This document shows, piece after piece, positions 1-64,000 of a stretch of 64,000 nt of DNA (its first letter is position 1; every line of letters starts with the position of its first letter). The stretch is taken from assembly GCA_902618795.1 (NCBI GenBank), contig CACNCF010000002.1, forward strand, positions 62,001 to 126,000, read 5' to 3'. Below the pieces are notes generated by a model. That model made no database searches. It saw nothing but the letters and a program-made list of their open reading frames with translations, and was not told the origin of the DNA. Position numbers and translations under genes: made by a program. Origin of the DNA: an uncultured Prochlorococcus sp. (GTDB taxonomy: Bacteria; Cyanobacteriota; Cyanobacteriia; PCC-6307; Cyanobiaceae).

Positions 1-264
1 TTACATACTGGAAAATATGCTGAACTATCGGGATCTGAACAATATAAAGAGCTCCAAAGGATTATAGAGTCTACACATTTAGCAAATGACCTTGGATTAG
101 TTGTTAATGCTGGTCATGGCCTGAACTACAATAATGTAAAAAAAATTGCATCAATTAACAATATGAACGAGTTGAACATAGGTCATAGTATTGTTGCAAG
201 GGCTTTAGCGATAGGATTAGAAAAGTCTGTACGTGAAATGAAGTCCCTTATCAAATCAAATTAA
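1..264 (+). CDS. pdxJ: Pyridoxine 5'-phosphate synthase, C-terminal part (truncated by window start)
   Basis: Frame 1 translation LHTGKYAELSG...NDLGLVVNAGHGLNYNNV...ELNIGHSIVARALAIGLEKSVREMK matches the PdxJ C-terminal pattern; stop TAA at 262-264. Confidence 0.9.
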   Translation, partial: LHTGKYAELSGSEQYKELQRIIESTHLANDLGLVVNAGHGLNYNNVKKIASINNMNELNIGHSIVARALAIGLEKSVREMKSLIKSN

Positions 265-272
265 ATTTCAAA

Positions 273-590
273 ATGACAACATACTTTTTCGTTGCGGCAA
301 GTGAAAAGTTTTTAACAGTTGAAGAACCACTTGATGAAATTTTGAAAGAGAGAATGAGGAACTATAAAGAAAATAATAAAGAAATAGATTTTTGGCTCTT
401 AAAAAATCCATCATTTTTACAAACGACCCAATTTGCTGATTTAAAAGCAAAAATTCCATCTACCCCAGCAGTTGTTTTATCTACTGATAAAAAATTTGTA
501 ACTTTCTTAAAGCTTCGTTTAGAGTTTGTTGCTGTGGGGGAATTCGAATGTCCTAATGCAGAAATAATAGATCCATTTAAAGTTGAGTAA
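273..590 (+). CDS. ycf54: Ycf54 family protein (Mg-protoporphyrin monomethylester cyclase accessory factor)
   Basis: MTTYFFVAASEKFLTVEEPLDEILKERMRNYKENNKEIDFWLLKNPSFL resembles Ycf54/DUF2488. Confidence 0.85.
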   Translation: MTTYFFVAASEKFLTVEEPLDEILKERMRNYKENNKEIDFWLLKNPSFLQTTQFADLKAKIPSTPAVVLSTDKKFVTFLKLRLEFVAVGEFECPNAEIIDPFKVE

Positions 591-607
591 CATAACAAAC
601 TAGTAAA

Positions 608-3600
608 TTGCTCAACATTTATAAGTCAAATAAAATTGAAGTAATTAGTGAGCTGTTAGCAAAGGAATTAAAAATATGTCCTCCGCCTATAAATGAGAAA
701 TTAGAAATAGTAGTCCCCAATTACTTTTTGGGGAATTGGTTACGTGAACAAATAACTATAAAAAACAAAATAAGTGCTCTTTATGAATTAAAGACAATAT
801 CAACTTATACAGAATCTTTATTGACAAATTTTTTCCCTGCAATTGATATGAGCGCATGGAATTTTGAGTCAATTAAATGGGGTATTATTGATTCCTTGGA
901 AGAATTAAATAGCTTTAAAGAATCATTTCCGCTTAGAAATTGGATTAATAAATATTTGGATAATAAAAAGACAATTGATGGAGACATATATAATCTCACA
1001 AAAAAGATCACGAATAATTTTATTGATTATCTGATTTTTAGACCTGAAATGATTGCTCAATGGAATAGATATGAAATTAATTCATCTAATCTATTTAAGA
1101 ATTTAAACTCAGATCAATTTTGGCAACCTATTTTATATAAATTATTAGAGGGAAAGATATCTGAGAAGCCATCATGCTTATACATGATTGAAGTAATAAA
1201 GAATTTAAGAAAAATTAAAAAAGTTCAATTTCAAGTACCAAATCAAATTTATATTTTTTCAGATAATAACTTATCTAAACTACATATTAATTTTTATTCA
1301 GAACTTTCAAAATTTATTAAGGTAAATTTGTATTTATTATCTCCTGGAGAAGATTTATGGAATAGAATAAATTGTCTTGAAGGAGAGTTGGAATTTGATA
1401 ATAATGAAAGTAAATTGAATTTAAATAATACAAATATAGAGAAAATATTTGTTAAATTTGGAGCAAACTTTCAGAAATTAATTGATGAAAATATTTTTAA
1501 AGAAGGTATAAATTTAAAAAATAATCTTATTTATCTCGATCCAACAACTAATTTTCATAATAAGAAAGATATTCCTCTTCTTAATCAAATACAAAAAAGA
1601 CTAATTGATAATAATAGCGTTGATTTTATAGTAAGTGAAAGGGATGATTCAATATTACTTTGTGAGCATTTTAATCAGAATAGTCAATTTGAATATTTAA
1701 GAAATAAAATTATAGAAATAATAAATTCTTGCGAGAATATTAAATATAGTGATATTGCTGTTTTATCTCCAAAATCCAATTTAATTAAACCTTATCTAAG
1801 GTACATCTTTAATAATGAGTTAATTAATGGTGAAAAGATACCTTATTTTTTTATTGATGAGGATAATCATGACTCTTCAGGCATTTATGAATTTCTAATT
1901 GACATCACTGAAATAGCAAGTGAAAAATTTACACTTGAAAAAATAGATTATATTCTTTCAAAAAAAGTTACTCAGAACATTTTTGATTTTAATCTTACTG
2001 AGAAGGATGAAATTATTTTCCTACTTACCCAAGCTGGGTTTCATTGGGGATTAGATGACAAAGAAAGATTAGGTGAAGAGAAAAATACTCTAGATTGGTG
2101 CATAAATAGAATTACTTTAGGCTTAATCTATGATAAAGAAGTAAATTTAAGTACTTTTAATTTAAAACCATTTAGCTATAAAAATATAAGTTTGAATTTG
2201 AATAAATGGGTTAAAATATTAATTCATATAAAAAAATATATTAATTTGATAAGGGGATCTTTTTCTTACTCGAATTGGGTTAAAAAGATAAAGTTTATAT
2301 TAAAAAGTATTGCTGATTCCAATGCAAATTTCAATTTAGAAATAAGTGAAATAAATAGAAACCTTGATAATCTCGCAATACCTTTAATACCTGATGATCT
2401 TATCTTGTTAAAAGTTTTTAGAGAAATATTAATTTCTTGCATAAATAAAGTTAAATATCAAAGTAAATCACGAGGCAACAAGATCCTAGTAAGTGATATT
2501 GAGAATTCAAGGCATATTCCACATAAGGTTATCTTCCTAATAGACATGAATAGTGTTAATTATCCAAAATTACCAAAGAGTGAAAACATTAATTTATTAA
2601 AAAACAAATATCATTTGGGTGATCCATCTGTTTTTGAAAGGGAGAAATATGCATTTCTGGAGTTATTAATTGCCTGCAGAGATAAATTTATAGTTACTTG
2701 GGTAAAAAATGATAAAGACAATAAAAAATTAGATGTTTCTTTTCCTATAAAAGAGTTAATTTCTTTTTTTGATAGTTTCTTAAACCAAAGCCAAAGAGAA
2801 CTAATAATTAAAGACTCTAATTTAAATAAAAATAAAATGATTGATCTTGATAAATCTAAGATTGTTAAAAGTAATTATTCTTTAATAGAAGATATAAATT
2901 GGAATGAAAAAAAATTTGATATTAAAAATTACAAATTATCAGAATTGATTTACTGGTTCAAGACTCCACAAAAATATTGGCTTAATAAAAATAATATTTC
3001 TCCCAAGGAATTATTTATTCATCATCCAGACGAGGAGAATGTAAGCAATCTGCAAAAGTCGCAACTAATTACAAAAATAATCCAGCAAGTAGAGATTGAT
3101 AATCATAATATTATTGATGATTTAAATGAATTAAATATTAATGATCAATTGGCTGAAAATGGTATTATTATGCCCAAAAATAGTATTTTTACAAAAGAAA
3201 AAGAAATCAAAGACTTATTAAGCAGTCTATCTGCAAGTTTGAGTCAACATAATAAGATTAATAAAATCTATGTTAAGTTAAATGCGAATAAAGAAGAATA
3301 TTTAATCGCTGATGACACCGTAATTGAATTAATTAATGCGAAGTTAAGTTTAAGTCGTTTGAATGAGGCTTGGATAAAATTACTCTTTATTTCTTCTTTA
3401 AAGAGAAATATAAAAAGGACTAAAGTAATTTTTAGAACAGAAAATAATTATAAATCGCAAATTATTCAATCACCCGGAAAAACTGAATCAAATCTAATTT
3501 TGGAGGAGTACATAAATATATTTAAAAATTGTTCTGAAAAATGTTTACCTCTTCCTCCAGAAAGTGCTTATAAATATGTAGAAGCAAAAATAAAATCAAA

Positions 3601-3790
3601 AAATGAAAAAAAAGCTTTTAAAGATAAGTGGATTGGTAATAAAAATTTTTCTAAAGGAGAAAGAGATAATATCGAAATGAAAATGTGTTTTGGTAATGAA
3701 AAAGAACCAGATTTCTTTCTTGGAAATAATAATTTTGATCAATTATCATACAGATTATATAGTCCTCTAATTAAAGCATTAAAAAAATAA
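608..3790 (+). CDS. recC: Exodeoxyribonuclease V gamma subunit RecC
   Basis: 1060 aa, RecC-like N-terminus (VPNYFLGNWLREQI) and position next to recB/recD; TTG start. Confidence 0.85.
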   Translation: MLNIYKSNKIEVISELLAKELKICPPPINEKLEIVVPNYFLGNWLREQITIKNKISALYELKTISTYTESLLTNFFPAIDMSAWNFESIKWGIIDSLEELNSFKESFPLRNWINKYLDNKKTIDGDIYNLTKKITNNFIDYLIFRPEMIAQWNRYEINSSNLFKNLNSDQFWQPILYKLLEGKISEKPSCLYMIEVIKNLRKIKKVQFQVPNQIYIFSDNNLSKLHINFYSELSKFIKVNLYLLSPGEDLWNRINCLEGELEFDNNESKLNLNNTNIEKIFVKFGANFQKLIDENIFKEGINLKNNLIYLDPTTNFHNKKDIPLLNQIQKRLIDNNSVDFIVSERDDSILLCEHFNQNSQFEYLRNKIIEIINSCENIKYSDIAVLSPKSNLIKPYLRYIFNNELINGEKIPYFFIDEDNHDSSGIYEFLIDITEIASEKFTLEKIDYILSKKVTQNIFDFNLTEKDEIIFLLTQAGFHWGLDDKERLGEEKNTLDWCINRITLGLIYDKEVNLSTFNLKPFSYKNISLNLNKWVKILIHIKKYINLIRGSFSYSNWVKKIKFILKSIADSNANFNLEISEINRNLDNLAIPLIPDDLILLKVFREILISCINKVKYQSKSRGNKILVSDIENSRHIPHKVIFLIDMNSVNYPKLPKSENINLLKNKYHLGDPSVFEREKYAFLELLIACRDKFIVTWVKNDKDNKKLDVSFPIKELISFFDSFLNQSQRELIIKDSNLNKNKMIDLDKSKIVKSNYSLIEDINWNEKKFDIKNYKLSELIYWFKTPQKYWLNKNNISPKELFIHHPDEENVSNLQKSQLITKIIQQVEIDNHNIIDDLNELNINDQLAENGIIMPKNSIFTKEKEIKDLLSSLSASLSQHNKINKIYVKLNANKEEYLIADDTVIELINAKLSLSRLNEAWIKLLFISSLKRNIKRTKVIFRTENNYKSQIIQSPGKTESNLILEEYINIFKNCSEKCLPLPPESAYKYVEAKIKSKNEKKAFKDKWIGNKNFSKGERDNIEMKMCFGNEKEPDFFLGNNNFDQLSYRLYSPLIKALKK

Positions 3791-3793
3791 AAA

Positions 3794-4267
3794 ATGTCTA
3801 AATTTCAGTTAAAAAATTTTTTTAAAGACCCTTATGATCTAATGCTTGTTTTTTTACAGTTCTTTATTATTAGTCTTCATTTTTTTCAATGGGAAATTAT
3901 TCCACAAAAACAAATAATTCAAGCAAGTCCTTTTTCTTATATCCTTGGTGTTTTAATTATCATAATCGCTTTCATAATAATTTTATTTTCAATTAAAGAC
4001 TTAGGTAGAAATTTATCCCCTTTCCCAAGACCTATAAACAATAGCAATCTAGTTACTTCAGGTATTTATCGATTTACGCGGCATCCTATGTACTATTCTT
4101 TAATATTTATTTCTATTGGAGTTTTTATAATAAAATTATCTATTTATTATATATTTTTGACAATAAGTTTAACTTTAATAATTAAATTTAAGATTGCCTT
4201 GGAAGAGAAATATTTAATGAATAAATTTAAGAATTACTTACTTTATAAAAATGAGGTCAAAGTTTAA
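3794..4267 (+). CDS. Membrane methyltransferase of the isoprenylcysteine carboxyl / phospholipid methyltransferase family
   Basis: Several hydrophobic helices and the motif LVTSGIYRFTRHPMYYSLIF...EEKYL typical of ICMT/PEMT-like proteins. Confidence 0.75.
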   Translation: MSKFQLKNFFKDPYDLMLVFLQFFIISLHFFQWEIIPQKQIIQASPFSYILGVLIIIIAFIIILFSIKDLGRNLSPFPRPINNSNLVTSGIYRFTRHPMYYSLIFISIGVFIIKLSIYYIFLTISLTLIIKFKIALEEKYLMNKFKNYLLYKNEVKV

Positions 4268-4279
4268 TTTAATCAAGAA

Positions 4280-7200
4280 ATGGATATTAATCAAATTAAA
4301 TTAGATAATAAGTTTCAATTAGTAGAAGCAAGTGCAGGAACTGGTAAAAGTTTTACTTTGGCTCACATAGTTTTAAGAAATGTTTTGGAGAAAAAAGTTA
4401 AACCAGATGAGATACTCTTGCTAAGTTTTACAAAAAATACTTGTTCTGAATTAAGAGATAAAATACTCTCGAGATTTTATAATTTAAAATTATATTTGCA
4501 AAGTCATAATGAAAGTAAGATAGATAATACTCTTAAGGATTGGTATCTAAATTTTAAGGATAAAGATAAATCTAAGGAAAAAATAATTTACGAAATTGAT
4601 AATTTTATAAATCAATTCTATAAGTTAAAAGTAACTACGTTCCATGCTTTTTGTAATAATATTATTGATGAATATAGTATTGAAATAGGTTTAACTCAAG
4701 ATCCATATATAGAGAATAATATTGATAATTTGTATAAAGATGTAATAGATAATTTGTGGATTGATGATTTTCTTAATCTTAATCAAGAGCTTATTTCAGC
4801 AGTCAACAAAAAAAAAATAAGTTCTAGATTTGGAAGTAGTATCAATAAGTCATTTTTTGTAGAAATATTAAAAAATATTGATCAAGAAAATATCTGTAAA
4901 TTTCAAATAAATAATAAATATAAGATTATTGATTTAAATAATTATTTTAATGAATTTTTTTATTTAAATTGGAACGATTTTTGTTTTGAATGGAATAAAA
5001 AAGGTAAGGAATTATTTTTACAACTCATTGAGTTAGGAAAATTAATTAAGGAGAGTGGTGGAAAAAGTCAAATATATGCTGCAAAACCAAGAAATAACAA
5101 GTTTGATCAAATAAATTGTTGGATTGAAGAGATTAACAAAAGTCTTAATTCTAAAAATGTTATTGATTTTATATATGATATTTCTAAGGATGATCTTTTA
5201 TCTAAATATTTTTATATTGAAAATATTTCTAAAGAAATTAAAAAATATAATCTAAGATTAGATTTTACTAAATTTAATTTATTACAAGATAAAATTTATA
5301 AAATAAAAGAAGGTTTCTTTACTGAATTTGTACGAATATTTACCCAATTAGCTTATATAAAATTAATTGAATTAAAGAAAAGTTTGTCTATTTTTAACTT
5401 CAATGATCTTATAAAGACTGTAGAAAATACATTTCTAGATTCGGAAATTAGTAATAGTAGTACTCTATCTAAAATTCAAAAAAGATTTAAATGTGTTTTA
5501 GTGGATGAGTTCCAAGATACAGATATTATCCAGTGGAATTTAATAAAAAAGTTCTTTTATACAAAAAATCATTTTTTACTTTGCGTAGGTGATCCAAAAC
5601 AAGCGATTTACAAATTTAGAGGTGGAGATATTGAAACTTACTTAGATGCAAGATCTAATGCAAACGAAGTTTTTAGTCTTACAGATAACTATAGATCCTC
5701 AAAAAAGTTAATTGATGTTCTTAATAAACTTTATAAGAATGGACTTGAAAAATCAAAAATAAACTATAGTAGATTAACCTCAAGAATTAATGAAAATATT
5801 AATCCGGAATTTAAATTTAAGGATGTATTTGAAATTGTAGAATTTTCAAAAAAAGAGACTGATATAGAAGATCTTGTAACTCATTACATAGTTAACTTTA
5901 TTTTAAATAATAAAGAAATTGATATTAATAAAATTGCGATTCTCACATTAAATAATTCGCAATGCTTAGATTTTAAAAAAAAATTAAATCAGTTTAACCT
6001 CCCATGCAAAATTCAAAACAAACAAAATATTTTTGATACAGAAGCAAGTTCTCTACTATTTTTATTCATTGAATGTTTATTAAATCCGAGGTCTTTAAAA
6101 AATATAAATTTGCTTGCTACTTCAAAGTTTATAGAAATAAAATTAGAAGATTTACTTGATCATGGAATTAGTAATAATTTAGAAATTTTAATGAATAAAT
6201 GCATTACTTGGTCCCAAGAACTAAGAGAAAAAGGGTTTTTAAACATTGTTAATGAACTACTTATAAATTACAAGTCATCCTCGATTATTCAAGATTTGGA
6301 TTTAAATTCAAATTTATTTCAACTTTCAGAAATTTTTGAAATAGAATTAATAAATAATGATTTTGATCTCAATATAGTCTTCAACTGGTATAAAAATCAG
6401 TTAGATCATATTTTAAGAATTTCTACTGGAGAAGATTTTTTTACGAAAGATTATAATCTTCAAAATGGAATAAATCTATCTACCATTCATAGTAGTAAGG
6501 GTCTTGAATTTGAAATAGTCCTATGTCCATATCTCTCAATTATTTCAAATAAGTCAAATAAAATTAAAGGACCTCTTTGGAAATCAAGTATTGATAGAAA
6601 TATATACGTTAATATTTCTAATAATTACGCGAAGGTTGAAAAATATAAATTAATAGAAGAAGAAGATTTATTTAAAGAGAGTGAGAGGTTAATTTATGTA
6701 GCACTTACAAGGAGCAAATATAAACTTATTGTTTTTAATGATTTAGGCGATACAAATAATATTTTAAATAATGATTTACTTAATAATTTGGAAAATATTA
6801 ATATTTATAAGTCTACTTTTGAAGTCAGAATAGAAAAAGAGAAAATAAAAAAAATTTTTTCTAAGTTCCAAACCAACCGATTGAATAATAATCTTTGGAA
6901 AATCGATAACGTTAATAAAAAAATATCTAATGTATTTAATTCTGATCAATTTATTTCTTATTCAAGTTATTCTTCTTGGATACGTAAAGATAAAAATCTT
7001 GATGCAGTCATTAATCAATATAAGGATTATGAAGATAATATATCAATTATCAAAGATTCTAATTTTAAGAATTCAAAGACTTATCCTAATTATTTTTCTT
7101 ATCCAAATCCCTTAAGTCAATTTCCAAGAGGAACTATTGCTGGGACTTGCCTGCACAAAATAATAGAAAGATTTGAATTTAGAAACGATAATAATCAAGA

Positions 7201-7906
7201 ATTAATTGATTTAATTATTGAGGAATTGAACTTTCATCAAATCGATGCTTCTTTAGCTTTTAAAGTAAAAGATGCGATTTTAAGAATCATAAATATATCT
7301 TTAGGCAGAGAATTACAAAATAAGAAACTAGTTGATATTCCAAATGAATACTTAATTAAGGAACTTAAATATGATTTAACCCTATCTTATGAAGGTAGAA
7401 ATATTAATTCTAACGATATATCAAATTGCTTTTTTTTAGATCAGGAATATGAATTTGGTGAAGAATATGCAAATAAAATAAATGATCTTCAAATTATGAA
7501 TAAAGGCTTTCATTCAGGATGTATTGATTGTGTTTTCCCTGTAGGAAATAAATTAGAAGATAGTAAATGGTGGGTAATTGATTGGAAAAGTAATTTGATT
7601 TCTGGTAGTAATAATAGTGATTGTTTACCAAGAAACTATAACTATGAAAACATGAGAAATGAAATGATTAAACATCATTATCCATTGCAATCACATCTTT
7701 ATTTATTAGCATTGCATAGATTATTAAAGTGGCGACTTAAAAATTATCAACCACATAAACATCTAGGAGGATATATTTATTTGTTTTTAAAGGGATTGCC
7801 AGATTTTGAATTATTTGAAAAATCAAAGTCTGAAGATATATCTCCAGGTATTTTTATTGGTAAAGCACCTTTAAAAAGAATTAATTATTTAGATAACCTT
7901 TTTTAG
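4280..7906 (+). CDS. recB: Exodeoxyribonuclease V beta subunit RecB
   Basis: UvrD-like Walker A EASAGTGKSFTL, Walker B LVDEFQDTD, STIHSSKGLEF, and C-terminal nuclease motif GCIDCVF...WWVIDWKSN. Confidence 0.93.
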   Translation: MDINQIKLDNKFQLVEASAGTGKSFTLAHIVLRNVLEKKVKPDEILLLSFTKNTCSELRDKILSRFYNLKLYLQSHNESKIDNTLKDWYLNFKDKDKSKEKIIYEIDNFINQFYKLKVTTFHAFCNNIIDEYSIEIGLTQDPYIENNIDNLYKDVIDNLWIDDFLNLNQELISAVNKKKISSRFGSSINKSFFVEILKNIDQENICKFQINNKYKIIDLNNYFNEFFYLNWNDFCFEWNKKGKELFLQLIELGKLIKESGGKSQIYAAKPRNNKFDQINCWIEEINKSLNSKNVIDFIYDISKDDLLSKYFYIENISKEIKKYNLRLDFTKFNLLQDKIYKIKEGFFTEFVRIFTQLAYIKLIELKKSLSIFNFNDLIKTVENTFLDSEISNSSTLSKIQKRFKCVLVDEFQDTDIIQWNLIKKFFYTKNHFLLCVGDPKQAIYKFRGGDIETYLDARSNANEVFSLTDNYRSSKKLIDVLNKLYKNGLEKSKINYSRLTSRINENINPEFKFKDVFEIVEFSKKETDIEDLVTHYIVNFILNNKEIDINKIAILTLNNSQCLDFKKKLNQFNLPCKIQNKQNIFDTEASSLLFLFIECLLNPRSLKNINLLATSKFIEIKLEDLLDHGISNNLEILMNKCITWSQELREKGFLNIVNELLINYKSSSIIQDLDLNSNLFQLSEIFEIELINNDFDLNIVFNWYKNQLDHILRISTGEDFFTKDYNLQNGINLSTIHSSKGLEFEIVLCPYLSIISNKSNKIKGPLWKSSIDRNIYVNISNNYAKVEKYKLIEEEDLFKESERLIYVALTRSKYKLIVFNDLGDTNNILNNDLLNNLENINIYKSTFEVRIEKEKIKKIFSKFQTNRLNNNLWKIDNVNKKISNVFNSDQFISYSSYSSWIRKDKNLDAVINQYKDYEDNISIIKDSNFKNSKTYPNYFSYPNPLSQFPRGTIAGTCLHKIIERFEFRNDNNQELIDLIIEELNFHQIDASLAFKVKDAILRIINISLGRELQNKKLVDIPNEYLIKELKYDLTLSYEGRNINSNDISNCFFLDQEYEFGEEYANKINDLQIMNKGFHSGCIDCVFPVGNKLEDSKWWVIDWKSNLISGSNNSDCLPRNYNYENMRNEMIKHHYPLQSHLYLLALHRLLKWRLKNYQPHKHLGGYIYLFLKGLPDFELFEKSKSEDISPGIFIGKAPLKRINYLDNLF

Positions 7907-7907
7907 A

Positions 7908-9611
7908 ATGATTAAAACTACTACAGATATTGAAAAGTTCCAATACGATCATATATTTAATTTAATCTTAGGTATTTTCAAATTTAGTGAAAAAAAATAT
8001 GGAAATTTCGTAAAAGATGTAATAAGAATTTTATTAGAGTTTGAAAAAAATGGTGAAACTATTATTGATGTTGATAATAGTTTAATAAGCTTTGAATTAT
8101 TAGAAGATGGCTGGCCCAATAAACATATAGATGTCCTAGAAAATATAGGTTTGATTGGTTCCCTTCATTCTCCTTTCATATTAGTAAATAGAAAATTATC
8201 CTTATCAAAGTGGTCAAAAAAGATAGAAAGAGTTATTAATTCATTTCTAAAAAAAATAGATACCGATAATTTAATGAACTCAATAATTTATAAAGATGAT
8301 AATAAAATTGACCAAATTAAAAATATATTTAAATATTCAAACTTAGTTTTCCTTCAAGGAGGACCAGGTACGGGTAAAACCACTTTAATAATAAAGTTAA
8401 TACTAGAACTACTTCAAATTGATAACTTTTTAAATATTGGGTTGTCTGCTCCAACTGGTAAAGCTACAGCTCGTTTAAAAGAAGCTCTTAATGATAAAAA
8501 AAATATTTCCTTTAGCAAATTTCTAGACCAAATAGAATTTCAAACTTTACATAGATGGATTTTAAATTCTCAAAATAAATCTCTTAAGTTGAAATTTAAA
8601 CTAAAAGAGCTTGATATTTTCATAATTGATGAAATGTCAATGGTTAATATTGATTTGATTGAATCAGTTTTAAATTTACTAGCAAAGGACTGTAAAATTA
8701 TTTTAGTTGGAGATAAAAATCAATTGTCTCCAGTAAATAACTGTTCTATATGGAATTATTTGTTTGAATATTCCGATAATAGTTCTATTAAATCTTGTGT
8801 AGTAAATTTAGAAAAAACTTATAGAAATATTGGAGATATAGCATTAATTAGTAGTTTAATTTTTAATAATGATTTTTCTTTACTTAATAAAAAGATAAAA
8901 GAATTAGAAAAAGATAATAATTCAAAAGAAATTACTATTTCAAAGAGTAGAGAAAAAGATATTCCAAAAGATCTATTATTTTCGATTACAAGTCATCTAA
9001 AACAGTTAAATATTTCAACTTCAAATTTAAGTAAAAAAAAATATATATTTGATGAGAGTATTGATAATTTATTGCTTAATGAAAAAGATTTAGTAGATAA
9101 GATATTTCTGGATTTGCAAAGTTACTTGATTTTATGCGAAAAAAATTCCGGAATATGGAGTGTTGAATATTTGAATGAAATTGTTTTTGGTCAAAAAAAA
9201 CCCTATGACCTTAAAACTCTTAAAGAGGGTGTTCCGATCATGTGTACAAAAAATAATAATGAACTTGGATTGTCAAATGGTGATATCGGAGTACTTATAG
9301 GTTTAAAAAATAAAAGAAAATATCTTTTTAGAAAATTTAATGATAATAACGAAGAAATTGTCGCATTAATTGATCCATCTAATTTAGAAAATGTTGTACC
9401 AGCAATAGCCATTACTATTCATAAATCTCAAGGAAGTGAATCTGAAAAAGTAAACATTTTGTGGTCCAAAAATTATAGAAGAAATCAATATGCTTTAAAA
9501 GAAAAAAAAGATAATCAAAATATCTTTTGCGGAGATAATTTTGAAAGAAGGTTATTTTATACTGCTGTTACAAGAGCGAAAAAATCATTAAATATATATT
9601 ATTTAAATTAA
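7908..9611 (+). CDS. recD: Exodeoxyribonuclease V alpha subunit RecD
   Basis: GGPGTGKTT, IIDEMSMVN, GDKNQLSPV, AITIHKSQGSE, YTAVTRAKK helicase motifs; directly follows recB. Confidence 0.92.
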   Translation: MIKTTTDIEKFQYDHIFNLILGIFKFSEKKYGNFVKDVIRILLEFEKNGETIIDVDNSLISFELLEDGWPNKHIDVLENIGLIGSLHSPFILVNRKLSLSKWSKKIERVINSFLKKIDTDNLMNSIIYKDDNKIDQIKNIFKYSNLVFLQGGPGTGKTTLIIKLILELLQIDNFLNIGLSAPTGKATARLKEALNDKKNISFSKFLDQIEFQTLHRWILNSQNKSLKLKFKLKELDIFIIDEMSMVNIDLIESVLNLLAKDCKIILVGDKNQLSPVNNCSIWNYLFEYSDNSSIKSCVVNLEKTYRNIGDIALISSLIFNNDFSLLNKKIKELEKDNNSKEITISKSREKDIPKDLLFSITSHLKQLNISTSNLSKKKYIFDESIDNLLLNEKDLVDKIFLDLQSYLILCEKNSGIWSVEYLNEIVFGQKKPYDLKTLKEGVPIMCTKNNNELGLSNGDIGVLIGLKNKRKYLFRKFNDNNEEIVALIDPSNLENVVPAIAITIHKSQGSESEKVNILWSKNYRRNQYALKEKKDNQNIFCGDNFERRLFYTAVTRAKKSLNIYYLN

Positions 9612-9652
9612 ATTTTTTTTTTGAGAAATTAGTAATATCTTAACCCCAAGAT

Positions 9653-9745
9653 GTTAGATTAATACTTCGGCTCTGTAAGGCTAATCAACAATTTAAGTCA
9701 ATTAAGATATTTGTTGAATGCCTAATCAGAAGATTATTAGGCATT
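9653..9745 (+). promoter_or_regulatory. Candidate structured 5' leader of the DEAD-box helicase gene
   Basis: 10-bp perfect stem AATGCCTAAT (9717-9726)/ATTAGGCATT (9736-9745) ending 4 nt before ATG 9750; upstream CAACAA (9686-9691)/TTGTTG (9711-9716) and GTTaGATTA/TAATCAAC pairings. Confidence 0.5.
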
Positions 9746-9749
9746 TAAA

Positions 9750-11531
9750 ATGGCTTTAAAAAAAGATAGTAACTCTCTTGGTAGTGGCCAGGAAAAGTCT
9801 AAGAATGAAGATTCTTCTTTACTAGAGTTCAAGAACTTAGATAACAAAAAAGAAATTGAATCTCAACAATTGGAAGTCTCGAAAGGAGATGATAATGAGA
9901 ATGGATTTCTCGATTTTGGGTTTAATCAATCGATCTTAAACTCGTTAATTAATAAAGGATATAAAAATCCAACTCCCATCCAAAAAGCTGCAATTCCCGA
10001 ACTTATGTTAGGCAGGGATTTACTAGGCCAAGCACAAACAGGAACAGGAAAGACTGCAGCTTTTGCATTACCATTAATAGAAAAACTTACAGGTAATAAA
10101 GAATTAAATGCCAAGGTTTTAGTTATGACTCCTACAAGAGAATTAGCAACTCAAGTGGCAGAATCTTTTAAAAGTTATAGTTCTGAATCTAGTAATTTTA
10201 AGACGGTTGCAATATATGGAGGTACTGACTATCGAAATCAAATTTCCGCATTAAAAAGAAAAGTTGATGTAGTAGTTGGGACCCCAGGCCGAATAATGGA
10301 TCATATAAGACAGGGGACTTTTAAAATTAAAGATATAAATTGTCTTGTTTTAGATGAGGCAGATGAAATGTTAAATATGGGTTTTCTTGAAGATATCGAA
10401 TGGATAATAGATCAACTACCGGAAAATAAACAGATGGTATTGTTTTCAGCAACAATGCCTAGTGAGATAAGAAATATAGCAAAAAAATATCTAAATGATC
10501 CCGCCGAAATATTAATCAAAAGCGTCAAAAAAGAAACTCAATTAATTTCGCAAAAATTTCTATATGTACAAAGGCATCATAAGTTAGATGCTTTAAAAAG
10601 AATACTAGAACTTAATAACGAGGGAGTAATTATTTTTGTTAGGACAAAACTACTTACTACTTCAATAGCTGAAGCTTTAGAGAATTCAGGTCATACTGTG
10701 GCAGTACTTAATGGAGATATACCTCAAAACCAAAGAGAAAATACTGTAGATAGATTGAAAAAAGGATTTATTAATATCCTTGTGGCAACTGATGTCGCAG
10801 CTAGAGGATTAGATGTTGAGAGGATAAAACTTGTTGTTAATTACGATTTTCCTTTTGACAAGGAAACATATACTCATAGAATTGGAAGGACTGGAAGGGC
10901 AGGCAGATCAGGAGAAGCAATTTTATTTGTTAATCAAAGAGAAAAACATTTTCTAAGAAATTTAGAAAACTCAACAAGAACCAAGATTGAAGAAATTAAT
11001 ATACCAAGCAATAAAATAATAAATGAAAAAAGGATGGAGAAACTTATAGATAATGTTAATGAGAGTTCTTTAGCTAAAGATGAAAATGAAGAAAATAAAG
11101 CTTTGATTATTGATGTACTAGATAATTTAAGAGAAAAATACTCTATGGATGACTCAAATATTGCAATGGCGGCGATTAATTTAGTAATAGGTAATAAATC
11201 ATTTTTTGTTAATGACGATGATTCTTGGATTAATAAACAAAATAATACTGATCGAAATAGATCAAATAGAAATAGTAATAATCGTATGAGAAATTCAAAT
11301 AGAAGAAATAATTATCAAAATGATTCTTTTGAAACCTACAAATTTAACTTTGGTAAATTTGATGGAGTTAGAATTGCAAATATTATATCCTCAATCTGTA
11401 ATTCAACTAACATAAATGGTAGATCCATAGGTAAGATACAGATTTTTAATGATTACAGTTTGGTAGATTTACCCAGAGATCTGCATAGAGAAACTAAAAA
11501 TAAATTAAAAAAAATTAAAGTCAGAAACTAG
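9750..11531 (+). CDS. deaD: ATP-dependent DEAD-box RNA helicase (DeaD/CsdA type)
   Basis: AQTGTGKT, PTRELA, DEAD, SAT, ARGLD, HRIGRTGRAG motifs; C-terminal DbpA-like RNA-binding domain. Confidence 0.95.
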   Translation: MALKKDSNSLGSGQEKSKNEDSSLLEFKNLDNKKEIESQQLEVSKGDDNENGFLDFGFNQSILNSLINKGYKNPTPIQKAAIPELMLGRDLLGQAQTGTGKTAAFALPLIEKLTGNKELNAKVLVMTPTRELATQVAESFKSYSSESSNFKTVAIYGGTDYRNQISALKRKVDVVVGTPGRIMDHIRQGTFKIKDINCLVLDEADEMLNMGFLEDIEWIIDQLPENKQMVLFSATMPSEIRNIAKKYLNDPAEILIKSVKKETQLISQKFLYVQRHHKLDALKRILELNNEGVIIFVRTKLLTTSIAEALENSGHTVAVLNGDIPQNQRENTVDRLKKGFINILVATDVAARGLDVERIKLVVNYDFPFDKETYTHRIGRTGRAGRSGEAILFVNQREKHFLRNLENSTRTKIEEINIPSNKIINEKRMEKLIDNVNESSLAKDENEENKALIIDVLDNLREKYSMDDSNIAMAAINLVIGNKSFFVNDDDSWINKQNNTDRNRSNRNSNNRMRNSNRRNNYQNDSFETYKFNFGKFDGVRIANIISSICNSTNINGRSIGKIQIFNDYSLVDLPRDLHRETKNKLKKIKVRN

Positions 11532-11540
11532 TGATAGAGA

Positions 11541-11834
11541 ATGAAAGCTAGCAAATATAAATTCTTTATTTTTGTGAATCTGATATTACTATTCAACTCC
11601 TTTAATAGTTATTATTTAGCCCAAACGAAACAAAATTCAATCATAAAATTATTTTGTCTTCAGAGTGTCAAAGAGGAGATGATGAAAGCAGAAATGGTAT
11701 ATAGTGAAGAAATTGCGAATGAAACTTGTGATTGTTACTACGAAGAATTTATGCAAACTGCAAGTCATCAAGATGCAAAAACAAAATGTAAATTAGAAAC
11801 TAAAGAAAATTTAAATCATAATAGAAAAATTTGA
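11541..11834 (+). CDS. Hypothetical small secreted protein
   Basis: 97 aa ORF with N-terminal hydrophobic segment and cysteines (FCLQS..ETCDCYYEEF), fits between flanking co-directional genes. Confidence 0.55.
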   Translation: MKASKYKFFIFVNLILLFNSFNSYYLAQTKQNSIIKLFCLQSVKEEMMKAEMVYSEEIANETCDCYYEEFMQTASHQDAKTKCKLETKENLNHNRKI

Positions 11835-11845
11835 TTATTATTTTT

Positions 11846-13618
11846 ATGAGGTTAAAGAACAATCAAAATCCAATAATTAGACTTTATTTAAATCTGATTG
11901 AGGAAAGAAGGTTATTATTTTTTGCTTTTCTTAGTTCCATAATTAATAAAATATTAGATTTAGCTCCTCCTGTAATAATTGGTCTTGCAGTGGATATCGT
12001 TGTTAATGAACAGAATTCATGGATTGCTGGTTTTGGAATAAAAGAAGTTCCAGCACAATTGATTTTTCTTGCATTTGCTTCAGGAATAGTTTGGTCTGGG
12101 GAATCCTCTTTTGAATATTTATATTCGATTTTATGGAGAAATTTAGCTCAGCTATCGCAACATAAATTAAGAATAAAAGCATATGAGCATATCCAGGAAT
12201 TAGATATGGATTTTTTTGAAAATGATAATACTGGAAGGCTATTATCTATTTTGAATGATGATATAAATCAACTCGAGAGATTTCTAGACCAAGGGGCTAA
12301 TCAGATTATTCAATTATTTATAACAGTCTTAATCATTGGGGGTACTATGATTTTTGTCGCTCCAAAAATCGCTTTATTTGCTTTCTTTCCTATTCCAATT
12401 ATATTTTTAGGATCAATTAAATTTCAAAGGAAGCTTGCTCCAAAATACAGAGATGTTAGAAATAAAGCTGGACTGTTGGCATCAAGGCTTAATAATAATT
12501 TAAGTGGAATTCTAACCATAAAAAGTTTTACTAAAGAAAAATGGGAACTAAATAGATTAAATAAAGAAAGTCTCGATTATCAAAGAAGTAATAAGGCTGC
12601 AATAAAATTATCTTCTGCTTTTATCCCTCTTATAAGATTTGCAATTTTATTTGCTTTTATAGCGATTCTATTAATTGGAGGTTTCCAAACTTGGAATAAG
12701 ACACTTGATGTAGGTACGTATAGTTTTTTAGTGTTTATTACACAAAGACTATTATGGCCTTTAACTACTTTGGGGCATGTTTTAGATGATTTTCAGAGAT
12801 CTATGGCTTCAATAGATAGAGTAATTGATCTCATAGATACGCCTATAAAAATAAAAGATGGAAAAATAAAAATTGAACCTAAAGATATCAAAGGAGAAAT
12901 TATTTTTAATAATGTAAATTTTAATTATCCTGGACGAGATTTAACTTTAAAAAAAATAAATTTTAAAATTGAAAATAACTCAACATTAGGAATTGTTGGT
13001 TTAACAGGTTCTGGGAAAAGTACAATAATAAAACTACTACTTAGAATTTACGATAGTAATAATGGGTCAATAACCTTGGATGGGGTTTCTATTAAAGAAA
13101 TAAATTTGAGGGATTTAAGAAAGTGTATCTCTTTAGTAAGTCAAGAAACTTATTTATTTCATGGCAGTGTACAAGAAAATATTGCTTATGGCTCAATCAA
13201 CCCAAGTCTTAAAGATATTATTAAAGCTTCAAAGATTGCGGAAGCTCATAAATTTATTGAACAATTACCAGATGGTTATAAAACTATAGTGGGGGAAAGG
13301 GGCCAAAGGCTCTCAGGGGGGCAACGTCAAAGAATTGCCTTGGCGAGAGCTGTTTTAAAGGATGCTCCAATATTAATATTAGATGAAGCTACAGCTTCAG
13401 TTGATAATGAAACAGAGGCTTTAATTCAAAAATCGTTATCTAAAATCACAAAAGAAAGAACAACTATAGTAATAGCTCATAGATTAAGTACTATAAAAAA
13501 TGCGGATAATATTGTAGTTATTGATAAAGGTAAAATAGTTGAAAGCGGGAAACATGAAAAACTATTAGATCAGAACAAAATATATGCTGATTTGTGGAAT
13601 GTTCAAGTAGGAATCTAG
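11846..13618 (+). CDS. ABC transporter, fused permease and ATP-binding protein (multidrug/MdlB-like)
   Basis: N-terminal TM domain; GLTGSGKST, LSGGQRQRIALARA, LILDEATASVD, AHRLST. The likely ATG is 11846, inside the listed ORF. Confidence 0.93.
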   Translation: MRLKNNQNPIIRLYLNLIEERRLLFFAFLSSIINKILDLAPPVIIGLAVDIVVNEQNSWIAGFGIKEVPAQLIFLAFASGIVWSGESSFEYLYSILWRNLAQLSQHKLRIKAYEHIQELDMDFFENDNTGRLLSILNDDINQLERFLDQGANQIIQLFITVLIIGGTMIFVAPKIALFAFFPIPIIFLGSIKFQRKLAPKYRDVRNKAGLLASRLNNNLSGILTIKSFTKEKWELNRLNKESLDYQRSNKAAIKLSSAFIPLIRFAILFAFIAILLIGGFQTWNKTLDVGTYSFLVFITQRLLWPLTTLGHVLDDFQRSMASIDRVIDLIDTPIKIKDGKIKIEPKDIKGEIIFNNVNFNYPGRDLTLKKINFKIENNSTLGIVGLTGSGKSTIIKLLLRIYDSNNGSITLDGVSIKEINLRDLRKCISLVSQETYLFHGSVQENIAYGSINPSLKDIIKASKIAEAHKFIEQLPDGYKTIVGERGQRLSGGQRQRIALARAVLKDAPILILDEATASVDNETEALIQKSLSKITKERTTIVIAHRLSTIKNADNIVVIDKGKIVESGKHEKLLDQNKIYADLWNVQVGI

Positions 13619-13632
13619 TATGAATTCCTAAT

Positions 13633-14190
13633 CTATATTAAGAAGTTAAATGATTCAATTACATTACTAAACATACCATCAACTTTATTCCACCTTTCTT
13701 CATTTGTTCCCACAGCGAAAGTGTAAAGTGTTCCTCTATCAATTACGACAGTAGCTAATTCATGTCTTGCCTGTTCATTTAAATTTAATTCATACTCTAA
13801 ATCATAGAAAATATGATTGGATGCCTCCCTCTTATTAGCATTTATAAGATTTACCTCTCTACCTGAACCTTCTGGAGCAATGACTTTATCAATTAATGTT
13901 TGACCTACTTCACTTGGGCTTCCTAATTGCTCTAATTGAACCTCTTTATTGACATCAGAAATAACCAAACTTAAGGTCTCATTACTATTTATTAAATCAT
14001 GATAAATAATTTCAGGTCCTCCATCGACTTTTACTCTAGTCCATCCTGTTGGATACAAAAAGGCATATCTTCCATCTGGACTTTGATAAGCTTCTAATCC
14101 CGCATTTAGTCCGCCACTACAAGCACTCAGTGTTAAGCACAAAAAAACCAAAAATAAATATTTGAAAGGGTTAAATTTAATATTGTTCAT
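13633..14190 (-). CDS. psbP: PsbP-like photosystem II protein (lipoprotein)
   Basis: Lipobox LTLSAC; LEAYQSPDGRYAFLYPTGWTRVKVDGGPEIIYHDLI is the PsbP signature. Confidence 0.9.
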   Translation of the reverse strand: MNNIKFNPFKYLFLVFLCLTLSACSGGLNAGLEAYQSPDGRYAFLYPTGWTRVKVDGGPEIIYHDLINSNETLSLVISDVNKEVQLEQLGSPSEVGQTLIDKVIAPEGSGREVNLINANKREASNHIFYDLEYELNLNEQARHELATVVIDRGTLYTFAVGTNEERWNKVDGMFSNVIESFNFLI

Positions 14191-14293
14191 TTTGTTTGAA
14201 ATTACTAACTAAAAACATAATAAGACATTAAAAGCAAACAATTATGGCAATTCGGAATTTTGCGTCTAAATTATCTCTAGAAATAGTTTAATT

Positions 14294-14893
14294 TTGATTA
14301 CTTATACCAAACCACTTTCAAAATTAATCGGTCATTTTGAGAAATTCCCAGGGATTGGTCCAAGAACAGCGCAACGATTAGCCCTGTTTATTTTAAAACA
14401 ACCTGAAAGTACAATAAGAGAATTTTCAAAGGCTCTGTTAGAAGCACATAGTAATGTTGGTCGTTGCAAAAAATGTTTCAATTTGACTTCAGAAGATGAA
14501 TGCGAGATTTGTAGAAATACTGAAAGAAATCAAAAACTAATCTGTGTAGTAGCAGAAACTAAAGACTTGCTTGCTTTGGAGCGCGCCAGAGAATTTAAAG
14601 GTGTTTACCATGTTATTGGTGGTTTAATATCCCCAATGGATTCTGTTGGCCCCGAACTCTTAGAAATAAGAAGCTTGGTAGAAAGAGTTAGTAAGTCTGA
14701 AATTGATGAGATTATATTGGCATTGACCCCAAGTGTTGAGGGAGATACAACAAGTCTTTATATTGGAAAATTGTTAGCCCCTTTTACTAAAGTTACGAGG
14801 ATTGCATATGGTCTCCCAATGGGCAGTGAACTTGAATATGTTGATGAAGTTACACTTGCAAGGGCCTTAGAAGGCAGAACAAAACTAAATTAG
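14294..14893 (+). CDS. recR: Recombination protein RecR
   Basis: [24 protein letters not shown], zinc finger [16 protein letters not shown], Toprim [15 protein letters not shown] start. Confidence 0.95.
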
Positions 14894-14896
14894 ACA

Positions 14897-15796
14897 ATGA
14901 GAGACAATAATCTAATCAAAAAAGAAAAAATCTTAAGACTTCCCTCTTGGATTAAATTTCCTATTAGTAAAGCTTCAGAATTCGAAAAAATACAAACACT
15001 CATCAAAAAATCAAATATTCATACTATTTGTGAAGAAGCAAGATGTCCAAATAGAGCAGAATGTTATGCCTCAGGAACAGCTACTTTCTTACTGGGTGGA
15101 TCGATATGTTCTCGTTCATGTGCTTTTTGTCAGGTAAATAAAGGTAGACCTAGTTCTATCAATATTGATGAATGTACTCAAGTCGCTGAAGCAGTGAAAG
15201 TTCTAAATTTGAAATATGTTGTTTTGACATCTGTAGCTAGAGACGATCTCCCTGATCATGGTGCAAATTTATTTATATCTACAATGGATGAGATTAGAAA
15301 AATTGATTCAACAATTAAAATTGAAGTTTTAACTCCTGATTTATGGGGTGGAGGCAAAAATCTTTATGAAACAAATAACCTTCAGACTGAGAGATTGAAG
15401 ATGATTTTAGAAAAAGATCCAATATGCTTTAATCATAATCTTGAAACTGTTGAAAGACTGCAAAAAGAAGTTAGGAGGGGTGCAAATTATAAAAAATCCC
15501 TTAGTTTACTCAAAAAGTCAAAGGATATTGCTCCTCATATTCAAACTAAATCAGGCATTATGTTAGGACTTGGGGAAACATTGGATGAAATAAAAAATAC
15601 AATTTATGATCTTAAAAAAATAGATTGTGATCAAATTACAATTGGCCAATATTTAAGACCCTCATTCAATCATTTGGCAGTTAAGAAATATTGGGATCCA
15701 TCAGAGTTTGAATATTTATATCGTTTCTCTAAGGAATTAGGATTCAAAAAAGTATCTTCTGGCCCTTTAGTTAGAAGTAGTTATCACGCGGGTTAA
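14897..15796 (+). CDS. lipA: Lipoyl synthase
   Basis: CEEARCPNRAEC and radical-SAM CSRSCAFCQV motifs, GIMLGLGET. Confidence 0.96.
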   Translation: MRDNNLIKKEKILRLPSWIKFPISKASEFEKIQTLIKKSNIHTICEEARCPNRAECYASGTATFLLGGSICSRSCAFCQVNKGRPSSINIDECTQVAEAVKVLNLKYVVLTSVARDDLPDHGANLFISTMDEIRKIDSTIKIEVLTPDLWGGGKNLYETNNLQTERLKMILEKDPICFNHNLETVERLQKEVRRGANYKKSLSLLKKSKDIAPHIQTKSGIMLGLGETLDEIKNTIYDLKKIDCDQITIGQYLRPSFNHLAVKKYWDPSEFEYLYRFSKELGFKKVSSGPLVRSSYHAG

Positions 15797-16293
15797 CTCT
15801 CTTCAATTAAAGAGAGTTTCTTTTCAAGTCTTTTCAATATGGAAATACATTCCCCGTTCATAAGTGTACCTGCACCTCCCCAAACCAATCTTAATAAAAG
15901 ATCTACTGGGCTAGAACCAACTTCTTTGACAATTTTGAATCCTATTAACTTGAAATATCTTACAAGTTTTTTACTATATCCTTCGCTATCAAAAATAGCT
16001 AAAAGTCTTACTTTGTTGCTTGATTTTTTTTCAATTGCCCAAGCCATAGTTGTTGCCCATATTAATTCCGAAACAAAAGCAGGAGCTTTACTAAGGATTC
16101 TTAATGTATCAAGCTGAATACCTTGTTTATCTAAATAAGTCCAACCTTTCATTTCGGCCCAAATCTTAATGATGTTTTCTTTCTGTTCTGCTACAACGAT
16201 TCTAAAGAAACATAATCCTAGAGTTTCTCTAACTTGAATTTTAATTAATAATCCAATTGCACTTGAGATTTTTTCTAATTTTTCAACTTTCAT
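15793..16293 (-). CDS. Conserved hypothetical protein, possibly a distant acetyltransferase-like fold
   Basis: 166 aa, coding-like composition, co-directional with downstream-of-bioB cluster; no confident family motif. Confidence 0.7.
   Translation of the reverse strand: MKVEKLEKISSAIGLLIKIQVRETLGLCFFRIVVAEQKENIIKIWAEMKGWTYLDKQGIQLDTLRILSKAPAFVSELIWATTMAWAIEKKSSNKVRLLAIFDSEGYSKKLVRYFKLIGFKIVKEVGSSPVDLLLRLVWGGAGTLMNGECISILKRLEKKLSLIEES
15795..15823 (+). terminator. Rho-independent-like terminator after lipA
   Basis: AACTCTCTT (15795-15803)/AAGAGAGTT (15810-15818), 6-nt loop, followed by TCTTTT. Confidence 0.6.
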
Positions 16294-16304
16294 TATTTTG
16301 AAAA

Positions 16305-17237
16305 TTAAGCCTTATAGATTTTATGATTTTCCACTTTTAATCTATCGATCTGTTTTTGTCTTTCTTCAAACCTTTTCCTATCATCATCACTGAATTGGTC
16401 TATGCAGAAATGACATTGGATACCCTTTATATATTCTTTTCTTTCTTGATCTTGAATTGAAACTGGCATCCCACATGCATGACAAATCGAGTAGGAGCCT
16501 TTTTCTAATTCTTGATCTAAAGCAACTCTTTTATCAAAAACATAACATTCACCTTTAAATAAGTTTTTTTCTTTTGGTATATCATTAAGGTATTGAAGGA
16601 TGCCCCCTTGTAGGTGATAAATATTTTTATAACCTTTCTTTTTTAGCAAACTAGTAGCTTTTTCACATCTTATTCCTCCGGTACAAAACATTGCTATATT
16701 TGCAGACTCTTTATTTTCTAAATGGGCATCTAAATGATCATCTACCCACTTGGGGAATTCGCTAAAGTTTCTAGTATTTGGGTTTATAGAGTTCTTAAAT
16801 GTACCTATAGAAACCTCATAATGATTTCTAGTATCAATGACTATTGTATTTTGATTTTTTATTAACCTATTCCAATCAGCTGAGTCTATATAGGTCCCAT
16901 TATTTTCAGAAGGGTTTATTTCAGGGACACCCATGGTAACTATTTCTTTCTTGATTTTTATTTTTAATTTTTTGAAGACTTTCATTTTTGAAAAGTTTAC
17001 TTTAATATTCAAATTCCCATTAGCTGCATATTTATTAATTAAATTGATAACAATATCAATTACATTTTTCTCAGCACAAATAGTTCCATTAATGCCTTCA
17101 CTTGCAAAAATTAATAAACCTGAAAGATCTTTTTCATTTTCGATTTCTAATAATTTATTTTTTAGATCAAGAATTAAGTTTTCTTGAAATGGGAAGAAAG
17201 AGTAAAGAGAAACTATTTTATAATTTTTGCCTTTCAT
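16305..17237 (-). CDS. trhO: tRNA uridine hydroxylase / rhodanese-domain protein (TrhO/YceA)
   Basis: [12 protein letters not shown], rhodanese [15 protein letters not shown], active-site [11 protein letters not shown]-terminal CHACGMP..CHFC. Confidence 0.88.
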
Positions 17238-18241
17238 AAAGTAGATACTGTTTTTTCACAAGTTTCAAAATTTTTGTTAAATGATACTCCAACCTCTTTA
17301 AGAAGTTTTCTGTCTGATTGAAAAGATGGATTTGAAGTTGTGAGTAACTCATCTCCATAGAAAATTGAATTTGCACCACATTGAAAACATAAAATTTGAG
17401 CTTCTTTTGAAAGCTTCTCTCGCCCTGCACTTAATCTTATTTTACTTTTAGGCATAAGAATTCTTGCTGTAGCTATCATCCTTATCATTTCAATAGAATC
17501 AATTTCCTGATTATCTTCTAAACCAGTTCCTTCAATAGCTACTAATGAATTTACAGGAACACTTTCAGGGTGTGGATTCATGTTTGAAAGCACTTCTAAA
17601 AGAGATGCTCTATCGCCATTAGTTTCACCCAAGCCTATTATCCCTCCACAACAAACATTTATTCCTGCATTTCTTACTCTTTTTATAGTATCTAGTCTGT
17701 CTTGATAAGTTCTAGTCGTAATAATATTTTTATAATATTCAGGACTAGTATCAAGATTGTGGTTATACGCGGTTAAACCTGCATCAGCCAGTCTAGAAGC
17801 TTGTTCTTCTGTAAGCATCCCAGCAGTAACGCATGCTTCCATCCCTAAATCTCTTACACCGCTAACCATCTCTAACATTGCATTAAAAGATTTCCCATCT
17901 CTAATTTCTCTCCACGCCCAACCCATGCAAAACCTATCGGCACCCTCATTTTTTGCTATTTGAGCTCTTGCTAAAACCTCCTCTACTTGAAATTGTGGAT
18001 GACTTTTGATTTCGCTAGCACTATAAATTGACTGGCTACAGTATGAACAATTTTCCTCACATCCTCCAGTTTTTACGCTGAACAATGAAGCTAATTGAAT
18101 GTCATATTTGTTAAATTTCCTGTGAACAGTTTGTGATTCCCACATTAAATCAATAAGAGGCATATTAAGTATTTCCAATATCTCCTCTTTATTCCAATTG
18201 AACCTAATTTCTCTTAATAAATGATTATTCGAATTAGCCAT
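17234..18241 (-). CDS. bioB: Biotin synthase
   Basis: [47 protein letters not shown]. Confidence 0.97.
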
Positions 18242-18247
18242 TTTTCA

Positions 18248-19051
18248 TTAGGTAGAATATTGAGAATCTTCAAAAGATTCATTTGGTAATGATTCTATAC
18301 CGCCGAAACGTCTATTTCTTGATTGGTAGTCGATTATCGCTTTAAGAAATTCATGCTCATTGAACTCTGGCCAAAGTACGTCGGAAATATAAATTTCTGA
18401 ATATGCTAATTGCCATAATAAAAAATTACTTATCCTTTTTTCGCCACTAGTTCTTATTAGTAATTCTGGATCCTTAATATCTCCGGTTAATAGCTTTGAA
18501 TTAAATAATTCTTCATTGATTTCACTTGGTTTTATTTCCCCAGCAGAAGATTTTAATGCTAGTTCTTTTGCAACTTTTACTATTTCTTGTCTACCTCCGT
18601 AATTAACACAAACATTGAATAAAAATTTATTGTTGTTTTTAGTAAGTGATTCTGAACTAGAGATTATTTCTTTTAAATTTTTTGGGAAAGGAGTTAAATC
18701 TCCAATAAATTTTATTTTTGTTGATTCTTCATGTATCTCTCTAATTTCGTTTTTTAAAACTTCGCTAAAAAGATTTATAAGAAAATCAACTTCTTTTGTT
18801 GGTCTTGTCCAATTCTCAGTTGAAAAAGCATAAACAGTAATTACTTTACAACCTAAATTTTTTGCAGTTTTAAGAATTTTTTTTAATACACCAACGCCCT
18901 GTTTATGTCCAAATGATCGGGGTAAACCTTTTCTAGTCGCCCATCTCCCATTGCCGTCCATAATTATTGCTACATGTTTAGGCAATTTTTGCTTATCTAT
19001 TTTCATTAATAAGTCACTAATTTTATCGTCTATTACTTTTTCTAAACTCAT
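18248..19051 (-). CDS. uppS: Isoprenyl transferase (undecaprenyl diphosphate synthase family)
   Basis: HVAIIMDGNGRWATRKGLPRSFGHKQG, AFSTENWTRP, LLIRTSGEKRISNFLLWQLAYSE. Confidence 0.96.
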   Translation of the reverse strand: MSLEKVIDDKISDLLMKIDKQKLPKHVAIIMDGNGRWATRKGLPRSFGHKQGVGVLKKILKTAKNLGCKVITVYAFSTENWTRPTKEVDFLINLFSEVLKNEIREIHEESTKIKFIGDLTPFPKNLKEIISSSESLTKNNNKFLFNVCVNYGGRQEIVKVAKELALKSSAGEIKPSEINEELFNSKLLTGDIKDPELLIRTSGEKRISNFLLWQLAYSEIYISDVLWPEFNEHEFLKAIIDYQSRNRRFGGIESLPNESFEDSQYST

Positions 19052-19054
19052 TGG

Positions 19055-19963
19055 TTAGTCCTTTTTTTTAATAAAAATTTCTGATTTTTCTGACTCTTTT
19101 TTATTAATATCACTGATGATATTATCACCTAAGTCTGTCTTTTGGGATGAGACATTTTTACTTAAAGATGCTTTATTTGCTCCCATAGAGTTTTGATTAC
19201 CAATGAATTTTGCAAGAAGTTCTTGTAACCTGCTACTGGTTATTGGCCTTTCGAGTTTGCCTTGGCTTGCTAATGATAACGTACCTGTCTCTTCAGAAAC
19301 AACAATACAAATACATCTGTCAAATCTTTCTGTAATTCCTAATGCTGCCAAATGTCTTGTGCCATATCTACTTATCCCTTGTCTTGAGAGAGGAAGTATT
19401 ACTCCAGCAGAGATTATTTTATTCCCTTTTACAAGAACTGCTCCATCATGTAAAGGCGTGTCTGTTGCAAAAAGGTTTATTAAAAGGTCAGTTGATAATT
19501 GCGCATCAATATTAGTACCTGAATATAAAAAATCTTCAGGTCTTAAATCACTCCCCAAATCTACAACGATTAAAGCGCCTCTTCTATTTTGAGAGAGTTT
19601 ACCTGCAGTATCAACTAACTGAGTAATGGTAGTTGAAGTTGCTCTAAATTCCTTTGGTGGATTCCCAAGTAATACAGCTAGCCTCCCAGTGCCTAGTAGT
19701 TCCATTAATCTTCTTAACTCTCCTTGCCAAAGGATCGCTAATGAGAGAGAGCAAGCGAGTACTACAGCATCAATTAATTTTGATGTTAGGGGTAAGTATG
19801 CATATCTTTGAATAAACCATGCGGATGATACTAAAAACAAATATCCTCTCAGAAGCCATAATGTCCTTTGTTCTTTTACTCTAGAGAATAATAAAAGTCC
19901 GAAACCAACAGCAAATAAGACATCTAATAAAAGCTTTAAATTTATAATTCCCCAGAAATTCAC
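19055..19963 (-). CDS. cdaA: Membrane-associated diadenylate cyclase (DisA_N/DAC domain, CdaA type)
   Basis: Hydrophobic N-terminus, then DAC-domain signatures GALIVVDLG, DTPLHDGAVLV, GISRYGTRHLAALGITE, VVSEETGTLSLA. Confidence 0.92.
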   Translation of the reverse strand: MNFWGIINLKLLLDVLFAVGFGLLLFSRVKEQRTLWLLRGYLFLVSSAWFIQRYAYLPLTSKLIDAVVLACSLSLAILWQGELRRLMELLGTGRLAVLLGNPPKEFRATSTTITQLVDTAGKLSQNRRGALIVVDLGSDLRPEDFLYSGTNIDAQLSTDLLINLFATDTPLHDGAVLVKGNKIISAGVILPLSRQGISRYGTRHLAALGITERFDRCICIVVSEETGTLSLASQGKLERPITSSRLQELLAKFIGNQNSMGANKASLSKNVSSQKTDLGDNIISDINKKESEKSEIFIKKKD

Positions 19964-19997
19964 ACTAAAAACAGAATTAATTTAAATTTACCTAATT

Positions 19998-21365
19998 TTA
20001 TTTAATAAAGCGATCAGGCAAAACATCATATTTTAAAAGATCAATTGGACTTTCTCTTTTTTGAATAATCTCTGCTTCTCCATTACAAACTAAAAGGGCT
20101 GCGGGCCTAGGAATTCTGTTGTAGTTAGAACTCATTGAATTATTGTAAGCACCAGTACCAAATACACATATGAGATCTCCAGTTTCGCAATTTGCTAATT
20201 CTATCTCCTTAAACAATACATCTCCTGATTCGCAGTGTTTACCAGCAATTGTATATTTATTTTTAGAGTTAATATTAAAAGGGTTTTTTACCAAGCATGC
20301 AGAGTAATTTGATTGATATGTTATTGGCCTTGGATTATCACTCATCCCTCCATCAACAGACAGATAAGTTCTGATTCCAGGAATTTCTTTAAAAGCCCCA
20401 ATTTTGTAAATTGTTATGCCTGCTGTAGATACGATAGATCTTCCAGGTTCACACATCAATTTTGGCAGATCTAAATTGTGTTTTTTACAAGCTTTAACAA
20501 CCGAGTTGGAAATGGTTTTAACCCATTCATCAATAGAAGGTGGATCGTCATTTATTGTATATTTAATGCCCAAACCCCCTCCAACATTAAGTTCTTTAAT
20601 ATTATGGCCAAATTTTTTGGCGTCTAAAATAACCTTTACCATTATTTCACCTAGATCATTATGAGGGTCTAGTTCAAAGATCTGGGAGCCAATATGAGCA
20701 TGTATTCCTTTTAATTTTAAATGTTTAGTTTCGCTTATGCTGGCAAATAAATTGTTTAAATATTCGATTCCAAAACCAAATTTGCTATCAAATGAACCTG
20801 TTCTTATGTATTCATGTGTATGGCATTCGATTCCTGGAGTAAAGCGTATCATTATTTCTAAATCGTGATTTAATGAATTTGATACTTCCTCTAATCTTCT
20901 TAAGTCATAGTCATTATCTACAATTATTTTGATGTTATTTCTAATTGCGAAATCAATTTCTTTGTCAGATTTGTTATTCCCATGAAAAACAATTTTTTCA
21001 TTTGGTACACCACCCTTTAAAGCAGTTAATAATTCTCCCTCTGACACTGCATCAAGTCCTAAACCTTCTGAGGAAACAAGATTACTCATGAATATAGAGC
21101 TATTCGCTTTGGAAGCATATATTGGGAGAGATTCGCCTGGGTAATATTTTTCTAATGCTTTTTTATAAGCTCTACAAGACTTTCTTAAAGTAATTTCATC
21201 CAATATATAAAGAGGAGAATCATATTTTTTAACTAACTCTTCAATAGAACAGCCACCAACTGACAATTTCCCATCTCCTCCAATGGATGTAGTAATTGGT
21301 ACGATGTTTTTATTAGGACTTTCCAAGTCAATTTTCTGTTTTAAAAAAGATTGTTTTTCTTCCAT
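19998..21365 (-). CDS. lysA: Diaminopimelate decarboxylase
   Basis: PLYILDEITLR, YASKANSS, GLDAVSEGEL, GGGLGIKY, CEPGRSIV, CESGDVL. Confidence 0.95.
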   Translation of the reverse strand: MEEKQSFLKQKIDLESPNKNIVPITTSIGGDGKLSVGGCSIEELVKKYDSPLYILDEITLRKSCRAYKKALEKYYPGESLPIYASKANSSIFMSNLVSSEGLGLDAVSEGELLTALKGGVPNEKIVFHGNNKSDKEIDFAIRNNIKIIVDNDYDLRRLEEVSNSLNHDLEIMIRFTPGIECHTHEYIRTGSFDSKFGFGIEYLNNLFASISETKHLKLKGIHAHIGSQIFELDPHNDLGEIMVKVILDAKKFGHNIKELNVGGGLGIKYTINDDPPSIDEWVKTISNSVVKACKKHNLDLPKLMCEPGRSIVSTAGITIYKIGAFKEIPGIRTYLSVDGGMSDNPRPITYQSNYSACLVKNPFNINSKNKYTIAGKHCESGDVLFKEIELANCETGDLICVFGTGAYNNSMSSNYNRIPRPAALLVCNGEAEIIQKRESPIDLLKYDVLPDRFIK

Positions 21366-21453
21366 GGGATAACTTTAGATAAAGTTTTGCCAAAACTGTC
21401 ATATTTTATAATGACTCTAAATTTGAACTTTTTAAATATATTTTCATAATAAA

Positions 21454-21894
21454 ATGATATCTATAAAACAAATTAATGAGAAAGATATTGATTTATGTTA
21501 TGAATTAGATTCAAATACGATTTCCCTATGGAGCAAGAAACAATGGGCTAACGAATTTAAAAAAGAAGGTACAAAAATCTTTGGATTATTAATTGAAAAT
21601 TTAGTTATTGGAATATGTGTTTTTCAGGTAGTTCTTGATGAAGCTCAAATAAATTATTTTGTTGTAAATAAGAAATTTAGGAAAAAGGGTTTTGGAACGT
21701 ATTTTATGAGGTATTTAATAAAAAAATGTGAAAAATTAAATCTAAAAAAAATACTATTGGAGGTTTCTCAGGGCAATGTTACTGCTGAAAGATTCTATAG
21801 TCGCTTTAATTTTTCTACTTTAGGAATAAGAAAAAATTATTATAAAGATGGTTCACATGCTCTTTTAAAAGAAAAAAAATTAACAACAAAATAA
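21454..21894 (+). CDS. rimI: GNAT N-acetyltransferase (RimI-like)
   Basis: GNAT core INYFVVNKKFRKKGFGTYFMRYLIKKCEKLNLKKILLEVSQGNVTAERFYSRFNF. Confidence 0.82.
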   Translation: MISIKQINEKDIDLCYELDSNTISLWSKKQWANEFKKEGTKIFGLLIENLVIGICVFQVVLDEAQINYFVVNKKFRKKGFGTYFMRYLIKKCEKLNLKKILLEVSQGNVTAERFYSRFNFSTLGIRKNYYKDGSHALLKEKKLTTK

Positions 21895-22073
21895 TGTAAA
21901 AATTTAATTGTTCGGATAACCAGAATCCTTGAAATTACTATAATTTCTTGCTATATCACTAAAAAAGTTCAATTTAATTTGATAAATTATACTTTTGGGT
22001 ATTCACAAAAGCTCATTCTGAACACAAAATTGACATATTACTGGTAGGTTATTAATAGGAATTTAATCTTCTA

Positions 22074-24599
22074 ATGTTTGAAAGATTTACAGAAAAGGCT
22101 ATAAAGGTCATCATGCTTGCTCAAGAGGAAGCTAGAAGACTTGGTCATAATTTTGTTGGAACTGAACAGATTCTTTTGGGGTTAATTGGAGAAGGGACTG
22201 GGGTCGCAGCGAAAGTACTTAAATCACTTGGAGTTAATTTAAAAGATTCAAGGATAGAGGTGGAAAAGATAATAGGAAGAGGATCAGGATTTGTAGCTGT
22301 AGAAATACCTTTTACTCCAAGGGCTAAAAGAGTTTTAGAACTATCTTTAGAAGAGGCTCGTCAACTCGGCCACAATTATATTGGTACAGAACATTTGTTG
22401 TTAGGTTTAATAAGAGAAGGTGAAGGTGTGGCTGCAAGAGTACTTGAAAATCTTAATATTGACCTTACAAAAGTTAGAACTCAAGTTATAAGGATGCTAG
22501 GTGAAACAGCTGAAGTTGGCTCAGGGGCCAGTACAACTAAGGGCAACTTAAAAACTGCTACTCTTGATGAATTCGGAACAAATTTAACAAAATTAGCAAG
22601 TGAATCAAAATTAGATCCAGTCGTTGGACGCCATTCAGAAATAGATCGTGTAGTTCAAATATTAGGTAGGAGGACAAAAAATAATCCTGTTCTTATTGGG
22701 GAGCCAGGTGTTGGTAAAACAGCTATCGCAGAAGGTTTAGCTCAAAGAATACAAACTGGTGATATACCAGACATACTTGAAGATAAAAGAGTTTTGACCC
22801 TTGACATAGGTCTTTTGGTAGCAGGAACAAAATACAGAGGTGAATTTGAAGAAAGGTTAAAAAAAATAATGGAAGAAATTAAATCAGCTGGTAACGTCAT
22901 TCTTGTAATAGACGAAGTGCATACTTTAATTGGTGCTGGAGCTGCTGAAGGAGCTATAGATGCAGCAAATATACTCAAGCCTGCACTAGCTAGAGGCGAA
23001 CTTCAATGTATTGGAGCAACAACTCTAGATGAATATAGAAAACATATTGAAAGAGATGCTGCTCTAGAAAGAAGATTTCAGCCTGTAATGGTAGGGGAGC
23101 CATCAATAGAAGATACAATCGAAATTTTAAAAGGTCTCAGAGAGCGTTACGAACAACATCATCGTCTAAAAATCACTGATGATGCCCTAGAGGCCGCCGC
23201 TCATTTAGGAGATCGTTATATATCTGACAGATTTTTACCTGATAAAGCTATTGACCTCATCGACGAGGCTGGTAGTAGAGTACGATTAATAAACTCTAAA
23301 CTACCTCCTGAAGCAAAACAGATTGATAGAGAGCTAAGACAAATCCAAAAACAGAAGGAAGAATCTGTAAGAGACCAAAATTTCGATCAAGCTGGCCAAT
23401 TACGTGAAAAAGAGATGGAATTGTCCGCGAAAATTAAAGAGGTGTTGGCTAACAATAAAGAATCTACAGCTGGGAATCAATCTGATGATGATAATTCTGT
23501 AAAAAGTGATTCACAACTTTTACAAAATCCTTTTGTTAGTGAAGAAGATGTAGCACATATTGTTGCTTCATGGACAGGAGTTCCTGTTCAAAAATTAACA
23601 GAAACTGAATCAGTCAAGCTTCTTAATATGGAGGAAACACTTCACAAAAGACTAATTGGACAAGACGAAGCTGTAAAAGCTGTCTCAAGAGCTATAAGAA
23701 GAGCAAGAGTTGGATTAAAAAATCCTAATAGACCCATCGCAAGTTTTATCTTTTCTGGTCCTACTGGTGTTGGTAAAACTGAATTGACTAAATCATTAGC
23801 TTCATATTTCTTCGGTAGTGAAGAAGCAATGATCAGATTAGATATGTCGGAATTTATGGAAAGACATACAGTCAGTAAACTTATAGGATCGCCTCCTGGT
23901 TATGTTGGTTTTAATGAAGGTGGTCAGCTTACTGAAGCGGTTAGAAGACGTCCCTATACAGTCGTTTTATTTGATGAAGTTGAAAAGGCTCATCCAGATG
24001 TTTTCAACTTATTGTTGCAACTACTTGAAGACGGAAGATTAACTGACTCCAAAGGTAGAACTGTAGATTTTAAAAATACATTGCTAATAATGACCTCTAA
24101 TATCGGTTCGAAAGTAATCGAAAAAGGAGGAGGAGGACTAGGATTCGAATTCTCAGGTGATTCAGTTGAAGATAGCCAATACAATAGAATTAAATCACTA
24201 GTAAATGAAGAACTTAAGCAGTACTTTAGGCCTGAATTTTTAAATAGACTTGATGAAATAATTGTTTTCAGACAACTAACTAAAAATGAAGTTAAAGAAA
24301 TAGCTGAAATAATGTTGCAAGAAGTTTTTGTCCGATTACAAGATAAAGGAATTAAATTAAATGTTACCGATGCTTTCAAAGAAAGACTTGTTGAAGAAGG
24401 TTATAATCCTTCATACGGAGCAAGACCATTGAGGAGGGCAGTTATGCGTTTACTCGAAGATAGTTTAGCTGAAGAAGTTCTTTCTGGGAGGATAAAAGAT
24501 GGAGATAATGCTTTAGTTGATATAGATGATAATAAAAAAGTTACAATAAATATTTCTTCTGAAGAATCTTCTCAAGAGCTAGCAGGTGCTAATTTCTAA
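22074..24599 (+). CDS. clpC: ClpC ATP-dependent Clp protease ATP-binding subunit
   Basis: Clp_N repeats [37 protein letters not shown], two Walker A motifs ([16 protein letters not shown]), UVR-like middle domain. Confidence 0.97.
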
Positions 24600-24614
24600 T
24601 TATCCAAATTAAAT

Positions 24615-25706
24615 ATGCAGTCAATCTCTCCAGAAACTATTTATAGGGGAAATTATGCTTGGGAAGAGTCTTTACCTCAAATTACTAAATTAACTAAAAG
24701 TCCATTAATTCTAGGTAGAGGAATTCAAACGAATAATTTGAGAAATAATATTATTAATGATTTAAAAAATCATAAACTTAATGTTAATTCTGCTAATTTA
24801 CAATTTGATTGTTGTTACGAAGATATTTCAAGAGTTAAGAAAATCATTTCAAATAATAGTAATGATTCAGTTATCGCAGCTGGAGGTGGCAAAGTTCTAG
24901 ATTCTGGAAAATATATAGCCGAGTCTCTTAATATCCCTTGTATCACAGTCCCCCTTAGTGCCTCTACATGTGCAGGTTGGACAGCCTTATCAAATATATA
25001 TACAAAGGATGGTCAATTCATAAAGGATGTAGCATTAAAATCTTGTCCGAAAATACTAGTTTATGATCATAAATTTATTCAAACAGCTCCATCAAGAACT
25101 CTTGCAAGTGGCATTGCAGATGCCTTGGCAAAATGGTACGAATCCTCAATAACAAGTTCAACGATAGATGACGGTCTTGTTCAACAAGCAATTCAGATAT
25201 CAAGAGTTTTAAGAGATCAACTATTAATAGATGGAGAAAAAGCGTTTAAGGGTCAATTTAAAAATTATCCTTCTTGGCAAAATACTATAGAAGCATGTGG
25301 ACTTACAGCAGGATTAGTTGGTGGTATTGGTGGAGAAAAGTGTAGGACTGCAGCAGCACATGCTATTCATAATGCAATTACTCAGTTAATCACCCCTAAT
25401 AAATTCTTACATGGTGAGATAGTTGGGGTTGGATTATTATTGCAATTAAGATTAGAAGAAATGAAGAATAATAATAAATTAGCTGATCAATCAATTAAAC
25501 AATTATGTGTTCTCATGAAAGAATTGAATTTGCCAACTACTATAGGACAACTTGGAATAAATATTTTTGAAAATAATAATTTAGAGAAAATTGCTGATTT
25601 TACTTGTCGAGATAAATCTGAGATTCACTTTTTGCCTTTTGAAATTAATAAACGAGACATAATAGAGGTCATTTCAAATTTTGAACAACAAAGAATTAAA
25701 ATATAA
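24615..25706 (+). CDS. Iron-containing alcohol dehydrogenase / glycerol dehydrogenase family protein
   Basis: GGGKVLDSGKYIAESL, PLSASTCAGWTALS, GIADALAKWYE, AAAHAIHN, LHGEIVGVGLL (GldA-like metal ligands). Confidence 0.82.
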   Translation: MQSISPETIYRGNYAWEESLPQITKLTKSPLILGRGIQTNNLRNNIINDLKNHKLNVNSANLQFDCCYEDISRVKKIISNNSNDSVIAAGGGKVLDSGKYIAESLNIPCITVPLSASTCAGWTALSNIYTKDGQFIKDVALKSCPKILVYDHKFIQTAPSRTLASGIADALAKWYESSITSSTIDDGLVQQAIQISRVLRDQLLIDGEKAFKGQFKNYPSWQNTIEACGLTAGLVGGIGGEKCRTAAAHAIHNAITQLITPNKFLHGEIVGVGLLLQLRLEEMKNNNKLADQSIKQLCVLMKELNLPTTIGQLGINIFENNNLEKIADFTCRDKSEIHFLPFEINKRDIIEVISNFEQQRIKI

Positions 25707-25714
25707 ACATTTTT

Positions 25715-26614
25715 TTGACTAAAAACAATTTTAAACAATTAAGTGATTTAAATGCAGAATTTTTTGAAAGTGCCAAATTGTCACTATTAGACCCTTTAGG
25801 TCTTTATTTGGCAAATGATGTTAAGTGGATAAAACTCAACCAAAACTGGAATTCTTTAAAATTCCCAGTAGTTATGGGAGGGAAAGGGCCACCTATACTT
25901 CTTCTACATGGATTTGATAGTAGTTTTTTAGAATTCAGGAGAATATATAAATCACTAAAAAGAAATTTTCAAGTTATTGTTCCTGATCTGCTGGGTTTTG
26001 GTTTTAGTCCCAGGTGCGCAACAAATGAATACAATTCCTCTAAAATAATTTCACATTTAATTGATCTCCTTAAGACCTTAAAGATAGTAAAAAATCTAAA
26101 AATTATTGGTGCCTCAATGGGAGGCTCAACAGCTTTAAAACTATCTTTTGAAATTCCTGAATATATTGATAAGATTGTTCTTTTGTCCCCCGCAGGATTG
26201 TTTGGAGAACCTAGGAGTATCCCTTTTCCTCTTAATCAAATTGGCGCCTCATTTCTTGGATTGCCTCAGGTCAGAAAAAGTCTTTGCAGGCAAGCATTTG
26301 CTTTCCCAGATAAATGTGTTGGTGAGATGGAAGAGCAAATTGCTTCAATTCATCTAGGTTGTAAAGGATGGAGGAATTCACTTGCATCATTTGCAAAAAG
26401 TGGTGGGTTTGCAGGGACTCAAAAATATATCCAAAATATTCCAATTAAAACATTATGTGGAGAAAATGATCGTATTCTTGGAAAAAAAGAGATTAAAAAT
26501 ATAAGAAGTATTGAAAAATTAAATTTTGTAGGGTTACAAAATTGTGGTCATCTTCCACATATAGATCTACCGTCATTATCTAGTAAAATTATCCAAGATT
26601 ATTTTTTGGAATAA
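25715..26614 (+). CDS. Alpha/beta hydrolase
   Basis: LLLHGFDSSFLEFRRI, nucleophile elbow GASMGGS, terminal NCGHLPH; TTG start. Confidence 0.88.
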   Translation: MTKNNFKQLSDLNAEFFESAKLSLLDPLGLYLANDVKWIKLNQNWNSLKFPVVMGGKGPPILLLHGFDSSFLEFRRIYKSLKRNFQVIVPDLLGFGFSPRCATNEYNSSKIISHLIDLLKTLKIVKNLKIIGASMGGSTALKLSFEIPEYIDKIVLLSPAGLFGEPRSIPFPLNQIGASFLGLPQVRKSLCRQAFAFPDKCVGEMEEQIASIHLGCKGWRNSLASFAKSGGFAGTQKYIQNIPIKTLCGENDRILGKKEIKNIRSIEKLNFVGLQNCGHLPHIDLPSLSSKIIQDYFLE

Positions 26615-26621
26615 AAGTTTT

Positions 26622-27482
26622 TTAATAATTTAGATACTTGAGAATTACAAAAATATAATACAAAACTGATGGAGTAAAGATGTAACTGTCAATTCTGTCA
26701 AGAATCCCTCCATGTCCCGGTAAAAAAGTTCCTGAATCTTTTATTTTTGCATCTCTCTTCATCATAGATTCAATTAAATCTCCAACTAATGCCATAAGAG
26801 AAATTGAAATTCCATATATTATTCCAACAAATAATGGATTTTCCCAATTCATTAAAAATGCGAAAAATATTGCTAGTAAAGTTGAACAGAATATTCCTCC
26901 AATTAAACCTTCTATAGTTTTGCTTGGAGATATTGGAGATAGAGATGTTTTACCAAATGCCTTTCCAATGAAAAAAGAGCCAATATCACTAGCAACAATT
27001 AAAAAACAAGAAGTTAAAGTTAAATGAAGACCGGTAGTATTCGATAAGTTCTCAAACGACATAAAACCCTGATTTGAACTTATTATCACTGAATCTAATT
27101 CCCTTAACTTAATCCAGTAACTAGGTAAAAAACCTAAATAGAATAATCCAAAAATAGAGGCTGCAATATCTGAAATTGTCCCAGGTTTTGGTTGCAAAAG
27201 TAACCAAGTGCATATCCCAACTGAACAGATTGGTAAAATTGAATTTGAAATTTCTCCCTCAAGCACACCAATGGACTCAAGATAAGTAGAAACTATAATA
27301 ATAAAGGATGAAAATAATGTGGTTTTTGTAGCTGGTCTTATTCCTTTAAATTCTGCCATTCTAAAAAATTCTAATAATGCTAAATATGTAAGCAAAGCAG
27401 TTGCTAATGTAAAAAACCATCCGCCCAACAAAACAACAATTAAACCAAAAATTCCTATAAGTAATCCGCTTCTTAATCTCAT
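26622..27482 (-). CDS. cdsA: Phosphatidate cytidylyltransferase
   Basis: Polytopic; SPSKTIEGLIGG...GDLIESMMKRDAKIKDSGTFLPGHGGILDRIDS signature. Confidence 0.95.
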   Translation of the reverse strand: MRLRSGLLIGIFGLIVVLLGGWFFTLATALLTYLALLEFFRMAEFKGIRPATKTTLFSSFIIIVSTYLESIGVLEGEISNSILPICSVGICTWLLLQPKPGTISDIAASIFGLFYLGFLPSYWIKLRELDSVIISSNQGFMSFENLSNTTGLHLTLTSCFLIVASDIGSFFIGKAFGKTSLSPISPSKTIEGLIGGIFCSTLLAIFFAFLMNWENPLFVGIIYGISISLMALVGDLIESMMKRDAKIKDSGTFLPGHGGILDRIDSYIFTPSVLYYIFVILKYLNY

Positions 27483-27491
27483 ATGAAATTG

Positions 27492-28889
27492 CTATGTTTC
27501 TAAGACTCTTATATTAAAATTTACCAGATCTTTGTTGCATAAACTTTGATTATTTATCCAATTAAACCTATCTATATCAATTTTTTCGCCAGGAATTAGT
27601 AGAGGTATCCCAGGAGGATAGGGACAAACAATATCTCCAGATATTTTATTTAATGATTGTGAGAAAGAAATACTCCGAGTCTTACTTCTCCAAGCAATTC
27701 CAATTTCGATTTCGGGAGCTTGAACTAATTTAAAGGGCGATTTGAACACTTCTAAACTTTTTGATTTTTTGGAATTTAATAGTAATTTTTTCCATAACTT
27801 TGTAAATAAATTGAGAAAATCTTTTTGATTTCCAAATCCTAAGCAAAAAGTGAGAGTCATCATTTCTGGTAATTCGGCAATAAGGCCATTTCTATAAAAA
27901 AAATTATCGGCAGTAAAACCATCAATCCCAGCCTGTGAGGTATTTACTACAATTTTTAAGGGGTCTTGAGTTTCTATGAGAGGAATATTTTTTTGAATTA
28001 ATTTTTTATAAATACTTTTTGCCTCTAAAATTCTTTTTTGATATTTTGATAAACTTTTTTTGTTTATCCAGTCCCTAATAGACTCTTCACAAGAAGAAAG
28101 TAATAGGGAACTTGGACTGGTGGTTTGCAGCAAACTAATACTTTTGATTAAATTACCTTCATTTATTAGATTCCCTTTGTACCAAAGTACCGCCGTTTGA
28201 GTTAATCCATTGAGAGACTTATGTAATGAATTAACGACTAAATCAGCGTTTGATGATAAGGCAGGTTTTGGCAAATTTAGGTTTTCACAAAAAAGGAAAT
28301 ATGAACCATGGGCTTCATCAACTAAAACAGGTAAATTTTTTTGATGACAACAATCTATTAAAGGCTCTAAATCTCCCGCATAACCATGATAAAAAGGATT
28401 AACAAGAATAACCCCTGCAATTTTATTCTCATCAAAATTTAATTTTTTAAATACATTTTCTAACCAAATTTTTGTAATTGGTTTGTAATGACCCGTTACA
28501 GTTGAAAATTCTAGGTCAAAAAATATTGGATTAATATTCTGCATAGCACAGATTTTTATAACACTTATATGAACATTTCTAGGCATCAGGATATTTTCGC
28601 CTGGATTTGCCATCGCAATTACTGCTGATTGTATTAATCCGGAAGCTCCATTAACTCCAAAAAAACATCCTTTAGCCCCAAATTTGTCGGAGAATTCTTT
28701 TTGAGATTTAGCAATTAATCCGCTTTGGGATAGTGGAGAGCCTATCTCTGGTAGTTCGGGCAAATCCCAGTAACCAGGTGGATATTTTAATAACTTCACT
28801 AATTTCTTTGGCAAAGCTGCCCCTCTGTTATGAGCGGGAAAGAATAAAGACTTTAAAAACTTTTTAGTTAGAAAAGATGAAATGCTCAT
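27492..28889 (-). CDS. Orn/Lys/Arg decarboxylase family protein
   Basis: PAHNRG, FGVNGASGLIQSAV, DEAHGSYFLF, NSLHKSLNGLTQTAVL PLP-lysine motif. Confidence 0.9.
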   Translation of the reverse strand: MSISSFLTKKFLKSLFFPAHNRGAALPKKLVKLLKYPPGYWDLPELPEIGSPLSQSGLIAKSQKEFSDKFGAKGCFFGVNGASGLIQSAVIAMANPGENILMPRNVHISVIKICAMQNINPIFFDLEFSTVTGHYKPITKIWLENVFKKLNFDENKIAGVILVNPFYHGYAGDLEPLIDCCHQKNLPVLVDEAHGSYFLFCENLNLPKPALSSNADLVVNSLHKSLNGLTQTAVLWYKGNLINEGNLIKSISLLQTTSPSSLLLSSCEESIRDWINKKSLSKYQKRILEAKSIYKKLIQKNIPLIETQDPLKIVVNTSQAGIDGFTADNFFYRNGLIAELPEMMTLTFCLGFGNQKDFLNLFTKLWKKLLLNSKKSKSLEVFKSPFKLVQAPEIEIGIAWRSKTRSISFSQSLNKISGDIVCPYPPGIPLLIPGEKIDIDRFNWINNQSLCNKDLVNFNIRVLET

Positions 28890-28953
28890 AAAGTATTATT
28901 GACATATATAGAATGGGTTATATGGTAATCTTTTTTGATATTTTTTAACTTTA

Positions 28954-30609
28954 ATGAAAAAATCTTATTCGAAATATTCAGCAAAAGATGACTTATTTTG
29001 GTTGATTTTGAGACCATGGATTTTTATCCCCAGAGTTTTATATATCCTTTTAACTTTTATTTTTCTTTTTTTAAGAATACTTTTTCAAGGTAACAGTAAA
29101 AATAAAAATGTACAAAAAAATCTCTCGAAATATCTTTTTGATGTAATAACGGATTTAGGACCTTGTTTTATCAAATTAGGCCAGGCACTCTCAACTAGAC
29201 CAGATCTTGTTAGACAAGATTGGCTTACAGAGCTTACAAAATTACAAGATAATCTCCCAGCATTTGATCATAAAATTGCTTTAAAAATCATTGAAGAGGA
29301 ACTTGGATCACCTGCTAATGAATTATTTGAAGAGTTTCCAGATAGTCCTATTGCTTCAGCAAGCTTAGGTCAAGTTTATAAAGCAAAAAAAAATAATTCT
29401 TATATGGCTGTGAAAGTACAGCGGCCAAATTTATACTTTCTCATAAGAAGGGATGTTGTAATCTTAAGGTTTTTAGGAACTTTTTTATCCCCACTATTAC
29501 CATTAAATATAGGCGTTGGAATTGGAGAAATAATAGATGAATTCGGAAAGGCACTTTTTGATGAAATTGACTATCAAAAAGAGGCCAAAAATGCTTTGAG
29601 GTTTGCAAATTTATTCAAAGAAAACCCAAATATTTTTATCCCTAAATTAGAAAAACAGTTTTCATCCAAAAGAGTAATAACAACTTCTTGGATTGAAGGA
29701 GTTAAGTTAAGAGATCGAGCTTTACTAGAGGAAAATAACTTAATACCTTCTTCGTTTATAAAAACATGCGTCATCAGTGGACTACAGCAATTATTTGAAT
29801 TTGGATATTTTCATGCAGACCCACATCCGGGAAATATGTTCGCTCTCAAAGGAGGAAATGCAGATTGCGGGAATTTAGCTTATGTTGATTTCGGAATGAT
29901 GGATACTATTACAAATTCAGATAGACTTACTCTTATTAAGGCAATTGTTCACATAATAAACGAAGAATATTATCTTCTCGCAGAAGATTTCCAAAAATTA
30001 GGTTTTTTAACCAAAGGACAAGATCTTCAAAAACTTGTTGAACCATTAAAGGAAGTTCTAGGAGGATCTTTTGGCGCTGAGGTTGGTAATTTTAATCTTA
30101 AAAATGTAACTGACAAATTCTCAAAACTAATGTATTCCTATCCTTTCAGAGTTCCTAGTAGGTTTGCCTTAATAATAAGAGCCGTAGTTAGTCAAGAAGG
30201 TTTAGCATTAAGGTTAGATCCTGAATTTAAAATTTTAAAAATAGCTTATCCATATATTGCTAAAAAATTACTGACTGATAATTCTGAAGAGATTTTAGAC
30301 ATACTTTTAGAAGTCGTTTTTGATAAAAAAGGTCAAATCCAAGTTGAAAAAGTTGAAAGTTTATTAAACATTTTATTTAGAGATTCAGAGAATATTAATT
30401 CAGATCTCATACCAGTTGCGAACGCTGGATTGAAATTATTTGTCAGTAAAAAAGGATCCGAAGTTAGGAAGAATCTTCTATTAAGTCTTATAAAAGATGA
30501 AAAATTAGAATTTACTGATGCAAAAAAACTCTTAGCTTTAATTAGAGATACTTTTAGCCCTCTGAATATTGCAAGAAGTGCAGTACAAAATATTATTTCT
30601 ACAGTTTAG
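28954..30609 (+). CDS. ABC1/UbiB atypical kinase family protein
   Basis: LGPCFIKLGQALSTRPDLV, ASLGQVYKA, FHADPHPGNMF, YVDFGMM. Confidence 0.92.
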   Translation: MKKSYSKYSAKDDLFWLILRPWIFIPRVLYILLTFIFLFLRILFQGNSKNKNVQKNLSKYLFDVITDLGPCFIKLGQALSTRPDLVRQDWLTELTKLQDNLPAFDHKIALKIIEEELGSPANELFEEFPDSPIASASLGQVYKAKKNNSYMAVKVQRPNLYFLIRRDVVILRFLGTFLSPLLPLNIGVGIGEIIDEFGKALFDEIDYQKEAKNALRFANLFKENPNIFIPKLEKQFSSKRVITTSWIEGVKLRDRALLEENNLIPSSFIKTCVISGLQQLFEFGYFHADPHPGNMFALKGGNADCGNLAYVDFGMMDTITNSDRLTLIKAIVHIINEEYYLLAEDFQKLGFLTKGQDLQKLVEPLKEVLGGSFGAEVGNFNLKNVTDKFSKLMYSYPFRVPSRFALIIRAVVSQEGLALRLDPEFKILKIAYPYIAKKLLTDNSEEILDILLEVVFDKKGQIQVEKVESLLNILFRDSENINSDLIPVANAGLKLFVSKKGSEVRKNLLLSLIKDEKLEFTDAKKLLALIRDTFSPLNIARSAVQNIISTV

Positions 30610-30718
30610 TTTTTATATTTATAGTTAATTAACTTACTTATGATTTTAATTTGATTAGAATTGGATGTAATATTTTAAAAATGAGAAGTAAAAGGATTAT
30701 TTAGCTTTGGAAGATTAA

Positions 30719-31213
30719 ATGAATTTTTTGAAAAATCTCTTTTTATTTAATAAAAAATCTGAAAAAAATAAAGAATTTAGTTCTGTATTGGTTGACCAAT
30801 ATTTAGAAATTGCAAAGTTAGTTAGAGAAGCAAGAATTCAACAAAATCTTACAATAAAAGAATTGTCATACATTTCAAAAATTCCTGAACGAATAATAAA
30901 CTCTATTGAAAATAATAATAAAAATATTAGGCCAGAGTATCCTTTTATAAGATCTATATTAATTAAATTAGAGGAATGCTTAGTATTAAAAAATAATACA
31001 TTATTAAATTTAGCAGTTAAAGAAAGGAAAATTTTAAAGAAAAAGGGAAAGGATTTTATTTTGAGTAAATTCGATCTTATCAATTCATGGCAAGGAAGTC
31101 TTTTGTATTTTTTTATATTAGTTCTAACTATATTTATAATAAAGAGATACTTTATTTTAAATGTAAATGTTATAGAGATTCAAAATATTGAAAATCAAAT
31201 CATTGATAAATAA
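30719..31213 (+). CDS. RodZ-like helix-turn-helix membrane protein
   Basis: N-terminal Xre-type HTH (VREARIQQNLTIKELSYISKIPERIINSIENN...RPEYPFIRSILIKL) followed by one C-terminal TM segment. Confidence 0.72.
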   Translation: MNFLKNLFLFNKKSEKNKEFSSVLVDQYLEIAKLVREARIQQNLTIKELSYISKIPERIINSIENNNKNIRPEYPFIRSILIKLEECLVLKNNTLLNLAVKERKILKKKGKDFILSKFDLINSWQGSLLYFFILVLTIFIIKRYFILNVNVIEIQNIENQIIDK

Positions 31214-31226
31214 TTTTTAACAAGTT

Positions 31227-32747
31227 CTACTTTAGAGTTCTCCCAAAATTATTTCCTAGCTCACTAAACATTTTTATATTATCTTCTATTTCTTCTAAAG
31301 GACGATTTAACTTCCATTTCCAGTTATTTTTTGTGGTCCCAGGTTTGTTTAATCTACTTGAATCGTCTAGAAATAATAGATCTTGTAATGGAGCGATAAA
31401 GAGATTAGCATTTGTCTCCATGCCAATTTCTATTAAATCCCAAGAAGGATTTTCTGAAAATTTATACTCATCTTTTATCCTTTTTTTGGATTCATAATCT
31501 AAATTTTCCCACCATGAAACAGAAGTAGAGTTGTCGTGAGTACCTGTATAGACAACCCAATTTTCTCCCTCAATATTCTTGGGTAAATAAGGATTATCTT
31601 CATTGCCATCAAAAGCAAATTGTAATATTTTCATGCCAGGTAGTTCAAAATTTTCCCTTAATTTCTCTACATCTTGAGTTATAACTCCTAGATCCTCCGC
31701 AATAATTGGTAGTTTATTACCCCCTAAATCCTTTTTTACTTTTTTTAATAGTGTTCTACCTGGGGAATTTATCCATTTCCCAATCATTGCCGATTTAGCA
31801 CTGCCATTAACTCTATAGTATCCAGCTAAACCCCTGAAATGATCAAATCTCAATATGTTCACAAGTTCAAATTGCCTTTGAAATCTTTTTCTCCACCAAT
31901 CGAAATTAGTCCTCTTATGTTTTGACCAAAAGTAAGTTGGTGTACCCCATAATTGTCCTGTTGATGAAAAATAATCAGGAGGAACTCCACTTTGAAAGAT
32001 TAAATCTCCATTTTTAAAAATTGAAAATAATGATTTATTACTCCACACATCTGCACTGTCTCTGGAGACATAAAAAGGCAAATCTCCTATCAGTTTAATA
32101 TTTTTTGATTTTGCAAAGTTTTTAATGACTCTCCATTGCTCATCAAGATGCCACTGTATTAATTTTTTAATAAGTAACTCATCACTTTTTTTCTTTATCC
32201 ACGATTTTAAGAACCTGTTATTTTTTATTTTAAATTCTTGAGGCCATTCCCACCAAGGCAACATATTAAATTCCTCTCTGATCACAGCAAATGTTGCATA
32301 ATCTTCAACCCAAGAGTTCGTCCTGATCCATTTGTTAAAATTAATTTTTCTTTCTTCAGATTGTGAACTCCAACCTTGTAAAAGGAGGAGACCTAATTTT
32401 TTTGTTAAGTCATCAGCAAAATCAAAATCAAAATGATCTTTATTCTGATTTGTTGGACCTAAATTTTCTTTATTTGAAATGAAGATAAAACCTCTTTCGA
32501 TTAAATCATCTACATCCAAAAACCATGGGTTTAGTGCAAAACTTGATGGGGAACTATATGGAGAACCTGTAGAGTCAGTAGGTGTAAGAGGTAAAAATTG
32601 CCAGTATTCAATTCCATGCTTATGAAGTTTTTTTATCCACTCTTTAGCTCCTCTACCAAAAGTTCCACATACTCTTCCTCCTGGAATACATGTTGGATGC
32701 ATAAGTATGCCTAATGATTTTCTGGCAATAATTGACTCTATAGGCAT
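31227..32747 (-). CDS. malQ: 4-alpha-glucanotransferase (amylomaltase)
   Basis: HPTCIPGGRVCGTFG, SPYSSPSSFALNPWFLD, LIGDLPFYVSRDSADVWSN, RFDHFRGL, AEDLGVI, YTGTHDNST. Confidence 0.95.
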   Translation of the reverse strand: MPIESIIARKSLGILMHPTCIPGGRVCGTFGRGAKEWIKKLHKHGIEYWQFLPLTPTDSTGSPYSSPSSFALNPWFLDVDDLIERGFIFISNKENLGPTNQNKDHFDFDFADDLTKKLGLLLLQGWSSQSEERKINFNKWIRTNSWVEDYATFAVIREEFNMLPWWEWPQEFKIKNNRFLKSWIKKKSDELLIKKLIQWHLDEQWRVIKNFAKSKNIKLIGDLPFYVSRDSADVWSNKSLFSIFKNGDLIFQSGVPPDYFSSTGQLWGTPTYFWSKHKRTNFDWWRKRFQRQFELVNILRFDHFRGLAGYYRVNGSAKSAMIGKWINSPGRTLLKKVKKDLGGNKLPIIAEDLGVITQDVEKLRENFELPGMKILQFAFDGNEDNPYLPKNIEGENWVVYTGTHDNSTSVSWWENLDYESKKRIKDEYKFSENPSWDLIEIGMETNANLFIAPLQDLLFLDDSSRLNKPGTTKNNWKWKLNRPLEEIEDNIKMFSELGNNFGRTLK

Positions 32748-32994
32748 GTTTTCAACATATTTTGATTCTTTACACTTAACGTGTTTTTAATTCTCTAAAT
32801 TCAACCATATACAAATTTTTTTTAATTGACAAATGATCATTCCTGGTTTTTAAGTCTGGATAAAAATAAATTCTAATTTTTAATCAACAATTTTTTGTTT
32901 AATTGAGGTTACTTTTGAAAACATCTAGTCATTATTTTTTGCGAAATTCACATAAACGACTACGATAAGAATATAGTTTTATGGTGCAAATTTC

Positions 32995-33990
32995 GTGACA
33001 AGTTTCATCACGGCAATGCAGAGTAAAGAGTCGAACTTTAATCTAACTAATAGTAGATTAAGGTTAGTAAGTGGCACAACAAATCCTAAATTAGCTGAAG
33101 AAATTGCATCATACTTAGGGATTGAAAATGTACCTTTAATATCTAAAAGATTTGCAGATGGAGAACTTTATGTTCAGATTCAGCAATCTATTAGAGGTTG
33201 TGATGTATTCCTCATACAACCTACATGCGCGCCTGTAAACGATAGTTTAATGGAGCTGATGATCATGGTTGACGCATGCAAGAGAGCGTCTGCAAGACAA
33301 ATAACGGCTGTAATTCCCTATTTTGGATATGCAAGGGCAGATAGGAAGACCTCAGGAAGAGAGTCTATAACTGCAAAATTAACGGCCAATTTACTAGAGA
33401 AATCAGGAGTTGATAGAGTTCTAGCGATGGACTTACACTCGGCTCAAATACAAGGCTACTTTGATATACCATGTGACCATATTTACGGTTCACCTGTGTT
33501 AATTGATTATTTAGAAACTTTAGATTTAGAAGAAATAGTTGTAGTCTCTCCTGATGTAGGCGGGGTGGCGAGAGCAAGAGCATTCGCGAAATTAATGAAG
33601 GATGCACCGTTGGCTATAATTGATAAAAGGAGATCTGCGCATAATATCGCTGAAAGTCTAACTGTTATTGGTGAAGTGAAAGGTAAAACGGCTATTCTTA
33701 TAGACGACATGATCGACACGGGAGGAACTATCTGTTCTGGAGCAAATTTACTAAAAAAAGAAGGAGCTAATAGAATATTTGCATGTGCCTCACATGCTGT
33801 ATTTTCTCCTCCTTCTTATGAAAGATTAAGTTCTAAGAATCTCTTCGAACAAGTTATTGTGACTAACAGCATACCTGTTATACATAAAGATAATTTTCCA
33901 CAGTTAAAAGTTCTTTCCGTCGCAAATATGCTGGGGGAAGCTATTTGGAGAATCCACGAAGAAAGTTCTGTTAGTTCTATGTTTAGATAA
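32995..33990 (+). CDS. prs: Ribose-phosphate pyrophosphokinase
   Basis: LISKRFADGELYVQIQQSIRGCDVF, YFGYARADRK, VVSPDVGGVARARAFA, LIDDMIDTGGTI; GTG start. Confidence 0.97.
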   Translation: MTSFITAMQSKESNFNLTNSRLRLVSGTTNPKLAEEIASYLGIENVPLISKRFADGELYVQIQQSIRGCDVFLIQPTCAPVNDSLMELMIMVDACKRASARQITAVIPYFGYARADRKTSGRESITAKLTANLLEKSGVDRVLAMDLHSAQIQGYFDIPCDHIYGSPVLIDYLETLDLEEIVVVSPDVGGVARARAFAKLMKDAPLAIIDKRRSAHNIAESLTVIGEVKGKTAILIDDMIDTGGTICSGANLLKKEGANRIFACASHAVFSPPSYERLSSKNLFEQVIVTNSIPVIHKDNFPQLKVLSVANMLGEAIWRIHEESSVSSMFR

Positions 33991-34004
33991 AAGAAATTAT
34001 TTTT

Positions 34005-34460
34005 TTACAAACCTTGTAATTTCTTGAGTCTCTCAGTTTCAATCTTAAATTGTTTTTCGATCTTTTCAGGAACGTTATCTGGACATACTTGAAGAGCTGA
34101 TTCAACTAATTGTAGAGATGCAATAAATTGTAATTGTTTCATATCAACTGTTTGTTCTTTCTTTCTCTCTTTTATTTTCCCTCCATGTTTTTGTGATACT
34201 ACTGATGCGAATGTTGCTGAGGCCACGCTTAATGTTTTTGGGAAATCCAAATCTAATCCTTTTCTTGTCGCATTGCATAGAAATGTAACACCCATCCTAT
34301 GATATAAATCTAGATCATTTTTATTGGCAGGTGAATTTTTAACATTTGCATTTACTTTACTAAATTCATTATTTGTATTAAATAAAAAAGATGAAAAAAT
34401 TAGAGGGATTGCAAAAACTTTAGATATTTTAAAATTCATATTTGATTTATTTTTATTCAT
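34005..34460 (-). CDS. Conserved hypothetical secreted protein
   Basis: Signal-peptide-like N-terminus then LDLYHRMGVTFLCNATRKGLDLDFPKTLSVASATFASVVSQKHGGKI; two cysteines. Confidence 0.72.
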   Translation of the reverse strand: MNKNKSNMNFKISKVFAIPLIFSSFLFNTNNEFSKVNANVKNSPANKNDLDLYHRMGVTFLCNATRKGLDLDFPKTLSVASATFASVVSQKHGGKIKERKKEQTVDMKQLQFIASLQLVESALQVCPDNVPEKIEKQFKIETERLKKLQGL

Positions 34461-34506
34461 ATTATTAAAATAACATTTTTTATTTTTTTAAATGTGCCAA
34501 TAGAAT

Positions 34507-35046
34507 TTATTTAATAATTTTAATTTCGTGATGATTTTCTACTATTTTAAGCTTATCTTTGTTCCATGAATATATAACTCTAAATCTATAATTATCAGAA
34601 TCTACAAGTCTTGTATGTTCAAGAATATACCAATCATTGTAAGAAGATTCAAAAATCATTTCGTGTTCGTCGACTTGCTTAATATTTGAAATACCTTCAT
34701 CATTGCTTAAATAAAATTTTTCCCTCTTAAGTTGATGGCCTTTTAAAAATGCATGCATTTCTCCTCGTTCTTTATACTGGGGATTTTCGTCAAAGAAATT
34801 ATATTTTTTTTCCGGGTACCAAGTAAATTTATAATGCGATTCCCATTCAGATTTGCTCTCGAGAGCTTGAATATTTATATTCATACCTAAGTTATAAGTT
34901 TTTTGTGCTTCATCGAGAAAATAAGTTCTATTAGATTTCCACAATCCAATATTCCTGGTAAACCATCTTTTTAAATTACTATTTAAATTAATTTCAGGAG
35001 GGTTTTCACCAAAATGTAAATTTTTCTTTGGATTAATAGCAACCAT
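34507..35046 (-). CDS. Conserved hypothetical protein, possibly CpcS/CpeS-like or related lipocalin-type beta-barrel
   Basis: LKRWFTRNIGLWKSNRTYFLDEAQKTYNLGMNINIQAL resembles the GxWxSxRTYY opening of CpeS-type lyases; family call is tentative. Confidence 0.55.
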   Translation of the reverse strand: MVAINPKKNLHFGENPPEINLNSNLKRWFTRNIGLWKSNRTYFLDEAQKTYNLGMNINIQALESKSEWESHYKFTWYPEKKYNFFDENPQYKERGEMHAFLKGHQLKREKFYLSNDEGISNIKQVDEHEMIFESSYNDWYILEHTRLVDSDNYRFRVIYSWNKDKLKIVENHHEIKIIK

Positions 35047-35152
35047 TTATAAATAAGTTCTATTTATTTAATAGCCTATCTCTAAAATAAAAAAAAATAT
35101 CTTAAGGTGTTTATAAGGATTAACAGCTTTTCAACACTTCAGAGGAATCCAT

Positions 35153-36271
35153 TTGAATGATAAAAAAGAGCTAAAATTAATACTTGTGGCAGCTAGAAAT
35201 CAACTCTCTAGTAATGACATTAAGTCCTTAATAGCTTATTTAGAATCAGATGATTGTGAATTTGAGATATCTCTTCAGATCTCTGAACCCACTGAGCAGC
35301 CAGAATTACTTGAATTACATAGATTAGTAGCTATTCCTGCTCTTATAAAGGTTTCCCCAGCTCCAAAGCAGATATTTGCTGGAAGTAATATTTTCTCTCA
35401 ATTGCAAAAATGGTTACCAAGGTGGTCACAAGAAGGCTTAACAAAAAATCTTGGCATTAATTTGCAGCCATCCAAAATTGATTCAATAAGAACTCAAAAA
35501 GAATTTCTATTGGAAGACGAACTTCTTGTTTTAAGACAAGAAAATGAGACATTAACAAAAAGAATAGAATCTCAGGAAAGATTATTAAGAATGGTCGCGC
35601 ATGAATTAAGAACACCTTTAACTGCTGCTACTTTGGCTGTTCAAAGTCAAAAACTCGGACAAATAGATATTTCAAAATTACAGGAGGTCATTAAAAGACG
35701 TCTTGAAGAGATTGAACTCTTATCTCAGGATCTTTTAGAGGTTGGAACAACAAAATGGGAAGCTTTATTTAATCCTCAGAAAATTGAGTTAGGTAATATT
35801 AGTGCTGAAGTAATACTCGAATTAGAAAAATTCTGGAGATTAAGGAATATTGAAATTGATACTGATATTCCCTCTGATCTGCCAAGTGTATTTGCAGATC
35901 AAAGAAGAATGAGACAAGTATTTTTAAATTTAATTGAAAATGCTATTAAATTTTCGAAAGATTCTGGATCTATAAAAATCACTATGATTCATAAGACAAA
36001 TCAATGGGTAGAAATAACAATTTGTGACAAAGGTGCAGGTATCCCTTTGAGCGAACAAAAAAGAATTTTTCTAGATAGGGTTAGACTCCCCCAGACTTCT
36101 GAAGGAACTTCAGGATTTGGCATAGGGTTATCAGTATGCAGGAGGATAGTACAAGTTCATGGAGGAAGAATATGGGTCGTATCTGAAATTGGTGAAGGTT
36201 CCTGTTTCCATTTCACAGTTCCTGTGTGGCAAGGACAAAACAAAGAGCAACAATACTTGACGAAAGGCTAG
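35153..36271 (+). CDS. sasA: Adaptive-response sensory histidine kinase SasA (KaiC-interacting)
   Basis: KaiB-like N-terminal domain, H-box [13 protein letters not shown]-box [11 protein letters not shown]-boxes [19 protein letters not shown] start. Confidence 0.93.
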
Positions 36272-36313
36272 CCTTACTCTTAGTTTTTAATAAAGCTGTT
36301 ATGCTAATTTCCT

Positions 36314-36386
36314 GGCCCCATCGTCTAGAGGCCTAGGACACCTCCCTTTCACGGAGGCGACAGGGGTTCGAATCCCCTTGGGGCTA
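36314..36386 (+). tRNA. trnE: tRNA-Glu (anticodon UUC)
   Basis: GGCCCCA/TGGGGCT acceptor stem (one G-U), anticodon arm CCTCC-CTTTCAC-GGAGG, T arm AGGGGTTCGAATCCCCT; same class as plastid/cyanobacterial trnE-UUC. Confidence 0.95.
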
Positions 36387-36403
36387 TTAATTTAAATTTA
36401 TTA

Positions 36404-36940
36404 CTATCTTTTTGAAGATTTTGCTTGCCTATCTACTGCAATTAAATTTTCTGAAAGATCCTTTTTCAGTCTTTTCTCTATCATCCCTATTGGCATCCAC
36501 TGACAACCTTGAACAGTAAGATCATAAATTAATGAATTTTTTGAAGTATTTTTAATATTTTGTATTTTCCAACTACCTTCAAATTTCCTGAAATCTCCTT
36601 TTATCAAATTAAATTTTAAGAGACCAAACTCCTTATCTTCATATAAGTTTATAGTTACTTCAGCTGAAAATTTCATGCCAAGGAAATCCTGAGCCCCAAC
36701 TTGTCTAAGATGTACATTATTTTCCTTCTGAAATATTTTTTTGCTCGATAAAAGATTTGGGATGTAAAGATTTAGTCGATCATAATCTGTTAAAACACTC
36801 CACAAAGAATCGAAACTTGCAGAAGTTGTAAGTTGCGCTGCCAGTCGTCTTGTTCCGCCAGAAAGCTTTTCCATCGTTTGCTCAATTGTCCTAAAATCAT
36901 TTTCTTTATGATGATTCTTTGATTCTTGAGGATTGTTCAT
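36404..36940 (-). CDS. SRPBCC/COQ10-type cyclase/dehydrase family protein
   Basis: RLAAQLTTSASFDSLWSVLTDYDRLNLYIPNLLSSKKI...LRQVGAQDFLGMKFSA pattern. Confidence 0.83.
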   Translation of the reverse strand: MNNPQESKNHHKENDFRTIEQTMEKLSGGTRRLAAQLTTSASFDSLWSVLTDYDRLNLYIPNLLSSKKIFQKENNVHLRQVGAQDFLGMKFSAEVTINLYEDKEFGLLKFNLIKGDFRKFEGSWKIQNIKNTSKNSLIYDLTVQGCQWMPIGMIEKRLKKDLSENLIAVDRQAKSSKR

Positions 36941-37117
36941 ACAATGAATTTTTAATTAGATAAAAATTATTTCTGTGTAACTATACTGATAAAAACAATA
37001 AATACTGAAAAATAAAAATAATTTCATCTATTTATTCCGATCTCAAAACGTAACCATTTTTGTAAAATCACTACAAATTAAACTACAAATTGATAATCTT
37101 TTATTAAAGAAATTTAA

Positions 37118-38248
<1,131 letters not shown>

Positions 38249-38358
38249 ATCTTTGATACTCAGATTTAAGTTTCACCTACTAAATACTTTTTGGTTTAGA
38301 CACAATATGTAGCTAATATTTGAAAAAAAGAGGATTTTAAATAAAGAATACTAAAAAT

Positions 38359-39882
38359 ATGCCTTCAACTTTAAGTAATCCTCTAAGATTAGGTTTACGG
38401 CAGGAAAGAGTTATATCTCCACAATGCATAGTAATATTTGGTGCTAGTGGAGACCTTACTCATAGAAAATTAATACCAGCCTTATTTGAACTCTATTTGC
38501 AAAGAAGAATTCCAAGTGAATTTGGAATAGTTGGTTGTGCGAGAAGACCTTGGACTGATCAAGATTTTAAAGAAAAGATGAAAGTAAAGCTATCAAATCA
38601 AATATCTGGTAAAGAAAGGGAGTGGGAACAATTTTCTAATTATCTTTTCTATGAACCAGTTGACTTACAACAAAGTGATCATGTCGTAAGGCTTTCTAGA
38701 AGATTAAATGAACTTGATAAAACCCAAGCTACTCATGGAAATAGAACATTTTATTTATCAGTATCTCCGAATTTCTATGCAAGTGGATGTAAAGCTCTTA
38801 AAGCAGCTGGTCTTTTAGATGACCCTAAGAAAAGTCGTTTAGTGATTGAAAAACCTTTTGGAAGAGATTATTCAAGTGCAAAAAAATTGAATAAGATCGT
38901 TCAAAGTTGCGCTGAAGAAAGTCAGATTTATAGGATTGATCATTATTTAGGTAAAGAGACTGTTCAGAATATACTTGTCTTGAGATTTGCGAACACTATT
39001 TTTGAACCAATCTGGAACAGAAATTATATATCAAGTGTGCAAATTACTTCATCTGAAACAGTGGGTGTTGAAGATAGAGCAGGTTATTACGAAAGCTCAG
39101 GAGCTTTAAGGGATATGCTTCAAAATCATATGACTCAAATGCTTGCTGTTACAGCTATGGAACCTCCTGGAAAGTTTGAACCGGAAGCAATAAGAAATGA
39201 AAAAGCTAAGGTTCTTCAAGCTTCAAAACTTGCTGATGAAAATGAACCGTGGAATTGTTGTATAAGAGGTCAATATGGAGAGGGAGGAAATATTTCAAAT
39301 CGACTCAAAGGATATAGGCAGGAAGATGGTGTTGATTGTAATAGCACAACAGAAACTTATATTGCGACAAAAGTTTTCGTTGATAACTGGCGTTGGCAAG
39401 GGGTTCCTTTTTATTTGAGAACAGGTAAAAGACTACCTAAAAGACTCGGAGAAATAGTCTTGACTTTTAAAGACGTTCCCGTTCATTTATTTGAATCAAC
39501 AATAATAAATCCTGCCCCAAATCAACTTATCCTTAGAATTCAGCCAAATGAAGGTGCTACTTTCAAATTTGAGGTTAAATCTCCTGGTTCTGGAATGAAA
39601 TCAAGACCTGTTGAGATGGAATTTTCTTATGATGAATCATTTGGAGAACCCTCTGATGAAGGCTATGTAAGATTATTAGCTGATGCAATGCTTTCTGACC
39701 CAACCTTATTTACTCGAAGTGATGAAGTAGAGGCAGCCTGGAAACTTTATACGCCATTAATAGAGTTGATGGATAATTCTCCTTGGAAGTTACCTATTTA
39801 TAATTATGAATCTATGACGTGGGGACCTCCTGAGTCTGATCAATTAATTTCAAAAGATAATATTTTCTGGCGTAGACCTTAA
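38359..39882 (+). CDS. zwf: Glucose-6-phosphate 1-dehydrogenase
   Basis: IFGASGDLTHRKL, IEKPFGRD, RIDHYLGKETVQN, RTGKRLPKR. Confidence 0.97.
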   Translation: MPSTLSNPLRLGLRQERVISPQCIVIFGASGDLTHRKLIPALFELYLQRRIPSEFGIVGCARRPWTDQDFKEKMKVKLSNQISGKEREWEQFSNYLFYEPVDLQQSDHVVRLSRRLNELDKTQATHGNRTFYLSVSPNFYASGCKALKAAGLLDDPKKSRLVIEKPFGRDYSSAKKLNKIVQSCAEESQIYRIDHYLGKETVQNILVLRFANTIFEPIWNRNYISSVQITSSETVGVEDRAGYYESSGALRDMLQNHMTQMLAVTAMEPPGKFEPEAIRNEKAKVLQASKLADENEPWNCCIRGQYGEGGNISNRLKGYRQEDGVDCNSTTETYIATKVFVDNWRWQGVPFYLRTGKRLPKRLGEIVLTFKDVPVHLFESTIINPAPNQLILRIQPNEGATFKFEVKSPGSGMKSRPVEMEFSYDESFGEPSDEGYVRLLADAMLSDPTLFTRSDEVEAAWKLYTPLIELMDNSPWKLPIYNYESMTWGPPESDQLISKDNIFWRRP

Positions 39883-39884
39883 AA

Positions 39885-41186
39885 ATGAAACCTCAACTAA
39901 CACTCCAAACTCCTTTAGAGTTGCCCTATCAGGAAATTTCTAATTATCTTAATAAATTATGGATTTCAGAAGATAAAGATAATAGTGGAGCTAATACTTT
40001 TTCATTAATGGTCTGGCAGCCTGCTTGGCTTGAACAATGTTTGGTTCAAAAAGGATTAGTAAACGAGCCAATTACTGGAAATTTGAGTCCAGAGATTATT
40101 AAAGTTGCTAAAAAATTTATATTAGATCAAGGACTTCCTATTACTACTTCTCTAAATAGTGAAGAATTATTGAATTTGTTGAAGGAAAATTTATCTAACA
40201 AAGAATTTGAAGATTTTAGAGGACAATTTTTTGAATCATCAATAAGTACATTGAATCCAAGAAGATTAATAACTCTAGCGCCAACATTAAATAAAAATTC
40301 AGATATCAAAACTTTTGTATCCGCTTACTGTCCATTAAGTGATACTCCAGCTATGCAACCTATATGTGGGGATTTAGTTGTTATTAGGGGGGGCTCGGCC
40401 TCCATATCTAATAAGGGATTAAAGATAATTGATGAATTAACTATTGATGAATTACCTTCATGGTTATGGTGGAATGGAAGCTTGGATGAATCGCCTGAAA
40501 TCTTCGAATATTTTACTAATTATGGTCTAAGGTTAATAATTGATACTGCACTTGGATCGCCTCAAAGATGTTTAAAAGTTTTAGATCAATTAAATAATTC
40601 AAATAAAGCTATTAATGATTTGAATTGGGTTAGATTAAAAAATTGGAGGGAATCATTGGCAATGATTTTTGATCCGCCTTCGAGGAGACCAATTTTAGAT
40701 CATATTACTGATATTGACATTGATATCGCAGGAGATCATATGATTCAAGCTTTGTTTTTGATTTCATGGATTAGCGATAAACTTGGTTGGTCTTTTCTAA
40801 GAGTTGAAAGGGAGGCAGAATTAACAAAAATAGAGTTTGAAAAAATTAATGGCGAAATAATTTCTGCATCAATTAATCCCTTATCTTTGGGAAATCCAAG
40901 CATTCATTTAGGACAAGTTATTGGATTGAGGCTGATTTCAAAAATTAGTGAGGTTCAAAAAAATAACACTTGTGTAATACTTGGCTGTGAATCAGTGGAG
41001 TGTATGAGACTTGAAGCAGGGGGAATGGCTAATATGGAATTAATAGAACAAGTTGTTCCAAATTCTTTTTCTACATCAGAGTACGATGTTAGTAAATTAT
41101 TAGGAAGTAGTAGAGGTAATACCAGTCCTCTTTTTGAAAATTCTATTAAAATAGCTCTTCAAATATTTAATGGTCTTAATAACTAA
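39885..41186 (+). CDS. opcA: Glucose-6-phosphate dehydrogenase assembly protein OpcA
   Basis: Immediately 3' of zwf; OpcA-like TFSLMVWQPAWLEQ...PRRLITLAP...WWNG. Confidence 0.93.
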   Translation: MKPQLTLQTPLELPYQEISNYLNKLWISEDKDNSGANTFSLMVWQPAWLEQCLVQKGLVNEPITGNLSPEIIKVAKKFILDQGLPITTSLNSEELLNLLKENLSNKEFEDFRGQFFESSISTLNPRRLITLAPTLNKNSDIKTFVSAYCPLSDTPAMQPICGDLVVIRGGSASISNKGLKIIDELTIDELPSWLWWNGSLDESPEIFEYFTNYGLRLIIDTALGSPQRCLKVLDQLNNSNKAINDLNWVRLKNWRESLAMIFDPPSRRPILDHITDIDIDIAGDHMIQALFLISWISDKLGWSFLRVEREAELTKIEFEKINGEIISASINPLSLGNPSIHLGQVIGLRLISKISEVQKNNTCVILGCESVECMRLEAGGMANMELIEQVVPNSFSTSEYDVSKLLGSSRGNTSPLFENSIKIALQIFNGLNN

Positions 41187-41189
41187 TAG

Positions 41190-42569
41190 ATGCCTTGTGT
41201 AATATCTTCTCCTTCAAGTGATAGTGGGAAAACTACCTTATCTCTTTTGTTATCTTGTTGGGCGTTTTCAAAAGGTATAAAGATACAAACTTTCAAGGTT
41301 GGCCCAGATTATCTTGATCAACAACAACTAAGTTCAATTGGCCAACCTATTTGTAGGAATTTAGATGTTTTTTTAAGTGGTGAGGAATGGGTTCAACAAA
41401 GTTTTTTTAAACATTCTTTGAAATATGAATTCTCATTAATTGAAGGAGCAATGGGTTTATTCGATGGATTAGGGGCAACAACCTATTCCAGCACGGCAAA
41501 TATCTCTAAACTTCTTAATGCTCCAATAATTTTTATTGTTAATGCTAAAGGTCAAGTAGCTTCTCTTTTGGCGACTATTCGAGGTTTTAGAGATTTCGAT
41601 AATGAGTTGTCAATAGCAGGAATTATATTTAACAACGTTAATTCAGATAGACATAAAAAATTAATCAAAGAAGTTTTTAAAAATGAAGATATCGAAATTC
41701 TTGGTTTTTTACCATCTGATTCAAAAATAACTTTAAACAAAGCTAATTTAGGTTTGATATCTCCAATGGATAATGGAAAAGAAATTGATGTTGAATATTT
41801 TGCAAATTTTGCAGAAAGAAATCTTGATGTTTTGTCTCTTATTAAATTTCTGAAATCTCCTCAAAAGAAAATATTTAATTCTGTCAATTTCAAAGATTTT
41901 AAAATTGACAAAAGTAAACCCATAGCAATTGCAGAAGATAAAATCTTTCATTTCCAATACCCTGAAACTAAGGAGTTTTTGAGTGAAATAGGCATTCCAT
42001 TAATTTCATGGAGTATTTATGATGATGAAGAAATACCTAATGAGGCTTCTTCTTTAATTATTCCTGGGGGATTTCCTGAAAAATATGCTGATCATATAAG
42101 TAACTCTACAAAAAGCTTAAATTCGTTAAAGAAATTCCGCAAAAATGGATTTATTTATGCTGAGTGCGGAGGGATGATGATTTTAGGAGACTTCATAAAA
42201 GATGAAAATGGTAATAATCATAAAATGAGTGGCATCCTGCCTTTTAGATCAAAAAAAAGTAAACTTTCAGTAGGTTATAGATACATCGAGGGTTTAGAAG
42301 ATACGCCGATCATTAAACAAAATCAATTAATTAGAGGACATGAATTTCATTATTGGGAAATTGAAAATAATTTATCTGAACTTGATTTTGGAAAGGCTGA
42401 TCATCAGAAGAAACTTTCTTCCCCATGGAAAATTAAATCTTGGAAAACTGAATACAAAAATGAAGGCTTTTTTGATGAAAAATTACATGCAAGTTGGATT
42501 CACTTACATTTGCCAAGTTCTCTGGAAGTCGCAAAAAACTTTATAGATGCCACTCAAATTACTTTTTAA
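41190..42569 (+). CDS. cobB: Cobyrinic acid a,c-diamide synthase
   Basis: SPSSDSGKTTLSL, KVGPDYLDQQ, EGAMGLFDG, IPGGFPEKYAD, AECGGMMIL glutamine-amidotransferase motif. Confidence 0.94.
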   Translation: MPCVISSPSSDSGKTTLSLLLSCWAFSKGIKIQTFKVGPDYLDQQQLSSIGQPICRNLDVFLSGEEWVQQSFFKHSLKYEFSLIEGAMGLFDGLGATTYSSTANISKLLNAPIIFIVNAKGQVASLLATIRGFRDFDNELSIAGIIFNNVNSDRHKKLIKEVFKNEDIEILGFLPSDSKITLNKANLGLISPMDNGKEIDVEYFANFAERNLDVLSLIKFLKSPQKKIFNSVNFKDFKIDKSKPIAIAEDKIFHFQYPETKEFLSEIGIPLISWSIYDDEEIPNEASSLIIPGGFPEKYADHISNSTKSLNSLKKFRKNGFIYAECGGMMILGDFIKDENGNNHKMSGILPFRSKKSKLSVGYRYIEGLEDTPIIKQNQLIRGHEFHYWEIENNLSELDFGKADHQKKLSSPWKIKSWKTEYKNEGFFDEKLHASWIHLHLPSSLEVAKNFIDATQITF

Positions 42570-42577
42570 AAGCATTC

Positions 42578-43057
42578 TTAATTTATTACCAAATCAAATA
42601 ATTTGAGAGGTGAACCTAAAAAAAACATTCCAGGTAAAGTAATTAATGGTCCTAAAAAACTCCCTACCAAGACCTCAATTTTTGTATGACCTAGGGTTTC
42701 TTTTAGCAGTAATTCAGATTGAGCGTCTAGTTTTTTTGAAAGTTTATTAATTTCTGCAGCTTGAATCCCAGCTGATTTTCGAACACCACTTGCGTCATAC
42801 ATAACTATTAGTGCTACAGCAACTGATAATGCGAATATTGAGCTATCAAATCCTAATTCATAACCTATTCCAGATGTAGCGCCAGTTATTAAGGCGGAAT
42901 GACTTGAAGGCATACCACCCGTCTCGAACATAATTCCAAATCTTATCTCACCATTTGAAAAGAAATTGAATACAATTTTAAAAAATTGAGCTAGCAAACA
43001 GGATAATAGGCTCCAGAAAAGAACTGAATTATTAAAAAAAGAAAAAAAATCAGACAT
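42578..43057 (-). CDS. DUF212 / acid phosphatase-vanadium haloperoxidase related membrane protein
   Basis: AQFFKIVFNF...GGMPSSHSALITGATSGIGYELGFDSSIFALSVAVALIVMYDASGVRKSAG. Confidence 0.9.
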   Translation of the reverse strand: MSDFFSFFNNSVLFWSLLSCLLAQFFKIVFNFFSNGEIRFGIMFETGGMPSSHSALITGATSGIGYELGFDSSIFALSVAVALIVMYDASGVRKSAGIQAAEINKLSKKLDAQSELLLKETLGHTKIEVLVGSFLGPLITLPGMFFLGSPLKLFDLVIN

Positions 43058-43070
43058 AAATTAAAAAAAA

Positions 43071-43973
43071 TTATCTATCTCTATTTGTAATAAAGTCAGC
43101 TAAAGATATTAAATTCTTTGCATCTGGACCCCAAGGTTCAATTGCTTTTTTTGCCTTTTCCACTAAATCAAATGCTCTTTTCTTTGACTCTTCCATTCCA
43201 AGTAATTTAGGGTAAGTAGTTTTGTCAGCTAAAAGATCTTTGCCGGCAGTTTTACCAAGCTTTTCACTGCTGGAAGTTAAATCAAGAATATCATCTATTA
43301 TTTGGAAGGCTAAACCAATTCCCTCTGCATATGTCGTCAGAGCTTGTAATAGTTTTTCGTTAGCTCCTGCGATCATCGCGCCAGTTCTAACGCAGGCCTT
43401 CAATAAAGCCCCAGTCTTGTGAAGATGAATATATTCGAGAGTTTCAAGGTCGACTTCTTTGCCTTCGCATTCCAAATCAACAACTTGACCCCCGACTAAG
43501 CCTGGTGCACCAGCAACTAAGGATAATTCGCCAACTACATTTAATAATCTACTTGGATCGACTCCAGGGCTTCTTAAAGAGACCATTTCAAAGGCCCTAG
43601 TTAATAAAGCATCGCCTGCAAGAATAGCTATTGCATCTCCATATACTTTATGATTTGTTGCCCTACCTCTCCTCAAGTCATCATTATCCATGGCGGGCAG
43701 ATCATCATGAATCAAGGACATTGTATGGATCATTTCTATTGCTACAGCAGTAGGAACTGCGAGAGAAGGTTCTCCTCCAGCCAGTGCACAAGATGCTAAA
43801 CATAAAATTGGACGTATTCTTTTCCCTCCAGCTAAGAGGGAATATCTCATTGACTCTCTTAATTTTTCAGGTTTCTCTGGACCCAAGGAAAAATCAAGTG
43901 CTTCTTCTACAACCTTTTTTGTTTTTTTAAGATATTTATCAAAATCAGAAATACTATTTATAACTTCAGTCAT
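43071..43973 (-). CDS. crtE: Geranylgeranyl diphosphate synthase
   Basis: [39 protein letters not shown]. Confidence 0.94.
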
Positions 43974-44009
43974 TTTATACCTTTAGTAAAAAAAATTTCA
44001 TCTTGGAGT

Positions 44010-44906
44010 CTATGGCAAAAGATCATTAAGAGTTGATGATAAACCAAATTGTTTTTGCCAGCTAAAAATAGTATTTACAAGTAACATTGTTACTGTCATT
44101 GGTCCAACACCTCCTGGGACAGGTGTGTAAGCAAATACTTTAGAAATAACATCTTCTAATAATACATCGCCACATAATCTGGTTTGATTTTTATCGGAAC
44201 TTTTTAATCTATGTATTCCAACATCAATAATTACTGCTCCTTCTTTCACAAAACTCGAATCTACAAGATTGGGTTTCCCTGCAGCCGCAATGAGAATGTC
44301 TGCTTCTCTACAAACTTTATTCAAATTTAATGTTTTAGAGTGAGTAATTGTTACTGTGCCATTTAGGTTTAACAACATAAGCGATAGGGGTTTCCCAACA
44401 AGCAAACTTCTTCCTATGACAACAATTTTCTTGCCTTCAATAGTAATATTTTGGGATCTTAATAAATTAATAATTCCTGCTGGTGTGCATGATCTCATGG
44501 CAGGCTCATTTTTTACTAGTTTGCCGATGTTTATCTCATTCAGTCCATCTACATCTTTGCTTGGATTAATATGGCTGATCAGTTTTTGCTCGTCAAACTT
44601 CTTTGGAATGGGAAGTTGTAATAACATTCCATCAATTTCTTTATCAGAATTAAGTTTGATTATTAATTGTTCAACTTCTTTTTGCTCTACACTATCTTTT
44701 AGATGAAAGATAAAGCTTTTTATTCCAATCCTTGAACATGCTTTTTCCTTATTATTAACGTAAACACCACTCGCGGGGTCTTCACCTATTCTTATTACAG
44801 CTAATCCGGGAGCTCTTTTTGCAATTTTTTTATTACTCGAGATATAATTGAATAATCTTTCTTCAATTTCAAGAGATAATTTTTTACCGTCTAATTTTAA
44901 TGACAT
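44010..44906 (-). CDS. folD: Methylenetetrahydrofolate dehydrogenase/cyclohydrolase
   Basis: [70 protein letters not shown]. Confidence 0.96.
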
Positions 44907-44980
44907 TTAGAAAAACATCTCCTTTTTACACCTAGCATGCCTATAATTTTAAATTATTCAAATAGATTTATCTATATTCT

Positions 44981-46456
44981 GTGCAAAACATCATAACTAC
45001 CTTAAAGAAATTGTTTTATCTGTGGAGGCGAAGTCAAGTCCCAGTAAAACAACCAATTAAAATTTCAAGAATAGATAATCTCATAATTTTTTTAGTATGC
45101 ATTTTAATTTCAATAATTTCTTCTTATAAACTACTTCTTATCTCGCCTTTAAATATCGCAGATATTTTTTCTTGGTTTTTGACCTTTATTGAAATACTTA
45201 TTAGCTCTGGAGTTTTGATATTAGTTTCAAAAAAAGAGAATCCTACAATTTCCTCAAGACAGATCTTCTTGATCATTACTCTTCTTTTAGCAGTTCAAGT
45301 TACGAAATTAGCCTTAGCTTCAAACATAAGTCCATTATCTATGATAATTCCACCTGCATTAATAATATCTCAAGGAATGGGAACCATAACAGCTTTAGCT
45401 TGGGTATCAATAGCGAGTCTTATTTGGCCTGACCCAGAAATTGTTATCAATAATAATTTATTTTTTATTTTATTAGTTTGTGCTTCGATAGTATCTCTTC
45501 TTGGAGGAAGAATAAGAAGTAGAGCTCAGTTACTTCAACTATCAATTTTTGTACCCATAGGATCTTTCTTGAGTCAATGGATTTTGATTGGTAAAGATAA
45601 AATATCTCTTATTAATAATAAGCAAGATTTTGGTTTAGCTAACGGGGATATTTTTTCTGATTCCTTGCTATTGGCTATAGCTATGCTTTTTACAATTTTA
45701 TTTATTCCTATTTTTGAATCGATATTTGGATTATTAACTAAAGCAAGATTGCTCGAATTGGCTGATAAGGAGAAGCCTCTTATTAGAAGATTGTCTTTAG
45801 AAGCTCCTGGTACTTTTGAACATACCTTACTTATATGTGGTTTAGCAGAGGAGGCAACAAGAATGATCGGTGGTGATATTGATCTTATTAAAACTGGGGC
45901 GTTATATCATGATGTTGGCAAATTACATGCACCCAATTGGTTTATTGAAAATCAGGATGGTTCAAAAAATCCGCATGACGAATTAGATGATCCGGTTAAA
46001 AGTGCAGAAGTATTACAAGCTCATGTTGATGAAGGATTGAAATTTGCAAGAAAAAATAGACTACCTAAGCTGATAGCTAATTTTATTCCAGAACATCAAG
46101 GTACCCTTAAAATGGGATATTTTTTTCAAAAAGCTAAAGAAAAAAAACTCGATATTAATGAATATTATTTTAGATACAAAGGCCCTATTCCTCAGTCCAA
46201 AGAAACAGCTATTTTGATGCTTGCCGACGGATGTGAAGCAGCACTAAGAGCTATGAATATTAATGCATCTGATAAAGAAGCTTTGAAAACAATTTCTAAT
46301 ATTATCTACTCTCGTAAAAAAGATGGGCAATTAGATGATAGCAATTTATCCAAAGGAGAAATTTTTCTAATAAAAAGGGCATTCTTGAATGTGTGGAAAA
46401 GAATTAGACACAGAAGAATTCAGTATCCAACTGGCAAGAATAATACTTTTTCTTAA
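44981..46456 (+). CDS. Multi-TM HD-domain phosphohydrolase, PgpH-like (c-di-AMP phosphodiesterase family)
   Basis: Polytopic N-terminus then RLSLEAPGTFEHTLLICGLAEEA, YHDVGKL, NPHDELDDPVKSAEVLQAHVDEGL, PEHQGT, FRYKGPIPQSKETAILMLADGCEAALR; GTG start. Confidence 0.9.
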   Translation: MQNIITTLKKLFYLWRRSQVPVKQPIKISRIDNLIIFLVCILISIISSYKLLLISPLNIADIFSWFLTFIEILISSGVLILVSKKENPTISSRQIFLIITLLLAVQVTKLALASNISPLSMIIPPALIISQGMGTITALAWVSIASLIWPDPEIVINNNLFFILLVCASIVSLLGGRIRSRAQLLQLSIFVPIGSFLSQWILIGKDKISLINNKQDFGLANGDIFSDSLLLAIAMLFTILFIPIFESIFGLLTKARLLELADKEKPLIRRLSLEAPGTFEHTLLICGLAEEATRMIGGDIDLIKTGALYHDVGKLHAPNWFIENQDGSKNPHDELDDPVKSAEVLQAHVDEGLKFARKNRLPKLIANFIPEHQGTLKMGYFFQKAKEKKLDINEYYFRYKGPIPQSKETAILMLADGCEAALRAMNINASDKEALKTISNIIYSRKKDGQLDDSNLSKGEIFLIKRAFLNVWKRIRHRRIQYPTGKNNTFS

Positions 46457-46466
46457 TTTTTAAATT

Positions 46467-46859
46467 TTATAACCTAATACTTCTTCGATGTTTTGGATTA
46501 CACCAATAAAGAAGAGCTAGCGTACTTAATAATGTTGTTAAAAGAGTAAATCCACCAACTCCATAAATGTCTTGAAGAGTTATGAGCCTTACAACTGAAT
46601 AAGGACCCATACCAGAGATTACCATTGATAAAGATACCAGAGTTAAAGTTACTCCCCATTTTCTCTCTGCTAAAAGAGCTGCTGAAGAAACTATTCCAAC
46701 AATTGCAGCAGGCCATCCAAGACTTATTGCAAGAGTTATATTCGCAACTTTTAGTGGAGGTCCATAACTTATTATTAATGCGATTATTGGAAGTGCAATT
46801 ATGTTGCCGATTAAGCCAACCCATGAAAGTGCCCAATATCCAAGTACCCTTTCTCTCAT
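46467..46859 (-). CDS. Conserved hypothetical membrane protein
   Basis: 130 aa with about four hydrophobic segments and membrane-protein composition (MRERVLGYWALSWVGLIGNIIALPIIALIISYGPP). Confidence 0.75.
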   Translation of the reverse strand: MRERVLGYWALSWVGLIGNIIALPIIALIISYGPPLKVANITLAISLGWPAAIVGIVSSAALLAERKWGVTLTLVSLSMVISGMGPYSVVRLITLQDIYGVGGFTLLTTLLSTLALLYWCNPKHRRSIRL

Positions 46860-46942
46860 TATTTACTGCATTAACTATCATTTAAATCTACATTATTGAG
46901 AAGCTATTTTTTAATGCTACTTAATAATCCTATGAAAATAAT

Positions 46943-48583
46943 TTAATTTGCAGGATTAGATAGAAATTTATTATCAGAATTCTCTAAATTATCAAATTGT
47001 GGATGAATTGAATTTTTTTTCTCAGAAAATACAAGTCTATTTAAAGCATTAACGTAAGCATTCGCTGCAGCAACTACAACGTCAGTGTCAGCAGAATGAC
47101 CAGAATATATTTTATTATCCCTTCTTATTCTTATTGTCACTTCGCCCAAAGCATCAATTCCCTCTGTTACCGATTTAACAGAAAATTCAATTAATTCATT
47201 AGGAACTTTAGCTAATTTATTTAAAGCCTCGCATACAGCATCAACTGGACCAGTCCCTATTGATACAGCAGTATCCTCACTATTATCTTCTGTGTTTAGA
47301 AGCGAAATGGTTGCAGTTGGTTTAGAGGCGTTACCACAACTTACTTGTACAAGACTTAATTGGAATTTAGCTTCTGGTAGCTGAACTTGTTCACTAACAA
47401 TTGCTTCTAAGTCCCTATCAGTAATTTCTCTTTTCCTATCAGCTAAATCCTTAAAACGAGCAAAAGCATCATTTAGGTCTTCTCGGCTTAAGTCATAGCC
47501 CATTTCTTCTAATCTTGCTCTTACCGCACTCCTTCCACTCAGTTTACCTAAAGATATTTTGTTGTCACTCAAACCAACAGTTTTTGCATCGATAATTTCG
47601 TAAGTTAGTCTATTTTTTAAAACCCCATCCTGATGAATGCCTGACTCATGAGCAAAAGCGTTAGCTCCGACAATTGCTTTATTAGGTTGTACAGTCATTC
47701 CAGTTAGGTTAGAAACAAGTCTAGAGGTTTTTGTTATTTCTTCTGTTCTTATAGCCGTAAGAGGAGTTGGTGAATCTGGATTTCTTTTGAAAAAACTATT
47801 AAAAAAACTTTTCCTAACATGAAGTGCCATTACTAATTCTTCTAGAGAGGCATTCCCGGCTCTTTCTCCAATACCATTAATAGTACATTCTAATTGTCTT
47901 GCTCCATTTTTTGCTGCCTCAAGAAAATTGGCTACTGCTAATCCCAAATCATTATGACCATGTACCGAGATTACTGCCTCATCAATATTTGGGACATTTT
48001 TATTTATATCGGCAATTAGGTTGCCAAATTCACTAGGAGTTGTAAACCCGACAGTATCAGGGATATTTATTGTTGTCGCTCCTGCAGTAATTGCTAGTTG
48101 AATAACTTCGTATAAAAATTCAGGATCACTCCTTGAGGCATCTTCACAAGAAAACTCAATGTCATCTATTAAGGATTTCGCATAATTAACCATTTCTGGA
48201 ACTATTTGAAGAACTTCTTTTCTGGATTTTTTTAGTTTATGTTTAAGATGAATATCGCTTGTTGCAATAAAAGTATGTATTCTTTTCTTGGGAGCTGGAC
48301 TTACTGCTTCGTAACATGCTTTTATGTCTCCTTTGGAAGCCCTAGCTAAACCACATATTATAGGGCCATTTTCTTTCCCTACGACATTAGCAATTTTATT
48401 AACAGCTTTAAAATCTCCTGGACTTGCGAAAGGGAATCCAGCTTCAATTACATCTACTCCTAATCTTGCTAATTGATGGGCGATAGCAAGCTTTTCTTCA
48501 AGATTTAAACTAGCACCAGGAGATTGCTCTCCATCTCGAAGAGTTGTGTCAAATATCAAAATTCTTCCAGGATCTTTTGACAT
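46943..48583 (-). CDS. leuA: 2-isopropylmalate synthase
   Basis: [60 protein letters not shown]-terminal LeuA allosteric domain. Confidence 0.97.
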
Positions 48584-48805
48584 CAGAAAGGATAACCTAG
48601 ACTTATATTAAGCTAATAAAAAAAATTTGACTAGATTTAGTTCAATAAAAATTTGCTGAAAGTTTGTAAGTTAAATAATATTGGTTAAAATTCTGAAAAA
48701 AAAAATAAAATACTTAAATTTTTAAAGTATTGTTTTAGGATTAAAACCTTTTTTTATAAAAAAATTTCGATTTTTTATAGAACTATAGGCATAAATATAA
48801 AAAGT

Positions 48806-50395
48806 ATGAATGGGCAATACTCTAAAAATAATGTTTTTGGCCAGTTAGCGATAGTTTTACATGCTCATCTACCCTATGTAAGAAAAAATGAAAAAAACTC
48901 TTTAGAAGAGGATTGGTTATTTCAGGCGATTCTGGAATGTTATATACCACTACTCCAATCAATAGAATCTTCCAAAAATGAAAATCCTGAGAATACAAAA
49001 CTTACTATTAGTTTGTCTCCAACATTATTATCACTTCTAAATAATAAACAAATTCAAAAAACTTTCCCAAGCTGGATTAAAACTAGGAATGATTTCCTAA
49101 ACGAACTGCCATCAGAAGAAAAAAATGCCTCTCGATTTTTAATGAATAATCTTAATGATAAATACTTATACTGGCAAAATTGTTCTGGAAATTTAATTGA
49201 GAAGTTTAGGGTTTTAAATAACTCTGGAAATTTGGATATTCTTACTTGTGCTGCTACTCACGGATATCTGCCAATTTTAAGGGAGAATCCTGAAACTGTA
49301 AAAGGACAAATCAATACAGCCATTAGGAGCCATGAAAATATTTTTGAAACAAAGCCTTTAGGTATTTGGTTACCTGAATGCGCATATTATGAGGGTTTAG
49401 ATGAAATACTATTTAATTCTGGAATTAGGTATACAATCTTAGACGGACACGGCATTCTAAACTCTACACCAAGGCCTAGGTATGGTGTATATGCTCCAAT
49501 ATGTTCGAAAAAAGGAGTGGCATTTTTCGGGAGAGATAGTGAGTCAACCTTGCCCGTTTGGTCCGCTAAGGATGGGTTCCCGGGCGATAAAGTCTATAGG
49601 GAATTTCATAAAGATTTGGGGTGGGAATTACCTCTCTCAAAGCTCCAAAAGAAGGGTATTTCATCAAAAAGACCTTTGGGTTTAAAGTTTCATAAGATTA
49701 CAGATGAAAACATTTCTTTAGGGGGGAAAGAGTTTTACCTTGAAAATGAAGCCAAAAATAAGGCGGCAGAACATGCTGATGCTTATCTTCTAGCGAGAGC
49801 AAAACAACTAGAAAAATTGAATTTATCCTCATCCTTTAAGCCTTTATTGGTAGCTCCATTTGATGCAGAGTTATTTGGACATTGGTGGTATGAGGGACCT
49901 TTTTTTATTGAAAATATACTAAAGAACTCTAGTAAATATTCAATTAAGCTTACAAATTTAAAAGAATTCTTAGTGCAAAAACCAAATCTTCAGATTTGTG
50001 ATCCATCGCCATCAAGCTGGGGGCAAGGTGGTTATCATAATTACTGGATTAATGATGCAAATGCATGGATCGTTCCAGAAATCACAAAGGCAGGCTCAAC
50101 ATTTGTAGATTTGTGCTTGGAAAATTTTAATAATGATTTATCTCTAAGACTCTTCAAGCAAGCTGCACGAGAATTACTTCTTTCTGAGTCTTCTGATTGG
50201 AGTTTTATTTTAAGAGCCGGAACTACAACTGAACTCGCAAAAGAGAGAATAGAAAGACACTTATTCAGGTTTTGGAAATTGGTTGAAATGATTAAAAATC
50301 GTTCTAATATTAATTTTAAATTTCTTGAAGATATTGAGGAAGAGGATAAAGTCTTCCAAAATATTAATATTGATGATTGGCGAAAAAAAAACTAA
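48806..50395 (+). CDS. Glycoside hydrolase family 57 (1,4-alpha-glucan branching-like)
   Basis: LAIVLHAHLPYVR, WLPECAYYEGLDEIL, PFDAELFGHWWYEGPFFIENIL, DWSFILRAGTTTELA. Confidence 0.9.
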   Translation: MNGQYSKNNVFGQLAIVLHAHLPYVRKNEKNSLEEDWLFQAILECYIPLLQSIESSKNENPENTKLTISLSPTLLSLLNNKQIQKTFPSWIKTRNDFLNELPSEEKNASRFLMNNLNDKYLYWQNCSGNLIEKFRVLNNSGNLDILTCAATHGYLPILRENPETVKGQINTAIRSHENIFETKPLGIWLPECAYYEGLDEILFNSGIRYTILDGHGILNSTPRPRYGVYAPICSKKGVAFFGRDSESTLPVWSAKDGFPGDKVYREFHKDLGWELPLSKLQKKGISSKRPLGLKFHKITDENISLGGKEFYLENEAKNKAAEHADAYLLARAKQLEKLNLSSSFKPLLVAPFDAELFGHWWYEGPFFIENILKNSSKYSIKLTNLKEFLVQKPNLQICDPSPSSWGQGGYHNYWINDANAWIVPEITKAGSTFVDLCLENFNNDLSLRLFKQAARELLLSESSDWSFILRAGTTTELAKERIERHLFRFWKLVEMIKNRSNINFKFLEDIEEEDKVFQNINIDDWRKKN

Positions 50396-51603
50396 TTTAA
50401 CTTGAGCATTCCTAGTTTTACTTTTAGAGGCGAATTTATAAACATCTTACTCATAACGTAAATTAGTTTTGGAAGTGGAAGTGTATTAGTGAGAAAACCT
50501 ACCCATTCATTGGTTGATAATCTAAAGAAATTTGAGAAAAAGCTTCTTAATCTACTTTCGTCAAAACTCATCAATCTTCTTAGACCATATTGGTAAAGTT
50601 TATGCCTTTGTGTTAACTCGTAAGGCCATAGGATTTCCCAACCTTTCGAAGCTAATTCAAGTGAACTTAGTTGAGGTTCTTTTAAAAAGATTGCTAATTT
50701 TTGTGCAAGGAGTGGAGCCCTTCTTAATAAAGATCCAACCATGTATCCTGATGCAGGATGAACCATACTTGCAGCCCCTCCGAAACCAAGTACAAATTGT
50801 TTTTTAAATGGGAGGGGTAAATTCATGGGGAAAAGGCAATTCTCTTCATGAAAAATTTCACTTACCTCAATTCCCTTACTATTAAGTCTTTTATAAAGTC
50901 TTTTTTTAAGATTTTCTTGGGATAATGCAGGATAACTAGCTAATGAAGTTTCTTCTACAAAAAAAGTCTCGTTGCCAAGATCCATAGCATAAAGAAAGGA
51001 AGGAGGTGATAACTTTTCTTCATTGTTTAAATGATTTGGACGAAAATCCATTAGAACAAATTGTTCTTTATTAACAGGTGGTGATGTAAATTTACCTACA
51101 ATTCCGTAAGCAGCTTGTTGAGCGATTTCATTTTGAACTGGTCTTTTTACAAAATTACTTTTATGCCCACTTGCGTCAATAACTAATCTCGCCTTTATTT
51201 TGAGACCTGAAAAACAAATTACCTCAGATAGTTTATTTTTTTCTTTAATGTCTTTTGCTGTTTCATTCAACCATTCAATCCCTTTACATTTTTTTAAAAG
51301 CTCAGTTTGAAAGGCTTCTTGATTTATTAAACCATAATCGTAGTTGTGTTTTGTTGGAGTATCCCCTTTTTTATTTTCCCCATCTCCAAAAAAACTAACT
51401 GTTTTACACCATCTATGAGATAACAAGGACTCTAACCCTAATTCTTCTAATTCAGATGCCCAGATACCATAAGTATTCTCCCATTTTTCATTTGGAGATT
51501 TTGTTGATATTCCCTTAATATTTAGATCCTGCTTGGCTAATTCTGAAGCTAAACATAATGCTGCAGGACCTGAACCTAAAATTAAAATATCAAGTATTTC
51601 CAT
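50392..51603 (-). CDS. crtL: Lycopene cyclase (beta type likely)
   Basis: ILILGSGPAALCLASELA dinucleotide motif, TYGIWASELEELGL, ASGHKSN, FVEETSLA, FGGAASMVHPASGYMVG. Confidence 0.9.
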   Translation of the reverse strand: MEILDILILGSGPAALCLASELAKQDLNIKGISTKSPNEKWENTYGIWASELEELGLESLLSHRWCKTVSFFGDGENKKGDTPTKHNYDYGLINQEAFQTELLKKCKGIEWLNETAKDIKEKNKLSEVICFSGLKIKARLVIDASGHKSNFVKRPVQNEIAQQAAYGIVGKFTSPPVNKEQFVLMDFRPNHLNNEEKLSPPSFLYAMDLGNETFFVEETSLASYPALSQENLKKRLYKRLNSKGIEVSEIFHEENCLFPMNLPLPFKKQFVLGFGGAASMVHPASGYMVGSLLRRAPLLAQKLAIFLKEPQLSSLELASKGWEILWPYELTQRHKLYQYGLRRLMSFDESRLRSFFSNFFRLSTNEWVGFLTNTLPLPKLIYVMSKMFINSPLKVKLGMLKLN

Positions 51604-51627
51604 ATTATTTAGCTAACCACAAGGCTT

Positions 51628-54225
51628 TTAATTTTGTTCAACTGAGCTGGGTTGGTCTTTTTCTTCTATTTGTTCACGAGGTACCAACACCACTTCAGAT
51701 AAATGATCACCGTCATCTAATCTTTGTAATTTTACTCCTGTAGCTGCCCTTGATTGTTGAGAAATTTTATCTGCGTTTGTCCTTACTATTACGCCTTTTT
51801 CGGTCACAAGTAGTAATTCTTCTCCCTCGCCAAGGACCTTCAAACAAACTAGCTGATCATCTTTAATTCTAAATTTTATTGCTCTCAAACCCATTCCTGC
51901 TCTTTTTTGTAATCTAAACTGAGCTACAGGTACTCTCTTTCCTAGTCCAAATGCACTGGCTATTAATACCCATGGGCCATCTGAAGAGTTTTCCTCAACA
52001 TTATCATCAAGATCTTCTGTGAAATCTTCAAATTTAGCCAATTGATCAACCAAATTAGATGTTAAAACATCCATAGAAACTAGATTGTCTCCTTTTCTCA
52101 AGTTCATTGATTTAACCCCTCTTGCTGTTCTACCAAGTGGTCTTAATTCATTGATATCTAGTCTGAAATGAATCGCCATTCCTGTTTTAGATCCAATTAA
52201 AACACTATCACCTTCTTTTGATAATCTGACCCAGGTTAGGGCATCTCCATCCTCAAGATTAATTGCTATTAGTCCATTTGAGCGAATTTTTGAGAAAGCA
52301 GAAAGTGCAGTTCTTTTTATAAAGCCAGCTTTGGTTAGCATTAATAAATAACGATCGTCAACGAAAGAATCCACAGCAACTAGTGAAGTAATTTTTTCTT
52401 CTCTTGGAATTGGGAGAAGTTGAACTGATGGAGTCCCTTTCGCTGTTCTGCTACTCATAGGAACCCTATATGCTGGTAGAGCATAAGCTACTCCTCTATC
52501 ACTGAAAAGCACAAGAGTATCGTGATCGTTGCAGCTTATAAATAATTTCACGTCATCATCTTCTTTGGTTTTCGTGCCAGCTTTACCCCTTGAACCACGA
52601 CTGGTAGATTCAAAATCATTAACAGGCATTCTTTTTAAATAACCTGCTTCAGTTAATAGAACTACAGATCTGTCATTAGCTATGAGATCTATATCATCTA
52701 ATCCGCCACCTAAATCTAGTATTTCTGTTTTCCTAGGAGAAGAGAATCTTTCATCGATTTTATTAAGTTCTTCAAGAATAATTTCAAAAATTCTTTCTTT
52801 ACTATTTAATATTTGCTGATATAGATTAATTTTTCGGGTTAATTCATTATGTTCTCCTTTAATTTTATCTGCTTCTAGTGCTGTTAATCTTCTTAACTGC
52901 ATTTGTAGAATTGCATCTGCCTGTATGGAAGATAATTTATGATCGTTTTGTAATTTTTCTCGAGCTGATATTGAATCTTTCGCTGATCTTATTAGATTTA
53001 TAATTTTATCCATAGCATCTAAGGCCAATAAAAGACCTTTTACAATATGATCTCTTTCTTCTGCCTTTTTTAATAAAAATATTGTTCTTCGCCTTATTGT
53101 TTCAACCCTAAAATCTAGAAAAACGTCTAACATTTTCCTAAGTGAAAGTGTTGTGGGCTCCCCTTTTACTAGAGCAAGGATATTTGCACTAAAGTTATTT
53201 TGTAGAGGTGTTAACTTAAATAAATTATTTAAAACAACTTGTGGGTAAGCATCTCTTTTTAGTTCAATAACAATCCTCATCCCATCTCGATCACTCTCAT
53301 CTCTAATATCAGAAATACCTTCTAATTTTTTTTCATTAACCAAATCAGCAATTCTTTCTATCAATGCAGCTTTATTAGTTTGAAATGGAAGTTCTGTAAT
53401 TATTACTGCATCTTTCTCTGCTCTACCAATGGATTTAATTTGCTCAATATTTGCTACCCCTCTCATGGTTATTGACCCCCTTCCTGTTTTGAATGTTTCT
53501 CTAATACCGTCTCTGCCTAAGATTTGACCACCTGTTGGAAAATCAGGACCCTTAATTATTTCAAAAAGTTCACTATCTTTAATTGAAGGGGTTTTGATCA
53601 TTGATTTAAGACCATTAATTAATTCCCCTAAGTTATGAGGTGGAATATTAGTTGCCATTCCTACTGCTATTCCAGATGATCCATTTAGAAGTAGTTGAGG
53701 GATCCTTGCAGGTAGAACTGTTGGCTCTTGTTGAGAACCGTCAAAATTATCGGCGAAGTCTACAGTTTCAGATTCAATATCCTCTAACAAACTTTCATCC
53801 GTAAGAGACTGTAAACGAGATTCTGTGTATCTCATTGCTGCTGGAGGGTCGTTATCAACAGAACCAAAGTTTCCATGGCCATCTATGAGTGGCATCCTCA
53901 TAGAGAAATCCTGCGCCATTCTTACCAAAGCATCATAAACAGCAGTATCGCCATGAGGGTGGTATTTACCAAGTACTTCTCCTACAACTCTTGCACATTT
54001 TCTGTATGGTCTACCGCTAGTCAAACCAAGTTCATACATTGCATAAAGAATTCTTCTGTGAACAGGTTTTAATCCATCTCTTGCATCTGGCAGAGCACGA
54101 CCAACTATAACGCTCATTGCATACTCAAGGTATGAACGAGACATCTCATTTCTTAGGTCAGTTTGAATAATTCGATCGTTATCTTCGCTTAATCCTGAGT
54201 TATCGGAATCTAAAATATCAGACAT
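51628..54225 (-). CDS. gyrA: DNA gyrase subunit A
   Basis: [62 protein letters not shown]-terminal gyrase repeats. Confidence 0.96.
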
Positions 54226-54404
54226 ACAAAAATCCTTTCTTTAATAATAATCGCTGATTGTCATAATGAATAAAAAAATAGATTTATTTAATTCCCAAAT
54301 ACTCACATTTACACACAAATCAAAATAAAACCTGTTGTTTTTGAATAAACCTTGGCTTATTACCCCTTTAGTTGTTAATTTAATCAGAATAAAAGAAAAT
54401 TATC

Positions 54405-55568
54405 GTGAATATTGAACTTGGTTTAAATAAAAAAGTCAGACGGGCTTATGGCATCGATGAAATAGCTTTAGTCCCTGGTAATAGAACAATTGATTACGAT
54501 TTGACTGATCCTTCTTGGTCAATAGGTGATTTCACAAGAGAAGTTCCGATCGTAGCTAGTGCTATGGATAGTGTTGTCGATGTCAATACGGCTGTAGAGC
54601 TCACAAAATTAGGTTCCTTAGGGGTTATTAATATGGAGGGCATACAAACACGATATGAAAACCCTGATAAAATATTGAACCAAATAGCATCAGTGGGGAA
54701 GAATGATTTTGTTCCATTAATGCAGAAAATATACAGTGAACCGGTCAAGGAGGGATTAATTGTACAAAGAATAAATGAGGTAAAAGAAAGAGGAGGTATA
54801 GCAGCTTTTAGTGGGACTCCTCAAGCTGCTATTAAGTTTAAAGAAACACTTAATAATTCCAAAATAGATTTATTTTTTCTTCAAGGAACAGTTGTTTCTA
54901 CTGAACATATAGGTTTGGAAGGTAAGGAAACCTTAAATATTAAAGATCTCTGTCAATCTATGAATGTCCCAGTTGTAGCAGGTAATTGTGTAACTTACGA
55001 AGTTGCAAAACTTCTTATGGATGCTGGAGTTGCAGGATTGATGGTTGGGATAGGACCTGGAGCGGCATGTACATCAAGAGGAGTATTGGGAATTGGAATC
55101 CCTCAAGCAACAGCAATTGCTGATTGTAGTGCGGCAAGAAATGATTACTTTAAAGAAAGTGGTCGCTATATTCCTATCATTGGTGATGGAGGAATTGTTA
55201 CTGGTGGAGATATCTGTAAATGTTTAGCATGTGGAGCAGATGCTGTAATGATTGGATCCCCAATAGCTAAATCCTCAAACGCTCCAGGAAAAGGATTTCA
55301 CTGGGGTATGGCTACTCCAAGTCCAATATTGCCAAGGGGCACAAGAATTGAAGTTGGTTCTACAGGATCTTTAGAAAGAATAATTAAAGGTCCTGCCTTA
55401 CTTGATGATGGGACACATAACTTAATAGGAGCCATTAGAACCTCAATGAGTACTCTTGGGGCAAAAAATATTAAAGAAATGCAAGAAGTTGAAATAGTTA
55501 TCGCACCATCGCTTCTCACAGAAGGTAAGGTTTATCAAAAAGCTCAACAGCTTGGAATGGGTAAGTAG
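54405..55568 (+). CDS. guaB: IMP dehydrogenase (GuaB-type, no CBS insertion)
   Basis: LVPGNRTIDYDLTDPSW, PIVASAMDSVVD, GIGPGAACTSRGVLGIGIPQATAI, IIGDGGIVTGGDI; GTG start. Confidence 0.92.
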   Translation: MNIELGLNKKVRRAYGIDEIALVPGNRTIDYDLTDPSWSIGDFTREVPIVASAMDSVVDVNTAVELTKLGSLGVINMEGIQTRYENPDKILNQIASVGKNDFVPLMQKIYSEPVKEGLIVQRINEVKERGGIAAFSGTPQAAIKFKETLNNSKIDLFFLQGTVVSTEHIGLEGKETLNIKDLCQSMNVPVVAGNCVTYEVAKLLMDAGVAGLMVGIGPGAACTSRGVLGIGIPQATAIADCSAARNDYFKESGRYIPIIGDGGIVTGGDICKCLACGADAVMIGSPIAKSSNAPGKGFHWGMATPSPILPRGTRIEVGSTGSLERIIKGPALLDDGTHNLIGAIRTSMSTLGAKNIKEMQEVEIVIAPSLLTEGKVYQKAQQLGMGK

Positions 55569-55652
55569 TTCACCTAGAGCAAAATTATAAATCCTTAGTG
55601 AATTAAGTATTAATTTGAAAAATTTTCTAATTAGGAGTTATTATTAAATGAT

Positions 55653-55707
55653 GGGGGAAACCCCATACTCCTCACACACTAAATCGCCCGATTAATCGGG
55701 CTTTTTT
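55653..55707 (+). ncRNA. yfr1: Yfr1 small RNA
   Basis: GGGGGAAACCCC 5' hairpin, unpaired ACTCCTCACACACTAAA, then GCCCGATTAATCGGGC-TTTTTT terminator; between guaB and trxA as known for picocyanobacterial Yfr1. Possible -10 TATTAA at about 55642. Confidence 0.95.
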
Positions 55708-55798
55708 AGATATTTTGTTACTTATATTATTTAATCTGTAATGAAATCATCACTTAAAAAAATTGCCTGCTAAATTTTCAAAAAGGAATACTTAAATT

Positions 55799-56122
55799 AT
55801 GTCATCAGCTCCAGCCGTAACTGACTCTTCATTTGACAAGGATGTACTGCAAAGTGATCTACCAGTATTGGTTGATTTTTGGGCACCATGGTGCGGTCCA
55901 TGTAGGATGGTTGCACCTGTTGTAGAAGAAATCTCAAAAGACTTTGAAGGGAAAATTAAAGTTTTTAAATTAAACACAGATGAGAATCCAAATGTCGCCA
56001 GTCAATACGGAATTAGAAGTATTCCTACATTAATGATCTTTAAAGGAGGTCAAAAAGTTGATACCGTTGTTGGTGCTGTGCCAAAAGCAACTCTTTCGAG
56101 CACTTTAACTAAGCATTTATAA
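55799..56122 (+). CDS. trxA: Thioredoxin
   Basis: [37 protein letters not shown]. Confidence 0.97.
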
Positions 56123-56133
56123 ATTTAAAAGCT

Positions 56134-56751
56134 TTGCATAAAATTGGACTTATAGACTATGGAATGGGTAATATTCATTCTGTAACAAAATCTCTAGAAA
56201 GTCTTGGAGAAGAAATTATATTAATTAAAAACTTTAATGATTCCAAGCTTTGTAAGGCGTTAATACTTCCTGGGGTTGGAGCATTTGATCCAGCGATGAA
56301 GAATATCATAAATACTGATTTGATAACTGATTTGAAAAGTTGGATTAAAAGTGGAAAATCCTTTTTTGGGATATGTTTAGGTCTCCAACTCCTTTTTGAA
56401 TCTAGTGATGAAGGAAAAGTTCAAGGGTTGGGAATATTAAAAGGAAAAATACAAAAAATACCCAATATTGTTAACCAAAGAATTCCACATATGGGTTGGT
56501 GCCAACTTTTACCTACAAAAAATAATACTTTATTTGGGATTGAAGAATTAAATAATTGGGTCTATTTTGTACATTCCTATCATGCAATCCCAGATGACTT
56601 AAATATTATTGCAGCTCAGGTTGATTATGGCCCCGAAAAATTAACTGCAATGATAGAGAATGATAATTTATTGGCCTGTCAATTTCATCCGGAAAAATCT
56701 GGAAAAACCGGTGAAAAACTTTTGAGAAGATGGCTGAGTAATATTCAATAA
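56134..56751 (+). CDS. hisH: Imidazole glycerol phosphate synthase subunit HisH
   Basis: IGLIDYGMGNIHSVTKSLE, LPGVGAFDPAM, FGICLGLQLLFESSDE, HMGWC, ACQFHPEKSG; TTG start. Confidence 0.96.
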   Translation: MHKIGLIDYGMGNIHSVTKSLESLGEEIILIKNFNDSKLCKALILPGVGAFDPAMKNIINTDLITDLKSWIKSGKSFFGICLGLQLLFESSDEGKVQGLGILKGKIQKIPNIVNQRIPHMGWCQLLPTKNNTLFGIEELNNWVYFVHSYHAIPDDLNIIAAQVDYGPEKLTAMIENDNLLACQFHPEKSGKTGEKLLRRWLSNIQ

Positions 56752-56764
56752 CAGATGCATAGGG

Positions 56765-57364
56765 ATGAAGGCTAACTTAAGATTAATAGGTGGTAAAAAA
56801 CTCCAAAGTCCAAATAATTCTTATACCAGACCTACAACTTTGAGAGTGAGAGAGGCCATATTTAATATATTGAACAAAAGAGTTGAAAATAGTAACTGGT
56901 TAGATTTATTTAGTGGAACAGGGGCCATATCTTGTGAAGCCTATAATCACGGGGCGAGCAAAATAATTGCAATTGAAAAAAACAAAATCAACTCAAAAGT
57001 TTGCTTAGAAAATTTACTTTCGTTAGAGAATATAGAGAGTAGGAGAAATGATATCGAAGTTATTTGTAAAGACGTTTTGAAATGGACAAAACCTAATTAT
57101 GAGAGAAACTTATCATCTAGAAATATGGATTTAAACAAATTAAAATTTGATTTTGTTTATCTAGATCCTCCATACAATGTGGATTTCCATGAATTAGTTT
57201 TAAATCAATTATTTAATAGTAATCTTTTAAAAAAAGATTCAACAGTTATTTGTGAACATTCTCCCAATCTATTTATTAAAAAAAGTACTTTGTGGGAAAC
57301 TATAGATGTACGAAATTATGGTCAGTCAAGACTAACATTTTTAATCAAGGTCCAGCATCCCTGA
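56765..57364 (+). CDS. rsmD: 16S rRNA (guanine966-N2)-methyltransferase RsmD
   Basis: [44 protein letters not shown]. Confidence 0.92.
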
Positions 57365-57460
57365 ACCTCTTCTATATTGATTCCATGCACTTACGAATAA
57401 TCCAAGAAGAGTTATTGGGACTAAACCTAATACAATTCCACATAGAAGAGGCTCGATCAT
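57341..57460 (-). CDS. petG: Cytochrome b6f complex subunit PetG
   Basis: Reverse-strand ATG at 57460 translates [39 protein letters not shown], the PetG sequence pattern. Not in the ORF track because it is 39 aa. Confidence 0.96.
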
Positions 57461-57515
57461 TTTTTTGCCTTTTTTAAATTTATTACTCACAATTGTTACA
57501 TAGAGACTATTTTTT

Positions 57516-57902
57516 GTGTCAACATCTTCATCAACTGCAGCAGAAAGAAACTTTAAGAGAGAATTCTTAAAAATTGTTTTTGTTGTATTTGGAGTTTTTT
57601 TGATTTGTTTTTCAATATTTTTCTTAAATCATCATGAAAATAACAAATATATCATTGAAACTCTCGAGCTTAATGGCTCTGCTGAGGAAGGAGATGCTCT
57701 TTTTAAGATAAATTGTGTTGGATGTCATGGAATTACAGCAAGAGGATTAGTCGGCCCAGACTTACATTCAATAACTAAACGTTTGAATGATAAAGAGATA
57801 ATAAAACAAGTTACTGGAGGCCTTACTCCTCCTATGCCAAGTTTTGAAATTGATCCTGTAAATATGTCCAATTTATTGAGATATCTTCATAGTCTTGAAT
57901 GA
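57516..57902 (+). CDS. cytM: Cytochrome c, CytM-like
   Basis: N-terminal TM anchor, haem motif [19 protein letters not shown] axial Met region; GTG start. Confidence 0.88.
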
Positions 57903-58648
57903 TTTTGGGAAAAAATTTTTCTAATTTAAAGGTAATTTTAGTTGAACCAAGTGGTCCTTTAAATGTGGGCAGCGTTGCTAGATTATGCAGTAATTTTGAA
58001 GTCGATGAATTAAGAATTGTTTCTCCTAAATGCGACATATTTTCTTTAGAAGCAAAAAAAATGGCTCTCAAAGGTCAAAAATTTCTTAGACATTGTAAGG
58101 TTTTTGATGATCTTCAAAAAGCAATTTTTGATTGTGATTTGGTTTTAGCATCTTGTGGAAGGATTGATGTAAATAAAGATTCATTTTTTGTATCTTCTGA
58201 AGATATATTTGATTGGACTTTAACCTTTAAGAAGATAAATAATTTAGCAATTATATTTGGGAGAGAAGATAGAGGTTTATCTAACAGTGAATTGCTTCTA
58301 GCAAATAAAACCTTTAATATTCCAACTTCTCAGAACAATCCCTCATTAAATCTTTCTCACGCTGTTTCAATAGTTTTGTATGAATTAAATAAGTCTTCTA
58401 AAAAGAATTTAAATAATGAATTAAAAGTTTTTAATTTGGCATCATCTAAAGAAGTAAATGATACATTTGTAGAGATAGAGGCAATGCTTTTGCGAGTTGG
58501 ATATCTCTTAAAACATACTTCTAAGGCAAAAATCAGTAAATTTAAGAATTTTATTTTGAGGGCAAATACATCAATGCACGAAGTAAATGTTTTGAGAGGA
58601 ATTGTCCATCAAATAAACTGGTTTTTGAACAATTCAAAAAATAAATAA
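57899..58648 (+). CDS. SpoU/TrmJ-type RNA methyltransferase
   Basis: VILVEPSGPLNVGSVARLCSNFEVDELRIVSPKC, IIFGREDRGLSNSEL, IPTSQNNPSLNLSHAVSIVLYEL. Confidence 0.92.
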   Translation: MILGKNFSNLKVILVEPSGPLNVGSVARLCSNFEVDELRIVSPKCDIFSLEAKKMALKGQKFLRHCKVFDDLQKAIFDCDLVLASCGRIDVNKDSFFVSSEDIFDWTLTFKKINNLAIIFGREDRGLSNSELLLANKTFNIPTSQNNPSLNLSHAVSIVLYELNKSSKKNLNNELKVFNLASSKEVNDTFVEIEAMLLRVGYLLKHTSKAKISKFKNFILRANTSMHEVNVLRGIVHQINWFLNNSKNK

Positions 58649-58769
58649 GTAATTATAAATTTGATTAGATATTGTTCACTTCTTGTTTTAATTTGATAGG
58701 GATATTTACTAAAAACATTTTCTGAAGTAGCATCTACTGATTATTTGAATATTTAAGAAAACTAAAACT

Positions 58770-59858
58770 GTGCCTACAACAAAGAAAAGAAGAGTTTTTC
58801 CTTTTACAGCAGTAATTGGTCAAGAAGAAATGAAATTGGCTCTCTTGTTAAATGTTATTGATCCAAGAATTGGAGGAGTGATGATAATGGGTGATAGAGG
58901 GACTGGAAAATCTACTACAATCAGAGCCTTAGCTGATTTGTTGCCTGCAATCGATGTTGTTAAAGACGATCCATATAATAGTTCGTTAGTCGATCCTGAT
59001 TTACAAAGTAAAGAAGTTTTGGAAAAAATTACTCAAGGAGAAAATTTAGAGAGTATTCAAAAACAAGTACCTATGATTGACTTACCTTTAGGGGCTACTG
59101 AAGACAGGCTTTGTGGAACCATTGATATAGAGAAGGCTTTGAGTGAAGGCGTTAAAGCATTCGAACCTGGATTGTTGGCTAAAGCTAATAGGGGTTTACT
59201 ATACGTTGATGAAGTGAATTTACTTGATGATCATTTAGTTGATGTACTTTTAGATTCGGCCGCTTCCGGATGGAATACAGTTGAAAGGGAGGGGGTCTCA
59301 GTTCGACATCCTGCAAGGTTTGTCCTTATTGGTTCAGGAAATCCAGAAGAAGGTGAATTAAGGCCTCAACTATTGGATAGGTTTGGAATGAGTGTTGAAG
59401 TTAAGACAGTTAGAGATGCTGAATTAAGAGTTCAAGTAGTTGATCAAAGAACTTCTTTTGATGATAATCCTGATGAGTTTTCATTAAGTGTTGAGAAACA
59501 ACAGGATGAACTTCAACAAAAAGTTATTAAAGCACAAGAAATATTAAATTCTGTTCAAATGGACGATGACTTAAGATTGAATATTTCTGCAATCTGCGGA
59601 GAACTTGATGTGGATGGTTTACGTGGAGATATTGTTACAAATCGATCAGCGAGGGCAATTGCAGCATTTGAGGGGAGAACTGAAGTGCAAGAAGATGACA
59701 TAGCAAGGGTTATTTCTTGCTCTTTAAGACACAGACTAAGAAAAGATCCCTTAGAACAAGTTGATTCAGGTGAAAGAGTTATTCAAGCTTTTTGTAAAGT
59801 ATTTGATTTAGATGAAAAAGAAAATCTCTCAAAATTTCAATTGTCTGCAGAAGCTTAA
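58770..59858 (+). CDS. chlI: Magnesium chelatase subunit ChlI
   Basis: [78 protein letters not shown] start. Confidence 0.97.
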
Positions 59859-59863
59859 TTACA

Positions 59864-60337
59864 GTGAGAATAATTGGGATTGATCCTGGATTAGCTAGAG
59901 TTGGTTATGGAATAATTGAAATAGAAAATGAAAAAAAGATATTACTAGATTGTGGTGTCATTGAAACAGGTAAAGATAAAAAAGAAGAAGATAGACTTTA
60001 TGAGATATACAAAGATCTTAATGAATTAATAAATAATTGGAATCCAACATCAGCGGCTGTAGAAAAATTTTTCTTTTACAGATCAAGTACTACCATCAGT
60101 GTGGTGCAGGCTAGAGGTGTAATTATGATGGTATTGGCCTCAAAAAAAATTCATGTTAGTGAATATTCTCCTGCACAGATAAAATTAACCATTGCTGGAT
60201 CTGGAAAAGCATCTAAGAAAGAAGTTCTTGAGGCTGTTATGTATAGCTTAGAACTTAAAAAACCTCCAAAACCTGATGATTCAGCAGATGCCTTGGCCAT
60301 AGCCCTCACAAAACTAAATGAAGATGGCTTTAACTGA
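59864..60337 (+). CDS. ruvC: Crossover junction endodeoxyribonuclease RuvC
   Basis: [47 protein letters not shown] start. Confidence 0.96.
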
Positions 60338-60346
60338 AAATTTAAT

Positions 60347-60904
60347 ATGACGATCTTTGAGAATAAGAAATTGGAGAGGCATAGGTTTAGAAAACTAAGA
60401 GATGGGATTTCTCTTAATCAAAGAAAAAATGTAGAAAAAAATGTAAGAATATATATTGATTCATTTATTAAGGGATATAAAAATTTTGGTTATATAGCCA
60501 TATATTGGCCTCTAAAAAATGAAGTTGATATAAGAAGTCTTAAGAAAAAATTTAATTTAGCTTTGCCTAGATGTGAAGGTAAAAAAGAGTTGTTATTTTA
60601 TCCATGGGACGAAAAACCTCTTACCAAAGACTTTGAGGGGATACTAAGCCCAAATAACTCTTCCCCATTAAGTCATTTGCAGATAAGTATGATATTTGTA
60701 CCATGTCTTTCCGTTGATAAAAATTTAACAAGATTAGGTTATGGAGGAGGTTATTTTGATAAATTAAGGAGAGATAATGCTTGGAGAAATGTTCCATGCA
60801 TTGGATTATTAACTTCTAATTGTGTAAGTAGTGTTCCATTAACCAGAGCTGAGTGGGATATTCCTTTATCGGGATTTATCACAGAAAAAGAAATATTTGT
60901 ATAA
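60347..60904 (+). CDS. 5-formyltetrahydrofolate cyclo-ligase family protein
   Basis: IAIYWPLKNEVDIRSL, IFVPCLSVDKNLTRLGYGGGYFDKL. Confidence 0.92.
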   Translation: MTIFENKKLERHRFRKLRDGISLNQRKNVEKNVRIYIDSFIKGYKNFGYIAIYWPLKNEVDIRSLKKKFNLALPRCEGKKELLFYPWDEKPLTKDFEGILSPNNSSPLSHLQISMIFVPCLSVDKNLTRLGYGGGYFDKLRRDNAWRNVPCIGLLTSNCVSSVPLTRAEWDIPLSGFITEKEIFV

Positions 60905-60944
60905 TAGAAGGTTCATAAAGTGATTAATTTATAGTTTCTCAAAA

Positions 60945-61364
60945 ATGGTAAATCAGGAAAAGTACAATAATTTATCAAAATTAGTAGAAAAGTTGAAGAA
61001 ATCAGAAGATCCAAAAAGAAAATATGAATATATTTTGTGGTTGGGCAAAAAATTAAAGGAACCAGATAGTGAAATCCTTGTTGAAGAAAATAAAGTTAAG
61101 GGATGCGTTTCAGAAGTTTTTGTTAAGGCAACTATTAAAGCAGGTAAATTATTTTGGGAAGGTTATTCTGATGCTCTCATAACAAAGGGTTTATTGGCCT
61201 TTCTAATAAGTGGATTAAATGAGTTAACACCAAATGAAGTTGTTGAAATAGATAAGAAATTTATAGAAGATACTGGTTTGAAATCAAGCTTAACTCCTTC
61301 TCGGTCAAATGGTTTTTTAAACATTTTATTGAAAATGCAGTCTCAAGCAAATGAATTTTTGTAG
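60945..61364 (+). CDS. sufE: SufE-like Fe-S cluster assembly protein
   Basis: YEYILWLGKKLKEPDSEILVEENKVKGCVSEVFVKATIKAGKLFWEGYSDALITKGLLAFLI. Confidence 0.93.
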   Translation: MVNQEKYNNLSKLVEKLKKSEDPKRKYEYILWLGKKLKEPDSEILVEENKVKGCVSEVFVKATIKAGKLFWEGYSDALITKGLLAFLISGLNELTPNEVVEIDKKFIEDTGLKSSLTPSRSNGFLNILLKMQSQANEFL

Positions 61365-61408
61365 GCCTAATAATATAAAATTAAATTCAAAGTCAAAAGA
61401 AATAAAAA

Positions 61409-62710
61409 ATGAGAAAATGCAAAATTGGGATTGTAGGTTTTGGAACTGTAGGTTCAGGGATTTATAAAATATTAAGTTCTGAAGTCGATTCACATCCAAT
61501 TCTAAAAGAAATAGAAATTGCAAAAATAGCAGTTAAAGATCTTAATAAAAAAAGGAATATTGAGCTAGATAATAATTTATTAACTGATGATCCTTTTAAA
61601 TTAATTAATGACCCCTCTATAGATGTAATTGTTGAAGTAATGGGCGGGGTTGATTTGGCGAAAGATATTATTCTGCAATCATTAAAATTAGGCAAATCTG
61701 TCGTAACTGCAAATAAAGCAGTTATTGCAAGATATGGAGAAGAAATATATAAATCTGCATCTACAGAGGGAGTTTATATATTGTCAGAGGCAGCAGTTTG
61801 CGGGGGCATTCCTATTATTGAACCCTTAAAAAGATCATTAAAAAGTAACAGCATAAAAAAAATGGTTGGAATAATAAATGGAACAACAAATTTCATTCTT
61901 TCTAAGATGACAAATGAAAAAGCTGATTACAAAGAAACCTTAAAATTGGCCCAAAGCCTTGGGTATGCAGAATTTGATCCAACTGCTGATGTTGAGGGTC
62001 ATGATGCTGCTGATAAAATTTCAATTCTTAGTGAACTTGCATTTGGAGGGAAAATTAAAAGAGAGGAGATACATACTGAGGGCATTAGTAAAATTAATCT
62101 CAAAGATATCGAATATGCTAATAAATTAGGATTTGAAATAAAACTTTTAGCGCTCTCCGAAAGGGGACAAATTAATAATAATGATTCACTTTCTTTGAAT
62201 ATTTGGGTAGGACCTTCTTTGATTCCAAAATCTCATCCATTATCAACCGTTAAGGGAGTTAACAATGCCTTATTGATAGAGGCTGATCCTCTTGGAGAGA
62301 TAATGTTCTATGGACCAGGTGCAGGGAGTGGCCCAACTGCTGCATCAGTAGTATCGGATATATTAAATCTGCATGCCGCCTCAGTAAAAAATAATAATTC
62401 AATCGATCCACTATTATCTTTTGATTTCTGGAGAAACTGTCATATCATAGGATCGCCACAAATAAATAAAAAAAATTACCTTAGAATTATTTGTCTTGAT
62501 AGCCCAGGTGTAATAGGAAAGATTGGAGATATTTTTGGAAAGAATAATGTATCAATCGAATCAATTGTTCAACTAGATGCAAGTGAGGACACAGCTGAAA
62601 TTGTTGTTATTACTCATGAGGTGAATAATGGAGATTTTGAGAAATCAAAAGATGAAATAAATTCGCTTGATGAAGTCAAAATTATTGCAAGTCAATTAAG
62701 TTGTATTTAA
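61409..62710 (+). CDS. hom: Homoserine dehydrogenase
   Basis: IGIVGFGTVGSGIYKIL, SVVTANKAVIA, GIINGTTNFILSKM, AEFDPTADVEGHDAADKISIL, C-terminal ACT domain. Confidence 0.96.
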   Translation: MRKCKIGIVGFGTVGSGIYKILSSEVDSHPILKEIEIAKIAVKDLNKKRNIELDNNLLTDDPFKLINDPSIDVIVEVMGGVDLAKDIILQSLKLGKSVVTANKAVIARYGEEIYKSASTEGVYILSEAAVCGGIPIIEPLKRSLKSNSIKKMVGIINGTTNFILSKMTNEKADYKETLKLAQSLGYAEFDPTADVEGHDAADKISILSELAFGGKIKREEIHTEGISKINLKDIEYANKLGFEIKLLALSERGQINNNDSLSLNIWVGPSLIPKSHPLSTVKGVNNALLIEADPLGEIMFYGPGAGSGPTAASVVSDILNLHAASVKNNNSIDPLLSFDFWRNCHIIGSPQINKKNYLRIICLDSPGVIGKIGDIFGKNNVSIESIVQLDASEDTAEIVVITHEVNNGDFEKSKDEINSLDEVKIIASQLSCI

Positions 62711-62781
62711 AAAAATAGTTTGCAAATTTCTTTATAGCTTGGTAAACCGAAGAAAGCAACTGTTTGGTTTTTAGCACCTTA

Positions 62782-63033
62782 ATGATTCATTCAAAAGTAT
62801 TAGACAATAAAAATGAAAATAATAATTTAATTTGTTCTGAAAACCTTTATAAAGGTGCTTGTGTAAAAATTAAAAATAGTAATAAGACTTTTCAAATAAT
62901 TGGTATAAATATATGTAAAGAAATTTGTTGGGTGAGAGAGTGGCCTTTTGCCCATAATTCTAAAAAAACATTTGCTTTAGAAATACGTCAAATAACCTTG
63001 CAAATTTTTTGCTCAAATAATAATTCAGAATAA
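62782..63033 (+). CDS. Small conserved hypothetical protein
   Basis: ORF MIHSKVLDNKNENNNLICSENLYKGACVKIKNSNKTFQIIGINICKEICWVREWPFAHNSKKTFALEIRQITL; ATG 62782 is more plausible than the track's GTG 62764, which lies in a possible hairpin. Confidence 0.65.
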   Translation: MIHSKVLDNKNENNNLICSENLYKGACVKIKNSNKTFQIIGINICKEICWVREWPFAHNSKKTFALEIRQITLQIFCSNNNSE

Positions 63034-63050
63034 GAAAGAACTAAAGAAAT

Positions 63051-64000
63051 ATGAAAAAAGATTTTTTTTTACCATTATTTATTATTTTAATTTCTTTTTT
63101 ACTGAATTCTTGCGGTTCAAAAAGAATATCTAAAAAAATTATAGTAGCAAGTTCTGGAAAAATTGAATCTTTAGATCCAGCTAGAGCTAATACTCTTAAA
63201 GCAATTCAACTAATCAGTTCTCTTGGAGACACGTTATATGAATTAAATTCTAAGGGAGAATTAATACCTGAATTGGCCTCGGGGATGCCAATAATTTCAA
63301 GGGATAGACTTCAAATAACTATCAATTTAAGAAAAAATGTTTTTTTTCACGATGGAACTTCATTTGACTCAAATGCAATAAAGTTTACTTTTGATAGATT
63401 CAAAAGAATTGGAACGATGAATTATATTTTAGGAAATAAGATTAAATCAATAGAAACTCCAAGTGAATATTCAGTCATAATAAATTTGAATAAACCATCA
63501 AGTTCTCTAAATGGTTTACTTACATCAGTAAATTTAACTCCAATATCTCCTACGTTTTACAAAGAATATACTGATAAGTTTCTAAATGACAAATTCGTTG
63601 GTACTGGCAAGTATGTCTTAACCAGTTTTTCTAATGAAGTCCAATCAATTGCTCCAAATTTGAATTATTGGGGTGAAAATCCACTAAATAAAGGCATTAA
63701 TTTTGTGGGATATTCAAATTCATCTTCTCTTTTTGGAGCTTTAAAAAGTAGACAAATTGACGTCCTCTTATCAAATTCAATTGATGATAGTCAGAGAAAA
63801 AGTCTAAATAATTTAAGTAAAAATAAACAGTTTAAAGAAGGTAATAGCCCTTTCACTGAATTAAGTTTTATAAGCCTTAAAACTAGTTCTTATCCCTTAA
63901 GTAATCTTAATTTAAGATTGGCTTTGGCAAAAAGTCTTAATAGAAAATTGATTAGTGAGAAAGTAAGTTATGGATTAAGGAAGCCATCTAGATCAATTAT
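63051..64000 (+). CDS. ABC transporter solute-binding protein, family 5 (peptide/nickel type), truncated by window end
   Basis: Lipobox LLNSCGSKR; IESLDPARANTLKAIQLISSLGDTLYELNSKGELIPELA, VFFHDGTSFDSNAIKFTFDRF. Confidence 0.88.
   Translation, partial: MKKDFFLPLFIILISFLLNSCGSKRISKKIIVASSGKIESLDPARANTLKAIQLISSLGDTLYELNSKGELIPELASGMPIISRDRLQITINLRKNVFFHDGTSFDSNAIKFTFDRFKRIGTMNYILGNKIKSIETPSEYSVIINLNKPSSSLNGLLTSVNLTPISPTFYKEYTDKFLNDKFVGTGKYVLTSFSNEVQSIAPNLNYWGENPLNKGINFVGYSNSSSLFGALKSRQIDVLLSNSIDDSQRKSLNNLSKNKQFKEGNSPFTELSFISLKTSSYPLSNLNLRLALAKSLNRKLISEKVSYGLRKPSRSI

Follow-up and report, generated by a model that had tools for sequence, protein, structure and literature searches.

Evidence for a conserved structured leader RNA upstream of csdA-like helicase genes in Prochlorococcus and its relatives

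Among regulated helicases, CrhR of Synechocystis PCC 6803 offers the closest described comparison to the locus analysed here: it is a cyanobacterial DEAD-box helicase under post-transcriptional control that responds to the helicase itself, being autoregulated within the rimO-crhR operon (PMC3485376, PMC9655292). Our locus may share these properties. However, CrhR belongs to another subfamily, without a DbpA domain (PMC8190605), and is encoded with rimO; moreover, our models of the leader, R1 and R2, gave no convincing match outside the family to which our sequence belongs. In Synechococcus WH7803, a helicase that the authors named CrhR, which may be a different gene, is cold-induced in high-light cells (PMC7393227).

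Other systems bear a more formal likeness. The cspA thermosensor of E. coli is likewise an alternative-fold leader of a cold-related RNA chaperone gene, although our leader is nearly temperature-flat in predicted pairing. We know of no sequence relation between cspA mRNA and the helicase leader. The CspA protein, moreover, counts its own mRNA among its targets (PMC9947658). The uORFC-6-1 motif of Bacillales covaries and lies upstream of hflX, whose product is an RNA-helicase-active protein (PMC8632094), but it is a uORF candidate in Firmicutes; a uORF in our leader was considered and rejected, as its ATG at 9718 is not kept in other genera. On paper, the leader also resembles a translational riboswitch or attenuator, with one strand common to an early and a late helix and the late helix masking the start, yet it has no terminator, Rfam family, ligand or protein assigned.

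Prochlorococcus and marine Synechococcus are the most abundant photosynthetic organisms, and their genetics are difficult. CsdA-like helicases are among the DEAD-box enzymes typical of both. We found no account of the control of the csdA-like helicase gene in the literature searched, and full-text searches found no description of its leader.

The helicase gene and the distribution of its leader

The window, a stretch of 64,000 nucleotides from an uncultured Prochlorococcus sp. (contig CACNCF010000002.1), encodes a helicase with DEAD, Helicase_C and C-terminal DbpA RNA-binding domains by Pfam (DbpA E = 3.6e-14). The DbpA domain marks this protein as CsdA-like, and an assignment to CrhR was rejected. 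The parallel with CrhR drawn in the original prediction therefore holds as analogy only, CrhR being autoregulated but of the other subfamily.

We searched for the leader with the two models. R1 matched once each in 125 of 201 genomes of the family, and R2 once each in 187 of 251, with two matches in no genome listed. In every genome for which both coordinates were available (129/129), the element immediately preceded the helicase gene and shared its strand. The genes upstream of the element vary by clade; it is therefore with the helicase that the element associates. A CUGCC-GGCCUG..AAGGA..CAGG core was present even in divergent leaders that escaped the model or received a weak score from it.

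Beyond the family, a class-wide sample of 291 genomes yielded 35 matches, all within the same family, and a phylum-wide sample yielded a single marginal match outside it (E = 0.05) and none that was convincing. The Rfam 15 covariance models gave no match for the leader in the window or, with E values up to 1 allowed, in nine relatives, and no phage copies of it were found at the sensitivity used. The leader RNA thus spans Prochlorococcus, marine Synechococcus and relatives, and is absent from Rfam 15. The same window holds a Yfr1 small RNA (Rfam RF01116, 58 bits) at 55651-55704 (+), which showed no connection with the helicase leader.

Conservation and covariation of the leader

To characterize the element, we assembled the leaders of helicase orthologues both within the window's genus and in about 40 further genera of the family. 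Leader sequence varies between genera, and the plan is constant: a TGnTAnnnT box is followed by a short spacer that varies, a 5' segment reading CCUUU or GGCUCUG, GGC, a CAAC/GUUG helix (P1a) with a small inner hairpin (P2) and, ahead of the start codon, a GCCUnAU...AUnAGGC hairpin (P3). In the window, the leader (~9664-9749) folds into P1 (9679-9691/9711-9722) and P3 (9717-9726/9736-9745). Its relatives carry P2 as an extra hairpin within P1, which the window's genus has lost; the GCCUnAU core of the P3 5' arm is kept across genera.

Table 1. Features of the helicase locus in the window, with the basis of each assignment.
Feature	Position	Strand	Basis or remark
TGTTAGATT, extended -10 promoter-like box (TGnTAnnnT)	9652-9660	+	Invariance and low diversity
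GGCUCUG, leader 5' segment	9669-9675	+	Diversity 0.003 in genus; clade-matched complementarity
GGC, 5' strand of putative P1 extension (P1b), partner GCC 9720-9722	9679-9681	+	Conserved, not covarying
CAACAA, P1a 5' strand (helix 2)	9686-9691	+	Covariation
UUGUUG, P1a 3' strand	9711-9716	+	Covariation
AAUGCCUAAU, P3 5' arm (helix 3)	9717-9726	+	Covariation; GCC 9720-9722 common to P1b
CAGA, in P3 loop, possible pseudoknot strand	9727-9730	+	Clade complementarity favourable, column count not
AUUAGGCAUU, P3 3' arm	9736-9745	+	Contains AGG 9739-9741, 8 nt before AUG
csdA-like DEAD-box RNA helicase ORF	9750-11531	+	593 aa, ATG at 9750

Within the genus, nucleotide diversity was 0.184 in the variable spacer before the box versus 0.009 in the TGTTAGATT box, 0.003 in GGCTCTG and 0.046-0.059 in the remaining element. 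Third positions of the first helicase codons reached 0.274, well above the leader element. The leader is therefore under strong purifying selection within the genus.

The original prediction had proposed a switchable leader built from three pairings, and all three are exact at their coordinates: helix 1, GTTaGATTA (9653-9661) with TAATCAAC (9682-9689); helix 2, CAACAA (9686-9691) with TTGTTG (9711-9716); and helix 3, AATGCCTAAT (9717-9726) with ATTAGGCATT (9736-9745). The 190-base RNA from 9611 to 9800 folds at -41.8 kcal/mol (z = -2.39 relative to dinucleotide shuffles), and when the leader was shuffled 1000 times, a perfect stem of at least 10 bp closing a loop of 12 or fewer appeared in 4 cases.

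Covariation was assessed in two alignments. A MAFFT alignment built without structure, scored for P1a, P2 and P3, had 85.5% of cells paired (80.5 when shuffled) and a covariation score of 0.160 (0.105 shuffled), with none of 500 shuffles as high. We also fitted 75 leaders to a covariance model and compared them with 500 shuffles and slid-partner controls. Pairing was found in 85.3% of cells (77.7 shuffled), two-sided changes in 14 of 18 pairs (8.6 shuffled) and in 81 cells (29.9 shuffled), and 36 further pair types were present (26.1 shuffled); the score was 0.200 (0.115 shuffled), slid partners gave at most 0.058, and no shuffle equalled any of these values (0/500 each). Fitting favours the structure, and kinship among the leaders inflates tests based on shuffling; the slid controls and the unfitted alignment nevertheless concur.

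Individual exchanges are consistent with these scores. P2 reads CGGU/ACCG in some leaders versus GCAACU/AGUUGC (L243) or GCGAU/AUCGC (L252) in others, and P1a reads GCAAC/GUUGC versus CACAACC/GGUUGUG (L243) or GGCAG/CUGCC (L255 and similar). Compensatory changes beyond chance, a general mark of a structured leader, are thus found here. From these comparisons, we consider it nearly certain that the helicase leader contains a conserved structured RNA element, of which helices 2 and 3 are, on the covariation of both, a real part. Comparison among genomes likewise shows P2 in relatives, the exclusive helicase linkage and the invariant promoter-like box.

Helix 1 did not fare as well. Over 50 aligned leaders, 65% of its cells pair and its covariation was no better than shuffled, and most of its 5' arm (9653-9661) falls in the TGTTAGATT box. 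The T, G, T, A and T of TGnTAnnnT were invariant in all 50 leaders. These are the positions of the extended -10 element of sigma-70-type promoters. Taken alone, such a motif is frequent by chance in this A+T-rich window, and the weight therefore rests on its invariance. Because its bases fall in an invariant box and do not covary, we read helix 1 as promoter sequence: the 5' arm is most likely promoter DNA and probably untranscribed, so that helix 1 is probably not part of the structured RNA. From the position of the box, we infer a transcription start at ~9664-9669.

Competing pairings and a proposed switch

We then asked which pairings exclude one another. Competing helices in the leader are supported, as had been predicted, but the conserved competition is a different one. 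Helices 2 and 3 overlap only through an optional extension at 9714-9716; their cores can coexist, and the minimum-energy fold contains both. Instead, GCC 9720-9722 can pair either with GGC 9679-9681, extending P1, or with GGC 9740-9742 at the base of P3, and the two pairings are exclusive. Among the aligned leaders this GCC exchange, which the original prediction missed, is the best-conserved competition. GGC 9679-9681 and its partner GCC are nearly invariant across leaders and show no covariation, and because of this the P1b pairing is only putative.

Folding predictions are in keeping with an exchange during transcription. For transcripts truncated ahead of the P3 3' arm, the predicted probability of the P1 extension was 0.99 in the window's genus, 0.93 in other genera and 0.83 in GC-rich divergent leaders; in full leaders it was 0.07, 0.40 and 0.35, respectively, and P3 stood at 0.75, 0.48 and 0.43. 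The strengths of P1b and P3 did not track each other across sequences, and no tuned energy balance was seen. In the window's predicted fold, P3 covers AGG 9739-9741, which has an unpaired probability of at most 0.04. In other genera P3 ends 11-18 nt from the start codon; Shine-Dalgarno masking therefore fits the window's genus best, and elsewhere P3 may act on the ribosome standby region. The exchange of P1 for P3 and the masking of AGG are thus computational predictions.

The 5' segment might also pair with the P3 loop, as in the candidate pseudoknot of UCUG 9672-9675 with CAGA 9727-9730. The two regions are complementary within clades (CCUUU/GAAGG; UCUG/CAGA) and less so across clades, and a fixed-column covariation count gave no support, partly as the loop alignment shifts; this pseudoknot is suggestive only. 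Most relatives form an alternative 5' hairpin (CCUUU/AAAGG), a weakly supported candidate that we set aside: in the window's genus one of its positions is disrupted and another pairs weakly. No terminator hairpin with a U run was found in the leader, where P3 is followed by UUUAAAAUGG, and a transcription attenuator was rejected for this reason.

We propose that ~9664-9749 is the 5' leader of the csdA-like helicase mRNA, transcribed from its own extended -10 promoter TGTTAGATT, and that it acts as a conserved cis-regulatory RNA. During transcription, P1 (GGC..CAACAA / UUGUUG..GCC) would form first; as the 3' arm at 9736-9745 emerges, P3 would take GCC 9720-9722 from P1 and close over AGG. The two folds would differ in ribosome access and so set helicase output after transcription has started, with P3 as the presumed OFF state. 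That the leader controls helicase synthesis is very probable from the comparative evidence. We lean slightly toward the account as a whole, comprising its own promoter, a cis-regulatory leader, the P1-to-P3 exchange, AGG masking and translational access.

The leader would accordingly be, we infer, a post-transcriptional switch, and possibly one of helicase feedback. The signal may be the helicase itself, whose RNA-binding domain or strand-exchange activity would speed refolding from P1 to P3; this would constitute negative feedback that relaxes in the cold or when helicase is short. In its full form, a family-wide leader RNA with nascent P1 as the ON state and a helicase that hastens the switch to the P3 OFF state on its own mRNA, this proposal is tentative and rather unlikely. 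Were it true, helicase shortage or cold would slow the exchange and helicase synthesis would rise automatically. It would then be a clean case of a helicase whose own mRNA lets it sense RNA-folding capacity, and would offer a natural substrate on which to measure helicase-driven strand exchange. The leader RNA is compact, has covariation support and lends itself to synthesis and testing in vitro.

Alternative explanations and neighbouring features

One alternative is a static leader, without any switching between P1b and P3. P1, P2 and P3 would then make up a single fixed structure that either binds a protein, the helicase or some other, or keeps RNase E away from the 5' end and the start region. 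In the predicted fold P1a and P3 coexist without conflict, the 5' segment lies near the inferred mRNA 5' end, and RNase E participates in crhR autoregulation in Synechocystis (review PMC10989914). However, leaders in which the alternative 5' hairpin is broken still retain GGC 9679-9681, although a fixed fold of P1a and P3 could do without it; we regard the static leader as rather unlikely. Alternatively, the helicase may merely be the regulated gene, and the leader may sense a metabolite, an ion, a small RNA or another RNA-binding protein. The near-invariant unpaired GGCUCUG and the P3 loop, with their possible pseudoknot, do resemble a binding site. Against this, the element serves a single gene that is always the helicase (129/129), and it has neither an Rfam class nor a candidate ligand; we consider such a signal quite improbable. 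As to mimicry of rRNA for the DbpA domain, local alignments of the leader with the rRNA locus of the same genome scored within the shuffled range, and this candidate was dropped.

The temperature response suggested in the original prediction was not borne out by folding in silico. In a nested model without pseudoknots or kinetics, the predicted probability of P3 was 0.88 at 10 °C and still 0.84 at 37 °C, and that of the P1 extension never exceeded 0.02, which argues against a simple thermometer. A protein-free thermometer of the cspA or fourU type would suit the finding that a helicase of Synechococcus WH7803 is induced by cold (PMC7393227), but a start-hiding stem would tighten as temperature falls and so act in the wrong direction for such induction, and we regard this explanation as highly improbable. 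It is barely credible that there is no RNA feature at all, only inverted repeats of a DNA operator or chance pairing in an A+T-rich spacer. The -10-like box and GGCTCTG are indeed the most conserved parts, and the window is A+T-rich. Yet two-sided changes and G-U pairs occur at many positions, the element persists in relatives of higher G+C with ~50% helicase identity, and a P3-type stem appeared in just 4 of 1000 shuffles. Of the original prediction, then, a structured leader is borne out by conservation, covariation and exclusive helicase linkage; helix 1, the thermometer and the proposed competition are not.

The leader lies directly 3' of an ORF at 7908-9611 (+) for an apparently RecD-like helicase protein (567 aa), which adjoins another at 4280-7906 (+), apparently of RecB type (UvrD family, 1208 aa). 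Directly 3' of the helicase is a 97-aa ORF (11541-11834, +) without a Pfam match. In some Synechococcus-type genomes (L239, L243 and similar), the upstream ORF has a C-terminus that differs from that of the RecD-like protein and reads into the TGnTAnnnT box, so that the gene end and the promoter-like sequence overlap.
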